Assembly (NCBI GenBank): GCA_029968055.1 | Contig: JASCNX010000004.1 | Location: 372,001-436,000, forward strand | Reading direction: 5' to 3' | Source: Xenophilus aerolatus | GTDB taxonomy: Bacteria; Pseudomonadota; Gammaproteobacteria; Burkholderiales; Burkholderiaceae_C | Length of the DNA: 64,000 bases | Shown here: positions 1-64,000 of the stretch, in pieces | Position numbering within the stretch: the stretch's first letter is position 1 | How the letters are laid out: every line of letters begins with the position of its first letter | Translations under genes and position numbers: made by a program | The notes under the pieces: generated by a model | Database searches by the model: none | What the model was told of the DNA's origin: nothing | Seen by the model: the letters and a program-made list of their open reading frames with translations, nothing else

Positions 1-403
1 TGCCCGCGTAGGCCAGGAAGCTGCCGAAGATGATGAGCGGCAGCGCGAACTTCTTCTCGTGGCTGTACAGGCCCGGCGCCACGAACATCCAGCACTGGTA
101 CATGAGCCAGGGCAGTGCCAGCAGCACCGACGCCATCATCAGCACCTTCAGGGGCACGAAGAAGGGCGAGAACACGCCCACCGCGATCAGCTTGGCGTCG
201 GGCGGCATGTGGTGCCGAATGGGCACGGCCACAAAATCGATCAGGCCGCTCGGGCCAGGCCAGAAAGCCAGCAGGGCGGCGGCGATCGCCATGCCGTAGA
301 TGCAGTAGAGCAGCCGGTCGCGCAGCTCCATGAGGTGCGCGACGAAGGGCTGCTCGGTGCCGGCCAGCTCGTCTTCTTTATTGGGGGGGTCGGAATCAGC
401 CAT
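1..403 (-). CDS. tatC: Sec-independent translocase TatC, 3' end outside window
   Basis: First 134 codons of TatC, the polytopic inner-membrane receptor that with TatB binds twin-arginine signal peptides and with TatA moves folded proteins across the membrane. Visible are an acidic N-terminus, the ELRDRLL motif at residues 26-32, a first membrane helix (about 33-48), a periplasmic loop with FSPFFVPLK (78-86), a second helix, and the conserved QCWMFVAPGLY block (103-113). The C-terminal helices lie beyond the window edge. It is last in a tatABC order, 71 bases after tatB. The Tat-dependent MsrP encoded further along is a likely client. Identity is secure; only completeness is unknown. Confidence 0.95.
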   Translation of the reverse strand, partial: MADSDPPNKEDELAGTEQPFVAHLMELRDRLLYCIYGMAIAAALLAFWPGPSGLIDFVAVPIRHHMPPDAKLIAVGVFSPFFVPLKVLMMASVLLALPWLMYQCWMFVAPGLYSHEKKFALPLIIFGSFLAYAG

Positions 404-474
404 CGAGGGAAATGCCGCAGGGCCGAGGTCCGGGGCGGGTGTGAGGATCGCCGGCAGCCGATGCGCGGCAGGCG

Positions 475-948
475 CTAGTTGAACTTGTGCGGACGGTAGC
501 GGGCGACGCGCGCGGCGCCGGACAGCGCGCGTGTGCGCACCCCGGTGCGCGCCTTGTACCAGTGGGGGACCGCGCCCTGCTTGAGGCGCCAGTTCTTGCG
601 CGGGTGCTTGTATTCGGGGTAGACCGGGGCGGCTTCGATGCCGGCCACGGTGGACGCCGCGGCCGTGTCGGTGTCCAGGCCCGACAGGTGCTGCTCGACC
701 TCGTGGGCGTTGCTGCGGATGTTCTGTTCCACGTCGCGGGCGGCACCCTCGACCGTGTCCTTCATCTTGCGCAGCTCGTCCAGCTCCATGGAGCGGTTGA
801 CCTCGGCCTTGACGTCGTTGACGTAGCGCTGCGCCTTGCCCAGCAGCGTACCCACGGTGCGGGCCACGCGAGGCAGCTTCTCGGGGCCGATGACGATCAG
901 CGCCACCGCGCCGATCAGCGCCATCTTCGAAATGCCGAGGTCGATCAC
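475..948 (-). CDS. tatB: Sec-independent translocase TatB
   Basis: TatB forms the twin-arginine signal-peptide receptor complex with TatC. The 157-residue product has the family architecture: a short N-terminal membrane helix (about 5-21) ending in the hinge [12 protein letters not shown], then a long amphipathic, charged helix (about 25-90) and an unstructured tail rich in basic residues. The glutamate in GPEKLP is characteristic of TatB, whereas TatA has FGxxKL. It lies 25 bases after tatA and 71 before tatC, so the three probably share one transcript. The distal tail is low complexity and poorly conserved in the family. Confidence 0.95.
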
Positions 949-973
949 GGGTGCGCGGACTCAGGCCAACGAA

Positions 974-1207
974 TCAGGACTTCTGACGCGCTTCGACGTC
1001 GATCGTCGACTTGTCGGCGGCCGGGTTGCCGGTCACCTGCTGAGGCGGCGTGGCAGGCGTGTCGGACTGGCCGTCCTTCATGCCGTCCTTGAAGCCCTTG
1101 ACGGCGCCGCCCAGGTCGGAGCCCATGTTCTTGAGCTTCTTGGTGCCGAACACCATGACGACGATCAGCAGCACGATCAGCCAGTGCCAGATGGAAAAGG
1201 AACCCAT
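974..1207 (-). CDS. tatA: Sec-independent translocase TatA
   Basis: TatA is the small pore-forming subunit that oligomerises at the TatBC receptor to let folded substrates pass. The 77-residue product begins with [21 protein letters not shown], a single membrane helix with the expected polar residue near its start. The hinge [10 protein letters not shown] and an amphipathic helix with the FKDGMKDG region follow, then a short disordered tail. A clear AGGAG ribosome binding site lies at 1214-1218 and a TAAAAT hexamer at 1232-1237. The tat genes may therefore have their own promoter in addition to read-through from the histidine genes upstream. Confidence 0.96.
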
Positions 1208-1213
1208 GGATTT

Positions 1214-1237
1214 CTCCTGAAGAATCGGTCGATTTTA
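1214..1237 (-). promoter_or_regulatory. tatA ribosome binding site and candidate -10 element
   Basis: On the minus strand AGGAG (1214-1218) sits 6 bases before the tatA ATG, and TAAAAT (1232-1237) lies about 24 bases before it, a -10-like hexamer. No convincing -35 is seen in the G-rich stretch upstream, so the promoter part is tentative; the binding site is solid. Confidence 0.45.
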
Positions 1238-1274
1238 GTCGGGGGGTGCGAGGTGCGGGCCGAATGCCCTGCAA

Positions 1275-1634
1275 TCAGCCCCGGGCCCAGGGGCGGGGAC
1301 CGCCCATGACGTGGACGTGGAGATGGTGCACCTCCTGCCCGCCCTCGGCGCCGGTGTTGACCACCACGCGGAAGCCGCCGTCCGGATAGGGGTTGCAGCC
1401 CTGCTCGAGGGCCAGCTTCGGGGCCAGCGTCATGATGCGGCCCATGAGGCCTGCATCCTCGGGGGTGAGCTGCGCCATCGACGGGATGTGGCGCTTGGGC
1501 ACCAGCATGAAGTGCACCGGCGCCCAGGGCGCGATATCGTGAAAACCGAAGACTTCCTCGTCTTCGTACACCTTCTTCGAAGGAATCTTGCCTTCGATGA
1601 TCTTGCAGAAGATGCAGTTCGGGTCGGATACCAA
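1275..1634 (-). CDS. hinT: HIT family (HinT-like) purine nucleoside phosphoramidase
   Basis: Histidine-triad hydrolase of the HinT branch, which cleaves AMP-linked phosphoramidates such as aminoacyl-adenylate by-products. The 119-residue product starts with the zinc-type CIFCKII segment (residues 7-13) and ends with HHLHVHVMGG (103-112), the H-x-H-x-H-x-x triad that gives the family its name. The start chosen is TTG with a GGAG motif 7 bases upstream; upstream in-frame ATG codons would add a tail lacking family similarity. A HIT gene after hisE is a common arrangement in Burkholderiales, so its position here is ordinary. Confidence 0.92.
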   Translation of the reverse strand: MVSDPNCIFCKIIEGKIPSKKVYEDEEVFGFHDIAPWAPVHFMLVPKRHIPSMAQLTPEDAGLMGRIMTLAPKLALEQGCNPYPDGGFRVVVNTGAEGGQEVHHLHVHVMGGPRPWARG

Positions 1635-1666
1635 GTGGGTGTCTCCAGGGTGGTCGGCGGGACTGT

Positions 1667-2044
1667 TCAGGCGTCCATGGGGCGGTTCGCGTTCATGCGG
1701 ACCATGCCCTTGACGATGCGGTAGAGGAACCACAGCGAAATCAGGCTCCAGGCGATCCAGCCGGGCACGAGCAGCAGCAGCCACAGCCACGAGGTGACCA
1801 GGTACAGAATGCCGGCCCACAGCACGGAGCGGATGCGCCAGCTGAAGTGCGAGGCCTGCCAGGTGCCGGCCGCGTCGTCGCGCTTGACGAAGTCGATCAG
1901 CAGCGCCACCAGCAGCAGCAGGATCGAGACCTGCGCGCCCGGCACCACGGCCGCGATGGCAACGACCAGGTGCAGGATGTAGCTGACCCAGCCGATGGTC
2001 TTGAGCGAGTCGTTGTCGGGAACAGTGACGATGTCGTTGGCCAT
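1667..2044 (-). CDS. DUF4870-type small membrane protein
   Basis: A 125-residue integral membrane protein with a short soluble N-terminus followed by four hydrophobic segments (about 17-35, 38-52, 72-92, 94-112). A charged loop DFVKRDDAAGTW between the second and third segments and the FLYRIVKGMVRM tail match the DUF4870/COG3671 family, often placed next to hisE and hinT in beta-proteobacteria. Biochemical function is unknown. The ATG is preceded by AAAGGAGAT, a strong ribosome binding site. It sits between hisE and hinT with short gaps, suggesting cotranscription with the hisFIE segment. Confidence 0.8.
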   Translation of the reverse strand: MANDIVTVPDNDSLKTIGWVSYILHLVVAIAAVVPGAQVSILLLLVALLIDFVKRDDAAGTWQASHFSWRIRSVLWAGILYLVTSWLWLLLLVPGWIAWSLISLWFLYRIVKGMVRMNANRPMDA

Positions 2045-2088
2045 GGCGATCTCCTTTCCGTGTGCGTTGGGTGGGAATGGGCGCAGGC

Positions 2089-2469
2089 TCAGTCCTGCGC
2101 CGCTTCGCGTGCCTGCGCCTTGCGCAGGGCCTTTTCCTCGATGCCGCTGGTGCCCTCCCGGCGGGCCAGCTCGGCCGCCACGTCGCGCGGCGCCAGCCCG
2201 TAATGCGCCAGCGCCACCATGCTGTGGAACCACAGATCGGCCACTTCGTTCACTATTTTTGCCCGCTCGCCGCCGTGGTCGGCGTCCTTGGCAGCCATCA
2301 CGACCTCGGTCGCCTCCTCGCCGATCTTCTTGAGGAAGGCGTCGGGTCCCTTGTGCAACAGGCGTGCCACGTAGCTGGCCTCGGGGTCGCCGCCGCGCGC
2401 GGGCAGGCGGGATTCGATCACGGCCGCCAGGCGGTCGAGGATGTCGGTGGTGCTCGGGGTGGCGCTCAT
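2089..2469 (-). CDS. hisE: Phosphoribosyl-ATP pyrophosphatase
   Basis: HisE removes pyrophosphate from phosphoribosyl-ATP, the second step of histidine synthesis. The 126-residue all-helical product carries the MazG-like acidic metal-binding motif [15 protein letters not shown] and later [12 protein letters not shown], both diagnostic of the family. It is a separate gene from hisI, as is usual in beta-proteobacteria, rather than the HisIE fusion of enterics. HisI ends only 7 bases upstream, so the two consecutive enzymes are cotranscribed. Length is normal; nothing looks damaged. Confidence 0.97.
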
Positions 2470-2476
2470 CGGGGCC

Positions 2477-2875
2477 CTATTTGTAGATGGATTCCGGGTC
2501 CTTCAAGACCGGCTCGACGGTGTGCCATGCGCCATCCTGGTACTTCTGGAAGAAGCAGCTGTGACGGCCGGTGTGGCAGGCGATGCCGGGCTCGTGCCCG
2601 AGTTGCGTGACCTCCAGCAGCACCACGTCGTTGTCGCAGTCGAGCCGGATGCCGTGCACCGTCTGCACGTGGCCCGATTCCTCGCCCTTGAACCAGAGCT
2701 TGCCGCGCGAGCGGCTGAAGTAGACGGCACGGCCCAGTTCGGCCGTCTTCTCGAGTGCCTCGCGGTTCATCCAGGCGAACATGAGCACGTCCTTGCTGCC
2801 GCGCTCCTGGGCGATCACCGGCACCAGGCCGGCGGCGTCCCACTTCACTTCGTCGAGCCAATCCATGAGGTCCAT
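2477..2875 (-). CDS. hisI: Phosphoribosyl-AMP cyclohydrolase
   Basis: HisI opens the adenine ring of phosphoribosyl-AMP, the third step of histidine synthesis, using zinc and magnesium. The 132-residue product contains the metal ligand motif [11 protein letters not shown] (the DxDxD-type cluster) and the cysteine/histidine motif [13 protein letters not shown]. Together these bind zinc at the dimer interface. It lacks a fused HisE domain. It is followed directly by hisE and separated from hisF by a 126-base gap carrying a dispersed repeat. Start is the first ATG, giving the normal family length. Confidence 0.97.
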
Positions 2876-2925
2876 TGTCAGCGAAGTGTCAACCCCGCCG
2901 GCTGCGCCGGGGCATGGCTGGAATT

Positions 2926-2979
2926 GCTATCGAACCGATAGCTGACTGCGCCGGCAGGACAGGGGCTGGCGCCCGATTC
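2926..2979 (+). repeat. Dispersed palindromic repeat, copy A (hisF-hisI gap)
   Basis: GCTATCG-AAC-CGATAGC, a perfect 7-base stem, is followed by a conserved tail whose key blocks are AGCTG, TGCGC, GGC, GGAC, CTG and GCCCGATT. The same order recurs at 9849-9902 and, inverted, at 52064-52117. Known members of such intergenic repeats are common in Comamonadaceae; role unknown. Confidence 0.7.
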
Positions 2980-3001
2980 GCCTCGAAGAATCGCCCGCGG
3001 C

Positions 3002-3781
<780 letters not shown>

Positions 3782-3790
3782 GGGAGCACG

Positions 3791-3796
3791 ATTGTA
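3791..3796 (-). promoter_or_regulatory. Candidate -10 element of hisF (near-leaderless)
   Basis: TACAAT on the minus strand, 9 bases before the hisF ATG and just after the mutarotase stop. Transcription would begin about 2-3 bases before the ATG. This fits hisFIE having its own promoter, which is needed because plus-strand genes separate it from hisA. No good -35 seen. Confidence 0.45.
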
Positions 3797-3808
3797 GGAA
3801 GCGCCCGT

Positions 3809-4654
3809 TCAGGCCGTGGGCAGCACCCGCAGTTCCTGCCAGCCTTCCCACTGGCCGCCCGGCGCCAGCGCCACGGGCGCATCGATGCTCGCCGCCTCGA
3901 CGCAGAGCATGTGGCGCCAGCCGTCGTCGGGCATGTCGGCCAGCCGTTCGCTCAGCGCCGGGCCGGGGTTCCACACCACGGTCTCGGGGCAGGTCTCGCT
4001 CTGGGCGATGGCCAGGCGCCCGGCGGGCTGCACCAGCGTCAGCGGCGCGCCGGGGGCGGCGGTGAAGACGCTGTCGAACTCTTCGCCGAAACCCAACGCA
4101 GGAGACGCTTCGACGAAACGCTGGTCGCGCACCGCATCCCAGCGCGGGCGGCCCTGCAGGCCTTCGAGGCGGGCCTGCGTGGCATCGTCCACCCGCAGGT
4201 AGGTGTGCAGCGCGGCGGTGAAGGACCAGTCGGCGTTGCCGGTGTTGCGTACCTGCAGCGCCACGCGCAGGCGGCCCGGCGCCAGGGTGACGCGCAGGAC
4301 GGCCTCGAAGGCCGCCGGCCAGGCGCGGCGCGTGGCCTCGTCATCGACCCGACGCAGCACCAGCGTGTCGTCGCCCTCGGCCGGGGCCAGTTGCCAGGGA
4401 ATGTTGCGCACGAAGCCATGCTTGGACAGCGGCCCCCGCTGGTTGAACTGCGGAAAGCACAGCGGCACGCCGCCGCGGATGGCGGCCTGCCCGTCGAACA
4501 CGGCGCGCGGGCTCAGGTACAGCCGCTCCACGCCGTCGGCGGTGCACCAGGACAGCACATGGCCGCCGTGCAACGCCGCCACCAAGCGATCGCCGCCGGG
4601 CAGGCGAAGTTCAGCCGCGGGCTGGCCGCGGAAGTCGATGGATTGAACGGGCAT
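3809..4654 (-). CDS. D-hexose-6-phosphate mutarotase (aldose 1-epimerase family)
   Basis: YeaD-type mutarotase, a beta-sandwich enzyme that interconverts alpha and beta anomers of hexose 6-phosphates. Visible family features are GGHVLSW near the N-terminus, the substrate-binding CFPQFNQRGPLSKHGFVRN, the central LHTYLRV histidine and FDSVFTAAP, then a conserved VVWNPGP and HMLCVEAA near the end. The ATG chosen gives 281 residues; an in-frame GTG six bases earlier is possible. The ATG is favoured because a TAGAAT hexamer ends 7 bases before it, so transcription would start at or next to it. It is divergent from the symporter gene. Confidence 0.88.
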   Translation of the reverse strand: MPVQSIDFRGQPAAELRLPGGDRLVAALHGGHVLSWCTADGVERLYLSPRAVFDGQAAIRGGVPLCFPQFNQRGPLSKHGFVRNIPWQLAPAEGDDTLVLRRVDDEATRRAWPAAFEAVLRVTLAPGRLRVALQVRNTGNADWSFTAALHTYLRVDDATQARLEGLQGRPRWDAVRDQRFVEASPALGFGEEFDSVFTAAPGAPLTLVQPAGRLAIAQSETCPETVVWNPGPALSERLADMPDDGWRHMLCVEAASIDAPVALAPGGQWEGWQELRVLPTA

Positions 4655-4661
4655 GCGCACG

Positions 4662-4667
4662 ATTCTA
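4662..4667 (-). promoter_or_regulatory. Candidate -10 element of the mutarotase gene
   Basis: TAGAAT on the minus strand, 7 bases before the ATG; no Shine-Dalgarno lies between. This is the same arrangement as at lptM and aroB and suggests a leaderless mRNA. Confidence 0.45.
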
Positions 4668-4814
4668 GGGAGCCGGTGCGACGCTCAGGCATCGCGTGCA
4701 TGGCCGCAGGCCGGATCGGCATGACCGCCCCCCTTCACAGGCATGCAACTCGCATCGACCATGGCGGGCCGCGCGCCTCCCAAAAAACCATCAACAACAG
4801 ACAAGGGGATTGAT

Positions 4815-6119
4815 ATGAAAAAGCTACCCATGGCCGCATGGATCCTGATCGCCATGGTGATCGGAATCCTGATCGGCTGGATGATCTTCGCCAGCTTTCC
4901 GGACAAGAAGACGGCCAGCGAAATCGCAGGCTACATCTCGATCATGTCGGACGTGTTCCTGCGGCTGATCAAGATGCTGATCGGGCCGCTGGTTTTCTCC
5001 ACGCTGGTCGTGGGCATCGCGCACATGGGCGATGCGGCCTCGGTGGGGCGCGTGTTCGCCAAGGCGATGGGCTGGTTCGTCACCGCTTCGCTGGTCTCGC
5101 TGGTGCTGGGCCTGATCCTGGCCAACCTGCTGCAGCCGGGCCACAACCTGGGCCTGCCGCTGCCCGACATCGGCGCCTCGGCCAACCTCGCGACGGCCAA
5201 GTTCACGCTGAAGGACTTCGTCAGCCACCTGATCCCCAAGTCCTTCGCCGAGGCGATGGCGAACAACGAGATCCTGCAGATCGTGGTGTTCTCGATGTTC
5301 TTCGGCGTGGCGCTCGCAGCGCTCGGCGACAAGGGCAAAACCCTCGTTGCCGCCATCGACGAGCTTTCGCACGTCATGCTCAAGATCACCGGCTACGTGA
5401 TGAAGCTGGCACCCCTGGCGGTGCTGGCCGCCATGGCTGCCACCGTGGCCGTGAACGGCCTGGGCATCCTGCTGAAGTTCGCCGTGTTCATGGGCGACTT
5501 CTACCTCGGCCTGTTCGTGCTGTGGGCCGTGCTGGTGGGTGCGGGCTTCCTGTTCCTCGGGCCGCGCATCTTCAAGCTGCTGGTGCTCATCAAGGAAGCC
5601 TTCATGCTCTCCTTCGCCACCGCGAGTTCCGAAGCCGCCTACCCCAAGATCCTGGACGCGCTCGACCGCTTCGGCGTCAAGCGGAAGATCTCCAGCTTCG
5701 TGATGCCGATGGGCTATTCGTTCAACCTGGACGGCTCGATGATGTACTGCACCTTCGCGGTGCTGTTCATCGCACAGGCCTACAACATCCACCTGTCGAT
5801 CGGCACGCAGATCACCATGCTGCTGATCCTGATGCTCACCTCAAAGGGCATGGCCGGTGTGCCACGTGCCTCGCTGGTGGTGATCGCCGCCACGCTGAAC
5901 CAGTTCAACATCCCCGAGGCCGGCCTGCTGCTGATCCTGGGCGTCGACACCTTCCTCGACATGGGCCGCTCGGCCACCAACGCGGTGGGCAATTCGATCG
6001 CCAGCGCCGTGGTCGCCAAGTGGGAGGGCGAATTGCTGCCCGAGGCCGAAGCCGCCAACAACGCACGCCGGCTCGATGGCGAGGCCGCCACGACCATGGC
6101 GCACCCCGCGCATGCGTGA
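4815..6119 (+). CDS. Dicarboxylate/amino acid:cation symporter (DAACS, DctA/GltP type)
   Basis: Secondary carrier of the DAACS family that takes up C4-dicarboxylates or acidic amino acids with protons or sodium. The 434-residue product has about eight membrane helices plus two re-entrant hairpins. Signature segments are the serine-rich ATASSEAAYPK tip of hairpin 1, MGYSFNLDGSMMY, the hairpin-2 loop TSKGMAGVPRASLVV, and DMGRSATNAVGN, which contributes cation and substrate ligands. The start follows AAGGGGAT by a few bases; an upstream in-frame ATG lacks this. A solute-binding protein gene follows after 20 bases. Exact substrate cannot be read from sequence. Confidence 0.9.
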   Translation: MKKLPMAAWILIAMVIGILIGWMIFASFPDKKTASEIAGYISIMSDVFLRLIKMLIGPLVFSTLVVGIAHMGDAASVGRVFAKAMGWFVTASLVSLVLGLILANLLQPGHNLGLPLPDIGASANLATAKFTLKDFVSHLIPKSFAEAMANNEILQIVVFSMFFGVALAALGDKGKTLVAAIDELSHVMLKITGYVMKLAPLAVLAAMAATVAVNGLGILLKFAVFMGDFYLGLFVLWAVLVGAGFLFLGPRIFKLLVLIKEAFMLSFATASSEAAYPKILDALDRFGVKRKISSFVMPMGYSFNLDGSMMYCTFAVLFIAQAYNIHLSIGTQITMLLILMLTSKGMAGVPRASLVVIAATLNQFNIPEAGLLLILGVDTFLDMGRSATNAVGNSIASAVVAKWEGELLPEAEAANNARRLDGEAATTMAHPAHA

Positions 6120-6139
6120 GAGCACGGCACGTCAGGGTC

Positions 6140-7060
6140 ATGGCCATCGCCCCATCCGTGCGCGCGGCGGTCTTCGGACTGGCCGCCGCCTTCTGCTTCG
6201 GCGCCCAGGCGCAAGACGCACCGCCCGCGCCGGCCGCCCTGACCGGCACGCTCGCCAAGGTGCGCCAGTCGGGCACCATCGCGCTGGGCTACCGCGAATC
6301 GTCGGTGCCCTTCTCGTACGTCGGGCCGCGCAAGGAGCCCATCGGCTACTCGGTCGAGTTGTGCAAGGCGCTCGTGACGTCGATCGAGGACGCGGTCAAC
6401 CGCAGCCTCACGATCCGGTGGGAGCCCGTCACGTCGGACAACCGCATCGACGCGGTGACCAGCGGCCGCGTCGACCTCGAGTGCGGCTCCACCACCAGCA
6501 ACGTCGAGCGGCAGAAGCGCGTCGCCTTCTCGCCCATCGTCTTCGTGGCCGGCACCAAGGTCATGGTGAAGAAAGGCTCGCCGATCCGCGACTTCCGCGA
6601 CCTGGCCGGCAAGAAGGTGGACGTGACCGCCGGCACGACCAACGAGAAGGCCATGCGCGACCTCTCGGACAAGTTCAGGTTGGGCATCCAGTTCGTGGTG
6701 TCGAAGGACCATGCCGAGGGCTTTGCGAAGGTCGCCAGTGGCGAGGCCGACGCCTTTGCGACCGACGACGTGCTGCTCTACGGCCTGATCGCCGAGAACG
6801 CGAGCAAGCCGGGCGGCCCCTTCGTGGTGGTGGGCGACTTCCTCTCCTACGACCCCTACGGGATCATGTTCCGCAAGGACGACCCGCAACTGGCCAAGGT
6901 GGTGAAGGACGCCTTCCAGGTGCTGGCCGAGGACGGCGAGATCGAGCGCCAGTACAAGCGCTGGTTCCTGCGCAAGCTGCCCTCGGGCACGAGCCTGAAC
7001 CTGCCGATGAGCGCGCAGCTGGAGACGATCATCCAGACCATGGCCGTGAAGGCGGAATAG
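6140..7060 (+). CDS. Amino-acid-type ABC solute-binding protein, without partner permease
   Basis: Periplasmic binding protein of the polar amino acid (GltI/cluster 3) family. A signal peptide runs to about residue 24 (ending FGAQAQD). Two-lobe receptor features follow: LGYRESSVPFSY, GYSVELCKAL, the substrate-contacting CGSTTSNVERQKRVAFSP, VTAGTTNEKAM, and YDPYGIMFRKDDP. Length is 306 residues, normal for GltI. The gene follows the symporter in the same direction by 20 bases, and no ABC permease or ATPase genes lie nearby. It may serve an ABC system encoded elsewhere, or assist the neighbouring carrier. Substrate, probably glutamate or aspartate, is inference. Confidence 0.87.
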   Translation: MAIAPSVRAAVFGLAAAFCFGAQAQDAPPAPAALTGTLAKVRQSGTIALGYRESSVPFSYVGPRKEPIGYSVELCKALVTSIEDAVNRSLTIRWEPVTSDNRIDAVTSGRVDLECGSTTSNVERQKRVAFSPIVFVAGTKVMVKKGSPIRDFRDLAGKKVDVTAGTTNEKAMRDLSDKFRLGIQFVVSKDHAEGFAKVASGEADAFATDDVLLYGLIAENASKPGGPFVVVGDFLSYDPYGIMFRKDDPQLAKVVKDAFQVLAEDGEIERQYKRWFLRKLPSGTSLNLPMSAQLETIIQTMAVKAE

Positions 7061-7076
7061 GCGTCGAACCGGTCCT

Positions 7077-8267
7077 TCAACGCGTGGGCCAGTGCCAGGG
7101 CGGCACCTGGTCCATGGCCAGGTTGGCGATGCGCGTCTCGCCGAAGTCCTTCTCCAGCTCGATGCGCTGCAGCGCATCGGCCTCGGCGGCCGCATCGAGC
7201 GCGGCGATGAGACGGTTGGCGTGCGAGACCACGATCACCTGCGCATCGCGCGCCGCGCGCACGATCAGCCGGCCCAGCGCGGGCAGCAGGTCGGGGTGCA
7301 GGCTGGTCTCGGGTTCGTTGAGCACCAGCAGCGGCGGCGGCCGCGGCGACAGCAGGGCGGCAGTCCACAGCAGGTAGCGCAGCGTGCCGTCGGACAGCTC
7401 GGCCGTCGCCAACGGCCGCAGCAGGCCGTGCTGCCGCATCTGCAGGGCGAAACGGCCATCACCGCTGCATTGCACCTCGACGCGGGCGCCGGGGAAGGCA
7501 TCGTGCACCGCGGCCTGCAAGGCGGCCCCGTCGCCGATCTCGAAGATGGTCTGAACGGCCGCGGCCAGGTCGGCACCGTCGGCCGACAGCACCGGCGTGC
7601 GCGTGCCCAGTTGCGGCTGCCGCGCCGGGCTGTCCGCGTCGGTGCGGAAATGGTCGTAGAAGCGCCAGCCGCGCACCTGCTCGCGCAGCGCCAGCATCTC
7701 GGGTGCGCTGCGCGGGTCGGCGAACTCGGTGAGCATGCTGGCCCAGGCCGGCACCGGGCGGCCGACCGCCTGCCAGCCGCCGCCGTCGCCGCGCGCACGC
7801 AGGGCGGCGCCCCTGCGCTCGACCAGCAGTGCCGCCGGCCGCAGCACCGGGCCGTTCCAGATCGCCTCGTGCTTGATTTCGGGGTCGAGCGAGAACGCCG
7901 TGGACGGGATCGGTGGCGGCAGGCCGATGTCGATGGCGTAGCCGAAGCCCGCGTCGTCGGCGCTGCTGAATCCGAGGCGCAGTGCCACCGGATCGCGCCC
8001 ACTCTTCGTGCCCTCGACCGGCACCTCTCCACGTCGCATGGCCGCGGAAATCCGTTCCGGCCCGGCCCAGAGCGTGGAGCCCAGCCCGCCCTCGCGCGCC
8101 AGCGAGCGCACCACGCCGCCCTGCGCCACCTCGGCCAGCAGCCGCATCGCGCGGTACACGCTCGACTTGCCGCTGCCGTTCGGCCCGGTGACGACCGTGA
8201 GCCGCGCCAGCGGCACCGTCAGCTGACGCAGCGAGCGGTAGTTGGCGATGGCGAGGGTGGAGAGCAT
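7077..8267 (-). CDS. AAA family ATPase (AAA_21, SMC/RecF-like)
   Basis: Stand-alone ATPase of the SMC/ABC-like AAA_21 group. It has a Walker A motif GPNGSGKSS at residues 28-36 right after an N-terminal IANYRSLRQLTV strand typical of RecF/OLD-like heads. An ABC-like signature ELSDGTLRYLLWTAALL follows, then Walker B LLVLNEPETSLHP at 313-325 and the switch histidine in VVSHANRL. There is no coiled coil long enough for an SMC arm and no TOPRIM nuclease domain in its 396 residues. Function is unknown; relatives occur singly or in defence systems. It converges with the solute-binding protein gene and lies in the block that splits hisA from hisF. Confidence 0.82.
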   Translation of the reverse strand: MLSTLAIANYRSLRQLTVPLARLTVVTGPNGSGKSSVYRAMRLLAEVAQGGVVRSLAREGGLGSTLWAGPERISAAMRRGEVPVEGTKSGRDPVALRLGFSSADDAGFGYAIDIGLPPPIPSTAFSLDPEIKHEAIWNGPVLRPAALLVERRGAALRARGDGGGWQAVGRPVPAWASMLTEFADPRSAPEMLALREQVRGWRFYDHFRTDADSPARQPQLGTRTPVLSADGADLAAAVQTIFEIGDGAALQAAVHDAFPGARVEVQCSGDGRFALQMRQHGLLRPLATAELSDGTLRYLLWTAALLSPRPPPLLVLNEPETSLHPDLLPALGRLIVRAARDAQVIVVSHANRLIAALDAAAEADALQRIELEKDFGETRIANLAMDQVPPWHWPTR

Positions 8268-8336
8268 GGGCTGCGTCTTGAATGCGGGATCGGGAACCGT
8301 TGAACGGCTGCCCGTATTCGACAGCGCCCGCCAGCC

Positions 8337-9077
8337 TCACTCGGCCAGTTCGTCCGCCCTCGCCTGCGCCGCCGCGAAGTCCAGGTCGCCCGAGTAGATG
8401 GCACGCCCGCAGATCACGCCCTCGACGCCTTCGCCCTCGACGGCGCAGAGCTTCTCGATGTCGGTCATGTTCGACAGGCCGCCCGAGGCGATCACGGGAA
8501 TGGTCAGCACCTGCGCGAGCTTCACGGTCGCGTCGATGTTGATGCCCGACAGCATGCCGTCGCGGCCGATGTCGGTGTAGATGATGGACTCGACGCCGTA
8601 GTCCTCGAACTTCTTGCCCAGGTCGGCGACCTCGTGGCCCGTGAGCTTGCTCCAGCCGTCGGTGGCGACCTTGCCGTCCTTGGCGTCCAGGCCCACGATG
8701 ATGTGGCCGCCGAAGGCGCTGCAGGCGTCCTTGAGAAAGCCGGGGTTCTTCACCGCGGCCGTGCCGATGATGACGTAGCGCAGGCCGTCGTCGATGTAGC
8801 GCTCGATGGTGTCCAGGTCGCGGATGCCGCCGCCGAGCTGCACCGGGATGTCTTCGCCGACCTCGCGCAGGATCGCCTTGATGGCGGCGTGGTTCTGCGG
8901 CTTGCCGGCGAAGGCGCCGTTCAGGTCGACCAGGTGCAGGCGGCGCGCGCCGGCCTCCACCCATTTGCGCGCCATGGCGGCGGGGTCTTCGCTGAAAACG
9001 GTCGACTGGTCCATGTCGCCCTGCTTGAGTCGAACGCAGTGGCCATCCTTGAGGTCGATCGCGGGAATCAGAAGCAT
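8337..9077 (-). CDS. hisA: Phosphoribosylformimino-AICAR-phosphate isomerase
   Basis: HisA isomerises ProFAR to PRFAR, the fourth step of histidine synthesis. The 246-residue barrel carries the catalytic aspartates in PAIDLKDG (Asp8) and YTDIGRDGM. Phosphate-binding loops are [20 protein letters not shown] and VIASGGLSN. HisH lies 114 bases upstream and shares its direction, while the next his gene, hisF, is 4.5 kb further on. The start has no purine-rich ribosome binding site; the leader instead contains a polypyrimidine run on the coding strand at about 9096-9124. Complete and normal in length. Confidence 0.97.
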
Positions 9078-9191
9078 GGTGGGACGCGGAAGAACGGACG
9101 CTGGAGGGAGGAAAAGGAAAGAGACGGAGGACGCCGGCAGGACGGGCGTGCGCGGGCCCGGAGGCGCCGCACGGACGGCAGGTTCAGGACG

Positions 9192-9836
9192 TCAGGGGTT
9201 CCAGTGGAGGAAGTTTCGGTACAGCTGCAACCCGTGGTCCGCACTTTTCTCAGGGTGGAACTGGGTCGCAAAAATGTTATCGCGTGCCACCGCGGCGGTA
9301 AAGCGCGCGCCGTAGTCGGCCTCGCCGACGCTGTGCAGCGCGTTGCGGGGGCGCGCATAGAAGCTGTGCACGAAGTAGAAGTACGCGGCGTCGGGCACGC
9401 CCGCCCACATCGCGTGCGGTTGGGCCTGGAAGACCTGGTTCCAGCCCATCTGCGGCACCTTGTAGAGGCTGCCGTCGGGCTGGCGCTGGCCCTCGAGCCG
9501 GAAGCGCACCACCTCGCCGGGAATCAGGTCCAGCCCGGGCGTGGGGCCCTCATCGCTGTGCGACAGCACCATCTGCATGCCCACGCAGACGCCGAACAGC
9601 GGCTTGCTGGCTGCCGCCTCGAGCACCGACTGCTGCAGGCCGGAATCGCGCAGTTCGCGCATGCAGTCGGGCATGGCGCCCTGCCCCGGCAGCACGACCC
9701 GCGTGGCCTTGCGCACCACCTCGGGGTCGGAGGTGACGAAGACCTCGACGCCGGCCGCATCGGCCGCGTGGCGAACCGCCTGCGAGACCGACCAGAGGTT
9801 GCCCATGCCGTAGTCGACGACGGCGACGCTGTTCAT
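9192..9836 (-). CDS. hisH: Imidazole glycerol phosphate synthase, glutaminase subunit
   Basis: HisH hydrolyses glutamine and channels ammonia to HisF. It is a class I glutamine amidotransferase with the nucleophile Cys84 in FGVCVGMQM, the N-terminal VVDYGMGNL and oxyanion-strand [11 protein letters not shown]. The His-Glu pair is in [12 protein letters not shown] near the C-terminus. Length 214 is normal. It follows hisB after a 76-base gap that holds a copy of the dispersed repeat, and hisA comes next. The HisF partner is present in this window but displaced by an inserted gene block. Confidence 0.97.
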
Positions 9837-9848
9837 AAAAGAAGGTTT

Positions 9849-9902
9849 GCTACTGAATTGATAGCTGCTCGCGCAGGCGGGACGGGCACTGCAGCCCGAT
9901 TT
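9849..9902 (+). repeat. Dispersed palindromic repeat, copy B (hisB-hisH gap)
   Basis: Begins GCTACTGAATTGATAGC, a degenerate palindrome, then carries the same ordered blocks as copy A (AGCTG, GCGC, GGC, GGAC, GG, CTG, GCCCGATT). About three quarters of positions agree with copy A by eye. It fills most of the gap between hisB and hisH. Confidence 0.7.
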
Positions 9903-9912
9903 CGTTCACAGA

Positions 9913-10536
9913 TTAAAGCGAGCCCTTGGTCGAGGGAATGACGCCGGCCGAACGCGGATCGAGCTCCAGCGCAGCGCGCACCGCACGTGCGAAGGCCTTG
10001 AACACCGTCTCGCATTGGTGGTGCGCGTTCACGCCCTTGAGGTTGTCGATGTGCAGCGTCACGCCCGCATGGTTCACGAAGCCCTGGAAAAACTCGTAGG
10101 TCAGCTGCGTGTCGAAGGCGCCGACCATGCCGCTCGTGAAGGGCACATCCATCACGAGGCCGGGCCGGCCAGAGAAGTCGATCACCACGCGCGACAGCGC
10201 CTCGTCCAGCGGCACGTAGGCATGGCCGTAGCGGCGGATGCCCTTCTTGTCGCCCACGGCCCTGGCCACCGCCTGGCCGAGGGTGATGCCCACGTCTTCC
10301 ACCGTGTGGTGGCCGTCGATGTGCAGGTCGCCCTCGCACTCGATCTCCAGGTCGATCAGGCCGTGGCGCGCGATCTGGTCGAGCATGTGGTCGAAGAAGC
10401 CGATGCCGGTGGCGAGCTTCGCCCGCCCGGTGCCGTCGAGGTCGACGCGCACGCGGATCTTGGTCTCGGCGGTGTTGCGGGTGACCTCCGCAACGCGGGC
10501 CGCGCTCGTCGCCTCGGGGGCCGTGGGGGTGTTCAT
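9913..10536 (-). CDS. hisB: Imidazoleglycerol-phosphate dehydratase
   Basis: HisB dehydrates imidazole glycerol phosphate to imidazole acetol phosphate, using two manganese ions. This is the monofunctional dehydratase; no histidinol phosphatase domain is fused, so that activity must be encoded elsewhere. The 207-residue product shows the duplicated metal motifs: [13 protein letters not shown] and HHTVEDVG in the first half, [13 protein letters not shown] in the second. The first ATG overlaps the hisC stop by four bases (ATGA), implying coupled translation. An N-terminal stretch of about 15 residues is alanine and threonine rich and variable. Confidence 0.97.
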
Positions 10537-11642
10537 AGGGAGCCTTCGAGTGCCGCGAACATGCGCGCGTTCTCGTCGGGGGTGCCGACCGTCAGGCGCA
10601 GGCAGTTCGCCAGCAGAGGGTGCATTCTAGAAACGTTCTTCACGAGCACCCCGCGCGCCTTCATGCCCGCAAAGGCCTTGTCGGCATCGGGAACGCGCAC
10701 CAGCACCATGTTGGCGTCGCTGGGCCAGACGCGAACGCCGGGCAGCTCGGCCAGGCGCGCGACGAGGCCCGTTCGCTCGCGGCGGATCGCATCGGCCTGC
10801 TCGGCGAACACGCCGGCGTGCTCGAGCGCGAAGAGCGCGCACTCGCAGTTGAGCACGCTGATGTTGTAGGGCGGGCGCACCTTGTCGACCTCGGCCACCA
10901 GCGCGGCCGGGCCGATGAGGTAACCCAGGCGCACGCCCGCGAGGCCGAACTTGCTCAGGGTGCGCATCAGCAGCACATGGCCGTGGCGCGCCGGGTCGCG
11001 GCGGATGACGTCGAGCCAGCTGCGGCCGGCGAAGGGCTGGTAGGCCTCGTCGATGACAACCAGGCCGCCCTGGGCGCCCTGGGCGTCGACGAGGCGCTGC
11101 ATCGCGTCGGCGTCCCAGAGGTTGGCCGTCGGGTTGTTGGGATACGCCAAGTACAGGATGGCTGGGCGCTCGCGCTCGATGGCGGCGAGCATGGCCGCCG
11201 CGTCGAGCTCGAAGTCCTCGGTCAGCGGCACGCCGACGAACTTCAGGCCCTGCAGCTGGGCGCTCATGGCGTACATGACGAAACCCGGCACCGGCGCCAC
11301 GATGGCGGCGCCCGGCAGGTCGCAGGCCATCGCCAGCAGCGAGATCAGTTCGTCGGAGCCGTTGCCCAGCATGAGGCCGAAGCCCTCCGGCACCTGTGCA
11401 TAGGCCGCCAGCGCCCGCTGCAGGTCGGCGCCGCGTTCGCCCGGATAGCGGTTGAGCGCCAGCGCCCCCAGCCGCGCACCCAGCTCGGCCTGCAACTCGG
11501 CGGGCAGCGTGTAGGGGTTCTCCATCGCGTCGAGCTTGAGCAGGCCGCGCGCGTCCTGCACCGCGTAGGCGTGCATGGACTGCACGTCGGGGCGCAGGCG
11601 GGCCAGGGCGCGGCGGGTCAGGTCGGAGGTCGGAGCGGTCAT
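10533..11642 (-). CDS. hisC: Histidinol-phosphate aminotransferase
   Basis: PLP-dependent fold type I enzyme that transfers the amino group of glutamate to imidazole acetol phosphate. In 369 residues it has the pyridine-binding PNNPTANLW (168-176), the VIDEAY aspartate (about 198) and the Schiff-base lysine Lys231 in [11 protein letters not shown]. The substrate-binding RLGYL follows. The ATG chosen starts just downstream of the small exported protein gene, whose stop is 8 bases away. The stop overlaps the hisB start. Normal for the beta-proteobacterial HisC2 type. Confidence 0.96.
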
Positions 11643-11650
11643 CGGCGGAT

Positions 11651-12004
11651 TCAGGGGCTGCAGCGGTAGCTGTTCTGCAGCGCCGCGGAAAGAACGAGTT
11701 GCACGGGCATGTCGGCCTCGTACTGGTCGGCGTGGCGCGTGAGCTCGCCCTGGTAAAGGGACCGCGCCATCGAGGGCTCGAGCCGGCGGCCGTTGATGCA
11801 GAAGGGCGGCTTCTGGCCGCTGCGCTGCACCGTGTCGGCCACCTCGCGCAGCCCCTCGACCACGCCCACGAGGTAGTAGCCGGCGTAGGCGCGGCCGTCC
11901 TTCTCGTTGGCCTCGAGGGTGCGCAGCTCGCGGATGCTCATCGCCTGGGCCGAGCCCGCGGCCACGAGGGCGCACAGCAGGAGCGGACGCAGCGCGGACG
12001 GCAT
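11651..12004 (-). CDS. Small exported protein resembling Rap1a/Tai immunity fold
   Basis: A 117-residue protein with a cleavable signal peptide (about 1-21, ending GSAQA). The mature part has a pattern seen in Rap1a/Tai-type periplasmic proteins: a helix with YYLVGVVEGL, a cysteine in PPFCINGRRL, a helix ending near the middle, and a final cysteine in LSAALQNSYRC that could pair with the first. Rap1a proteins neutralise peptidoglycan-amidase effectors, but stand-alone members exist and no effector gene is adjacent here. The gene sits between hisD and hisC with gaps of 5 and 8 bases, so it is cotranscribed with histidine genes. The fold assignment is from motif spacing only. Confidence 0.6.
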   Translation of the reverse strand: MPSALRPLLLCALVAAGSAQAMSIRELRTLEANEKDGRAYAGYYLVGVVEGLREVADTVQRSGQKPPFCINGRRLEPSMARSLYQGELTRHADQYEADMPVQLVLSAALQNSYRCSP

Positions 12005-12009
12005 GGCAC

Positions 12010-13388
<1,379 letters not shown>

Positions 13389-13392
<4 letters not shown>

Positions 13393-14414
13393 CGCATCGA
13401 CTCAGAGTCTGCGTCCTTCGCGAGAAGCGCGTTCTGCAAGTAGAACTCATGCAGCTTGGCTCGGAGCAGCGCCTTGTCGGGGAGTTGGGTGTGGTATTCG
13501 GCGATCAGCGCGGGCGAGGTGCTGCGGCTCAAGGCGTATTCGACCACCTCGTCATCCTTGCTCGCGCACAGCAACACGCCAATGGGTGGGTGCTCATGGG
13601 GTTTCATGGCGTCCCGCTCCAGGGCTTCCAGGTAGAAGTTCAGCTTGCCCAGGTACTCCGGCTCGAAGCGACCCACTTTCAACTCGATCGCGACCAGGCT
13701 GTTCAGGCCCCGATGGAAGAACAGCAGATCGAGCGCGAAGTCGCGACCGCCGACCTGAAGGGGGTATTCGCTGCCCACGAAGCAAAAATCTCGCCCCAGT
13801 TCGATCAGGAAATCCTTCAGCCGCGCCAGCAGGCCACGGTGCAGGTCGGCTTCGGCGTGGCTTGCCGGCAGGTCGAGGAATTCGACCAGGTAGCTGTCCT
13901 TGAACACGCTGGCGACGTCGGGATGGGCTTGTCGCACCACCGGCGACACCTTGGGCGGATGCAGCACCGTGCGCTCGAACAGGGCCGTCTTGAACTGGCG
14001 TTCGAGCTGCCGGCTGCTCCATTTTTCCTGCGCCGCCATCCGCAGGTAGAACTCGCGCTCTTCCGGGCGCTTGCTCTGGTTGAGGATGGTGAGGTGATGC
14101 GTCCACGGAATTTGTGTCAGCAGTGCTGACACAACTTGCGCATCCGGGTACGCCTCGTAGAACTGCCGCATCCGAAACAGGTTGCGGCGAGTGAAGCCGC
14201 GCAGCCCCGGCTGCGACTGCGCCAGGTAGCGCGCCAGCTCATCCACGACACCGTCGCCCCACTCCGCCTGCGCGATCTTGCGGCTGATGCGCTCGCCGAC
14301 CTGCCAATACAGCTCGATCAGGGTGGTGTTGACCGCCTGGACTGCCCGCTGCCGCGCCGCGTCGATCAGGCGCGCGATGTCGGCAAAGTCGGCGGGCTGC
14401 GGCGCGCTCGTCAC
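13389..14414 (-). CDS. DUF1016/YhcG-type PD-(D/E)XK nuclease
   Basis: Member of the DUF1016 (YhcG) family: an N-terminal helical domain (about 1-165, with [24 protein letters not shown] and [10 protein letters not shown]) followed by a PD-(D/E)XK nuclease domain. The catalytic pattern is seen in [29 protein letters not shown] and [19 protein letters not shown], giving the D...E-x-K core. Such proteins are frequent in mobile islands and beside restriction systems. Here the gene is alone between hisG and hisD. The likely start is GTG, 11 bases after the hisG stop, giving 341 residues; no strong ribosome binding site is present. Its stop overlaps the hisD ATG. Substrate is unknown. Confidence 0.88.
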
Positions 14415-14425
14415 GGTAGCTGGGT

Positions 14426-15063
14426 TCAGGGTGCCGGGATCGCGCCCGCGAAGGCGTCGATGATGTGACGGATGGGCTCGCGCTTGAGCTTGAGCGCGGC
14501 CTGGTTCACGACCAGGCGGGCGCTGATGTCCATGATGCGCTCGACCTCGACCAGCTGGTTCGCCTTGAGCGTGTTGCCGGTGGAGACGAGGTCGACGATG
14601 GCGTCGGCCAGGCCCGTGAGCGGTGCCAGCTCCATGCTGCCGTAGAGTTTGATCAGGTCGACGTGCACGCCCTTGCGGGCGAAGAAATCGCGCGCCAAGC
14701 CGACGTACTTGGTGGCGACCTTCAGGCGCGAGCCCTGCCGCACGGCACTGGCGTAGTCGTAGTCGGCGCGCACGGCCACGCTCAGGCGGCACGCCGCGAT
14801 GCGAAGGTCCAGGGGCTGGTACAGGCCCTGGTTGCCGTGTTCCAGCAGGACGTCGAGGCCGGTGACGCCCACGTCGGCGCCGCCGTACTGCACGTAGGTC
14901 GGCACGTCGGAGGCGCGCACCAGCACGACCCGCACGTCGGGCCGGGTGGTGGGCAGGATCAGCTTGCGCGACTTCTCGGGGTCCTCGGTGACCTCGATGC
15001 CGGCGGCGGCCAGGAGCGGCAACGTCTCCTCGAAGATGCGGCCCTTGGACAGAGCAAGTGTGA

Positions 15064-15067
<4 letters not shown>
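14426..15067 (-). CDS. hisG: ATP phosphoribosyltransferase, short form
   Basis: HisG condenses ATP with PRPP, the first and regulated step of histidine synthesis. The 213-residue product is the short form (HisGS) lacking the C-terminal regulatory domain. Short forms work with HisZ, which is not in this window. Motifs include [16 protein letters not shown] at the start, [15 protein letters not shown], and the PRPP loop [16 protein letters not shown]. The ATG overlaps the murA stop by four bases, so histidine genes are translationally coupled to the envelope cluster. The next gene is the YhcG-type nuclease rather than hisD. Confidence 0.96.
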
Positions 15068-16353
<1,286 letters not shown>

Positions 16354-16403
16354 CGGGAGTCCAGCGAGATCAGGGAGCCGGCGCCGCGCGCCGACGGAAA
16401 AGG

Positions 16404-16646
16404 TCAGTGCCCCTGCGCGGCCCACTCGGCCGGCGTGAAGGTCTTCATCGACAGCGCATGCACTTCGTCGGTATGCATTTTCGCACCCAGGGTCGCGTAG
16501 ACCCGCTGGTGCCGCTGGATGGCGCGCTTGCCCTCGAACTCGGGCGAGACGATGGTGGCGTACCAGTGCCGCCCGTCGCCTTCGAGCTGGATGTGCTCGC
16601 AGGCCAGGCCCGACTGGATAAGGGATTGGAGTTCTTCGGCCGTCAT
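16404..16646 (-). CDS. BolA family protein (IbaG-like)
   Basis: An 80-residue BolA/IbaG protein. BolA proteins bind monothiol glutaredoxins and a [2Fe-2S] cluster; the IbaG branch is linked to acid stress and envelope lipids. The conserved core is visible as [19 protein letters not shown], with the RHQRVY motif holding the invariant histidine, and a C-terminal [13 protein letters not shown]. It lies directly before murA, the same context as ibaG in E. coli. Its ATG overlaps the ABC permease stop by four bases. Confidence 0.93.
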
Positions 16647-17410
16647 GATCTGAGTTTGTAGCCAATGCGCAGCAGGTGGATGGCCACGGCGCTCACCACC
16701 AGCCAGGCGCTGCCCACGATGCCCAGGCTCAGCCAGGGCGACACGTCGGACACGCCGAAGAAGCCGTAGCGGAAGCCGTCGATCATGTAGAAGAACGGAT
16801 TGACGTGGCTCACGCCCTGCCAGAAGGCCGGCAACGAATAGATCGAATAGAACACGCCCGACAGGAAGGTCATGGGCATGATCAGGAAGTTCTGGAACAC
16901 GGCCATCTGGTCGAACTTCTCGGCCCAGAGCCCCGCGATGAGGCCCAGCGTGCCGAGCAGTGCCGCGCCCAACAGCGCGAAGACCACGATCCACAGCGGC
17001 TGCGCAAAGGGCGGCACCGCGAAGGCGAGCGTGACCAGCAGCACGCCCAGCCCCACCACCAGCCCGCGGATCACCGAGGAGCCCACGTAGGCCAGGAACC
17101 AGCCCCAGTGCGACAGCGGCGTGAGCAGCACGAAGACCAGGTTGCCCATGATCTTGCTCTGGATGATCGACGACGAACTGTTGGCGAAGGCGTTCTGCAG
17201 CACGCTCATCATCACCAGCCCGGGAATGAGGAAGGCGGTGTAGCTCACGGTGCCGTAGACCTTCACGTGGTCTTCCAGCACATGGCCGAAGACCATCAGG
17301 TACAGCACCGCCGTGAGCACGGGCGCGCCCACGGTCTGCAGGCCGACCTTCCAGAAGCGCAGCACCTCCTTGTACAGGAGCGCGCGCCAGCCGAGTGCGG
17401 TGACCATCAT
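16643..17410 (-). CDS. ABC-2 type exporter permease (YadH-like)
   Basis: Membrane half of a two-gene ABC-2 exporter. The 255-residue product has six predicted helices and the family segment [28 protein letters not shown] after the second helix. It also has [15 protein letters not shown], typical of YadH/NodJ permeases. The ATP-binding partner is encoded 16 bases upstream, and bolA follows with a 4-base overlap. The substrate is unknown; YadGH-type systems are often annotated as drug or lipid exporters, and the location between mla and mur genes suggests an envelope role, which is inference. Confidence 0.9.
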
Positions 17411-17426
17411 GGCCGGGCCTCCCGGC

Positions 17427-18374
17427 TCATCGCGCCACCTCCAGCGGCGTCTGCTCGCCGGCCATCAGGTCGATGAAGACGTCTTCGAGGTCGGCCTTGC
17501 GCATCTCCACGTCCTCCACCGCCACACCGGCCTCGCGCAGCGCAGCCAGCACCTGCTCCACCTCGCGCGCATCGTGCGCCGGCAACTGGACGATGCGGCC
17601 GGTGATGCGCGCGTGCTGGGCCAGCGCCCAGGGCAGGTTGGCATCGGTCTTGAAGCGCAGCACGTTGCTGGCCGAGGACTTGAGCAGGGCGCTGGTGCTG
17701 TCGAGTGCGATCACCCGCCCTTTCTTGAGCATGGCGATGCGGTTGCACAGGGCCTCGGCCTCTTCCAGGTAATGGGTGGTGAGCAGGACCGTGCTGCCCT
17801 GCTTGTTCAGTCGGGCGACGAACTGCCACAGGGTCTGGCGCAGTTCGACGTCGACGCCGGCCGTGGGCTCGTCCAGCACGATCACCGGCGGCTTGTGCAC
17901 CAGGGCCTGCGCCACCAGCACCCGGCGCTTCATGCCGCCCGAGAGCTGGCGCATGTTGGCCGTCGCCTTGTCGGCCAGGCCCAGGCTGCTCAGCAACTCG
18001 TCGATCCAGTCGTCGTTCTTCGCGATGCCGAAGTAGCCCGACTGGATGCGCAGCGTCTCGCGCACGTTGAAGAAGGGGTCGAAGACCAGCTCCTGCGGCA
18101 CGATGCCGAGCTGGCGGCGCGCCTCGGCGTAGTGCGTCTGCACGTCGAAGCCCCGCACGCTCACGCTGCCGGCGGTGGGGCGCGACAGGCCGGCCAGGAT
18201 GCTGATCAGGGAGGTCTTGCCCGCGCCGTTGGGCCCCAGCAGGCCGAAGAACTCGCCCTCCTGGATCTCGAAGCTGACGTCGTCCAGCGCACGCAGCCCC
18301 GACTGTCCATGGGCCCGTTGCTGGCGTGAGGCGGGGTAGGTCTTGCAGACCGACTGGAAGGAGATCGCGGGCAT
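17427..18374 (-). CDS. ABC transporter ATP-binding protein (YadG-like)
   Basis: ATPase subunit of the ABC-2 exporter formed with the next gene. It has Walker A GPNGAGKT (47-54), Q-loop IVPQELVFD, signature LSGGMKRR (144-151), Walker B VIVLDEPT (164-171) and the switch histidine in LLTTHYLEEAE. A C-terminal extension of about 90 residues follows the nucleotide-binding domain, as in other exporters of this class. Length is 315 residues. The start lacks a ribosome binding site; a TAAAAT hexamer lies 9 bases before the ATG, so the exporter genes may have their own near-leaderless transcript within the mla-murA region. Confidence 0.92.
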   Translation of the reverse strand: MPAISFQSVCKTYPASRQQRAHGQSGLRALDDVSFEIQEGEFFGLLGPNGAGKTSLISILAGLSRPTAGSVSVRGFDVQTHYAEARRQLGIVPQELVFDPFFNVRETLRIQSGYFGIAKNDDWIDELLSSLGLADKATANMRQLSGGMKRRVLVAQALVHKPPVIVLDEPTAGVDVELRQTLWQFVARLNKQGSTVLLTTHYLEEAEALCNRIAMLKKGRVIALDSTSALLKSSASNVLRFKTDANLPWALAQHARITGRIVQLPAHDAREVEQVLAALREAGVAVEDVEMRKADLEDVFIDLMAGEQTPLEVAR

Positions 18375-18383
18375 GGGGGCCGG

Positions 18384-18389
18384 ATTTTA
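18384..18389 (-). promoter_or_regulatory. Candidate -10 element of the YadG-like ATPase gene
   Basis: TAAAAT on the minus strand, 9 bases before the ATG in a short gap after mlaB. Only G and C lie between, with no Shine-Dalgarno. It fits an internal promoter giving a leader of about 2-3 bases. Confidence 0.4.
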
Positions 18390-18432
18390 GGCGGCCCGCC
18401 TGCGCCACGCTGGTGCGCGGCTTTGCAAGCGC

Positions 18433-18726
18433 TCAGGGCGCTGCAGGCAGCAACCCGGCAATGCCGTAGAGCATGGCCAGTTCGCGCAGGCGCTGCGGCA
18501 ACCCCTTCACCGCGAAGCCGCGCCCGAGGGCGCTGGCCTCGCGCCGGCACTCGAGTAACACCGCCAGGGCCGAGGAATCGAACTGCGCCAGCGCGCTGGC
18601 GTCGATCACGGCCGCCGAGCCCTTCTGGCCGGCGAGCCCCTGCTGCAGCATGCGCATGCAGTCGGGGGCTTCGTCATGCGTGAGCCGCGTGGGCAGCACC
18701 AGCATGTAGGCGTCGGATGCAGCCAT
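18433..18726 (-). CDS. mlaB: MlaB STAS-domain protein
   Basis: Cytoplasmic STAS-domain subunit that binds the MlaF ATPase and supports assembly of the MlaFEDB lipid transporter. The 97-residue product shows the STAS pattern: a starting beta-strand, VIDASALAQFDSSALAVLLECRREA with the DSSAL loop, and a closing strand and helix. It is last in a minus-strand mlaFEDACB order, 18 bases after mlaC. Small size and sequence divergence are normal for MlaB. The assignment rests on both the STAS pattern and its position. Confidence 0.88.
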   Translation of the reverse strand: MAASDAYMLVLPTRLTHDEAPDCMRMLQQGLAGQKGSAAVIDASALAQFDSSALAVLLECRREASALGRGFAVKGLPQRLRELAMLYGIAGLLPAAP

Positions 18727-18744
18727 GGGCCTGGCGGTCCCCGC

Positions 18745-19398
18745 TCAGCCCTTGGCGTTGGCCTTGTTGCGCGCCGCAAGGGCCGCGATCAGGCCGTCGA
18801 TGCCCTTGCTGTTGATTTCCTGGGCGAACTGGGTGCGATAGGTGTCGACCAGCCAGACGCCCATCACATTGAGGTTGTAGACCTTCCAGCCATAGCCCTG
18901 CCCGGGCGTCTTCTCGAGGCGGTAGTCCAGCTGCACGGGCTCGCCACGGCCGCGGATCTCGGAACGCACGAGCACTTCCTGGTCGGCCGCCGAGCCGCGG
19001 AAGGGCTTGATCGTCACCGTCTGGTCGCTCACCTGGTCGAGCGCACCGGCGTAGGTGCGGACCAGCAGCGCCTTGAACTCGTCCTGCAGGCGCTTCTGCT
19101 GCTCGGGCGTGGCCTGGCGCCAGGCCGGGCCGACCGCCGAGGCGGTCATGCGCTGGAAGTTCACGTTGGGCATGATCTTGGTGTCGACCAGGCCCATGAT
19201 CTTGTTGACGTCACCGGCTTTGATCGAGCTGTCGGCCTTGATGGTGTCGAGCACCTCGGTCGACAGGCGCTTGACCAGCACGTCGGGCGCTTCGTCGGCA
19301 GCGAAGGCCGGCTTCATGGTGCCGGCTGCAGCACCGAGCACGAGGGCGCCAGCCAATGCCCAGCGGCCGAGCGTGCGACGTTGCAGGAGGGTGTTCAT
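18745..19398 (-). CDS. mlaC: Periplasmic phospholipid shuttle MlaC
   Basis: MlaC carries phospholipids across the periplasm between MlaA at the outer membrane and MlaFEDB at the inner membrane. The 217-residue product begins with a signal peptide that has an RR pair (QRRTLGRWAL) and ends about residue 33 at KPAFAADEA. The mature part has the family features VDTKIMPNVNFQRMTASAVGPAW, a helix with LLVRTYAGAL, and GYGWKVYNLNVMGVWLVDTYR near the end. Whether Sec or Tat exports it is not clear from the RR alone. It is preceded by mlaA and followed by mlaB. Confidence 0.94.
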   Translation of the reverse strand: MNTLLQRRTLGRWALAGALVLGAAAGTMKPAFAADEAPDVLVKRLSTEVLDTIKADSSIKAGDVNKIMGLVDTKIMPNVNFQRMTASAVGPAWRQATPEQQKRLQDEFKALLVRTYAGALDQVSDQTVTIKPFRGSAADQEVLVRSEIRGRGEPVQLDYRLEKTPGQGYGWKVYNLNVMGVWLVDTYRTQFAQEINSKGIDGLIAALAARNKANAKG

Positions 19399-19516
19399 GG
19401 GGTCAATCCTTCTTTGAAACGGTCCCGCGACCGGAACGCGTTGGAGAACGGGGCCGCCGGCGGGTTCCCCCGCGACGCTGCAGGGTGCAACCATCTGCAA
19501 ACGGGCCCGCGAAAAA

Positions 19517-20263
19517 TTACTTGCTTTCGTCCGGCTCGTAGCCGTCGTGGATGTCGCTGCGGCGCTTCTGCAGGAAGGCGTCGCGCGTGAAGCTGTACGG
19601 ATCGAGCGCGGCGTCCTGGATCAGCGTGCTGGCCCTCAACAGGTTGGCGCGTGTATCGACGACACGCACGACAGCGAGCGAATTGCGCGCCGGGATGTCG
19701 TTGACGTGCGCCAGCGCGTCGCCCTTGAAATCGACCGGCAGCGCCGCCGCATCGCGCACGGTGGACGGGCCCAGGATGGGCAGCACGAGGTACGGGCCCG
19801 AGGGGACGCCCCAGCGGCCCAGGGTCTGTCCGAAATCCTCGGAATGGCGCTCGATGCCTGCTTCGGACGCGATGTCGAGCAGCCCACCCAGGCCGAAGAT
19901 GGTGTTGACGTTCAGGCGCATGAAGGTCTCGGCGCTGTTCTGCAGCTTCAACTGCATCACGTTGTTCGCCAGGTTCCAGACGTCGCCCAGGTTGCCGAAG
20001 AAATTGCTCACGCCCTGCCGCACGAGCGAGGGCACCGCGTCGCGGTAGGCAGTCGCCACCGGGCGCAGCACGGCACGGTCCACGCCGTCGTTGAATCGGT
20101 ACACGCCTCGGTTGAAAGGCTCGAAGGGGTCGTTGCCGGCCGGGGCGGCATCCTGTGCGGCGGCCATGCCGCCCGCAAAGGCGAAAGTGGCCACAACGCC
20201 CGCCCAACGGACGGTGCGAGCTATCTTTTTCATAGCATCCATGGCATCTGATCGTCGATTCAT
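19517..20263 (-). CDS. mlaA: MlaA (VacJ) family protein lacking a lipobox cysteine
   Basis: MlaA sits in the outer membrane and removes misplaced phospholipids from its outer leaflet. The family core is clear: DPFEPFNRGVYRFND, LRPVATAYRDAVPSLVRQGVSNFFGNL, and GLGGLLDIASEAGI with FGQTLGRWGVPSGPYLVLP. E. coli MlaA is a lipoprotein, but this 248-residue product has no cysteine anywhere. Its signal peptide ends near GGMAAAQDA, an ordinary signal peptidase I site. The first ATG overlaps the mlaD stop; two later in-frame ATGs exist, one inside a short palindrome at 20220-20236. Placement of mlaA inside the mla operon differs from E. coli. Confidence 0.92.
   Translation of the reverse strand: MNRRSDAMDAMKKIARTVRWAGVVATFAFAGGMAAAQDAAPAGNDPFEPFNRGVYRFNDGVDRAVLRPVATAYRDAVPSLVRQGVSNFFGNLGDVWNLANNVMQLKLQNSAETFMRLNVNTIFGLGGLLDIASEAGIERHSEDFGQTLGRWGVPSGPYLVLPILGPSTVRDAAALPVDFKGDALAHVNDIPARNSLAVVRVVDTRANLLRASTLIQDAALDPYSFTRDAFLQKRRSDIHDGYEPDESK
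20220..20236 (-). repeat. Short GCTAT-N7-ATAGC palindrome in the mlaA start region
   Basis: Minus strand GCTATGAAAAAGATAGC, a perfect 5-base stem around seven bases. It encodes the MKKIA segment and contains an in-frame ATG. It is the same core as at the hisD start and in the longer repeats. Confidence 0.6.
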
Positions 20264-20751
20264 TTCTTGTTTGCCGTCCCTTGTTGCGGCGTCCCACTGT
20301 CGGCCGCCTTGCTGTAGAGGAACTGACTGATCAGGTTCTCCAGCACCACGGCCGACTGCGTGGCGGTGATGGTGTCACCGGGTTGCAGATTCTTCTCCTC
20401 GGCGCCCGCTTCGATGCCAATGTATTGCTCTCCCAGCAAACCACTGGTCAGGATCTTGAGCGAACTGTCCTTGGGGAAAATGTAACGGCTTTGCAAAGCA
20501 ATCGTCACATCGGCCTGGAAAGTCTTGTCGTTGAACGTGATGGACTGGACGCGGCCGACCACCACGCCCGCGCTTTTCACGGCCGTCTGGGGCTTCAATC
20601 CGCCGATGTTGTCGAAGCGCGCCGTGACATCGTAGGTGCGCTGGAAGTTCAGGCTCAGCAGGTTGGCCGATTGCAGAGCCAGGAACAGCAGCGCCGCAGC
20701 GCCGATGAGCACGAACAGGCCGACCCAAGTGTCGTTGCTGGAACGTTGCAT
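20260..20751 (-). CDS. mlaD: MlaD, MCE-domain lipid-binding subunit
   Basis: MlaD forms the periplasmic hexameric ring of the inner-membrane MlaFEDB complex and channels phospholipids. The 163-residue product has one N-terminal membrane anchor (about 9-29) and a single MCE domain (about 38-118). Its MCE signatures are YDVTARFDNIGGLKPQTAVKSAGVVVGRV and LTSGLLGEQYIGIE, and a short C-terminal tail follows. The stop overlaps the mlaA start. The gene follows mlaE by 11 bases. Size and layout are normal. Confidence 0.95.
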   Translation of the reverse strand: MQRSSNDTWVGLFVLIGAAALLFLALQSANLLSLNFQRTYDVTARFDNIGGLKPQTAVKSAGVVVGRVQSITFNDKTFQADVTIALQSRYIFPKDSSLKILTSGLLGEQYIGIEAGAEEKNLQPGDTITATQSAVVLENLISQFLYSKAADSGTPQQGTANKK

Positions 20752-20762
20752 GTTTTTTTCTC

Positions 20763-21545
20763 CTAGATGCTGAACATCATGGCGGTCAGCAGGAAATCGA
20801 GCCCGAGCACGGCCAGCGAGGCGACCACCACGGTGCGCGTGGTCGCGCGCGACACGCCCTCCGGCGTGGGAAGGGCCTCGTAGCCCTGCAGCAGCGCGAC
20901 GAAGGTCACGGTGAAGCCGAAGACGATGCTCTTGATGACGCCGTTGCCGACATCGCGCCACACGTCCACGCCGCCCTGCATCTGGCTCCAGAAGGCGCCG
21001 GCATCGATGCCGAGCATGAGCACCCCCACCACGTACCCGCCGATCACGCCGACGGCGCTGAACACCGCTGCCAGCAACGGCAGCGTGATGACGCCGGCCC
21101 AGAAGCGCGGCGCCAGCACGCGCCGCACGGGATCGACCGCCATCATCTCCATGGCACTGAGCTGTTCGCCGGCTTTCATGAGGCCGATCTCGGCCGTGAG
21201 CGAGGTGCCGGCGCGGCCCGCGAACAGCAGCGCCGCCACCACCGGCCCGAGTTCGCGCACCAGCGACAGCGCCACCAGCAGGCCCAGTGCTTCCGAGGAG
21301 CCATAGCGCTGCAGCGTGTAGTAGCCCTGCAGGCCGAGCACGAAGCCGACGAAGAGGCCCGAGACGGCGATGATCGCCAGCGAGTAATTGCCCAGGAAGT
21401 GGATCTGGTCGCGCACCAGCCCGAAGCGGCGCAGGCTGCTGCCGGCCTGCGCCAGCAGCCGCACGAACAGGCGCGCACCCAGGCCGAGGTCGGCGAGCTT
21501 GCGGCGCACGGCAAAGCCGACGTCGGCGGGGCGGTACCAGCTCAT
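20763..21545 (-). CDS. mlaE: MlaE, permease of the Mla lipid transporter
   Basis: Inner-membrane permease of the MlaFEDB phospholipid transporter. The 260-residue product has the MlaE fold: an interfacial N-terminal helix, then five membrane helices. The conserved ALSLVRELGPVVAALLFAGRAGTSLTAEIGLMKAGEQLSAMEMM region contains the EQ coupling loop that contacts MlaF. The start chosen (MSWYRPADVG) is the first one near family length. mlaF ends 82 bases upstream and mlaD begins 11 bases downstream. No anomaly. Confidence 0.95.
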   Translation of the reverse strand: MSWYRPADVGFAVRRKLADLGLGARLFVRLLAQAGSSLRRFGLVRDQIHFLGNYSLAIIAVSGLFVGFVLGLQGYYTLQRYGSSEALGLLVALSLVRELGPVVAALLFAGRAGTSLTAEIGLMKAGEQLSAMEMMAVDPVRRVLAPRFWAGVITLPLLAAVFSAVGVIGGYVVGVLMLGIDAGAFWSQMQGGVDVWRDVGNGVIKSIVFGFTVTFVALLQGYEALPTPEGVSRATTRTVVVASLAVLGLDFLLTAMMFSI

Positions 21546-21627
21546 GGCAGCCACCGCATGGCAAAGGGCTTGCACGCCGCCGCGCCTTGGGGGGCTCGGG
21601 CCGATGCGCAGCCAGCCGACAAGGCGC

Positions 21628-22458
21628 TCATGGGCGGCCTCCACCCGTGGCGGCGAAGTCGGCTTCCACGCTGCTGCCGGGGTAGTGAAAACGCACGGGT
21701 CCGTCGGCCAGCGCGTTGACGAACTGGTGCACCAGCGGATCGGTGCTACGCCGCACATCCTCGGGCGTGCCCTGCGCGGCCACGCCGCCGTTGGCCAGCA
21801 CGACCACATGGTCGGCGATCCGGAAGGTTTCCTCGAGATCGTGGGAAACGACGAGGCTGGTCAGCCCCAGCGTGTCGTTCAACTGCCGGATGAGCCGCGC
21901 CGCAGTGCCGAGGGAGATCGGGTCGAGCCCGGCAAAGGGCTCGTCGTACATGACCAGTTCGGGGTCGAGCGCGATGGCCCGCGCCAGTGCCACGCGGCGT
22001 GCCATGCCACCGGAGATTTCGCTGGGCATGAGGTCGCGCGCGTTGCGCAGGCCCACGGCTTCGAGCTTCATCAGCACGATGTCGCGCAGCAGAGGCTCGG
22101 ACAGACGCGTGTGCTCGCGCAACGGGAAGACCACGTTGTCGAACACGCTCATGTCCGTGAACAGCGCACCGAACTGGAACAGCATGCCCATGCGGCGCCG
22201 CGCCGCATACAGCGCGTCGCTCGAGAGCCGTCCCACGTCCTGCCCGTCGAACAGCACTTCGCCGCGCTGCGCGCGCGCCTGGCCGCCGATGAGGCGAAGC
22301 ACCGTCGTCTTGCCGCCGCCCGACGCCCCCATGAGCGCCGTCACCTTGCCGCGCGGCACGCTGAACGACACGCCATCCAGGATGGCGCGTTCGCCGTAGC
22401 CGAAGCGGACGTCGCGGAATTCGATCAGGGGCGTGGACAAGGGCGGTGATCCATCCAA
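21628..22458 (-). CDS. mlaF: MlaF, ATPase of the Mla lipid transporter
   Basis: ATP-binding subunit of MlaFEDB. It has Walker A GASGGGKTT (44-52), signature ISGGMARR, Walker B ELVMYDEPFAGLDPISLG and the H-loop in VVSHDLEET, the pattern of MlaF/Ttg2A. No ATG is usable at the N-terminus: the two candidate starts are TTG codons at 22458 and 22440, giving 276 or 270 residues. The GGATGG before the second one is the only weak ribosome binding site. A terminator-like hairpin for gltD ends only a few bases before the first TTG, so the mla transcript must begin within or just after it, or read through. Confidence 0.9.
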   Translation of the reverse strand: MDGSPPLSTPLIEFRDVRFGYGERAILDGVSFSVPRGKVTALMGASGGGKTTVLRLIGGQARAQRGEVLFDGQDVGRLSSDALYAARRRMGMLFQFGALFTDMSVFDNVVFPLREHTRLSEPLLRDIVLMKLEAVGLRNARDLMPSEISGGMARRVALARAIALDPELVMYDEPFAGLDPISLGTAARLIRQLNDTLGLTSLVVSHDLEETFRIADHVVVLANGGVAAQGTPEDVRRSTDPLVHQFVNALADGPVRFHYPGSSVEADFAATGGGRP

Positions 22459-22460
22459 TG

Positions 22461-22496
22461 AAAAAGCCGGGGCACCCCTTCAGGCGGTCCCGGCTT
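22461..22496 (-). terminator. Rho-independent terminator of gltBD
   Basis: Minus strand AAGCCGGG (22489-22496) pairs with CCCGGCTT (22464-22471), an 8-base stem around a 17-base loop, followed by TTTTT counting the stem end. It is correctly placed and oriented to end gltD transcription, and lies directly beside the mlaF start. Confidence 0.75.
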
Positions 22497-22517
22497 GGCG
22501 GTGCGGGCATGATAAAG

Positions 22518-22539
22518 GATGCCTGCCGAGGCAGGCATC
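22518..22539. other. Strong intergenic hairpin downstream of gltD
   Basis: GATGCCTGCC and GGCAGGCATC form a perfect inverted repeat separated by two bases (a 9-base stem with a CGAG loop is more realistic). On the minus strand it is followed by CTTTATC, so it may be an accessory terminator or an mRNA 3' end stabiliser. The remaining 135 bases up to gltD hold only a wide 10-base inverted repeat. Confidence 0.5.
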
Positions 22540-22673
22540 ACCCCGGCCCCGCACCGGAGAAGGCCACTCGATCCCGTGAGGAATCCGTCACCGAACGCGC
22601 TGCGGCCATGCCCTCAACCCCCGCGGCCGGCCAGGCCGCACGGTCCTGAACACCCGCAGCGCGGTGGCACCCG

Positions 22674-24152
<1,479 letters not shown>

Positions 24153-24186
24153 CGTGTGATCCTGTTCTTGGTCGGTCGTGCTGCGT

Positions 24187-28923
<4,737 letters not shown>

Positions 28924-28957
28924 GGGTGCGCTCCTAGGGTTTTCGCGGGGGAAGCAG

Positions 28958-28986
28958 AGGATAGTCTGTTGCACAAACAATGCCAA
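28958..28986 (-). promoter_or_regulatory. Predicted sigma-70 promoter of gltB
   Basis: Minus strand TTGGCA (28981-28986), a 17-base spacer and TATCCT (28958-28963). Five of six and four of six bases match the consensus. Transcription would start about 27 bases before the gltB ATG, leaving room for the AGGAG site. Confidence 0.6.
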
Positions 28987-28994
28987 ACGCTTTA

Positions 28995-29014
28995 ATCGGG
29001 GTCAGATTCCCGAT
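28995..29014. repeat. REP-like palindrome beside the RAYT gene
   Basis: ATCGGG, eight bases (GTCAGATT), then CCCGAT: a perfect 6-base stem. The GGGGTCAGATT core resembles sequences found next to REP-associated transposase genes. It lies about 90 bases after the transposase stop and immediately upstream of the gltB -35 element. Confidence 0.45.
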
Positions 29015-29106
29015 CAACAAACGCCCAAATGCGGCGTCAAGAATTGGGGACACATCAGTTTCGATAGCAATATCCCTTGATACAGCAATACCCGAGGGCC
29101 TTTTGT

Positions 29107-29805
29107 CTAACTGGCAGTCGACACGACAGGCCGGCGTCCCGCCTTGGAGGGGCTAAGGCGCCGTGGCGTATCGATTTGCATCTTGGCGACAAACGCCGGG
29201 TCGCCGGCGACCCAGCCCTTGAACACGGCGTCGGTCAGCAGGGCCTCGTCGGCGGCGCTGACCCCGGCGCGCACCAAGTCGGCATAGGCCGCCTCGCGGT
29301 CGAAGGGGGTGTTGCCCAGCGCCCAGTAGAGGGCATGTGGCGTGACGATGCGGTCGTGCCGCCGGCCCACGTAATGTGCGTGGCTCGACCAGGGGTGCTG
29401 CAGGGGCTCGGCCACCAGGCCGGAGCGCACCGGGTTGAGGTCGATGTAGGCCATGCAGGGCAGCAGGTAGCGCTCGGCCTGGACCAGGGTGGACCGGTAG
29501 CGCCCTTCCCAGAGCGTGCCGCTGCGGCCATGTCGGTCGTTGAAATGCCGCACGTAGGAGCGGCCAACCGCCTGCATCCACTGTGGCAGCGCATCGGCCG
29601 TCGCCGGTGTGGCCAGCAGGTGGAAGTGGTTGTCCATCAGCACATAGGCGTGCAGTGCCACGCCGAAGCGCACCGCACCCTCGCCGACCAGCGCCAGGAA
29701 GCGCTCGCGGTCGGCCGCGTCGATGAAGATCGGCTGGCGGTTGTTGCCGCGCTGCACCAGGTGGTGCGGCTGCTGCGCGATGGACAGGCGAGCGAGTCGG
29801 GCCAT
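29107..29805 (-). CDS. REP-associated tyrosine transposase (RAYT, Y1/HUH)
   Basis: Single-domain HUH transposase of the TnpA-REP type, which is thought to move or maintain REP palindromes rather than act as a classic insertion sequence. The 232-residue product opens with ARLARLSIAQQPHHLVQRGNNRQ. The metal-binding motif is MDNHFHLL with His60 and His62, and a helix RYLLPCMAYIDLNPVRSGLV carries the candidate catalytic tyrosine. There is no second orf and no terminal inverted repeats were found. The ATG is 11 bases after the methyltransferase stop, so it may be cotranscribed. The C-terminal 70 residues are less typical. Confidence 0.88.
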   Translation of the reverse strand: MARLARLSIAQQPHHLVQRGNNRQPIFIDAADRERFLALVGEGAVRFGVALHAYVLMDNHFHLLATPATADALPQWMQAVGRSYVRHFNDRHGRSGTLWEGRYRSTLVQAERYLLPCMAYIDLNPVRSGLVAEPLQHPWSSHAHYVGRRHDRIVTPHALYWALGNTPFDREAAYADLVRAGVSAADEALLTDAVFKGWVAGDPAFVAKMQIDTPRRLSPSKAGRRPVVSTAS

Positions 29806-29816
29806 GCGCAGCCGTT

Positions 29817-30677
29817 TCAGGCCAGCTTGAAGCGCGTGGCCTCCAGGCTTTCGAGCCCGAACTCCGCCAGCAATGCGCGCAGCCGCTGGGCCGAGCTCGC
29901 CTTGCGCTGGCCGGTGTGCCGCGCCAGGATGAGCTCGTTCTTCATGCTGTGCTCCCAGCCCACCAGCTCCGTGACGGTGACCTGGTAGCCGCTGGCCTCC
30001 AGGTACAGGCAGCGCAGCACGTTGGTCAACTGACTGCCGATCTCGCGCGTGTGCAGCGGATGGCGCCACAGCTCGGCCAACGGCGTGCGCGACAGGGCCA
30101 GCGCCTTGGTCTGGCGCAGGCAGGCCGCCACCTCGGCCTGGCAGCAGGGCACCAGCACCATGGCGCGTGCCTGCTTGGCCAGGCCGAAGGCGATGGCGTC
30201 GTCGGTGGCCGTGTCGCAGGCATGCAGGGCCGTGACGACGTCGATGCGGGCCGGCAGCTCGCTCGACTGCGCGGATTCGGCCACGGAGAGCGGCAGGAAG
30301 CGCATGCGCTCGAAGCCCAGCCGTGCCGCCAGCGCGCGCGAGCGCTCGACCAGTTCGGCACGCGTCTCGATGCCGTAGATGACGCCGTCGCCGCGCGACT
30401 TGAAGAACAGGTCGTAGAGGATGAAGCCGAGGTAGGACTTGCCGGCCCCATGGTCGGCCAGCGTGGCGTGGGCACCTTCGTCGGGCAGCTCGAGCAGCAG
30501 CGTCTCGATGAACTGGTACAGGTGGTGGACCTGCTTGAGCTTGCGCCGCGAGTCCTGGTTGAGCTTGCCCTCACGGGTGAGGATGTGCAGCTCCTTGAGC
30601 AGTTCGACGGACTGGCCGGGGCGCAACTCCTGCGCCAGTGCAGCGTCGGCCGTGGTGGATTTGGAGGCTCGGCTCAT
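29817..30677 (-). CDS. SAM-dependent methyltransferase (Methyltransf_32-like)
   Basis: Predicted class I methyltransferase of 286 residues. A basic N-terminal helical region (DSRRKLKQVHHLYQFI) precedes the SAM-binding motif LADHGAGKSYLGFILYDLFF. An acidic second strand ending YGIETRAEL follows, then VTALHACDTATDDAI and a cysteine pair in LVPCCQAEV. These match the Methyltransf_32 group, whose substrates are mostly unknown; some relatives act on RNA. The start overlaps the DUF1415 stop (ATGA), so it is the last member of a tight four-gene run beginning with dGTPase. Confidence 0.8.
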   Translation of the reverse strand: MSRASKSTTADAALAQELRPGQSVELLKELHILTREGKLNQDSRRKLKQVHHLYQFIETLLLELPDEGAHATLADHGAGKSYLGFILYDLFFKSRGDGVIYGIETRAELVERSRALAARLGFERMRFLPLSVAESAQSSELPARIDVVTALHACDTATDDAIAFGLAKQARAMVLVPCCQAEVAACLRQTKALALSRTPLAELWRHPLHTREIGSQLTNVLRCLYLEASGYQVTVTELVGWEHSMKNELILARHTGQRKASSAQRLRALLAEFGLESLEATRFKLA

Positions 30678-31255
30678 GGGGATCCATTCTTGGCAGGATG
30701 CGGGCCCACGTCGAGGGCGCGCCAGCCGTCGGCACCCAGCGCCTCCAGCCTGTCGATGTTGCGTTCGAAGATGTCGGCCGCTTCGGGAAAAGCCTCGACC
30801 GCTCGGGCCACGCTGTCCTCGCGCAGCAGGTGCAGCGTGGGGTATGGCGAGCGGTTGGTGGCGTTGCCGATGTCGTCGACCTCGGTGCCTGAGAACTGGA
30901 ACTGCGGGTGGAAGCTCGCAAGCTGCAGCACCCCTTCGTGCCCGGCGCGGCGCAGGCGCTTCTCGGCCCGGCTGACCCAGTCGTTGAAGTCGAGGAAATC
31001 GTGCAGCGCGCCGGGAACGACCAGCAGCGTGGTGTCCCGCTCGGCCGGGTCGGTGTCGACCAGCGCCTGGGCTTCGGCCAGCAGGCGCGCCATCAGCGCG
31101 TCGAGGTCGTCGCCGTCGAACACCGCATGGTGGACCTGACCCTTGACGTGCACCGCCTTGGCGAACGGGCACAGGTTCAAGCCGATGACGGCGCGCTCCA
31201 GCCAGCGACGCGTGTCGGCCACCGCCAGGTCGGGATCGATGGCGGCTGCGTTCAT
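30674..31255 (-). CDS. DUF1415 family protein
   Basis: A 193-residue soluble protein of the DUF1415 family, function unknown. Characteristic segments are WLERAVIGLNLCPFAKAV near the N-terminus, TTLLVVPGALHDFLDFNDWV in the middle, FHPQFQF and the SPYPTLHLLRE motif, which is invariant by family memory. The CPFAK cysteine and the histidines suggest a catalytic or metal site, but this is inference. It overlaps its neighbours by four bases on both sides (MFS upstream, methyltransferase downstream). Confidence 0.85.
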   Translation of the reverse strand: MNAAAIDPDLAVADTRRWLERAVIGLNLCPFAKAVHVKGQVHHAVFDGDDLDALMARLLAEAQALVDTDPAERDTTLLVVPGALHDFLDFNDWVSRAEKRLRRAGHEGVLQLASFHPQFQFSGTEVDDIGNATNRSPYPTLHLLREDSVARAVEAFPEAADIFERNIDRLEALGADGWRALDVGPHPAKNGSP

Positions 31256-32481
31256 CCCGGCTCCCTCCTCGCCGAGGCGAGCGCCGTGCCCACGGCGATG
31301 CCGGCGAGCGAGCAGGCCAGCGTACAGGCCCAGGTCCATTGCCACCCACCGGCGCGGTGCGCCACCCAGGCCACCACCGGCGGCGCGACGAACTGGCCCA
31401 GCGAAGAAGCCTGCTGCATCAGGCCCACCGTGGTCGACACCGTCGATGACGTGGGCGCCACGCGCACCGCCAGCATGAAGAGCGTGGCCGGCACCATGCC
31501 GCCGCACAGCGAGAAGAGACAAATGGCGACATAGCGCGGCAGCAGCGGCAGCGCACCTGCGGGCGCCCCGTTCCAGCCGGCGAAGGCCGCCACGGCCGCG
31601 ACGCCCATCGCCGCGAAGCCGAGCCGAAGCAAATGGACCGGGGCCCAGCCGCGCTGCAGCAGGCGCCCACCAACCACGTTGCCCACCATGTTGAGGGCCG
31701 CCGCCAGCGCGGTGAGCCCGGCGGTCGCACTGGCGCCAAGGCCCGCCGCCACGCAGATGGTGGGCAGGAAGCCGATCACGGCAATCCACTGCGCGGCGTA
31801 CAGCCCGAAGGCCGCCGCTGCGCCCCAGCCGCGCGGCGTGCGCACGGTGAGCGCCAGGCGTTGCGACCACGGTTGCGCACTGCCGGCGCCCGCCAGCGCC
31901 TGGCGCGGGTCGGGCGCAACCGCGCGCCACAGTCCGAACGCGGCCGCGGCGGACGCCGCCGCCAGGGCCTGCCACCACAGTGCCCAGCCGCCGCGCGCGA
32001 TGACCGTCGGCCCCAGCAGCAGCGCCAGCGCCACGCCGACCGGCATGTAGGCGCCCCACAGCCCCATCGCCGCCTTGTCGGCGCCGGCGGGCGCGAGGCG
32101 GCGGATCAGCCCCGGCCCGGGCATCACGGCCAGCAGGAAGCCCAGGCCTTCGACCGCGCGCCATGCCAGCAGCCACGCCACAGGCGCGGCGAGGTGGTCC
32201 GCCAGGCTGCCGGCGGCGCTGGCGGCACTGAGCAGCAGCAGCCCGGCCAGCATGCTGCGGCGCAGGCCGATGGAATCGGCCGCCAGGCCCGCGACCATGC
32301 CCAGCAGCATGCCCGCCACCTGAACCAGCGACAGCAGAAAGCCTGCTTCGAGCAGGCTGACCTGCAGCTGCGCCTGCAGCGCCGGCACCGCGGGAGGCAG
32401 CTTGCCGACGTGCAGCGAGGCCGCGACGCCGGCGGCCACGACGACCAGCGCCGCGGGCGGAACGCGCGTGCCGCCGCTCAT
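31252..32481 (-). CDS. MFS transporter (CynX/NimT-like)
   Basis: Major facilitator superfamily permease of 409 residues with about twelve hydrophobic helices. The family loop between helices 2 and 3 is present as GLAADSIGLRRSMLAG, and a charged WRAVEGLGFLLAV segment with MPGPGLIRRLAP is typical of the CynX/NimT cyanate/nitroimidazole-type branch. Helices are very rich in alanine and leucine. Substrate cannot be inferred. It overlaps both the dGTPase stop and the DUF1415 start by four bases, so its expression is tied to these soluble proteins. Confidence 0.85.
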   Translation of the reverse strand: MSGGTRVPPAALVVVAAGVAASLHVGKLPPAVPALQAQLQVSLLEAGFLLSLVQVAGMLLGMVAGLAADSIGLRRSMLAGLLLLSAASAAGSLADHLAAPVAWLLAWRAVEGLGFLLAVMPGPGLIRRLAPAGADKAAMGLWGAYMPVGVALALLLGPTVIARGGWALWWQALAAASAAAAFGLWRAVAPDPRQALAGAGSAQPWSQRLALTVRTPRGWGAAAAFGLYAAQWIAVIGFLPTICVAAGLGASATAGLTALAAALNMVGNVVGGRLLQRGWAPVHLLRLGFAAMGVAAVAAFAGWNGAPAGALPLLPRYVAICLFSLCGGMVPATLFMLAVRVAPTSSTVSTTVGLMQQASSLGQFVAPPVVAWVAHRAGGWQWTWACTLACSLAGIAVGTALASARREPG

Positions 32482-33638
32482 GCCACCCACCGGGCGCCCG
32501 TCAGGCGCTCGTGCTCGCGCATGGCGAAGCGGTCGGTCATGCCCGCGATGTAGTCGGCCACGGCGCGCGGGCGGTCGGCCCGCATGGCGTAGGACTCGGG
32601 CATCGCCGCCGCGTCGTCGACGTAGGTGCCGAAAAGGTCGCGCACCGCCTGCTGGGCCTGCCGGGTCGTCTGCGTCACCTGCGGATGGCGGTAGAGCTTG
32701 CTGAAGAGAAATCGCTTGAGTGCCGTGGACTGCGCGTGCATGGCGGTGCTGAACAGCACCAGCGGCGGTGCGGCCCGCACGGCCTGCGCGTCGGCGGGCG
32801 CATGCTCGAGAAGCGCGGCACGGGTGGCGTCGATCACGTCGTACACCTGTGCGCTCAGCATGCGGCGGATGGTCTCGTAGAGCAGCCGCCGCCCGGCCAG
32901 ACCGGGGTGTTCCGCGGCCGCCTCGCAACGGTAGCGCTCGACGAGTTCGACCTCCGCCAGGTCCTCGATGCGCAGCAGGCCGGAGCGCACGCCATCGTCG
33001 ATGTCGTGCGCGTTGTAGGCGATCTGGTCGGCGAGGTTGCACAGCTGCGCTTCCAGGCTCGGCTGGCGGCCGTGCAGGAAGCGGTGCGCCACGCCGCCGG
33101 GCTCCTGCGCCTCGAGGCGCTGCGCGTTGGCGCGCGAACAATGCTTGAGGATGCCTTCGCGTGTCTCGAAGCACAGGTTCAGGCCGTCGAACTGCGGGTA
33201 GCGATGCTCCAGCGAATCGACGACGCGCAGGCTCTGCAGGTTGTGCTCGAAGCCGCCATGCGGCGCCATGCAGTCGTTCAGTGCGTCCTGCCCGGCGTGG
33301 CCGAAGGGGGTGTGGCCCAGGTCGTGCGCCAGCGCGATCGCCTCGACCAGGTCCTCGTTCAGGCCCAGCGGCCGCGCGATCGAGCGGGCGAGCTGCGCCA
33401 CTTCGAGCGAGTGCGTGAGCCGCGTGCGAAAGAGGTCGCCCTCGTGGTTGAGAAAGACCTGGGTCTTGTAGACCAGGCGCCGGAAGGCCGTGGAGTGGAC
33501 GATGCGGTCGCGGTCGCGCTGGAAGTCGTCGCGCGTGGGAGCGGCGGGCTCGGGGTGGCGGCGCCCGCGCGAGCGCGCCGGCTGGCTGGCCCAGGGCGGC
33601 GGCGAACCGGTGTCGATGAAGGGCGCGGGATTGGACAT
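32478..33638 (-). CDS. dgt: Deoxyguanosinetriphosphate triphosphohydrolase-like protein
   Basis: HD-domain dNTPase that releases triphosphate from deoxynucleotides. In 386 residues the HD metal ligands are His76 (RTRLTHSLEVAQ), His105 and Asp106 (LAHDLGHTPFGHAG) and a later aspartate in DQIAYNAHDIDDG. The pre-HD segment RDRIVHSTAFRRLVYKTQVF is highly conserved. This is the short dGTPase-like type widespread in Burkholderiales downstream of aroB. The ATG chosen is six codons inside a longer reading frame and gives family length. The next gene overlaps by four bases. Confidence 0.95.
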   Translation of the reverse strand: MSNPAPFIDTGSPPPWASQPARSRGRRHPEPAAPTRDDFQRDRDRIVHSTAFRRLVYKTQVFLNHEGDLFRTRLTHSLEVAQLARSIARPLGLNEDLVEAIALAHDLGHTPFGHAGQDALNDCMAPHGGFEHNLQSLRVVDSLEHRYPQFDGLNLCFETREGILKHCSRANAQRLEAQEPGGVAHRFLHGRQPSLEAQLCNLADQIAYNAHDIDDGVRSGLLRIEDLAEVELVERYRCEAAAEHPGLAGRRLLYETIRRMLSAQVYDVIDATRAALLEHAPADAQAVRAAPPLVLFSTAMHAQSTALKRFLFSKLYRHPQVTQTTRQAQQAVRDLFGTYVDDAAAMPESYAMRADRPRAVADYIAGMTDRFAMREHERLTGARWVA

Positions 33639-33703
33639 CGAATCAGGCCGGAGCACCCGGCCCGGTTGCGCGAACCGCTATGGCTTGCTCGGCAGCGACG
33701 CGT

Positions 33704-34807
33704 TCAGGCACAGCATTCGGCCAGCACCTGGCGCACGAGGGCATCGGGCGCGGGTCGCATCACGGCCGAGCCGGGTGTGTCGATGACGACGAAGCGGATC
33801 TCGCCGGCCTCGGACTTCTTGTCGAGCCGCATGAGCGACAGGTAGCGCTCCGCGCCCAGGTCCGGGGCGCGCACCGGCAGGCCCGCGCGCTCGATCAGCG
33901 CCGTGAGCCGGCGCACGAAGGCGATGTCGACACCGCCGAGCTTCTCCGACAGGTGTGCCGCCATGACCATGCCGCATCCCACGGCCTCGCCGTGCAGCCA
34001 CTCGCCATAGCCCAGGCCGGATTCGATCGCGTGGCCGAAGGTGTGGCCGAAGTTGAGAATGGCGCGCAGGCCCGACTCGCGCTCGTCCTGCCCCACGACC
34101 GCGGCCTTGATCTCGCAGCTGCGCCGCACCGCATGGGCCAGCGCCGAGGCATCACGCGCCACCAGGGCGTCGATGTTCGCCTCGATCCAGTCGAGGAAGG
34201 CCATGTCCGCGATGGGCCCATACTTGATGATCTCGGCGAGCCCGGCGGCGATCTCGCGCTGCGGCAGCGTCTGCAGCGTGTCGAGGTCGCACAGCACCAG
34301 CCGCGGCTGATAGAACGCGCCGACCATGTTCTTGCCGAGCGGGTGGTTGATCGCCGTCTTGCCGCCCACCGACGAGTCCACCTGAGCCAGCAGCGTCGTG
34401 GGCAGTTGGACGAAGGGAACGCCGCGCATGTAGCAGGCCGCGGCAAAGCCGGTCACGTCGCCCACCACGCCGCCGCCCAGGGCGAAGAGCACCGTCTTCC
34501 GGTCGGCGCCGTGGCCCAGCAGCGCGTCGAAGATCAGGTTGAGGGTCTCCCAGTTCTTGTGAGCCTCGCCGTCGGGCAATTCCAGCACCCGCACGGACCG
34601 GAAGCGCTCGCCAAGGGCGCCGCATACAGCCTGCGCGTACAGCGGCGCGACCGTCGTGTTGGTCACGACGAGTGCAGTGGCGGAGGCCGGCAGATCGGCG
34701 TAGCTCGCAGGGTCGGCGAGCAGGCCGGGGCCGATCACGATCGGGTAGCTGCGCTCGCCCAGGTCGATGCCGACGCGCTCGGCCGCGGCGATGGAGACGG
34801 AAGACAT
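33704..34807 (-). CDS. aroB: 3-dehydroquinate synthase
   Basis: AroB converts DAHP to 3-dehydroquinate in the shikimate pathway with NAD and a divalent metal. The 367-residue product has the nucleotide loop [21 protein letters not shown], the catalytic [25 protein letters not shown], and metal ligands in AEIIKYG and the two histidine blocks [11 protein letters not shown] and [10 protein letters not shown]. It follows aroK by 75 bases, the order also found in E. coli. The start has no ribosome binding site; TACACT lies 7 bases before the ATG. Confidence 0.97.
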
Positions 34808-34814
34808 GTCGGGA

Positions 34815-34820
34815 AGTGTA
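34815..34820 (-). promoter_or_regulatory. Candidate -10 element of aroB (leaderless)
   Basis: TACACT on the minus strand, 7 bases upstream of the aroB ATG, with no Shine-Dalgarno between. Transcription would start at or next to the initiation codon. Confidence 0.4.
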
Positions 34821-34882
34821 GTGGCGGGCGCATCGACCCACGGGGGCGCGGGCCAAGGCAGCGCGCGCCAGCGGCGGCGGCT

Positions 34883-35431
34883 TCAGCAGGGTGCAGCCGG
34901 CGATGCAGGCACCACGCTCAGGCCCGAGCCCTCGAGCGCGGCCACGATGGCCTGCACCAGCGCCCCCACGGACGGCTTGCCGGTCTCGACGATGCGGTGG
35001 GCCGTTTCCCGGTAGAGCGGGTCCCGCGCAGCGTGCAGTTCGCGCAGCCGCCCGAGCGGATCGGCCACCTGCAGCAGCGGCCGCTTGACGTCGTGCCGCA
35101 GGCGCCGGTACAGGTCCTCGGGCGCGGATTGCAGGTAGATCACGTGGAAGTGGGCACGCAGGCTGTCACGGTTGGCCGGACGCAGCACCGCACCGCCGCC
35201 CGTGGCCACCACCCCAGCGGCACCACGGCCGAGTTCGGCGATCACTTGTGCTTCGAGGTCGCGGAAGCGCGCTTCGCCTTCACGCTCGAAGAATTCACGG
35301 ATCGAGCAGCCGATGCGCTGCTCGATGACCAGGTCGCTGTCGACGAAGGGAACGTCGAGCCGCTGCGCCAGCCGACGGCCGACAGCGGACTTGCCCGACC
35401 CGGGCAGACCCACCAGAGCGAGCGCCGTCAC
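34883..35431 (-). CDS. aroK: Shikimate kinase
   Basis: AroK phosphorylates shikimate with ATP. The 182-residue P-loop kinase has Walker A GLPGSGKS (8-15), the shikimate-binding FVDSDLVIE with the DxD motif, and REFFEREGEARFRDLE. VVATGGGAVLR supplies the glycine-rich substrate loop and YRETAH the lid arginine region. It lies 23 bases after pilQ and precedes aroB, the conserved pil-aro arrangement of beta- and gamma-proteobacteria. Complete and ordinary. Confidence 0.97.
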   Translation of the reverse strand: MTALALVGLPGSGKSAVGRRLAQRLDVPFVDSDLVIEQRIGCSIREFFEREGEARFRDLEAQVIAELGRGAAGVVATGGGAVLRPANRDSLRAHFHVIYLQSAPEDLYRRLRHDVKRPLLQVADPLGRLRELHAARDPLYRETAHRIVETGKPSVGALVQAIVAALEGSGLSVVPASPAAPC

Positions 35432-35454
35432 ACGCGGGGAGCCACGCGGCGCGC

Positions 35455-37623
35455 TCAGCGCGCCGCGTTGCGGTCGGTGATCATCTTCGGCGTGATAAAG
35501 ACGAGCATTTCGGTCTTGTTGGCAACGCGCTCGCGATTGCGGAACAGTGCGCCAATGATGGGCGCCTCACCCAGCACCGGAATCCGCGATTCGTCGTTGG
35601 TTTCGGTGAGTTCGAAGATACCACCGATCACCACCGTGCCGCCGTTCTCGACCAGCACCTCGGTCTGAACATGCTTGGTGTTGATGGCCGGACCGGCCGT
35701 CGTGTTCACGCCGCGGGCATCCTTGCTCACGTCCAGCGTGAGGATGATGTTGCCTTCGGGCGTGATCTGCGGCGTGACTTCGAGCTTCAGCACCGCCTTG
35801 CGGAAGGAGATCGAGGTCGCGCCGCTGGAGGTGGCCTGCTGGTAGGGGATTTCCTCGCCCTGCTCGATCAGCGCCTTGGTCTGGTCGGCGGTGATGACGC
35901 GCGGGCTCGAGATCAGCTTGCCCTTGCCGTCGGCTTCGAGCGCCGAGATCTCGAGGTTCAGCATGCGCGAGAAGCTCGAGTTGAACAGCGCCAGCGTGAA
36001 GGCGCCAGCGACATTGCCCGTGCCGCCTGCGTCACTGGCCGGCAGATTGATGATGTTGCTCAGCGTCGGCGTCGCGAAGTTGATGGTGGGACTCGTCGTG
36101 GTCGACGTGGTCACGCCGTTGGTCGTGGTCGACGTCGTGCCACCACCGGTCACGGTCGGGAAGGTGCCGAGGGCGTTGCGGCGGTTGATCGCGCCGCCGC
36201 CCAGGCGTGCGCCCAGCGATTTGCCGAAGGTGTCGGAGGCTTCGACAATCCGCGCCTCGATCATCACCTGGCGCACCGGAACGTCCAGCTTCTGGATCAG
36301 TTCGGCCACCTGGGCGAGCTTGGAGGGGATGTCCGAGACGAACAGCTGGTTGGTGCGCGACTCGGCAATCACGCTGCCGCGCGCACTGAGGATGCGGGTG
36401 GTCGTGCCCGAGCCGCCGCCGCCCCCGCTTCCCTGGCCGGTCCCGGTCAGGCCCTGCGCGATTGCGATCGCCTTGGTGTAGTTCAACTGGAAGGACTGCG
36501 TTCGCAGGGGCTCGAGGTTCTCGATCGCGGCGCGGGCCTCGAACTCCATCTTCTCCTTGGCATTGATCTCGTCCTTGGGCGCGATCCACAGCACCGTGCC
36601 GTTCTTGCGCATGCCCAGGTTCTTGGCCTGCATGATGATGTCGAGCGCCTGGTCCCAGGGCACGTCCTTCAGGCGCAGCGTCAGCGAACCCGTGACCGAA
36701 TCGGAAGTCACGATGTTGAAGTTCGTGAAATCGGCGATGACCTGCAGCAGCGAGCGGATTTCGATGTTCTGGAAGTTGAGCGACAGCTTCTCGCCGTTGT
36801 AGCCCACGCCTTGGGTCAGCTTGGTCGGGTCGACCTTGCGCGGACGCACCTCGACGACGAACTGGTTGTCGCTCTGGTAGGCACTGTGTTCCCAATCGCC
36901 ACGCGGCTCGATGGTCATGCGGACGCGGTCGCCGACCTGCTGGGTGTTGATGAACTGCACCGGGGTGTTGAAGTCCGCCACGTCGAGGCGGCGGCGCAGC
37001 CCTTCGGACAGCGTCGACTTGGTGAATTCGACCACCAGGTTGCGGCCTTGCGGACGCACGTCGACGCCGACCTGGTTGTTCGGCAGGTCCACGATCACGC
37101 GCCCCGTGTTGTCGGGGCCCAGGCGGAAATCGATGTCCTTGAGCGGCAGGGCGTCGCGGTTGCGCGTCTCGGCGAAGGCCGACTGCGCCGAGGCGACCAG
37201 GGCTGCACCCGGCACCGGCTCCAGCACGACTAGCAGCGACTTGCCCTGGATCTCCGCGCGGTAGGCCGCCGCCTGCTTCAGGTTGAGCACGAGGCGCGTG
37301 CGCTCACCGGCCTGCACCACGTTGACCGAGCGAAGGTTGCCCTGGTTCATGTCGAGCGCAGAGCGGCCGATCGCATTGGTCACGCCGGAGAAATCGAGCG
37401 CGATGCGCGCAGGGTTCTGGACCACGAAGCCCGCAGGAAGCGCCGCCAGCGGCTGCGCGAGGTCGATGCGCACCACCTCGGCGCCCGACTGCATCGAGCT
37501 GGTGACCGACTCGATCGCGTTCTGCGCCTGGACCACGACCGCGGAACCGAGAGCCACGACGCAGAGCGCGGCCGCCCGCAACCAGTTGACAGCGCGCATA
37601 TTCTTCTTCACTTGGGAATTCAT
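35455..37623 (-). CDS. pilQ: Type IV pilus secretin PilQ
   Basis: PilQ is the outer-membrane secretin through which the type IV pilus passes. Domain order in 722 residues: signal peptide (to about 35, ending VVVQAQ), two AMIN domains that bind peptidoglycan (about 40-260), an STN domain with FNIVTSDSVTGSLTLRL, an N1-like domain, and the secretin core with VPVRQVMIEARIVEAS, LISSPRVITAD and VVIGGIFELTE. A glycine run near residue 390 and a threonine-rich insert (around GGTTSTTT) lie in exposed loops. The start chosen has GAGG upstream and overlaps the pilP stop; fifteen upstream codons were excluded. Confidence 0.96.
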   Translation of the reverse strand: MNSQVKKNMRAVNWLRAAALCVVALGSAVVVQAQNAIESVTSSMQSGAEVVRIDLAQPLAALPAGFVVQNPARIALDFSGVTNAIGRSALDMNQGNLRSVNVVQAGERTRLVLNLKQAAAYRAEIQGKSLLVVLEPVPGAALVASAQSAFAETRNRDALPLKDIDFRLGPDNTGRVIVDLPNNQVGVDVRPQGRNLVVEFTKSTLSEGLRRRLDVADFNTPVQFINTQQVGDRVRMTIEPRGDWEHSAYQSDNQFVVEVRPRKVDPTKLTQGVGYNGEKLSLNFQNIEIRSLLQVIADFTNFNIVTSDSVTGSLTLRLKDVPWDQALDIIMQAKNLGMRKNGTVLWIAPKDEINAKEKMEFEARAAIENLEPLRTQSFQLNYTKAIAIAQGLTGTGQGSGGGGGSGTTTRILSARGSVIAESRTNQLFVSDIPSKLAQVAELIQKLDVPVRQVMIEARIVEASDTFGKSLGARLGGGAINRRNALGTFPTVTGGGTTSTTTNGVTTSTTTSPTINFATPTLSNIINLPASDAGGTGNVAGAFTLALFNSSFSRMLNLEISALEADGKGKLISSPRVITADQTKALIEQGEEIPYQQATSSGATSISFRKAVLKLEVTPQITPEGNIILTLDVSKDARGVNTTAGPAINTKHVQTEVLVENGGTVVIGGIFELTETNDESRIPVLGEAPIIGALFRNRERVANKTEMLVFITPKMITDRNAAR

Positions 37624-38159
37624 TTCGACCTCTCTTGCAGTTGCAGCGTGGCCGTACGCTCGATCCATTCGCCGGCAGCGTCCTGCACGATTTCACGCAA
37701 GCCGAGTTCCGTTTCGTCGATGTGGGTGACCCGCCCATAGTTCAGGCCCAGGTGGTTGCCGACGCGCACCTGATAGAGCAGCTTGTCCACACTGACCAGC
37801 GCCACGCGCTGCCCGTTGCGATTCAGGCTGCCGACCATGGCCATCGAGTCGAGCGGGAACGCCTCGAGTGCCTCCTTGCGCCGCGACAGTTCGGGGGCGA
37901 TCAGGTCGGAGTTGCCAGGCTGGTTCGAGTCGCGCCGCAGGGCCTGCGTCAGCTTGACGCTGTTGAAGGGCTCGACCGCAGCCCCTTCCGTGTAGGGTTG
38001 CGGGGTGAACTTCGTCGGCTCGGAAATCGGCGTCACGCGCGGCTTGACCTGGGCGCGCTGCTCGCGCATCCAGGTGCGCAGGTCGTCCTGGTCCGAGCCG
38101 AAACAGCCGCCGAGGGTCAAGGTCGCGAGGACCCACAAGGGAAAGTACCGGACCTTCAT
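37620..38159 (-). CDS. pilP: Type IV pilus lipoprotein PilP
   Basis: PilP is an inner-membrane lipoprotein that links the PilMNO platform to PilQ. The 179-residue product has a type II signal peptide with lipobox LGGC (Cys19). A proline-rich flexible linker follows (VKPRVTPISEPTKF, FTPQPYTEG), then the small C-terminal beta-domain with YQVRVGNHLGLNYGRVTHI and ELGLREIVQDAAGEW. It overlaps pilQ and pilO by four bases each. Size and layout match the family. Confidence 0.95.
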   Translation of the reverse strand: MKVRYFPLWVLATLTLGGCFGSDQDDLRTWMREQRAQVKPRVTPISEPTKFTPQPYTEGAAVEPFNSVKLTQALRRDSNQPGNSDLIAPELSRRKEALEAFPLDSMAMVGSLNRNGQRVALVSVDKLLYQVRVGNHLGLNYGRVTHIDETELGLREIVQDAAGEWIERTATLQLQERSK

Positions 38160-38833
38160 TTCTTGATCGCCTGAGCAGCCGCCCTCTTCTGCGCGGCCTG
38201 TTCCTCGGGGTCCAGATACCGGTAGGTGCGCGCGGTGGCATCCATCGTCAGGCCACCGCCCTCCTTCTGTGGCTCGATCGACAGGTTGTTGAGCGTCACG
38301 ATGCGCGAGAGGTTGGCAACGTCGGCCACGAAGGCCCCCATGTCGTGGTAGCGCCCGGCAACCTTCACGGCGATCGGCAGTTCGGCGTAATAGTCGCGCA
38401 CCACCACCTGACCCGGACGGAAGAGCTCGAACTGCAGGCTGCGCCCCAGGCCGGCCTGGTTGATGTCCGACAGCAGGGCATCCATCTCCGCCTTGCTGGG
38501 CAACTGCTTCTCGAGCAAGGTCACGTACTGCTGCACCTGCTCGCGCTGCTTCTTCAGGAGGTCGAGGTTCACCGCCTGCGCCACCTTCGTCTGGTAGTCG
38601 GCGCGCAGTGCCGTTTCCTTGCCGCGTTCGGCGTCGAGTTCGTCGTTGACGCTGCTCAGCCAGACGAACCACAGCGCAACCACGACCAGCGCCGCCACGG
38701 CGGCGCACAGCACGTAGCGCGGGACGGGTGGCCAACTCGCCGGATCGTTGGTGTTCAGCCCGCGGAACTGGTTGGCCGTGCGCTGGAGCGCCGCGGCGAT
38801 GTCCACGTTCGAGGAAGTGCGTCGCGTGGCCAT
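38156..38833 (-). CDS. pilO: Type IV pilus assembly protein PilO
   Basis: PilO pairs with PilN to form the inner-membrane alignment complex of the pilus machine. The 225-residue bitopic product has a cytoplasmic N-terminus, one membrane helix (about 40-60), a coiled coil (RADYQTKVAQAVNLDLLKKQREQVQQYVTLLEKQLPS region) and a ferredoxin-like domain. The conserved ELPIAVKVAGRYHDMGAFVADVANLSRIVTLNN is diagnostic. It overlaps pilP and sits 2 bases after pilN. Confidence 0.95.
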   Translation of the reverse strand: MATRRTSSNVDIAAALQRTANQFRGLNTNDPASWPPVPRYVLCAAVAALVVVALWFVWLSSVNDELDAERGKETALRADYQTKVAQAVNLDLLKKQREQVQQYVTLLEKQLPSKAEMDALLSDINQAGLGRSLQFELFRPGQVVVRDYYAELPIAVKVAGRYHDMGAFVADVANLSRIVTLNNLSIEPQKEGGGLTMDATARTYRYLDPEEQAAQKRAAAQAIKK

Positions 38834-38835
38834 GC

Positions 38836-39453
38836 TCAACCCTTCGTGCCCGCCTGGGCTGCGGCACCGGCTGCGGCGGGCTTCTTGTCGTCGGTCGGCC
38901 GCTTCACGCCGACGCGCACCGTGAAGTTCGCCACGCGGCGCTGGTCGCGCTGCGAGAGCGACACCGTGGCGGCGGTGATTTCCACCAGTTCCGGCTTGAC
39001 CAGCCAGGGACTGCTGTTGCCGAGGTTGCGCAGCAGCTCGGACACGCGCTCGTTGGACTGCGCCATGCCCTGCAGGGTGACGATGCGGTTGTCCTGCTTC
39101 ATGCTGGTCAGGTAAACGCCGTCCGGCAACTGGCGCACCAGTTCGTTGAGCAGGTGCACGGGCAGATTGCGGTCGCCCTGGAGGTCCTCGACCGCCTGCT
39201 GGCGCGCGCCCAGGGCGGTGATTTCGGCCTGGAGCGTGGCGATTTCCTTGATCTCGTCGTCGAGCTTCTTGATCTCGGACTGCAGAAGGCCGTTCTTCGA
39301 CTGCTGCTCGGTGATCTGGGTCTGCAGCCACACGTAGCCTGCGCCAGCGAGCAGGCCGCCGACCAGCGCCGCAGCACCGAGGGACGCGTAGAAGTTCTCG
39401 CGCCGGCGCTTGCGTGCCGCCTCGCGGTGCGGCAGCAGGTTGATGAGGATCAC
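38836..39453 (-). CDS. pilN: Type IV pilus assembly protein PilN
   Basis: PilN is a bitopic inner-membrane protein whose cytoplasmic N-terminus docks on PilM and whose periplasmic part pairs with PilO. The 205-residue product begins with MILINLLPHREAARKRRRE, the INLLPWR-type motif that binds PilM. A membrane helix follows (about 26-46), then a coiled coil with LLQSEIKKLDDEIKEIATL, and a ferredoxin-like domain with GVYLTSMKQDNRIVTLQG. Its start overlaps the pilM stop by four bases. Confidence 0.96.
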   Translation of the reverse strand: MILINLLPHREAARKRRRENFYASLGAAALVGGLLAGAGYVWLQTQITEQQSKNGLLQSEIKKLDDEIKEIATLQAEITALGARQQAVEDLQGDRNLPVHLLNELVRQLPDGVYLTSMKQDNRIVTLQGMAQSNERVSELLRNLGNSSPWLVKPELVEITAATVSLSQRDQRRVANFTVRVGVKRPTDDKKPAAAGAAAQAGTKG

Positions 39454-40529
39454 TGCAGGAACCTCCGCATGGCCAGGCCGCAGGACGTGAGGTAAGACGC
39501 CGCCTCGCGACGCACCTTTTTCTCTCGCACGCCGGCGCCGAACTCCATGCCTTCGAAAGGATTGACCAGCGAACAGGCGAAGGAGGTCTGGCGCGTGACG
39601 GCGCTGGTCAGCCCCGGCAGGGAGGCCGAGCCGCCCGCCAGAAGGACGTAGTCCACCCGGTTGTGCGGCGTGCTGGTGAAGAAGAACTGCAGCGCGCGCG
39701 CGATCTCCTGCGCGATGCTGGCCACGAAAGGCTTCAGCACGCCGGCGGCGTAGTCCGCCGGCAGTTCGCCGCTGCGCTTCTTCGTTTCGGCCTCCTCGGC
39801 CGAAAAACCATACTGGCGGACGATGAGCTGGGTCAGCTGCGCCCCGCCGAAGGCCTGGTCGCGGTCGTAGAGCACTTCCTGGTTGCGCAGCACCTGCATG
39901 CTGGTGGTGAAAGCGCCCACTTCGAACAGCGCCACCACGGCGTCCAGGCCCTGGCCCGGCAATTGCTCGATCAGGCGGGATGTCGCCAGGCGCGAGGCGA
40001 ACGATTCGACGTCGAGGATCGAGGCCTTGAGCCCGGCCGCTTCGGCCAGCCCCTGGCGGTCCTGCACCTTCTCCTTGCGGGACGCGGCAATGAGCACCTC
40101 GACGTCGTCCGACGAGCCCGCGCTGGGGCCGACGACACAGAAGTCCAGGCTCACTTCGTCGAGCGAGAAGGGGATGTACTGATTGGCTTCCGACTCGACC
40201 TGGAGCTCGAGCTCCTGCTCGCTCATGCCGCCGGGCAGGATGATCTTCTTGGTGATCACCGCCGACGGCGGCAACGCCAGGGCGGCATTCTTGGTGCGCG
40301 TGCCGCTCTTGCGGACCACCCGCCGCACGGCCTCGGCCACCTCGTCGAATTTCTCGACATTGCCATCGGTGATCCAGCCACGCTCCAGCGGCTCGATCGC
40401 GCAGCGCTCGAGCACGAGCTTGCCACCCGCGTCGCGCGCCAACTCGACCAGCTTGACGCTGGAGGAACTGACGTCGAGACCCAGCAGGGGCGCCGGCTGG
40501 CGACGAAACAAGGAACCCAAGGCAACCAA
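39450..40529 (-). CDS. pilM: Type IV pilus assembly protein PilM
   Basis: PilM is a cytoplasmic actin-like ATPase that binds the N-terminus of PilN and the assembly ATPases. The 359-residue product shows LLGLDVSSSSVKLVEL (phosphate 1 loop), SEANQYIPFSLDEVSLDF, DAVVALFEVGAFTTSMQVL (phosphate 2) and YVLLAGGSASLPGL (adenosine motif). No ATG is available; the start is TTG, and other TTG codons follow a few residues later, so the exact N-terminus is uncertain. It is the first gene of pilMNOPQ-aroKB and is divergent from the PBP1A gene. Confidence 0.94.
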   Translation of the reverse strand: MVALGSLFRRQPAPLLGLDVSSSSVKLVELARDAGGKLVLERCAIEPLERGWITDGNVEKFDEVAEAVRRVVRKSGTRTKNAALALPPSAVITKKIILPGGMSEQELELQVESEANQYIPFSLDEVSLDFCVVGPSAGSSDDVEVLIAASRKEKVQDRQGLAEAAGLKASILDVESFASRLATSRLIEQLPGQGLDAVVALFEVGAFTTSMQVLRNQEVLYDRDQAFGGAQLTQLIVRQYGFSAEEAETKKRSGELPADYAAGVLKPFVASIAQEIARALQFFFTSTPHNRVDYVLLAGGSASLPGLTSAVTRQTSFACSLVNPFEGMEFGAGVREKKVRREAASYLTSCGLAMRRFLQ

Positions 40530-40771
40530 GAGCTATCCCGCCTGTTTGTAACGAATGGCAAAAATTGCGTGTGGTTGCATGCTATCAGCAGCGCACGCGC
40601 AAAACCAAGCTCTGTGGGACGGCGGCGACGGCGATCGTTGTCAAAAGCTGACGGCTGCCCGCGCCGAATGCCACTTTGGTCACAATTTGAATCCATTGGT
40701 GCTCAGGCGTTGCGAGGGACAGTTTCGAGGAGGCCCCTTTTTATAATGGCAGGTCACTCCCGCCTCCCCCC
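40530..40771. promoter_or_regulatory. Divergent control region of pilM and PBP1A genes
   Basis: The longest non-coding stretch in the window (242 bases), lower in G+C than its surroundings. On the plus strand TATAAT lies at 40742-40747, with GGACAG at 40717-40722 as a weak -35. That would give a leader of about 18 bases for the PBP1A gene. The pilM side is A/T rich near 40552-40566 but no clear promoter could be fixed. Confidence 0.5.
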
Positions 40772-43180
40772 ATGCCCGACACCTCGCGCGCCTCCGGGCC
40801 TGCAAAGACCCCACCTCCTCCGAAGCGCGCGACCCTGCTCACCTGGATCCTGCGTTTCTTCGCCTGGACGACCGGGATTCTGCTGGCGGGGCTGGCGTCG
40901 GCCCTGATCGTGGTGGCCGTGGCACTGGCGGTGGCCTACCCGAACCTTCCCGACGTTTCCGACCTGGCCGATTACCGGCCCAAGCTCCCACTTCGGGTTT
41001 TCACTTCCGATGGCGTGCTGATGGGCGAGTTCGGCGAAGAGCGCCGCAACCTCACCCCCATCTCGACCATCCCGAAGGTGATGAAGGATGCCGTGCTGGC
41101 CGCGGAAGATGCGCGCTTCTACACGCACGGCGGGGTCGACTACAAGGGCGTGGTCCGCGCCGGCCTGGCCAACCTCAACCGCATCAAGAGCCAGGGCGCG
41201 TCGACCATCTCGATGCAGGTGGCGCGCAACGTCTACCTGAGCTCCGAGAAGACCCTCACCCGGAAGATCTACGAGATCCTGCTGACCTTCAAGCTCGAGC
41301 ACCAGCTGACGAAGGACCAGATCTTCGAGATCTACCTCAACCAGATCTACCTGGGCAATCGCGCCTATGGCTTCGCTGCCGCGTCGGAAGCGTACTTCGG
41401 CAAGCCGCTCAAGGACATCACCATCGCCCAGGCCGCCATGCTCGCGGGCCTGCCCAAGGCGCCGGGCGCCAACAACCCGGTCAACAACCCGTCCCGCGCA
41501 CGCGGCCGGCAGCTCTACGTCATCGACCGCATGGTCGAGGCCGGCTTCATCACCGAGCAGGAGGCAGAAGTCGCCCGCAAGGAGGAGCTGCATCTGCGCG
41601 ACGGCCAGGATCCGAGCCGACTGCATGCCGAGTACATCGCCGAGACGGTTCGCCAGCTGATGTATGCCCAGTACGGCGACAGCACCTACACCCGCGGCCT
41701 GAAGGTCTACACCTCGGTCGTCGCGGCCGACCAGACGGCCGCCTACACTGCCCTGCGCAAGGGCATCATGGACTACGAGCGCAGGCAGATCTACCGCGGG
41801 CCCGAGAAGTTCATCGACCTGCCGAACGACGCCAAGGACATCGACGACGCCGTGGACGAGGTGCTGTCCGAACACCCGGACAACGGCGACGTGATGTCGG
41901 CGGTCGTGCTCAAGGCCAATGCCAAGCAGATCGACGCCGTGCGAGCCAATGGCGACGCGGTGCAGATCACGGGCGAGGGCCTGCGCCCCGCGCAATCCGG
42001 CCTGTCCGACAAGGCGCCGCCAAACATCAAGATCCGGCGGGGCGCGGTGATCCGCGTGGTCAAGACGCCCAAGAACACCTGGGAGATCACGCAGCTGCCC
42101 GAGGTCGAAGGTGCCTTCGTCGCGCTCGATCCGCGCGACGGCGCGGTGAAGGCCCTGGTGGGCGGCTTCGACTTCGGCAAGAACAAGTTCAACCACGTCA
42201 CGCAGGCCTGGCGCCAGCCGGGCTCGAGCTTCAAGCCCTTCATCTATTCGGCCGCGCTCGAGAAGGGCTTCATGCCCAGCACCGTGGTGAACGACGGCCC
42301 CCTGTTCTTCGATGCCGGCACCACCGGTGGCCAGCCCTGGGAACCCAAGAACTACGACGGCACCTTCGAAGGCCCGATGTCGCTGCGCCGGGCGCTCATG
42401 AAGTCCAAGAACATGGTGTCGATCCGCATCCTGCAGTCGATCGGCACGCGCTACGCCCAGGACTGGATCGGCAATTTCGGCTTCGAGCGCGAGAAGCATC
42501 CTGCCTACCTGCCGATGGCCCTGGGTGCGGGCTCGGTCACACCCATGCAGATGGCCACCGCCTATTCGGTGTTCGCCAATGGCGGCTACCGCATCACCCC
42601 CTACCTGATCACCAAGATCACCGACCACAAGGACAAGGTGCTGGTCGACGTGCAGCCCCCGCTGCTCAGCGAATCGATGCGGGCGATCCCGCAGCGCAAC
42701 GCCTTCATCATGGACAGCCTGTTGCAGTCCGTGGCCAGTGGCGGCACTGCGGCGAAGGCGCAGGCCACGCTCAAGCGCACCGACATCTACGGCAAGACCG
42801 GCACGACCAACGACTCGCTCGACGCCTGGTTCGCCGGCTTCCAGCCGACCATCGCCGCCATTGTCTGGATGGGTTACGACACGCCGCGCAAGCTCGGCGA
42901 CCGTGAAACCGGCGGCGGCCTGAGCCTGCCGATCTGGATCAGCTTCATGCAGACCGCGCTCAAGGGTGTGCCGGTGGCCGAGCTGCCGCCGCCTGCGGGT
43001 GTGGTGCAGGTGGGCGGCGAGTGGTACTTCGACGACTACACGCCGGGCCGCGCGGTATCGACGCTGGGGGTGGAAGCCGCGGCGCCGGCCACGGCCGACC
43101 CGAATGCGGCACCGGCCGGTGCCGGTGGAGGCGGCGGCAGCGAGGAGCGAAACCGCATCCTCGACATGTTCCGCAACTGA
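40772..43180 (+). CDS. mrcA: Penicillin-binding protein 1A
   Basis: Bifunctional class A PBP that polymerises and cross-links peptidoglycan. In 802 residues: a proline-rich cytoplasmic tail, one membrane anchor (about 30-55), the GT51 glycosyltransferase with catalytic glutamate in EDARFYTHGG (112-121), an OB-like insert, and the transpeptidase. The transpeptidase carries Ser485 in SSFK (485-488), SKN (545-547) and KTGTT (675-679). The last 40 residues are alanine, proline and glycine rich. It is divergent from pilM, a conserved arrangement in proteobacteria, and convergent with cyaY. Confidence 0.96.
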   Translation: MPDTSRASGPAKTPPPPKRATLLTWILRFFAWTTGILLAGLASALIVVAVALAVAYPNLPDVSDLADYRPKLPLRVFTSDGVLMGEFGEERRNLTPISTIPKVMKDAVLAAEDARFYTHGGVDYKGVVRAGLANLNRIKSQGASTISMQVARNVYLSSEKTLTRKIYEILLTFKLEHQLTKDQIFEIYLNQIYLGNRAYGFAAASEAYFGKPLKDITIAQAAMLAGLPKAPGANNPVNNPSRARGRQLYVIDRMVEAGFITEQEAEVARKEELHLRDGQDPSRLHAEYIAETVRQLMYAQYGDSTYTRGLKVYTSVVAADQTAAYTALRKGIMDYERRQIYRGPEKFIDLPNDAKDIDDAVDEVLSEHPDNGDVMSAVVLKANAKQIDAVRANGDAVQITGEGLRPAQSGLSDKAPPNIKIRRGAVIRVVKTPKNTWEITQLPEVEGAFVALDPRDGAVKALVGGFDFGKNKFNHVTQAWRQPGSSFKPFIYSAALEKGFMPSTVVNDGPLFFDAGTTGGQPWEPKNYDGTFEGPMSLRRALMKSKNMVSIRILQSIGTRYAQDWIGNFGFEREKHPAYLPMALGAGSVTPMQMATAYSVFANGGYRITPYLITKITDHKDKVLVDVQPPLLSESMRAIPQRNAFIMDSLLQSVASGGTAAKAQATLKRTDIYGKTGTTNDSLDAWFAGFQPTIAAIVWMGYDTPRKLGDRETGGGLSLPIWISFMQTALKGVPVAELPPPAGVVQVGGEWYFDDYTPGRAVSTLGVEAAAPATADPNAAPAGAGGGGGSEERNRILDMFRN

Positions 43181-43224
43181 GCGCCGGCGCCGCGCGCGTC
43201 GCCAAGTCGGCCGGCGCGCGCTCC

Positions 43225-43557
43225 TCAGGGCGCGGCAAAGCGCAGGGGCATGCCGGCCTGCAAGGTCGCTTCCCGCGACAGGTTCTCGAACAGTTCCTCG
43301 CCCGTCTTCGTATCGAGCCACTGCCGGCCATCGTGCCGATAGTGGTAGCCGCCGGTGCGCGCGGCCAGCCAGATCTCGTGCAGCGGCGGCTGCAGGTTGA
43401 TCACGAGCTGGCTGCGGTTGGCGAAGGTCAGGGTGATCATTCCGCCCACGCGCTGGTTGTCGATGTCCGCATCGGTCGCCTCGTTGATGCGGTCGCAGTG
43501 CCGTTCGATGGCCGCCAACGCGGCTTCCGCAAGGTCGAGGTACTCGGGGTCGGTCAT
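43225..43557 (-). CDS. cyaY: Frataxin homologue CyaY
   Basis: CyaY is an iron-binding frataxin-like protein that tunes iron-sulphur cluster assembly by IscS. The 110-residue product has the acidic first helix [33 protein letters not shown], then [30 protein letters not shown] and [26 protein letters not shown], the full frataxin sheet. It is divergent from lptM with only 15 bases between the two start codons. A GGAG-containing leader and a TAGAAT hexamer for cyaY lie inside the lptM reading frame. Confidence 0.96.
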
Positions 43558-43560
43558 GAC

Positions 43561-43566
43561 TAGAAT
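43561..43566 (+). promoter_or_regulatory. Candidate -10 element of lptM (leaderless)
   Basis: TAGAAT on the plus strand, 6 bases before the lptM ATG; the expected transcription start is the A of the ATG. No Shine-Dalgarno is possible. It overlaps the 5' leader of the opposite cyaY transcript. Confidence 0.5.
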
Positions 43567-43572
43567 TTCGCG

Positions 43573-43833
43573 ATGTTGAATCTCCAGCGAATTCTAGGCA
43601 GCGACCGTGCCCGCATCGGCCTTGGGGTCGTGGGCCTGGCGGCCCTCCTGAGCCTGGGCGCCTGCGGCCAGCGCGGCCCGCTCTATCTGCCGACCGAGCC
43701 GGCCGCCGCCCAGCGCGCCACCCTGCCCCAGATCGTCGTGCCCGCCCTGCGCGACAACGCCACCAAGCCTGAGGACGCCGCACGCCCTGCCGCGCCGGGT
43801 GCGAGCGCACCGGCCTCGGGGACCGCGCGATGA
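43573..43833 (+). CDS. lptM: LPS translocon maturation lipoprotein LptM (YifL)
   Basis: LptM is a short outer-membrane lipoprotein that helps the LptD-LptE translocon mature. The 86-residue product has a type II signal peptide ending LLSLGAC, so the lipidated residue is Cys31. It is followed by GQRGPLYLP, the invariant CGxxGPLYxP motif of the family. The rest is a low-complexity alanine/proline tail. The lptM-lysA order beside cyaY is widely conserved in proteobacteria. Its stop overlaps the lysA start by four bases. Confidence 0.93.
43591..43596 (-). promoter_or_regulatory. Candidate -10 element of cyaY inside lptM
   Basis: TAGAAT on the minus strand. A start about 7 bases further gives a leader of roughly 27 bases containing GGAG. 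It faces the plus-strand TAGAAT at 43561-43566, so the two 5' ends would overlap. Confidence 0.4.
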
Positions 43834-45110
43834 GCGACACGTCGATGCTGCCCGGCCACCCCCACATCGCCCGCCACGGCACCACGCTGCAGGTCGAGGG
43901 TGTCGCACTCGATGCGCTCGTGCGCGAGCACGGCACGCCGCTTTTCGTCTATTCGAAGCAGTGGATGCTCGATGCGCTGGCCGCCTACCAGCGCGGCTTC
44001 GCGGGCCGCGATGCACTGATCTGCTACGCGATGAAGGCCAACTCCTCGCTCGGCGTGCTGCGCGTGTTCGCCGAGGCGGGCTGCGGCTTCGACATCGTGT
44101 CGGGCGGTGAGCTGGCGCGCGTGCTCGCGGCCGGGGCCGAGCCGGCCAAGGTCATCTTCTCGGGCGTGGGCAAGACGCGCACCGAGATGCGCCAGGCGCT
44201 GGCCGCCGGCATCGGCTGCTTCAACGTCGAGAGCGAGGCCGAACTCGATGTGCTCAACGAGGTGGCGCTGGAGCAGAACCGGCGTGCGCCGGTGAGCGTG
44301 CGCATCAATCCCAACGTCGACCCGAAGACGCACCCCTACATCTCCACGGGTCTCAAGGGCAACAAGTTCGGCGTGGCGCACGATCGCGCGCTCGCCGTGT
44401 ACCGGCATGCGGCGTCGCTGGCCGGACTGCAGGTGGTGGGCATCGACTGCCACATCGGCTCGCAGATCACCGAGTCCTCGCCCTACCTCGATGCACTGGA
44501 CCGCATCCTGGACCTGGTGCAGGCCATCGAAGCGGCCGGCGTGCCGCTGCACCATATCGACTTCGGCGGCGGCCTGGGCATCGACTACGACGGCGACACC
44601 CCACCCGCGGCCGATGCGCTCTGGAAGCAGCTCTTCGAGCGGCTCGATGCCCGCGGCTTCGGCGACCGCCGGATCCTGATCGAGCCCGGCCGCTCGCTGG
44701 TGGGCAATGCCGGCCTGTGCGTGACCGAGGTGCTCTACACCAAGCCGGGCGAAGAGAAGAACTTCTGCATCGTCGACGCGGCCATGAACGACCTGCCGCG
44801 CCCGGCGATGTACCAGGCCTTCCACCGCATCGTGCCGGTCGCCGAACGGCCGTCGCTGCCTGCCACCCGCTACGACGTGGTCGGCCCGGTCTGCGAGAGC
44901 GGCGACTGGCTGGGCCGCGACCGCGATCTGGCGGTCGAGGCCGGCGACCTGCTGGCGGTGCTGTCGGCCGGCGCATATTGCATGAGCATGGCCAGCAACT
45001 ACAACACCCGCGCCCGCGCCGCCGAGGTGCTGGTCAGCGGTGCCACCTCCACGCTCATCCGCCGCCGCGAGACGGTCGACGACCAGCTGCGGACCGAGCA
45101 GGCGCTCTGA
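43830..45110 (+). CDS. lysA: Diaminopimelate decarboxylase
   Basis: LysA decarboxylates meso-diaminopimelate to lysine, the last step of the pathway. The 426-residue PLP enzyme has the Schiff-base lysine Lys69 in CYAMKANSS, the glycine-rich GGELARVLAAG, HIGSQIT, the phosphate-binding FGGGLGIDY, EPGRSLVGNAG and the CESGDWLG cysteine from the partner subunit. It is coupled to lptM by a 4-base overlap, and converges with msrQ, whose stop is 3 bases away. Complete. Confidence 0.97.
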   Translation: MSDTSMLPGHPHIARHGTTLQVEGVALDALVREHGTPLFVYSKQWMLDALAAYQRGFAGRDALICYAMKANSSLGVLRVFAEAGCGFDIVSGGELARVLAAGAEPAKVIFSGVGKTRTEMRQALAAGIGCFNVESEAELDVLNEVALEQNRRAPVSVRINPNVDPKTHPYISTGLKGNKFGVAHDRALAVYRHAASLAGLQVVGIDCHIGSQITESSPYLDALDRILDLVQAIEAAGVPLHHIDFGGGLGIDYDGDTPPAADALWKQLFERLDARGFGDRRILIEPGRSLVGNAGLCVTEVLYTKPGEEKNFCIVDAAMNDLPRPAMYQAFHRIVPVAERPSLPATRYDVVGPVCESGDWLGRDRDLAVEAGDLLAVLSAGAYCMSMASNYNTRARAAEVLVSGATSTLIRRRETVDDQLRTEQAL

Positions 45111-45113
45111 CGG

Positions 45114-45758
45114 CTAGGGTTTCGACAGCTGCTGGCGCCCGGCCGACGGGCGCCGCAGCCACCTCTTGCTCGCAAAGTTCCAGACGCGCCAGCCCAGCAG
45201 CACGGCGACGATGGCGGCGTAGACGCTCACCTCGGCAAAGTTGTTCTTGCCGGCGCGCAGCCAGAAGAAGTGCAGCAGGCCCAGCCCGGCGATGACGTAG
45301 ACCAGCTTGTGCAGCGCCTGCCAGCGCTTTGCGCCCAGCGCCTTGATCGCGCGGTTGAACGAGGTCGCCGCCAGCGGCGTGAGCAGCAGGAAGGCCGCGA
45401 AGCCGACCAGGATGAAGGGCCGCTTGGCGATGTCCTTGGCGATGTCGGCGACCTCGAAGCCCATGTCGAACCAGGCGTAGCTCAGCAGGTGCAGCACGAC
45501 GTAGAAATACGCATACAGCCCCAGCATGCGGCGAAAGCGCGCCAGCCCCGTCAGCTTGGCCGTGACGCGCAACGGCGTGACGGCCAGCGTGATGCAGATG
45601 AAGCGCAGCGTCCAGTCGCCCGTCGCACGGATCAGGAACTCCGCCGGATTGGCGCCCAGGCCGTCGGTGAAGGCGCCATAGGCCAGCGACGCGAAGGGCA
45701 GCAGGCACAGCAGGAAGACCAGCGGCTTGGCCGCCGGATGCAGCAACAGCTTGTTCAT
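45114..45758 (-). CDS. msrQ: Haem-binding subunit MsrQ of periplasmic Met sulphoxide reductase
   Basis: MsrQ is an inner-membrane b-haem protein that passes quinol electrons to periplasmic MsrP, which repairs oxidised methionines. The 214-residue product has six predicted helices and the ferric-reductase-like pattern of histidines, seen in YFYVVLHLLSYAWFD and RWQALHKLVYVIAGLGLLHFFWL. It follows msrP by 19 bases on the minus strand, the usual operon order. Length and helix count match the family. Confidence 0.94.
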   Translation of the reverse strand: MNKLLLHPAAKPLVFLLCLLPFASLAYGAFTDGLGANPAEFLIRATGDWTLRFICITLAVTPLRVTAKLTGLARFRRMLGLYAYFYVVLHLLSYAWFDMGFEVADIAKDIAKRPFILVGFAAFLLLTPLAATSFNRAIKALGAKRWQALHKLVYVIAGLGLLHFFWLRAGKNNFAEVSVYAAIVAVLLGWRVWNFASKRWLRRPSAGRQQLSKP

Positions 45759-45777
45759 CGCGAACCCGTCGCCAACG

Positions 45778-46773
45778 TCAATAGAACTTCTTCAGGTCCA
45801 TGCCCGCATAAAGCTGGCCGACCTGCTGCTCGTAGCCGTTGAAGATCAGCGTCTTGTGCCGCTTGGCGAAGAGGCCGCCGCCGTCGCCGATGCGCCGCTC
45901 GGTCGCCTGGCTCCAGCGCGGGTGGTCGACATCGGGGTTGACGTTCGAGTAGAAGCCGTACTCGTTCGCCGCCGCCTTGTTCCACGCGGTGCCGGGCTCC
46001 TTCTCGACGAAGCGGATCTTCACGATCGACTTGGCCGACTTGAAGCCGTATTTCCACGGCACCACGATGCGCACCGGCGCGCCGTTCTGGTTGGGCAACA
46101 CCTCGCCGTACATGCCGAAGGTGAGCAAGGTCAGCGGATGCATCGCCTCGTCCATGCGCAGGCCCTCGGCATACGGCCAGTCGAGCACGCGCGAGCCCAC
46201 GAAGGGCATGGTCTTGGGGTCGGCCAGCGTGAGGAATTCGACGTACTTGGCATTGCCCTGGGGCTCGACCTTCTTGATCAGCTCGGCCAGCGAGTAGCCC
46301 ACCCAGGGAATCACCATCGACCAGCCTTCCACGCAGCGCAGGCGGTAGGTGCGGTCTTCCTGCGCGCTGAGCTTGAGCAGGTCCTCGATGCCGTATTTGC
46401 CCGGCTTTTTCACCAGGCCCTCGACCTCGACGGTCCACGGCCGGGTCTTGAGCGTCCCGGCGTTCTTGGCCGGGTCGGCCTTGTCGGTGCCGAACTCGTA
46501 GTAGTTGTTGTACGTGGAGGCGTCCTTGTAGTCGGTCACCTTTTCCATGGTCTGGGCGCCGGGCACGGTGGACTTGACGCCGGCCAGCGCAGGGAGCTTG
46601 CCTGGCGCGGCCTGGGCCAGCGCCTCGCGGCCCGCCCAGCCGGCCAGCGCCGCGCCGGCGGCACCGCCGGCCAGCAGGCGCAGCATGTCGCGGCGCCCTT
46701 CGTAAACGGCACGCGGCGTGATGTCGCTGGCGTGCGGGTGGTTGAAACCGGAATCGTGGGAACGGATCAGCAT
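45778..46773 (-). CDS. msrP: Periplasmic Met-sulphoxide reductase catalytic subunit MsrP
   Basis: Molybdopterin enzyme that reduces methionine sulphoxide in periplasmic proteins. A twin-arginine signal (RRDMLRLL, residues 27-34) followed by a hydrophobic alanine stretch predicts Tat export, fitting tatABC elsewhere in the window. The sulphite-oxidase fold shows Cys147 in [15 protein letters not shown] as the molybdenum ligand, plus [32 protein letters not shown]. Length is 331 residues. The ATG has an AAAGG ribosome binding site; upstream in-frame codons add nothing recognisable. Confidence 0.95.
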
Positions 46774-46909
46774 GCGGGGACCTTTCGCGGTGCGCCGGCA
46801 CGACGGGCCGGCACTCGATGGGACAAGGAGGTACACCGGTTAGTTCGGCGCATCCCCCCAACGGGTTACGCGCCGCAGGCCGGTCCGGTTTCAGTCTGCC
46901 TCAATTCGC

Positions 46910-46926
46910 CCGGCCACGCTGGCCGG
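46910..46926. other. Hairpin downstream of ccsB
   Basis: CCGGCCA-CGC-TGGCCGG, a perfect 7-base stem with a 3-base loop, 8 bases after the ccsB stop. No T-run follows on the minus strand, so it is at best a weak terminator or an mRNA end stabiliser. The rest of the 160-base gap to msrP shows nothing clear. Confidence 0.35.
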
Positions 46927-46933
46927 ACGCCGC

Positions 46934-48253
46934 CTACAGCGTCCCGTAGCTGTGCAGCCCGCTCAGGAACATGTTCACGCCCAGGAACGCGAAGGTGGTC
47001 ACGGCCAGGCCGACCAACGCCCACCACGAAGCCACCGTGCCGCGCAGGCCCTTGACCAGCCGCATGTGCAGCCAGGCCGCGTAGTTCAGCCAGACGATCA
47101 GCGCCCAGGTTTCCTTCGGGTCCCAGCTCCAGTAGCCGCCCCAGGCGTCGGCGGCCCAGAGCGCACCCAGCACCGTCGCGATGGTGAAGAAGGCGAAGCC
47201 GACGGCGATGGATTTGTACATCACGTCGTCCAGCACCTCGAAGCTCGGCAGCCGCGCGGCGATGCGCTTGCGCGCCAGCAGGATGCCCGCGGCGATGAGC
47301 GCCGACACCAGCGCGTAGCCCACCCAGTAGCTGCCGCCCGCCTCGGCCACGCCGCGCTGGCGGAAGGCGATCGGCACGAAGCACAGCGCGATGCCCAGCA
47401 GCCAGATCGGCGTGAGCCGCCACCAGCGGGTTTCGGCCGCCTGCTGCTTGATCAGGTAGGCGAAAGCGACCATCGCCGCCAGCGAGAAGGTGCCGTAGCC
47501 GATGAAGTTGGCCGGCACGTGCAGCTTCATCCACCAGCTCTGCAGGGCGGGCACCAGCGGCTGGATTTCGTGGGCCTCTCGCACGATCGTGTACCAGAGC
47601 AGGAAGCCGACGGCCGCGCTGACCACCAGCATGACGAAGGCACCCAGCGAGCGCGTGGCGTAGCGCTCCTCGAAGTAGAGGTAGAAAGCCGCCGTGAGCC
47701 AGCAGAAGAGCACGAAGACCTCGTAGAGGTTGCTCACCGGGATGTGGCCGATGTCGGGGCCGAGCTGGTGGCTCTCGTACCAGCGCACCATGGTGCCGAT
47801 GAGCGCCATCGTGACCGCGGCCCAGGCGATCCTGGAGCCGATGCGCTCCATCGCGTCGGCCTGGCTGGCGCTAAAGAAGCCGAGCCAGTAGAAGACCGTG
47901 CTCATGAAGAAGAGCACGCTCATCCAGAGGATGGCCGACTGGCTCGAGAGGAAGTACTTGAGCCAGAACACGGAGTCGGCGCGGGCGAGGTCGCCCTGGT
48001 ACGACGCGATGGCCAGCAGCGACGCCGCGCCCACCACCAGCGCCAGCACGCGCAGCGGCCGCCAGAACCAGCACAGCCAGATCAGCGCCGGAATGGTGCC
48101 CAGCAGGATCGCCTTTTCGTAACCATCCATCGACGGCTGGTAGCGCGCGAAGGCGAACAGCCCGCCGGCCACCACGATGGCGGCGAAGACCCAGTCGAAC
48201 AGCGTGCGGCGCGAGAACCAGCTCTCGTGCAGGGTGAGGGTGGTGGTGTTCAT
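46934..48253 (-). CDS. ccsB: Cytochrome c biogenesis protein CcsB (CcsA/ResC type)
   Basis: Membrane haem-handling protein of system II cytochrome c maturation; with ResB it exports haem and joins it to CXXCH motifs. The 439-residue product has multiple helices and, near the C-terminus, the tryptophan-rich WWD motif WGGYWSWDPKETWALIVWL. Flanking histidines that bind haem are found in WMKLHVPANFIGYG and WLHMRL. It overlaps resB by four bases. Proteobacterial system II is typical of beta-proteobacteria. Confidence 0.95.
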   Translation of the reverse strand: MNTTTLTLHESWFSRRTLFDWVFAAIVVAGGLFAFARYQPSMDGYEKAILLGTIPALIWLCWFWRPLRVLALVVGAASLLAIASYQGDLARADSVFWLKYFLSSQSAILWMSVLFFMSTVFYWLGFFSASQADAMERIGSRIAWAAVTMALIGTMVRWYESHQLGPDIGHIPVSNLYEVFVLFCWLTAAFYLYFEERYATRSLGAFVMLVVSAAVGFLLWYTIVREAHEIQPLVPALQSWWMKLHVPANFIGYGTFSLAAMVAFAYLIKQQAAETRWWRLTPIWLLGIALCFVPIAFRQRGVAEAGGSYWVGYALVSALIAAGILLARKRIAARLPSFEVLDDVMYKSIAVGFAFFTIATVLGALWAADAWGGYWSWDPKETWALIVWLNYAAWLHMRLVKGLRGTVASWWALVGLAVTTFAFLGVNMFLSGLHSYGTL

Positions 48254-50430
48254 CGGGGCGTGTCTCCAGGGCTTGCCGGCGCGGGCAGCATCAGCAGCTT
48301 GGTGCGCAGGTGGGCGAATTCCTTGTCGCTGTCGAGATTGCGGCGGTTGGTCGACAGCGCCATCGTCGCGCGGCTGCCGGCATCCGGCCCGGCGGCCGGC
48401 GCGATCCAGACCCAGAGCCGCCGTTCGCGCACGTAGAGCATCGCAAAGATGCCCACGATGAGCAACAGGCAGCCCAGGTAGACCACCATCTTGCCGGGCG
48501 CGCGCGCGACCTGGAAGACGCTGGCCTGCACCTGCTTGAAGTCGGTCAGCAGCAGCGCCACGGGCGCGGGATAGAAATGCGCGTCGCTGATCGCCAGCAC
48601 GGCTTGCGTGAGCCAGCCCTGGGTCTTGTCGTCCATCGGCAGCGCGGCCTGGCCGGCCTGCTCGCGGCTGAGGTTGAGCAGTTCGAAGAGCACGTCATTG
48701 ACGATGCGCACCAGCACCTGGCCGGCGCGCTGGCGCTCGGCCTCGGGCACCTGCAGGTCGATGAACTCGGCGATCGCCTGCCAGCCGCCGGCCGAGGCGT
48801 CGTCGGCCTTGCCGTCGGCGGGCGGGCGCACGCGCTCGGCCCCTGCGAACAGCCCCAGGGCACGCGCGGCGGAATTGCGCAACTGCTCGACCTGCTCCGC
48901 CTTGCCCGGGTCGATGGCATGGGCCACGTAGCGGTCCACCGCCTTCTGCCGCATCGCCGCATCGGCCAGCGCGCTGCGCAGGTGCAGGTAGCCGTCCATC
49001 GAACCCTGCTCGTCGGCCGGCACGCGCAGGTAGCGGAAGGGCTGGTCGGGCTGGTCGCGCATGCCCAGCAGGAAGACCGGCGGGCCGTCCTCAGTCATCA
49101 TGGCGGGCACCATGTAGTTCTGGTACTCGCGCGCCTGGCCCGAGGCATCGCGCAGCTTGTAGCCGATGCTCGGGCCGATGTTGCGCAGCACCTTGGGCTT
49201 GTTGACCTTGTTGGCCGCGCCCAGCCGCGATTCGAGGCTGTGCTGCAGGTCGACCTTGCGCACGTCGGCGCCGCTGCCGCTGTTCTGGTCGGCGAAGTTC
49301 TCGACGTTGATCACGCGCAGCGCCGTGTACTCGAGCTTCAGGCGTTCGTTGCCGTTGGTGAGCTCCGAGCTGCCGCCGATGGTGCCCTCGATCTCGAAGG
49401 GCTTGGCAGCGGCCGCCATGGGCACGGCCTTGAGCTTCACGCTGGAGCCGCCGTCGTCGAAGCTCGACTGGTAGATCTCGATGCCCTTCCAGCTCGCCGG
49501 GTGGTTGACCTCGATGCGGGCTTCCTTGGTCTCGCCGGTGGTGCGGTCGTGCAGCACCACCTCGCTCGCGAAAAGCTTGGGCATGCCCGTCGAGTAGTAG
49601 TCGACGATGAATTTCTTCAGCTCGATCGCGAAGGGCAACTCCTGCAGCAACACGCCGTCGGCCTGGTTCAGGATGGCGACGCTGGACTGGCTGCCCTCGG
49701 GCACCAGGATGTTGCCGCGGAAGGTGGGGTTGGCGGGCGACAGGCGGTACTGCGCCGGCACCTCGGAGATCAGGCCACCGCCGGTGTAGACGCTCTTGCC
49801 GTTGAACCAGGTCTGCGCCCGCACGATGAGGTCGCCGTCGAGCAGGCCGCCCAGGCACACCAGCACGATGGCACCGTGCGCCGCGATGTAGCCGAGCTTG
49901 TTGACGCCGCCCGCGCGCGCCGCGACCATCCAGCCGCCGGCGCTGCCATCGCCGTCGCGGCGCTGCAGCTTGACCTTCCAGCCGCCGCTGACCAGGAGCT
50001 GGCCGATGCGGTTGGCCGCCTGCTCGGGGGCTTCGTCCAGCGGCGCCTCGGCGCGCAGGCCGAAGGCCTTCAAACTCTGGGCGCGAATGTCTTCCTTGAA
50101 GGTCTTGAAGTCGGCCAGGATGCGCGGCGTGTTGCGCGCGATGCACAGCGAGGTGCTGATCACCAGGAAGGCCAGGATCAGCAGGAACCACCAGGCGCTG
50201 TAGATCGAATCGAGCCGCGCCGCCCGGAACACCTGCGCCCAGAAGGGGCCGAACTGGTTGATGTAGTTGCCGATCGGCTCGTGCTGCTTGAGCACCGTGC
50301 CGATGATCGAGGCGATGCAGATCACCGTCAGCAGCGCGATGGCGAAGCGCATCGACGACAGCAGCTCCACCCCGGCGCGCAGGGCCTGCGAACCGGTCTT
50401 CAGGCGAAGGCCGTGGGTGGAAACGGACAT
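48250..50430 (-). CDS. resB: Cytochrome c biogenesis protein ResB (Ccs1)
   Basis: Partner of CcsB in system II cytochrome c maturation. The 726-residue product has three N-terminal membrane helices (first with LLSSMRFAIALLTVICIASIIGTVLKQ, a strongly conserved ResB opening), then a large periplasmic domain (about 200-620). A final helix with KMVVYLGCLLLIVGIFAMLYV is followed by a short positively charged tail. The start overlaps nothing upstream; cytochrome c4 ends about 120 bases before it, with a terminator between. The stop overlaps ccsB. Confidence 0.94.
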   Translation of the reverse strand: MSVSTHGLRLKTGSQALRAGVELLSSMRFAIALLTVICIASIIGTVLKQHEPIGNYINQFGPFWAQVFRAARLDSIYSAWWFLLILAFLVISTSLCIARNTPRILADFKTFKEDIRAQSLKAFGLRAEAPLDEAPEQAANRIGQLLVSGGWKVKLQRRDGDGSAGGWMVAARAGGVNKLGYIAAHGAIVLVCLGGLLDGDLIVRAQTWFNGKSVYTGGGLISEVPAQYRLSPANPTFRGNILVPEGSQSSVAILNQADGVLLQELPFAIELKKFIVDYYSTGMPKLFASEVVLHDRTTGETKEARIEVNHPASWKGIEIYQSSFDDGGSSVKLKAVPMAAAAKPFEIEGTIGGSSELTNGNERLKLEYTALRVINVENFADQNSGSGADVRKVDLQHSLESRLGAANKVNKPKVLRNIGPSIGYKLRDASGQAREYQNYMVPAMMTEDGPPVFLLGMRDQPDQPFRYLRVPADEQGSMDGYLHLRSALADAAMRQKAVDRYVAHAIDPGKAEQVEQLRNSAARALGLFAGAERVRPPADGKADDASAGGWQAIAEFIDLQVPEAERQRAGQVLVRIVNDVLFELLNLSREQAGQAALPMDDKTQGWLTQAVLAISDAHFYPAPVALLLTDFKQVQASVFQVARAPGKMVVYLGCLLLIVGIFAMLYVRERRLWVWIAPAAGPDAGSRATMALSTNRRNLDSDKEFAHLRTKLLMLPAPASPGDTPR

Positions 50431-50472
50431 GGCGGAGGTGGGGCGGAAACGTGGGACGGAAGAACCAAACGA

Positions 50473-50507
50473 AAGGGCGGGCCATCCTGCTGGATCGGCC
50501 CGCCCTT
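50473..50507 (-). terminator. Terminator between cytochrome c4 and resB
   Basis: AAGGGCGGGCC (50473-50483) pairs with GGCCCGCCCTT (50497-50507), an 11-base perfect stem with a 13-base loop. On the minus strand TTTCGTTTGG follows; on the plus strand GTTGGGTTTTATTTT follows. It is well placed to end the cytochrome c4 transcript, so resB should have its own promoter. Confidence 0.7.
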
Positions 50508-50551
50508 GTTGGGTTTTATTTTCGGCGGTTGGTTCGCGGTGACGCGTTGAT

Positions 50552-51220
50552 TCAGCGCAAGCCGGCGATGTAGTCGGCGACCGCCTTGATTTCGCGGTCG
50601 TTCATCTTGGCGGCCACGCCCGTCATCTGCGGGCTGTTGGTGCGCACGCCGTCGCGGAAGGCCTTGAGCTGGGCGTCGGTGTAATCGGCATGCTGGCCGC
50701 CCAGGCGCGGGTACTGGGCCGGGATGCCGGCGCCGTTGGGGCTGTGGCAGCCGGCGCAGGCGGGCACCATGCGGTCGGCGATGCCGCCGCGGAAGATGCG
50801 CTCGCCCAGCGAGACCAGGTCCTTCTCCTTCGAGAAGCCGGTCTTGACCTTCTTGCTGCCGACGAACCAGGCGATGTTGCGCATGTCCTCGTCGCTCAGC
50901 GCCGAGGCGTAGGGCTTCATGATGGCGCTCTTGCGCTTGCCGGACTTGAACTCCTGCAGCTGCTTGAGGATGTATTCGGGGTGCTGCTGCGCCAGCTTGG
51001 GGTTGGCCGCAATGGCCGAATTGCCGTCGGCGTTGTGGCAGGACGCGCACGACTGGCTGTTCGCCGGCGCCGTGTTGAACAGCGTGTCGCCCTTGGCGGG
51101 ATCGGGCTTGGCCGGCTTGGCTGCGGCTGCCGGCGCCGCAGCGGGCGCATCGGCCGCAAGGGCGGCGCTGGCACTTGCGCCGAGTGCGGCCGCAAGCAGG
51201 ACATGGGCGAACAACTTCAT
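50552..51220 (-). CDS. Dihaem cytochrome c4
   Basis: Periplasmic electron carrier of the cytochrome c4 family, with two class I cytochrome domains in tandem. A signal peptide runs to about residue 23 (ALAADAP), followed by an alanine/proline linker. Haem motifs are CASCH (58-62) and CAGCH (155-159), each with a later methionine ligand (IMKPYA and PQMTGVA regions). Length is 222. It lies directly upstream of resB-ccsB, which mature c-type cytochromes, and is divergent from engB. The role as donor to a terminal oxidase is family knowledge. Confidence 0.94.
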   Translation of the reverse strand: MKLFAHVLLAAALGASASAALAADAPAAAPAAAAKPAKPDPAKGDTLFNTAPANSQSCASCHNADGNSAIAANPKLAQQHPEYILKQLQEFKSGKRKSAIMKPYASALSDEDMRNIAWFVGSKKVKTGFSKEKDLVSLGERIFRGGIADRMVPACAGCHSPNGAGIPAQYPRLGGQHADYTDAQLKAFRDGVRTNSPQMTGVAAKMNDREIKAVADYIAGLR

Positions 51221-51238
51221 ATCGGGGGGCTACGTTTG

Positions 51239-51266
51239 TTGGCGCAAAACCCGGCGATTCTACAAT
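51239..51266 (+). promoter_or_regulatory. Predicted promoter of engB
   Basis: TTGGCG (51239-51244), a 16-base spacer and TACAAT (51261-51266) on the plus strand. Transcription would start near 51273, about 40 bases before the engB ATG. It lies in the 91-base divergent gap with cytochrome c4. Confidence 0.55.
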
Positions 51267-51311
51267 GGTGCCCCCGCCTCTCCAGCCTGGGCCCTGTGCC
51301 CTCAGCGACCC

Positions 51312-52058
51312 ATGACCCCGCCGCCTTCGCCGGCCCGCGCCGCCGCAGCGACGCCGGGCACACCCCCTTCCCCCAGCCCTGCCGCGCCTGACGAAGCGTC
51401 GTCCTTCGCGGCGCGCGCGCGCACCGCGATGGGCTGGCTGCACACCGCCCACTTCCTCACCAGCGCGCCGCAGCTGGAACATCTGCCTCCCCTCACGCTG
51501 CCGGAGATCGCCTTCGTCGGCCGCTCCAACGCCGGCAAGTCCACTGCCATCAACACGCTGACGCAACAAAAGCGCCTGGCTTTCGCCTCGAAGACGCCTG
51601 GCCGCACCCAGCACATCAACCTGTTCGGCGTCGGCAAGGGCCAGGTCGACGATGCCGTGCTGGCCGACCTGCCGGGCTACGGCTACGCGGCCGTCCCGCG
51701 CGAGGCCAAGCTGCGCTGGCAGCGCGTGATGGGCAACTACCTCGTCACACGCGAGACGCTGCGCGGCGTGGTGCTGATGGTCGACCCGCGGCTGGGCCTG
51801 ACCGAGCTCGACGAGATCCTGCTGGACGTGATCCGCCCGCGCGTCGAGGAGGGCCTCAACTTCCTCGTGCTGCTGACCAAGGCCGACAAGCTGTCGCGCT
51901 CCGAGGGCGCCAAGGCGCTGTCGATTGCGCGACTCCAGGCCGGCGGGGGCGAGGTGAAACTGTTCTCGGCCCTCAAGCGCCAGGGCGTGGACGAAGCGGC
52001 GGAGTTGCTCTGGCGCTGGGCCCATGCCGGGGACGAGGGCGGCACCGCTGCCGGTTGA
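51312..52058 (+). CDS. engB: Ribosome biogenesis GTP-binding protein EngB (YihA)
   Basis: Essential GTPase of the TrmE-Era-EngA group needed for 50S ribosome assembly. G motifs are GRSNAGKS (70-77), TPGRTQ (switch I, G2), DLPGYGYA (119-126, G3), LTKADKL (G4) and FSALKR (G5). The annotated ATG gives 248 residues with a 40-residue proline/alanine-rich N-terminus not found in E. coli. An internal ATG before GWLHTAHF would give about the usual length, so either start is possible. The gap downstream contains copy C of the dispersed repeat. Confidence 0.95.
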   Translation: MTPPPSPARAAAATPGTPPSPSPAAPDEASSFAARARTAMGWLHTAHFLTSAPQLEHLPPLTLPEIAFVGRSNAGKSTAINTLTQQKRLAFASKTPGRTQHINLFGVGKGQVDDAVLADLPGYGYAAVPREAKLRWQRVMGNYLVTRETLRGVVLMVDPRLGLTELDEILLDVIRPRVEEGLNFLVLLTKADKLSRSEGAKALSIARLQAGGGEVKLFSALKRQGVDEAAELLWRWAHAGDEGGTAAG

Positions 52059-52063
52059 GTGCC

Positions 52064-52117
52064 GATGAGGGCGCCAGTGCCCGACCCGCCTGCGCAAGCA
52101 GCTATCGAAAACAGAGC
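52064..52117 (-). repeat. Dispersed palindromic repeat, copy C (engB-hydrolase gap)
   Basis: Read on the minus strand: TTTTCGATAGCTGCTTGCGC, then AGGCGGG, TCGGGCACTG and GCGCCC, the same order as copies A and B in the histidine cluster. The outer palindrome arm is degenerate. It fills most of the 77-base gap. Confidence 0.7.
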
Positions 52118-52135
52118 AGATAGGAGACAAGGCCC

Positions 52136-53071
52136 ATGACGATCGAGACCTTCGAGCGCACCCTGCCGAACGGCATCACCCTCAGCTGCCGCGCCGCCGG
52201 CGAGAAGGGCCGCCCGCTCATGGTGTTCCTGCACGGCTTCCCCGAAGCCGCCTTCATCTGGGACGAGTTGCTCGAATGGTTCTCGCAGCCGGCCAACGGC
52301 GGCTACCGCTGCCTCGCGCCCAACCTGCGCGGCTTCGAGAAGTCGAGCCAGCCCAAGGAGGTCGAGGCCTACCGCCCGCACCTGCTGGTCCAGGACATCG
52401 TGGAGCTGGTCAAGACCGAACGCGAGGACGGCATCATCGACACGCTGGTCGCGCACGACTGGGGCGGCGCCTTCGGCTGGGGCCACGCCAACGCCTTCCC
52501 GGGCCAGGTGCGGCGACTGGTGATCATCAACTCGCCGCACCCCGGCACCTTCACCCGCGAGCTCAAGAACAGCGCCGAGCAGCAGAAGGCCAGCGCGTAC
52601 ATGAACTGGCTTGCGGCGCCCGGCTCCGAGAAGGTGCTGGCCGAGAACGACTTCGCCCGGCTCTTCGCCATGTTCACCATGATGAAGGCCGGCCCCGACG
52701 GCTTCGGCTGGCTGACCGAGCCGGTCAGGCAGAAGTACCGCGACGTGTGGAACCAGGGCCTGACCGGCGCCTGCAACCTCTACCGCGTGACGCCGATGAA
52801 GCCGCCCGTCCCCGGCAAGACCACCGCCGACGACATCCCGACGCTGCCCCACGAGCGCCTGGCGGTGACGGTGCCCACCCTGGTGCTGTGGGCCATGGAC
52901 GATGCGGCGCTGCTCCCGGGCCTGCTCGACGGCCTGGATGCCTACGTGCCCCGGCTCGAGATCAAGCGCGTGCCCGGCGCCACGCACTGGATCATCCACG
53001 AGCAGCCCGAGGGCGTGGCACGCGACATCGGCGCCTTCATCGCGCGGACGCCGTCGCCGCCGTCGGCCTAG
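52136..53071 (+). CDS. Alpha/beta hydrolase, epoxide hydrolase-like
   Basis: Alpha/beta-hydrolase of 311 residues with the soluble epoxide hydrolase pattern: oxyanion motif HGFPE (33-37), nucleophile Asp108 in AHDWGG, a helical cap (about 130-225), an acidic residue in LWAMDDAAL and the catalytic histidine in GATHWIIHEQP near the C-terminus. An aspartate nucleophile separates it from esterases; haloalkane dehalogenase is an alternative. The ribosome binding site TAGGAGAC precedes the ATG. It converges with the Pls/PosA-type gene: the two stop codons share the palindrome CTAG. Confidence 0.88.
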   Translation: MTIETFERTLPNGITLSCRAAGEKGRPLMVFLHGFPEAAFIWDELLEWFSQPANGGYRCLAPNLRGFEKSSQPKEVEAYRPHLLVQDIVELVKTEREDGIIDTLVAHDWGGAFGWGHANAFPGQVRRLVIINSPHPGTFTRELKNSAEQQKASAYMNWLAAPGSEKVLAENDFARLFAMFTMMKAGPDGFGWLTEPVRQKYRDVWNQGLTGACNLYRVTPMKPPVPGKTTADDIPTLPHERLAVTVPTLVLWAMDDAALLPGLLDGLDAYVPRLEIKRVPGATHWIIHEQPEGVARDIGAFIARTPSPPSA

Positions 53072-56000
53072 CCGCGCCAGGGCACGGCCGGCAGGCCGTG
53101 CCAGCGCGTGCGGGGCGGGATCGTCTCGCCCTTCATCACCAGCGTCATCGGCCCGAGCTGCGCACCGTCGCTCACCTGCGTGCCGTAGAGCATCGTGGTG
53201 CGCGGCCCCACCGTCACCCGGCTGCCGATGTGCACGTGGTCGATCTTCATCACGCGGTCCTCGAACAGGTGGGTCTGCGGGCAGCAGGCGGCGTTCAGCT
53301 CGCTGTGCTCGCCGATGTGCACGCAGTCGAACTCGGTGATGTCGGTGGTGTCCAGGTACACGCCGCGCGCGATGTCCGCCCCCAGCAGGTTGAAGGCATT
53401 GTTGAGCCATGGCGTGCCGCGCAGGTAGCGCAGGAACCAGGGCACCGTGATGCCCTCGTACATGTTGGTCACCGCCTCCGAGAGCCAGACGAAGGGCGTC
53501 CACATCGGCGTTGCGCGGCGGTCGTAGCGGCGCACCGTCAGCCACTTGAAGACCGCCACGAACAGGAAGGTGGCCAGTGCGAAGGCCGCGCCGCCCACCG
53601 CCAGGTCGACCGCCACGTCGCCCCAGCGCCCGGACTCGGCCAGTGGCATGGCGTCCAGCACGATGGCGTAGCCCACGGCGATGACCAGCGCATGCGGCGC
53701 GGCGATGCGGAAGGCCTCCACCGTGCCGCGGCCGAGCTTGCGCCAGCGTGACGGCGCGAAGGTCAGGTGCGGCGCGAAGCCGCCGACCACCTCGCGTGCC
53801 GGCAGGTGCACCGGCGGCGCGCCCAGCCAGGTGTCGCCCGGCTGCATGGCGGTCGCGCGCGGCACGGCGCTCATCACGCCGATCAGCACGTTCTCGGGAA
53901 TCACCGTGCCGTCGGGCACGTAGGCGCCGTTGCCGACGAAGCTGCGGCGCGAGACGACGGTGGGCTGCACCGTCATCCAGCCGCCGTCGATGTGCTCGTC
54001 GCCCAGCATCACGGCATCGGCGATGAAGCACTCGTCGCCCAGGGTCAGCATGTCCGGCACCACGCCCAGCGCGGTGGACAGCTCGGTCTCCTTGCCGACC
54101 TTGGCGCCGAGCAGCCGGTACCAACTGGCCGAGAACACCGTCGCATACACCCCGTGCAGCACCGCCAGGCTCGACTCCTGGATCTGGTTGACCAGCCACT
54201 TGCTCAGGTAGCGGTTGCCGTGCACCGGCCAGGTACCGGCCTGCATGCGCGGCAGGAACAGCACCCGCAGGGCAGCAGCCGCCAGCGCCGTGAAGGCGAT
54301 GAAGACCAGGCTGGCCGGCAGCGCGAGCAGGAAGAACTTCACCAGCCGCAGGCCGAAGGCCTGCCAGTCGGTGATGGTGCCGGCATCGACCAGCGGCCGC
54401 ACGGAGATCGACTCGACGTCCAGCTGGTCGATGAGCAGGAAGGTCGGGAACACCGGCATGAAGAACAGCACGGCCACCACCAGCGCGCCCGCGATGAAGA
54501 ACGCCATCTCCCAGCGCAGGCGCCGGCGGCTCACGGCCGGGCGCGGCGGCAGGCTGGCCGGGTCGAAGTCGGCGCGCTCGCGCGCGGGCGAGCCGTGCCA
54601 GACCTTGCGCGGCGGCACCGACTGGCCGGCCGACAGCGCTGACTGGCCCTCCAGGTGTCCCCAGTCGCCGATGGTGGTGCCGCCCTCGATGACCACGTAC
54701 GAGCCGATGCCGGCCTGCGCGCCGATGTCGATGCGGCCCAGGTGCAGCAGGCCGCCCTCGACGCGCGCGTTCTCCAGCATCACGGCGTTGCCGATGCTGC
54801 TGCCCTCGCCGATGCGCACCAGCTCCGGCACCCGCACCGTGACCGAGCCGAGGTTGACCTCGTCACCGATACGCGCGCCCAGCGCCCGCAGCCACCAGGC
54901 ATAGAGCGGCGAGCCGTTGATCATGTAGGTGGGCACGGCCTCGACCAGCCGGTCGGCCAGCCACCAGCGGAAGTACACCCAGCCCCACAGCGGGTAGCTG
55001 CCCGGCGCCAGCCGCCCGGCCACCAGCCACTTGCCGGCCCAGGCGACCGCGAACTCGGCCAGCGTGGTGAGGACGAACACCGCCACCGAGGCCGCGATGG
55101 CGAAGGCCACGCTGTCGCCCTCCTCGCCGGTGTTGAAGTGATAGGCGAAGAAAGGTGCCAGCCACTGCGCCATCTTCAACAAGACCAGGAACGGGATGAG
55201 CGCCGCCTGCGCCAGGCCGCAGCGCCAGCGACGCCAGGCCGAGTGGAGGACGAAGGGCCGCTCGGGCGCGGCGCTGCCGGCCTCGGCCATGCCGCGCTGC
55301 AGGGCCTCGGCGATCGCGCCCACCTGCCGGCCGGCATACACGTCACCCACCGTGGCCTGCGCGAAGCGCGCGTCCTGCCGCAGCTGCGAAATCAGCCGCG
55401 CCGCCAGCAGGGAATGCCCGCCCAGGTCGGCGAAGAAGTCGTGCGTGCGCCGGATCGGCTGGCCGGGGAAAAGGCGGCCCAGCGCCGCGAAGAGCAGCTC
55501 CTCGGCCGGCGTCTCGGGCAGGTCGCCGCCCTCGGCCTCGCGCGCCGCCGCCAGCGGCAGCGCCCGCAGCGCCTTGCGGTCGATCTTGCCGCTGGGCAGG
55601 CGGGGCATGGCTTCCAGGGGCTCGAAGCGTGCGGGCACCATGTATGGCGGCAGCCGCCCGGCCAGCGCGGAGCGCAAGGCCGGCGCCGCGACCGGGTCGC
55701 CCGATGCCACGTAGAAGGCGATCAGCTGGTCGATGCCACCTTCGGGCCGCAGCACCACGGCCGTGGTGCCCACGCCCGGCTGCTGCGCCAGCACCGCCTC
55801 GATCTCGCCGAGTTCGACGCGGAAGCCCCGCACCTTGACCTGGTCGTCGGCCCGGCCGAGGCACTGCATCTGCGGCGTGCCGTCGGCCCGCACCTCGACG
55901 CGGGCCAGGTCGCCGGTGCGGTACAGCCGCGCCTCGCCCGCGTTGCGTGCCCAGGGGTTGGCGACGAACTTCTCGGCCGTGAGTTCCGGCCGCCCGAGGT

Positions 56001-57144
56001 AGCCGGCCGCCACGCCCGGGCCGGTGATGCACAGCTCGCCGGTCTCGCCCACCGGAAGCAGCTTCAGCGGCGGCAGGCGCCCATCGACGATGGCCTCGGG
56101 CTCGATGACCTCGATCACCAGCAGGCCGTAATTGGGCAGGGCCTCGCCGATGGTCACGGGCTCGCCGGCGTGCAGCTCGGCCAGCGAGGCGGACACCGTC
56201 GCCTCGGTCGGCCCGTAGGTGTTGAAGATGCGGCGCGTGGGCGCCGTCCACTTGTCGACCAGCGCCTGCGGGCACATCTCGCCGCCGAGGTTGATGATGC
56301 GCAGGTTCGGCACATCCTGCGCGAACAGCGCCAGCAGCGTGGGCACCGCATGCAGCACCGTGATGTCCTGCTCGATGAGCGCGCGCGGCAGCGCCTCGGG
56401 GTCGCCGGCCAGGGTGCGCGGCGCGATCCAGAGCGAGGCGCCGACCAGGTAGCTGATCCAGATCTCCTCGAAGCTCATGTCGAAGGCGACCGAGAAGCCC
56501 TGGTACACGCGGTCGTTCTCTTCCACGCCCAGGCGTGCGTTCTCGCTGCGCAGGAAGTGGCAGATGCTGCCCTGCGTGATGGCGATGCCCTTGGGCTTGC
56601 CGGTGGAGCCGCTGGTGTAGATGACGTAGGCCGTGTGCTCGGGCAGCGCACCTTCGCGCCGCCGCGCCACCGTGCCGGGCGGCAGCGGCGCCAGCAGGTC
56701 CGCGGCCTGGATCACCTGCGTGCCGGCAGGTGGCTCGGCCAGCGCGGCGCCGGTGCCGGCATCGACCAGCAGCACGCGCGCCGCGGCATCGTCGAGGCAG
56801 ACCGCGATGCGCTCGACGGGCACCTCGGCGTCGAAGGGCAGCCAGGCCGCGCCGGTCTTGGCGATGCCCAGCTGCAGCACCAGCAGCTCGATCCCGCGCA
56901 TGAGCCACAGCCCCACCATGTCGCCGGGCCGCACGCCGGCCTCGATCAGGCGGTGCGCGACGCGATCGGCCGCCTGGTCGAGTTCGCCGTAACTCAGCGC
57001 GACCGTGTCGAAACGCAGCGCGGTCTTGCCCGGCAGCCGCGCGGCGGTGGCCTCGAACAGGTCGGCCAGCACCTCGTGGCGCAGCAGGTCGGGCCGGTCG
57101 GGACCGTGCAGCAGGGAATCGGTCGGCAGGGCGCGGGGATGCAT
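53068..57144 (-). CDS. Pls/PosA-type membrane non-ribosomal peptide synthetase
   Basis: Large synthetase (1358 residues) with one adenylation domain (about 20-530), a carrier domain (540-620) and a long membrane C-terminal half. Adenylation motifs: YTSGSTGKPKG (176-186), NTYGPTEA (308-315), YRTGDLARV, VKVRGFRVELGEIE and LPSGKIDRKAL with Lys520. The carrier serine is Ser578 in DLGGHSL. Then come pairs of membrane helices and three tandem left-handed beta-helix (hexapeptide) regions, the layout of Pls/PosA enzymes that make isopeptide-linked amino acid homopolymers. No condensation or thioesterase domain of normal type is present. The substrate and product are unknown. Two LpxL-like genes precede it. 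Confidence 0.87.
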   Translation of the reverse strand: MHPRALPTDSLLHGPDRPDLLRHEVLADLFEATAARLPGKTALRFDTVALSYGELDQAADRVAHRLIEAGVRPGDMVGLWLMRGIELLVLQLGIAKTGAAWLPFDAEVPVERIAVCLDDAAARVLLVDAGTGAALAEPPAGTQVIQAADLLAPLPPGTVARRREGALPEHTAYVIYTSGSTGKPKGIAITQGSICHFLRSENARLGVEENDRVYQGFSVAFDMSFEEIWISYLVGASLWIAPRTLAGDPEALPRALIEQDITVLHAVPTLLALFAQDVPNLRIINLGGEMCPQALVDKWTAPTRRIFNTYGPTEATVSASLAELHAGEPVTIGEALPNYGLLVIEVIEPEAIVDGRLPPLKLLPVGETGELCITGPGVAAGYLGRPELTAEKFVANPWARNAGEARLYRTGDLARVEVRADGTPQMQCLGRADDQVKVRGFRVELGEIEAVLAQQPGVGTTAVVLRPEGGIDQLIAFYVASGDPVAAPALRSALAGRLPPYMVPARFEPLEAMPRLPSGKIDRKALRALPLAAAREAEGGDLPETPAEELLFAALGRLFPGQPIRRTHDFFADLGGHSLLAARLISQLRQDARFAQATVGDVYAGRQVGAIAEALQRGMAEAGSAAPERPFVLHSAWRRWRCGLAQAALIPFLVLLKMAQWLAPFFAYHFNTGEEGDSVAFAIAASVAVFVLTTLAEFAVAWAGKWLVAGRLAPGSYPLWGWVYFRWWLADRLVEAVPTYMINGSPLYAWWLRALGARIGDEVNLGSVTVRVPELVRIGEGSSIGNAVMLENARVEGGLLHLGRIDIGAQAGIGSYVVIEGGTTIGDWGHLEGQSALSAGQSVPPRKVWHGSPARERADFDPASLPPRPAVSRRRLRWEMAFFIAGALVVAVLFFMPVFPTFLLIDQLDVESISVRPLVDAGTITDWQAFGLRLVKFFLLALPASLVFIAFTALAAAALRVLFLPRMQAGTWPVHGNRYLSKWLVNQIQESSLAVLHGVYATVFSASWYRLLGAKVGKETELSTALGVVPDMLTLGDECFIADAVMLGDEHIDGGWMTVQPTVVSRRSFVGNGAYVPDGTVIPENVLIGVMSAVPRATAMQPGDTWLGAPPVHLPAREVVGGFAPHLTFAPSRWRKLGRGTVEAFRIAAPHALVIAVGYAIVLDAMPLAESGRWGDVAVDLAVGGAAFALATFLFVAVFKWLTVRRYDRRATPMWTPFVWLSEAVTNMYEGITVPWFLRYLRGTPWLNNAFNLLGADIARGVYLDTTDITEFDCVHIGEHSELNAACCPQTHLFEDRVMKIDHVHIGSRVTVGPRTTMLYGTQVSDGAQLGPMTLVMKGETIPPRTRWHGLPAVPWRG

Positions 57145-57197
57145 GGCAGCGGAAGAACTCGTTCGTGCGCCGAGGCCACCGGGCCGCAGCGCGTGGA

Positions 57198-58073
57198 TCA
57201 GTACACCTTCGGCTCGCCCGGCGGGCGCGACTTGAAGCGGCGGTGCACCCAGTAATACTGCTCGGGCATGGCGTCGATGTAGGCGGCCAGGCGGCGGTTC
57301 ATGAGCGCCGTGTCGGCCACGGCGTCGTCGGTGGGGAAATCGGTCCAGGCCGGCAGCACCTCGATCTCGTAGCCGCCGGGCACCAGCCTGGAGATCACGG
57401 GCACGACCTTGGCCCGCCCCAGCCGCGCGAAGCGCGACAGCGAAGGCACCGTGGCCGCCATGACGCCGTAGAAGGGCACGAACACCGATTGCGACGGACC
57501 GAAATCCATGTCCGGCAGCAGATACAGCACGCCCCCCTTGCGCAGGCCGCCGACGATCTCCTTCACGCCGTCGACGCGATGCAACACCGTGACGTTGCCG
57601 AAGCGCGTGCGGCCCCGGCGCGTCCACTCGTCGACCATCGGGTCGCGCTGCGTGGTGTAGATGGTGGTCGACGGCTTGGGGCTGTGCTTGGTGAGCGCCG
57701 TTGCCGCCGCGTCGAGGCCGTAGAAGTGCGGCGCGAACAGGATGGTCGGGTCGTGGCCCTCGTCGATCTCGCCGATGGCACCGGTGATGCGGATACGACG
57801 GTCGACCACCTCGGGCGGCGCATGCCAGAGCCAGCTGCGGTCCAGCCAGGCCTGCGCCACATACACGAAGGTCTGGCGCGCGATGCGGCGACGCTCCTCG
57901 GCCGACTTGCCGGGAAAGCACAGCGCCAGGTTCACGTCCACCACATGGCGTCGCGGTCTGGCCACCGCGTGCAGCACGCGGCCGAGCACGGTGCCCAGCG
58001 CGCGCGTGACCGGCAGCGGCACATGCGCCAGCGCCTTCATGAAGCCGATGCCCATGCGGGCCGAGAGGCTCAT
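57198..58073 (-). CDS. LpxL/HtrB-type acyltransferase, second copy
   Basis: Inner-membrane acyltransferase of the lipid A late-acyltransferase family, 291 residues. A hydrophobic N-terminus is followed by VDVNLALCFPGKSAEERRRIARQTFVYVAQ, the catalytic H-x4-D motif in APHFYGLD, then LRKGGVLYLLPDMDFGPSQSVFVPFYG and a C-terminal PEQYYWVHRRFKSRPPGE. The usual H-x4-E/D is satisfied with Asp. The ATG has a GGGGG site upstream and lies 10 bases after the previous acyltransferase. It likely adds a secondary acyl chain to lipid A; a role with the downstream synthetase is possible but unproven. Confidence 0.9.
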   Translation of the reverse strand: MSLSARMGIGFMKALAHVPLPVTRALGTVLGRVLHAVARPRRHVVDVNLALCFPGKSAEERRRIARQTFVYVAQAWLDRSWLWHAPPEVVDRRIRITGAIGEIDEGHDPTILFAPHFYGLDAAATALTKHSPKPSTTIYTTQRDPMVDEWTRRGRTRFGNVTVLHRVDGVKEIVGGLRKGGVLYLLPDMDFGPSQSVFVPFYGVMAATVPSLSRFARLGRAKVVPVISRLVPGGYEIEVLPAWTDFPTDDAVADTALMNRRLAAYIDAMPEQYYWVHRRFKSRPPGEPKVY

Positions 58074-58083
58074 GCTGCCCCCT

Positions 58084-58956
58084 TCATTGCGCCACTTCCA
58101 TCGGCTCGCCCTTGGGCTGCTTGTAGCGCGCGTAGTCCCAAACATATTGGCCCGGCAGGCTGCGCACGAGCTGCGCAATGCCCTCGTTCATCGCGGCCGC
58201 CGCCGCCTCGGGCGTGGCCTCCCGGTCGGTGAGCGCGGTGCCGGTGAAGGGGATGAAACGGATCGCGTAGCGCCCGCCCCGCAGACGCTCGCACACGCCG
58301 AGGAAGACCTTGGCGCCGGTGGTCTGCGCCAGGCGGGGCAGCAGCGTCATGGTGTAGGCCGGCCGGCCCAGGAAGGGCGCCCACACGCCCTGCCCCAGCG
58401 GCGGCACCTGGTCGGGCAGGATGCCGGTGTAGCCCCCCTCCTTGAGGGTGCGCATCAGTCCGCGCACGCCCTTGACGGTGGTGGGCAGCGTCTGCAGGCC
58501 GGGGCGGTCGCGCGAGCCCTCGACCAGCCCGGCGATCCACTTCTTGCGCGAGGGACGGAACAGCGCGGTGATGGGGCCGTGGTCCTTCACGAAGCGCTCG
58601 CCCACGGCCTGGCCGTACATCTCCCAGCTGCCCAGGTGCGGCACGATCATGATGACGCCCTTGCGTTCGGCCAGGGCGGCCTCGAAGACCTCCGCGCCTT
58701 CCCAGCGCACGACCTTGGGCAGTACGCTCTCGCCGGCCGGGCGGGCCCACAGCCAGGGCAGCTCGGCCACCATCTCGCCAGCCGCGCCGATGGCCGGGCG
58801 CCACTGGGCGGCCGTGAAGCCGGCGGCCTCGGCGTTCTCGCGAAAGCGCCGCCGGTAGTCGGGCGCCAGCCACCACACGAGCCAGCCGAAGGCCCGGCCC
58901 AGCGCGTGCATCAGCGGCAGCGGCACACGGGCGAGCAGACGGAACAGCGCGGTCAT
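58084..58956 (-). CDS. LpxL/HtrB-type acyltransferase, first copy
   Basis: Lipid A late acyltransferase homologue, 290 residues. Features are an N-terminal membrane anchor (FGWLVWWLAPDYRRRFRENAEAAG), the H-x4-E motif in VPHLGSWEMYG, the substrate loop FRPSRKKWIAGLVE, GYTGILPDQVPPLGQGVWAPFLGRPA and a closing PGQYVWDYARYKQPK. It is the first gene of a minus-strand run (acyltransferase, acyltransferase, Pls/PosA-type) and is divergent from metK. Two such genes side by side beside metK are usual in Burkholderiales, so the pair probably supplies two acylation steps. Confidence 0.92.
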   Translation of the reverse strand: MTALFRLLARVPLPLMHALGRAFGWLVWWLAPDYRRRFRENAEAAGFTAAQWRPAIGAAGEMVAELPWLWARPAGESVLPKVVRWEGAEVFEAALAERKGVIMIVPHLGSWEMYGQAVGERFVKDHGPITALFRPSRKKWIAGLVEGSRDRPGLQTLPTTVKGVRGLMRTLKEGGYTGILPDQVPPLGQGVWAPFLGRPAYTMTLLPRLAQTTGAKVFLGVCERLRGGRYAIRFIPFTGTALTDREATPEAAAAAMNEGIAQLVRSLPGQYVWDYARYKQPKGEPMEVAQ

Positions 58957-59025
58957 TCAGGGGCGGGAAACAACAGGGGTGGTAAGGACAGACGCGCGGG
59001 CAAGACGAGGCTTGCGCGGCTTGAA

Positions 59026-59031
59026 TAGAAT
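59026..59031 (+). promoter_or_regulatory. Candidate -10 element of metK
   Basis: TAGAAT on the plus strand. Its expected transcription start, near 59038, is exactly where the riboswitch-like stem begins, which supports the assignment. The -35 region is poor. Confidence 0.45.
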
Positions 59032-59037
59032 CCAAAT

Positions 59038-59096
59038 TGTCGCCGAGTTATGGAACTACTTGCGGGGCGACGTTAAACAACTCCGCTAAAGCGTTC
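59038..59096 (+). promoter_or_regulatory. SAM-II-type riboswitch in the metK leader
   Basis: The leader folds as a SAM-II-like pseudoknot. P1: GTCGCC (59039-59044) with GGCGAC (59066-59071), extendable by a G-U pair. The loop contains CTTGCGG; GCGG (59062-59065) pairs with CCGC (59083-59086). GAAC (59053-59056) can pair with GTTC (59093-59096). The conserved-looking blocks CTTGC, GTTAAAC and CGCTAAAG match what I recall of the alpha-proteobacterial SAM-II consensus in order and spacing. It lies 58 bases before the metK ATG, whose AAGGAG site is at 59139-59144. Feedback by SAM on translation is the expected effect. Confidence 0.75.
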
Positions 59097-59153
59097 GCCA
59101 AGACTCCCAAGCCTGGCAACGCGCCAATGGACTTGCACAAGGAGCTTTCTCTC

Positions 59154-60335
59154 ATGGCGAACGACTTTCTCTTCACTTCCGAATCGGTCTCCGAGGGCCA
59201 TCCCGACAAGGTCGCCGACCAGATCTCGGATTCGATCCTCGACGCGATCTTCGAGCAGGACCCGCGCAGCCGCGTGGCCGCCGAGACGCTGACCAACACC
59301 GGCCTGGTGGTGCTGGCCGGCGAGATCACGACCAACGCGCACGTCGACTACATCCAGGTCGCGCGCGACACCATCAAGCGCATCGGCTACGACAACACCG
59401 ACTACGGCATCGACTACAAAGGCTGCGCGGTGATGGTCTGCTACGACAAGCAGTCCAACGACATCGCCCAGGGCGTGGACCATGCCAGCGACGACCACCT
59501 GAACACCGGCGCCGGCGACCAGGGCCTCATGTTCGGCTACGCCTGCGACGAGACGCCCGAGCTGATGCCCGCGCCCATCTACTACGCGCACCGCCTCGTG
59601 GAACGCCAGGCGCAGCTGCGCAAGGACGGCCGCCTGCCCTTCCTGCGCCCCGACGCCAAGAGCCAGGTGACGATGCGCTACGTGGACGGCAAGCCCCACA
59701 GCATCGACACCGTGGTGCTGTCGACCCAGCACCATCCCGACCAGAGCGAGTCGCCGACCAAGATGAAGGCCAGCTTCAACGAGGCCATCATCGAGGAGAT
59801 CATCAAGCCCGTGCTGCCCAAGGAGTGGCTCCAGGACACCAAGTACCTGATCAATCCGACCGGCCGCTTCGTCATCGGCGGCCCGCAGGGCGACTGTGGC
59901 CTCACGGGCCGCAAGATCATCGTCGACACCTACGGCGGCGCCTGCCCGCACGGCGGCGGCGCGTTCTCGGGCAAGGACCCGTCGAAGGTCGACCGCTCGG
60001 CCGCCTACGCGGCGCGCTACGTGGCCAAGAACATCGTGGCCGCCGGCCTGGCGCGCCAGTGCCAGATCCAGGTGGCGTACGCCATCGGCGTGGCACGGCC
60101 GATGAACATCACGGTCTACACCGAAGGCACCGGCGTCATCCCCGACGACAAGCTGTCGGCGCTGGTGGCCGAGCACTTCGACCTGCGTCCCAAGGGCATC
60201 ATCCAGATGCTGGACCTGCTGCGCCCCATCTACGCCAAGACCGCCGCCTACGGCCATTTCGGCCGCGAGGAGCCGGAGTTCACGTGGGAAAGAACCGACA
60301 AGGCAGCCGCGCTGCGCGCGGCGGCGGGCCTCTGA
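59154..60335 (+). CDS. metK: S-adenosylmethionine synthetase
   Basis: MetK makes SAM from methionine and ATP. The 393-residue product begins [19 protein letters not shown] with the ATP-binding histidine of GHPDK. It continues with [21 protein letters not shown], the flexible loop, [29 protein letters not shown], and [23 protein letters not shown], all signature blocks of MetK. AAGGAG nine bases before the ATG fixes the start; a second in-frame ATG nine codons earlier lies before this site. The leader carries a SAM-II-like structure, implying product feedback. Confidence 0.98.
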
Positions 60336-60370
60336 GCCCGGGCGGCGCGGGCGTGTCCCACAATCGCACC

Positions 60371-60586
60371 ATGACCCGCTTCCTGACCCTTTGCCTCCTT
60401 GTCGCGCCCCTCGCCCTGGCGGCCTGCGGCACGTCTTTCGAAGTCGTCCGCATGCCCGGCGGCAAACTGCGCGCCAGCTCGGCCAACGAGGCCGGCGCGT
60501 ACTGCGCCAAGGAGGGCGGCCGCGCCCGGATGCTCGGCATGGCGCCGGGCAACGTCGACGTGCTGTTCGAGTGCGTCAGGAACTGA
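60371..60586 (+). CDS. Small putative lipoprotein downstream of metK
   Basis: A 71-residue protein with a short type II signal peptide: MTRFLTLCLLVAPLALAAC, a lipobox (LAAC) with Cys19. The mature 53 residues contain two further cysteines, in GAYCAKEGGRAR and VLFECVRN, which could form a disulphide. No known domain was recognised. The ATG is preceded 6 bases upstream by CACAAT, a weak -10-like element. It lies 35 bases after metK in the same direction, so it may also be transcribed with it, and converges with the TonB receptor gene. Confidence 0.7.
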   Translation: MTRFLTLCLLVAPLALAACGTSFEVVRMPGGKLRASSANEAGAYCAKEGGRARMLGMAPGNVDVLFECVRN

Positions 60587-60624
60587 GCATGGCTCGTCGA
60601 TGCCCGCGCTCCTGAAGCCGAAGG

Positions 60625-62808
60625 TCAGAACCGGTAGCTCCCGCCGAAGCCCACCGTCCAGTTGCGGCCGGGCGCCGGTTCGAAGTAGCGCGCATTGCCC
60701 TCGTTGACGATGACCGAGCCGGCGTACCTGCGGTCCGCGATGTTCTCGACGCGCGCGAAGGCATTGAATTCCCAGCGCTCCCAGCGCTGCACATAGCCCG
60801 CGTACAGCGCCGCCACGGCATAGCCCGGCGCGCCGGCCGTGTTGCGGTCGTTGGCCTGGATGCGGCCGAGGGCACGAAGCTCCACGCCCGCACGCAAGCC
60901 CTGCGGCGGCACATACCCGAAGGACGCGAACAGCGACTGCCGCGCGATGCCCGGAATGCGGTTGTCCGCCGCGACGAAGCTCGCGCCGGTGCACGGCGCG
61001 GGCGAGCAGAAGGCGTCCTGGTAGCGGGCGTCGAGCCAGGTGTAGGCGACCTGCGTGCGCCAGTGGCCCGCCGTTTCGTGCTGCCAGCCCAGTTCGGCCC
61101 CCTGGCGCCGCGTGCGGCCGGCGTTCTGGAAGGTGGCGCGGCCGCCGACGTTGGTGGCGGTCACGATCTCGTCCTGCGTGCGGGTCTCGAAGAGCGCCGC
61201 AGTCAAAAATCCACCCGCGATGCGTGCCTTGGCGCCCAGTTCGACGCTGTCGTTCACCGAGGGCCGCAGCGCGAAGTTGAGGCCGCCGGTGCCGTCGGGG
61301 CGGTACGAGAGTTCGTTGAGCGTCGGCGTCTCGAAGCCGCGTCCCGCCGACAGGTACAGCGCCAGGTCGCGCGTGGGCTGCCAGCGCAGCGAGGCGACCG
61401 GCAGCGTGCGGGCATAGCGGGCGCTGCCGCTGTCGTCCACGTTGCGGCCCAGCACGTAGCGGTCCTGGGAATCGAAGTGCACGCTGCTGCGGCGCACGCC
61501 CGCCTCCAGCGTCCACGCCGGCGCGAAGCGCCAGGTGGCCTGGGCGTAGGGGTCGAGGTTCCAGACCTCGTTGCGCTCGTTGCGGCGCAGCCGGCCGCGC
61601 ACGCCCAGCCACGGGTTTGCCGCCGGCCCGAGGTAGTTCTCGTAGCCGGTGCGCCATTCGCGCATGCGGTCGTAGCCCACGCCCGCGACCAGGTCGAGGG
61701 GCTGGCCGGCCAGGGCGAACTCGCCGGACCAGCGCACGTCCAGGCCGCTGTAGTTGCGCGCCAGGCCGATCACGCCGCCGGCCTGCAGCGGATTGAGCTG
61801 CGCCGAGGGCGGGATGGCCTGGAACTGCGTGGTCTCGCGCTCGCCGCCGTAGAGCATCACCCGCAGCTGGTTGCGGCCGTCGAGCCGGCGCTCGTACAGG
61901 AGGCCGGCCTGGCTTTGCGAGACGGTCTTGCGCGTGTCGTATTGCTGCGCCAGGGTCGCACTGCGCGGTGCGAGCGCGAACTGCTCGGCCGTGAGCCCCA
62001 GCGGGTCCTGCGCGTCGATACGCACACGGTTGGCCACCAGCGTGAGGCGGTCGCCGTTGTCCAGCGTGAGGCCGAGCTTGCCGTTGGCCAGATCGCGCCG
62101 CGCGGCGCTGTGCTCGCGCCAGCCCTCGGTGTCGAAGCGGCTGGCGCTGAAGAGGTAGTCGATGGCCGCGCCGCCGGGGCCGCCCCGCGACCGCGCGCCG
62201 CTGAGCTGCAGGCCCTGCCGCCAGGTGCCGAAGCTGCCGCCCGCGGCCGAATACTGCAGGCGCGGCGCGCCCTCGCCGGTGGCGGTGAAGGCCTGCAGCA
62301 CGCCGCCCGAGGAGTTGCCGTACAGGGCCGAGAAGGGCCCGCGCAGCACCTCGATGTGGTCGAGCGAGGCGATGTCGATGTTGGAGGTCTGGCCCTGCCC
62401 GTCGGGCAAGGTGGCCGGGATGCCGTCGACGTAGATGCGCACGCCGCGCACGCCGAAGGTGGAGCGCGCCCCGAAGCCGCGGATGGACAGCTGCAGGTCC
62501 TGCGCGAAGTTGTAGCGGTTCTGCAGCTGCAGGCCCGGCACGCCGGCCAGGCTTTCGGTGAGCTGGGCCTGCAGCCGGCTGTCGCGCGCCTCCTCGCCCT
62601 CCACCCGGTCGACCGAACCGGCCAGGTCGAAGGGCGCGACCTGGCCGCGCGGCACGCTGACCGTCACCGCGTCGAGCATCGGCGCGGCCGCAGGCGTTGG
62701 CTCTGCCGGCGCGGACTGTGCGGCGGCCAGGCAGGGCATGGCCCAGGCCATCCAGGCCATCCGTGCGGTCAGGGAGCGAAGGAGCGGCGGCTGCGTCATG
62801 CGACGCAT
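60625..62808 (-). CDS. TonB-dependent outer-membrane receptor
   Basis: TonB-dependent receptor of about 727 residues. A signal peptide ends near AMPCLAAAQS. The N-terminal stretch LDAVTVSVPRG is the TonB box region. The plug domain has LAGVPGLQLQNRYNFAQDLQLSIRGFGARSTFGVRGVRIYVDGIP and DHIEVLRGPFSALYGNSSGGVLQ, and a 22-strand barrel ends in the aromatic NWTVGFGGSYRF. Three in-frame starts exist (62826 GTG, 62808 ATG, 62799 ATG); none has a good ribosome binding site. A PepSY protein and a small membrane protein lie upstream, a pattern seen with siderophore or metal uptake. The ligand is unknown. Confidence 0.92.
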   Translation of the reverse strand: MRRMTQPPLLRSLTARMAWMAWAMPCLAAAQSAPAEPTPAAAPMLDAVTVSVPRGQVAPFDLAGSVDRVEGEEARDSRLQAQLTESLAGVPGLQLQNRYNFAQDLQLSIRGFGARSTFGVRGVRIYVDGIPATLPDGQGQTSNIDIASLDHIEVLRGPFSALYGNSSGGVLQAFTATGEGAPRLQYSAAGGSFGTWRQGLQLSGARSRGGPGGAAIDYLFSASRFDTEGWREHSAARRDLANGKLGLTLDNGDRLTLVANRVRIDAQDPLGLTAEQFALAPRSATLAQQYDTRKTVSQSQAGLLYERRLDGRNQLRVMLYGGERETTQFQAIPPSAQLNPLQAGGVIGLARNYSGLDVRWSGEFALAGQPLDLVAGVGYDRMREWRTGYENYLGPAANPWLGVRGRLRRNERNEVWNLDPYAQATWRFAPAWTLEAGVRRSSVHFDSQDRYVLGRNVDDSGSARYARTLPVASLRWQPTRDLALYLSAGRGFETPTLNELSYRPDGTGGLNFALRPSVNDSVELGAKARIAGGFLTAALFETRTQDEIVTATNVGGRATFQNAGRTRRQGAELGWQHETAGHWRTQVAYTWLDARYQDAFCSPAPCTGASFVAADNRIPGIARQSLFASFGYVPPQGLRAGVELRALGRIQANDRNTAGAPGYAVAALYAGYVQRWERWEFNAFARVENIADRRYAGSVIVNEGNARYFEPAPGRNWTVGFGGSYRF

Positions 62809-62921
62809 TGTGTGGGCACCGCGCACCTGGGTGTTGGGTCAAGGCCCCACGCGATGAATGCTGCAGCCGCGCGCGCATCGGCGGGGCGCACCGCTGGCCG
62901 GTTCGACCCGGCCTCAGCGCT

Positions 62922-63110
62922 TCAGCCGCGCCCCCGCAGCCATCCGAACCACAGGCACACCGCGGCGGGAATGCCCAGCGTCACCCAGGCCAGCATGTCG
63001 CCGAAGCCGCCGTCGCTGAAGAGCGCCGACACCAGGCCGATGGCGGTGAGCACGCCCATCGCGATCGGCCAGCCCCACAGGGCCATGAAAGGGCGAGAAG
63101 GCTGCTTCAT
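62922..63110 (-). CDS. Small two-helix membrane protein
   Basis: A 62-residue protein with two hydrophobic segments (about 9-29 and 38-56), a short polar loop (FSDGGFGD) and a basic C-terminus (WLRGRG). The ATG overlaps the stop of the PepSY protein gene by four bases (ATGA), so translation is coupled and the reading frame is likely real. Such small proteins often follow PepSY-type reductases next to TonB receptors. No function can be assigned. Confidence 0.7.
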   Translation of the reverse strand: MKQPSRPFMALWGWPIAMGVLTAIGLVSALFSDGGFGDMLAWVTLGIPAAVCLWFGWLRGRG

Positions 63111-64000
63111 GGCGCGCCTTCCAGGCCGTCGAGCTGCCTGCTGCTGGTGCGCGTGGCGGCGGCCGGCGACAGGGGTGGCGCGCCCGGCACCGCCGCAGGG
63201 GCCGGCGCCGGCTTCGGCCCGTGCGCGTGCGTGGGCTGCCCCTTGCGCAGCCACAGGTACAGCCCGCTGCCCAGCACGATGATGGTGACGATGTCCAGCA
63301 GCGCCCACAGGATCTGCATCGGCATGCCGCCGTAGTCGCCGAAATGCAGCGGCTGCGACACCAGCAGCGCCGTGAGGTACCACGGCAGCTTCGGTGCCGC
63401 GGTGACCTCGGCCGTCCTGGCGTCGACCAGCACGGGCTGCAGCAGCTTCGAGGTGAAGGGCTCGTTGCCCTTGAGGAAGAAGGTCGTGTGGTGCGGGCTG
63501 GAGAACGCCGTGCCGGGGAAGGCGATGAACGACAGCTTGGTGTTCGGCGCCTGCGCCTGCGCGACCTCGAGCGAGCGTTGCACCGAGCCGCGTTCGGCCA
63601 CCGGCACCAGCGGCTGCCCCTGGTAGGGCACCAACAGGGCGCTGAGCTGGTCGTGCTGCCAGTACTTGATGACGAGGTCGGCCCAGGTGTTGATCATCCC
63701 GGTGGCGCCCACGACGAAGACCCACACCAGCGTGACGATGCCCAGCAGGTTGTGCAGGTCCAGCCACTTCAGTCGGGTGCGGCGGTCGCGTCGCACGGTG
63801 CCGAAGTCCAGCTTGCGCATGAAAGGCGAGTACAGCACCGCGCCGCTGACGACCGCCACCAGCAGCAGCAGCCCCATCAAGCCCAGGAACAGCTTGCCCG
63901 GCAGCCCCGCGAAGAGGTCGACGTGCAGCTTGAACATCACGTACATGAAGCCCTGGTCGAAGCGCGGCTGCGCCAGCACCTGGGCCGTGCGCGCGTCGAT
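63107..64000 (-). CDS. PepSY-associated membrane protein, 5' end outside window
   Basis: C-terminal 297 codons of a PepSY-TM protein; the reading frame runs open to the window edge (IDARTAQVLAQPRF), so the N-terminus is missing. Visible are a helix with HVDLFAGLPGKLFLGLMGLLLLVAVVSGAVLYSPF, a basic cytoplasmic loop (RRDRRTRLKWLDLHNLLG) with histidines, a second helix, a periplasmic PepSY-like region (VQRSLEVAQAQAPNTKL), and a final helix with LHFGDYGGMPMQILWALLDIVTIIVLGSGLYLWLRK. This matches PiuB/FoxB-type proteins linked to siderophore iron reduction. The tail is proline/alanine rich. Confidence 0.87.
   Translation of the reverse strand: MDARTAQVLAQPRFDQGFMYVMFKLHVDLFAGLPGKLFLGLMGLLLLVAVVSGAVLYSPFMRKLDFGTVRRDRRTRLKWLDLHNLLGIVTLVWVFVVGATGMINTWADLVIKYWQHDQLSALLVPYQGQPLVPVAERGSVQRSLEVAQAQAPNTKLSFIAFPGTAFSSPHHTTFFLKGNEPFTSKLLQPVLVDARTAEVTAAPKLPWYLTALLVSQPLHFGDYGGMPMQILWALLDIVTIIVLGSGLYLWLRKGQPTHAHGPKPAPAPAAVPGAPPLSPAAATRTSSRQLDGLEGAP

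Follow-up and report, generated by a model that had tools for sequence, protein, structure and literature searches.

The stretch of 64,000 nucleotides of Xenophilus aerolatus DNA analysed here (the window) carries a posA-like gene, the product of which is very probably a delta-poly-L-ornithine synthetase; its substrate and product were assigned from the characterised PosA of A. baumannii (PMC10522769). The domain layout, the substrate pocket and the kinship of the protein were established by computation, and all the PosA-family membership tests that were run placed it within the family. A sequence-only reading of this region had proposed a Pls/PosA-type synthetase as a candidate isopeptide homopolymer maker; the family assignment is supported, as is a probable cationic product of this type, the pocket being identical to that of PosA and the protein lying inside the PosA clade.

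The gene is real. Its frame is open from the ATG over 1358 codons on the minus strand, between the bounds previously given for it (Table 1), and its start residue was common to three same-genus relatives in the alignment. The frame was also found in four further genomes of this genus with 96-97% identity over residues 1-1357; this identity and the domain scores exclude chance. With Pfam, AMP-binding (30-383), AMP-binding_C (447-520), PP-binding (560-614) and hexapeptide repeats were detected, and the NCBIfam model TIGR02353 matched residues 645-1353 with 773.7 bits (cut-off, 423.1; profile positions 2-695 of 695). This was the sole match of the model above its cut-off in the whole genome, the three others being much weaker (22.6 to 30.5 bits). 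The layout of the Pls/PosA family (A domain, PCP and a terminal membrane domain that scores over the curated cut-off) is thus complete, and the counterpart of S578 was Ser in 96 of the 97 aligned rows (the remaining row is a fragment gapped there).

Table 1. Features of the posA-like gene and its neighbours (positions are those of the window)
Feature	Position	Strand	Evidence
posA-like gene	53068..57144	-	1358 aa; ATG at 57144 to TAG, stop at 53068
A domain, residues 30-528	55561..57057	-	PF00501 30-383; PF13193 447-520; TIGR01733, 383.1 bits
Substrate pocket, residues 222-318 (K520 further on)	56191..56481	-	Alignment to PosA; published DMEHNGTVSK
PCP, residues 560-614	55303..55467	-	PF00550; S578 in LGGHSLL motif
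Pls/PosA terminal membrane domain, residues 645-1353	53086..55212	-	TIGR02353; hydropathy; predicted model
Hexapeptide beta-helix 1, residues ~755-830	54655..54882	-	Hydropathy/repeats; predicted model; VIA-align
Hexapeptide beta-helix 2, residues ~1012-1092	53869..54111	-	Hydropathy/repeats; predicted model; PDB profile search
Hexapeptide beta-helix 3, residues ~1254-1340	53125..53385	-	Hydropathy/repeats; predicted model
QTHLFEDRVMK motif, residues 1290-1300 (candidate catalytic site)	53245..53277	-	H1292 in 89/89 aligned rows
lpxL, LpxL-type lipid A acyltransferase (upstream neighbour)	57198..58178	-	PF03279; 53 bases before posA
Alpha/beta hydrolase (downstream neighbour, convergent)	52136..53071	+	PF00561; end overlaps posA end by 4 bases

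The substrate pocket was assigned by alignment to the A domain of Acinetobacter PosA, of which 8G95 is the unliganded structure and for which the pocket DMEHNGTVSK has been published (PMC10522769). The residues D222, M223, E226, H265, N285, G287, T309, V317, S318 and K520 of the window protein match this code at 10 of 10 positions. The earlier reading of the pocket was D-M-E-H-I-L-T-V-S; seven of its nine letters stand, and the fifth and sixth do not, I284 and L286 having been read instead of N285 and G287. Alignment with the solved A domain of PosA showed the two deviating letters to be a one-residue slip, and the suggestion that the other pocket residues differ from known pockets, with an unusual or unknown substrate, was dropped, the ten-letter code being equal to that of PosA. 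In the crystal structures of PosA, ornithine is contacted by D217, M218, E221, T304 and S313 (PMC10522769), the counterparts of which are all present in the window protein. Among solved A domains, the best match was PosA (8g95/8g96; 498.9 bits), followed by linear gramicidin synthase (at most 451.3 bits) and the poly-lysine synthetase A domain 7wew (235.1 bits).

The A domain of PosA uses L-ornithine, and D-ornithine and L-lysine were also bound by it in crystals (PMC10522769). This dual observation, together with the rough nature of substrate prediction from pocket codes, would suit a synthetase with the same machinery that mainly uses a different diamino acid in vivo (L-lysine, D-ornithine or diaminobutyrate), or one that makes a mixed polymer. 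We regard such a preference as unlikely, since the residue at pocket position 2 is M223: Met at this position (M218 of PosA) is reported to restrict lysine use, M218A raised the efficiency with lysine nearly tenfold, and the position is Ala in lysine enzymes and Phe in diaminopropionate/diaminobutyrate enzymes (PMC10522769). Neither the Ala that marks the epsilon-poly-L-lysine synthetase Pls nor the Phe that marks poly-diaminopropionate/diaminobutyrate synthetases was present at this position of the window protein, and two actinobacterial plasmid relatives, one of them beside a diaminobutyrate transaminase, do carry Phe. With L-ornithine as the preferred reading, the substrate question is largely settled by the comparison with PosA.

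As for the membrane domain, hydropathy and sequence indicated six hydrophobic segments arranged as three pairs and hexapeptide-type repeats in three stretches. The C-terminal 739 residues were modelled with AlphaFold2 (47-sequence alignment), the structure prediction having been suggested earlier as a check, and the model (mean pLDDT, 90.1; pTM, 0.90) consisted of a helix pair followed by a beta-helix unit, three times over, in agreement with the published model of the PosA domain (PMC10522769). Pfam, TIGR02353, hydropathy and the predicted model therefore agree with the original description of the protein as an A-PCP module fused to a membrane domain with three beta-helix regions. A solved structure of the terminal domain was sought by a profile search of the PDB, and 83 distinct sequences were obtained (E <=0.01); the best 60 of these 83 were mostly hexapeptide acyltransferases and gamma-carbonic-anhydrase-type proteins with partial-profile matches (E of 1.7e-10 and weaker). 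The best matches of the model with Foldseek and VIA-align were likewise hexapeptide-acyltransferase folds. With VIA-align, the best was a serine acetyltransferase (Z, 16.0; rmsd, 1.6 over 101 residues; model residues 125-242), and the aligned rows cover mainly model residues 88-254, with the second and third repeats barely covered. The C-terminal domain is accordingly predicted to have the left-handed beta-helix fold of hexapeptide acyltransferases, a likeness that by itself does not establish function.

Within this domain, H1292 was conserved in 89 of 89 aligned rows (the 97 rows minus seven fragments and the duplicate of the window, near-duplicates included) and was the sole histidine kept in at least 88 rows. 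Q1290, T1291, E1295, D1296, R1297 and K1300 were likewise conserved in all 89. Hexapeptide acyltransferases have catalytic histidines, and for this reason we propose the H1292 motif as a putative condensation site. The residue gives a place at which the polymerisation step can be probed.

The search of plasmid records (tblastn) ranked four records of A. baumannii first (50.9-51.2% identity over 100% of the query), with Azospirillum next (41-45% identity). Among genomes, relatives of 50-77% identity in the best 80 of 526 confirmed stretches, from which most of the alignment rows were taken, included those of Ottowia, Candidimonas, Janthinobacterium, Rugamonas, Duganella, Massilia, Collimonas, Polaromonas, Pseudomonas, Achromobacter, Advenella and Acinetobacter. 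The tree was reconstructed from 87 of the 97 rows (the duplicate of the window, two same-genus near-duplicates and seven fragments were dropped) by a quick method without bootstrap and with a midpoint root; the long branches of L036, L037 and L038 were flagged, the near-duplicates L033 and L034 were both retained, and Pls of S. albulus was absent. The window protein fell in a clade of 43 rows that includes four Acinetobacter rows (SH-aLRT, 100), where it grouped with its own genus and then with Ottowia and G029. A phylogeny outside Pls/PosA, named beforehand as the outcome that would count against the assignment, was not obtained. In the PosA clade, the exact code DMEHNGTVSK was found in 38 of 43 rows and a single T/S swap in the other 5; the mostly alphaproteobacterial clade had DLED(I/L)G(S/T)VVK in 28 of 28 rows. 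Bacteroidota rows (38-40% identity), which lie outside the PosA clade, had DMEHNG- in 11 of 12 cases and DMESNG- in one, so that the code by itself is no proof of clade.

The distribution of the gene was examined in 15 genomes of the genus. Matches to posA were found in 6 of 15, and matches to lpxL and to the hydrolase in 15 of 15 each. In all nine posA-less genomes the order lpxL-lpxL-hydrolase-yihA-resB was intact with nothing posA-sized between, and the gap from the lpxL to the hydrolase stop was -7 to 144 bases; posA occupies this gap in the window and in the four other genomes with a whole gene. In the sixth carrier (G012), posA was divided between two contigs, of which one carries lpxL and the other the hydrolase. 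The lpxL proteins of the other carriers were 92-94% identical to that of the window and those of the non-carriers 72-84%. This pattern is most simply explained by one acquisition in a single lineage; it may instead reflect loss elsewhere. Recent transfer was unsupported by composition, the G+C content of posA (0.721; third position, 0.956) being within the range of the five neighbours compared (0.674-0.726 and 0.905-0.974, respectively). At the loci of the nearest relatives outside the genus, Ottowia (L049) and G029 (L044), none of five window neighbours searched for was found in the examined stretches, and the posA-like gene has therefore moved between loci. Domain profile searches of the window neighbours tested gave no ornithine-supply or export gene that would speak for the product. 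An account that goes further, and which we hold to be improbable, is that the polymer is a component of the envelope and not a secreted weapon: the synthetase would have been captured 3' of the late lipid A acyltransferase pair and be co-transcribed with it, the short poly-ornithine would be held by LPS as a counter-cation, and the H1292 motif in the third beta-helix would be the active site of condensation in the whole Pls/PosA family.

The frames in 90 loci were clustered for conserved partners, and the printed clusters were judged by their members and an example sequence. The frame caller takes the longest frames first and missed posA itself in 11 of the 90 loci (its cluster comprised 79), and the cluster counts are thus lower bounds. 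The largest cluster after posA was PPTase-like and came from at least 14 loci, a label that rests on a weak match (Pfam score of the example, 22.1; curated cut-off, 25) and on position. With a profile built from this cluster, such a gene was found directly downstream of posA in at least 13 of 40 PosA-clade loci (those with frames called; 3 of the 43 clade rows had none). No adjacent PPTase-like gene was present at the posA locus of the window, and a search of the genus with the clade example, performed without a positive control, gave no match in 15 of 15 genomes. The genome of the window has two matches to PF01648. One PPTase (C7:37352-38026) has an AASDHPPT-type N-terminal domain and is preceded by a frame with a carrier-type motif, on a contig that also carries large NRPS frames. 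A match to this PPTase (E <=1e-5) was found in 6 of 6 posA carriers, that of the carrier G013 with only 44% identity, and in 1 of 9 non-carriers (Fisher p, 0.0014, a value that overstates the case because the carriers are one close lineage).

These data bear on whether the gene, although intact, is silent or inactive in the genus, having arrived at the end of the lpxL pair and being unprimed or unexpressed there. The restriction of posA to 6 of 15 genomes, its insertion between two genes that adjoin in the other nine and the lack of an adjoining PPTase-like gene all fit that view. We consider it very unlikely, given that four other genomes retain the open frame (1357 residues, 96-97% identity), that the pocket and S578 are intact and that the base composition is within the range of the neighbours; the match to the separate PPTase in the carriers points the same way, confounded as it is by shared ancestry.

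The nearest named relative outside the genus is the protein of L049 (77% identity, same pocket), which comes from Ottowia thiooxydans DSM 14619. For this strain, an NRPS gene of the non-alpha-polyamino-acid type, the product of which has a terminal domain like that of Pls/PosA, has been described; it lies in a hybrid PKS-NRPS-lipid cluster that also encodes a glycosyltransferase and a protein of unknown kind (PMC13291983). Downstream of the posA-like gene at L049 there are a gene of EryCIII/Glyco_transf_28 type and another that matched nothing in Pfam, and because the strain and these downstream genes agree, the L049 gene is very likely the one of PMC13291983. The placement of this protein in a hybrid cluster suggests that close relatives may not all act alone. 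For the window protein, it could be imagined that an activated or oligomerised amino acid is passed to an NRPS or hybrid lipid pathway with no free homopolymer, as the cluster context of the Ottowia gene and its two downstream genes might suggest and as A and PCP domains, which alone resemble many NRPS modules, would permit. Such a hand-over is extremely unlikely here: the window neighbours tested include no gene for a lipid synthase, a PKS or another NRPS, the locus in the genus consists of posA alone inserted in a housekeeping stretch, and PosA, of the same clade, makes its polymer by itself in vitro (PMC10522769). The available text of PMC13291983 reports no polymer from Ottowia thiooxydans, a Comamonadaceae relative, and in the literature searched we found no description of such a polymer from the family of the present organism.

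As a delta-poly-L-ornithine synthetase, the protein would work as follows. The A domain would activate L-ornithine at the expense of ATP and load it onto the phosphopantetheine arm of the PCP at S578. The C-terminal membrane domain, with pseudo-threefold beta-helices on six membrane helices, would then, in its putative catalytic role, link ornithine units repeatedly through carboxyl and delta-amine, and the product would be a short cationic isopeptide chain. In vitro, the delta-poly-L-ornithine made by full-length PosA has 7-12 units (PMC10522769).

With the present data, the delta-poly-L-ornithine synthetases gain a conserved branch in Burkholderiales, and the polymer may therefore be commoner than its single published producer suggests. 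The presence and absence of posA within one genus provides ready-made strain sets for studying the purpose of the polymer. The evidence does not call for a new kind of system, and the result is an extension and not a discovery, because pockets matching PosA have already been stated to occur across many bacterial genera (PMC10522769) and the close Ottowia homologue had been noted (PMC13291983).

Compared with known systems, the window protein is closest in kind to PosA of A. baumannii (PMC10522769; PDB 8G95-8G98), with which it shares the domain order, all ten pocket residues and the predicted three-beta-helix membrane domain at 51% identity over the full length; both genes are without obvious biosynthetic partners. 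It differs from PosA in its betaproteobacterial host, in a longer A-domain stretch near residues 345-365 and in the position of its gene downstream of lipid A acyltransferase genes. The Ottowia protein is more similar, and its gene has different neighbours and is reported to lie inside the hybrid cluster (PMC13291983). The epsilon-poly-L-lysine synthetase Pls (7WEW) has the same family and layout, with an A domain far more distant than that of PosA (235.1 vs 498.9 bits) and, as reported for lysine enzymes, Ala at the M223 position (PMC10522769). The same family and layout are also found in the actinomycete poly-diaminobutyrate/poly-diaminopropionate synthetases, among which the two plasmid proteins with Phe at the M223 position are 36-38% identical to the window protein and one has diamino-acid supply genes beside it. 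The alphaproteobacterial-majority group, again of the same family and layout (40-45% identity), forms a separate clade of 28 rows, and its kind of pocket is listed as a unique signature with no named substrate (PMC10522769).

At locus L044 of the same-family genome G029, two Pls/PosA copies that score the same for the terminal domain are separated by about 12 kb. Together with a homocysteine S-methyltransferase-type gene that is likewise repeated, this points to a tandem duplication. Of the two Pls/PosA copies, copy 2 is broken into three frames. A TonB-dependent receptor of the window was scored at 907.9 bits against PqqU, under the PqqU cut-off of 1200.

Features at L044 (G029:C1:445000-464900) and in the window
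Feature	Location	Strand	Remark
Pls/PosA copy 1	L044 3338-7405	minus	
Pls/PosA copy 2	L044 15155-19226	minus	
Homocysteine S-methyltransferase-type gene, occurrence 1	L044 1-969		
Homocysteine S-methyltransferase-type gene, occurrence 2	L044 11737-12792		
TonB-dependent receptor gene	window 60625-62826	minus	most like PqqU; near metK

A PPTase-like gene (so labelled from its position and from the Pfam match of one example, 22.1 against a cut-off of 25) directly follows posA in at least 13 of the 40 clade loci (L051, L053-L056, L065, L069, L071, L072, L076, L104, L116, and L126), as if the synthetase travelled together with its own carrier-priming enzyme there. In PMC10522769, which describes PosA, the main text nowhere uses the term "phosphopantetheinyl". 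The posA gene was also present on the PLSDB Acinetobacter baumannii records NZ_CP077849.1, NZ_CP064203.1, and NZ_CP104448.1; although entered as plasmids, these are 3.7-4.1 Mb in size and thus probably mislabelled chromosomes.

The pocket of two Bacteroidota Pls/PosA proteins (Hymenobacter; L127 and L128) was read as DAESIGTV(I/V)K; its chain-length position is occupied by Ala. Since Ala at the position of the PosA Met marks lysine enzymes under the published pocket rule (PMC10522769), that rule would predict lysine as their substrate.
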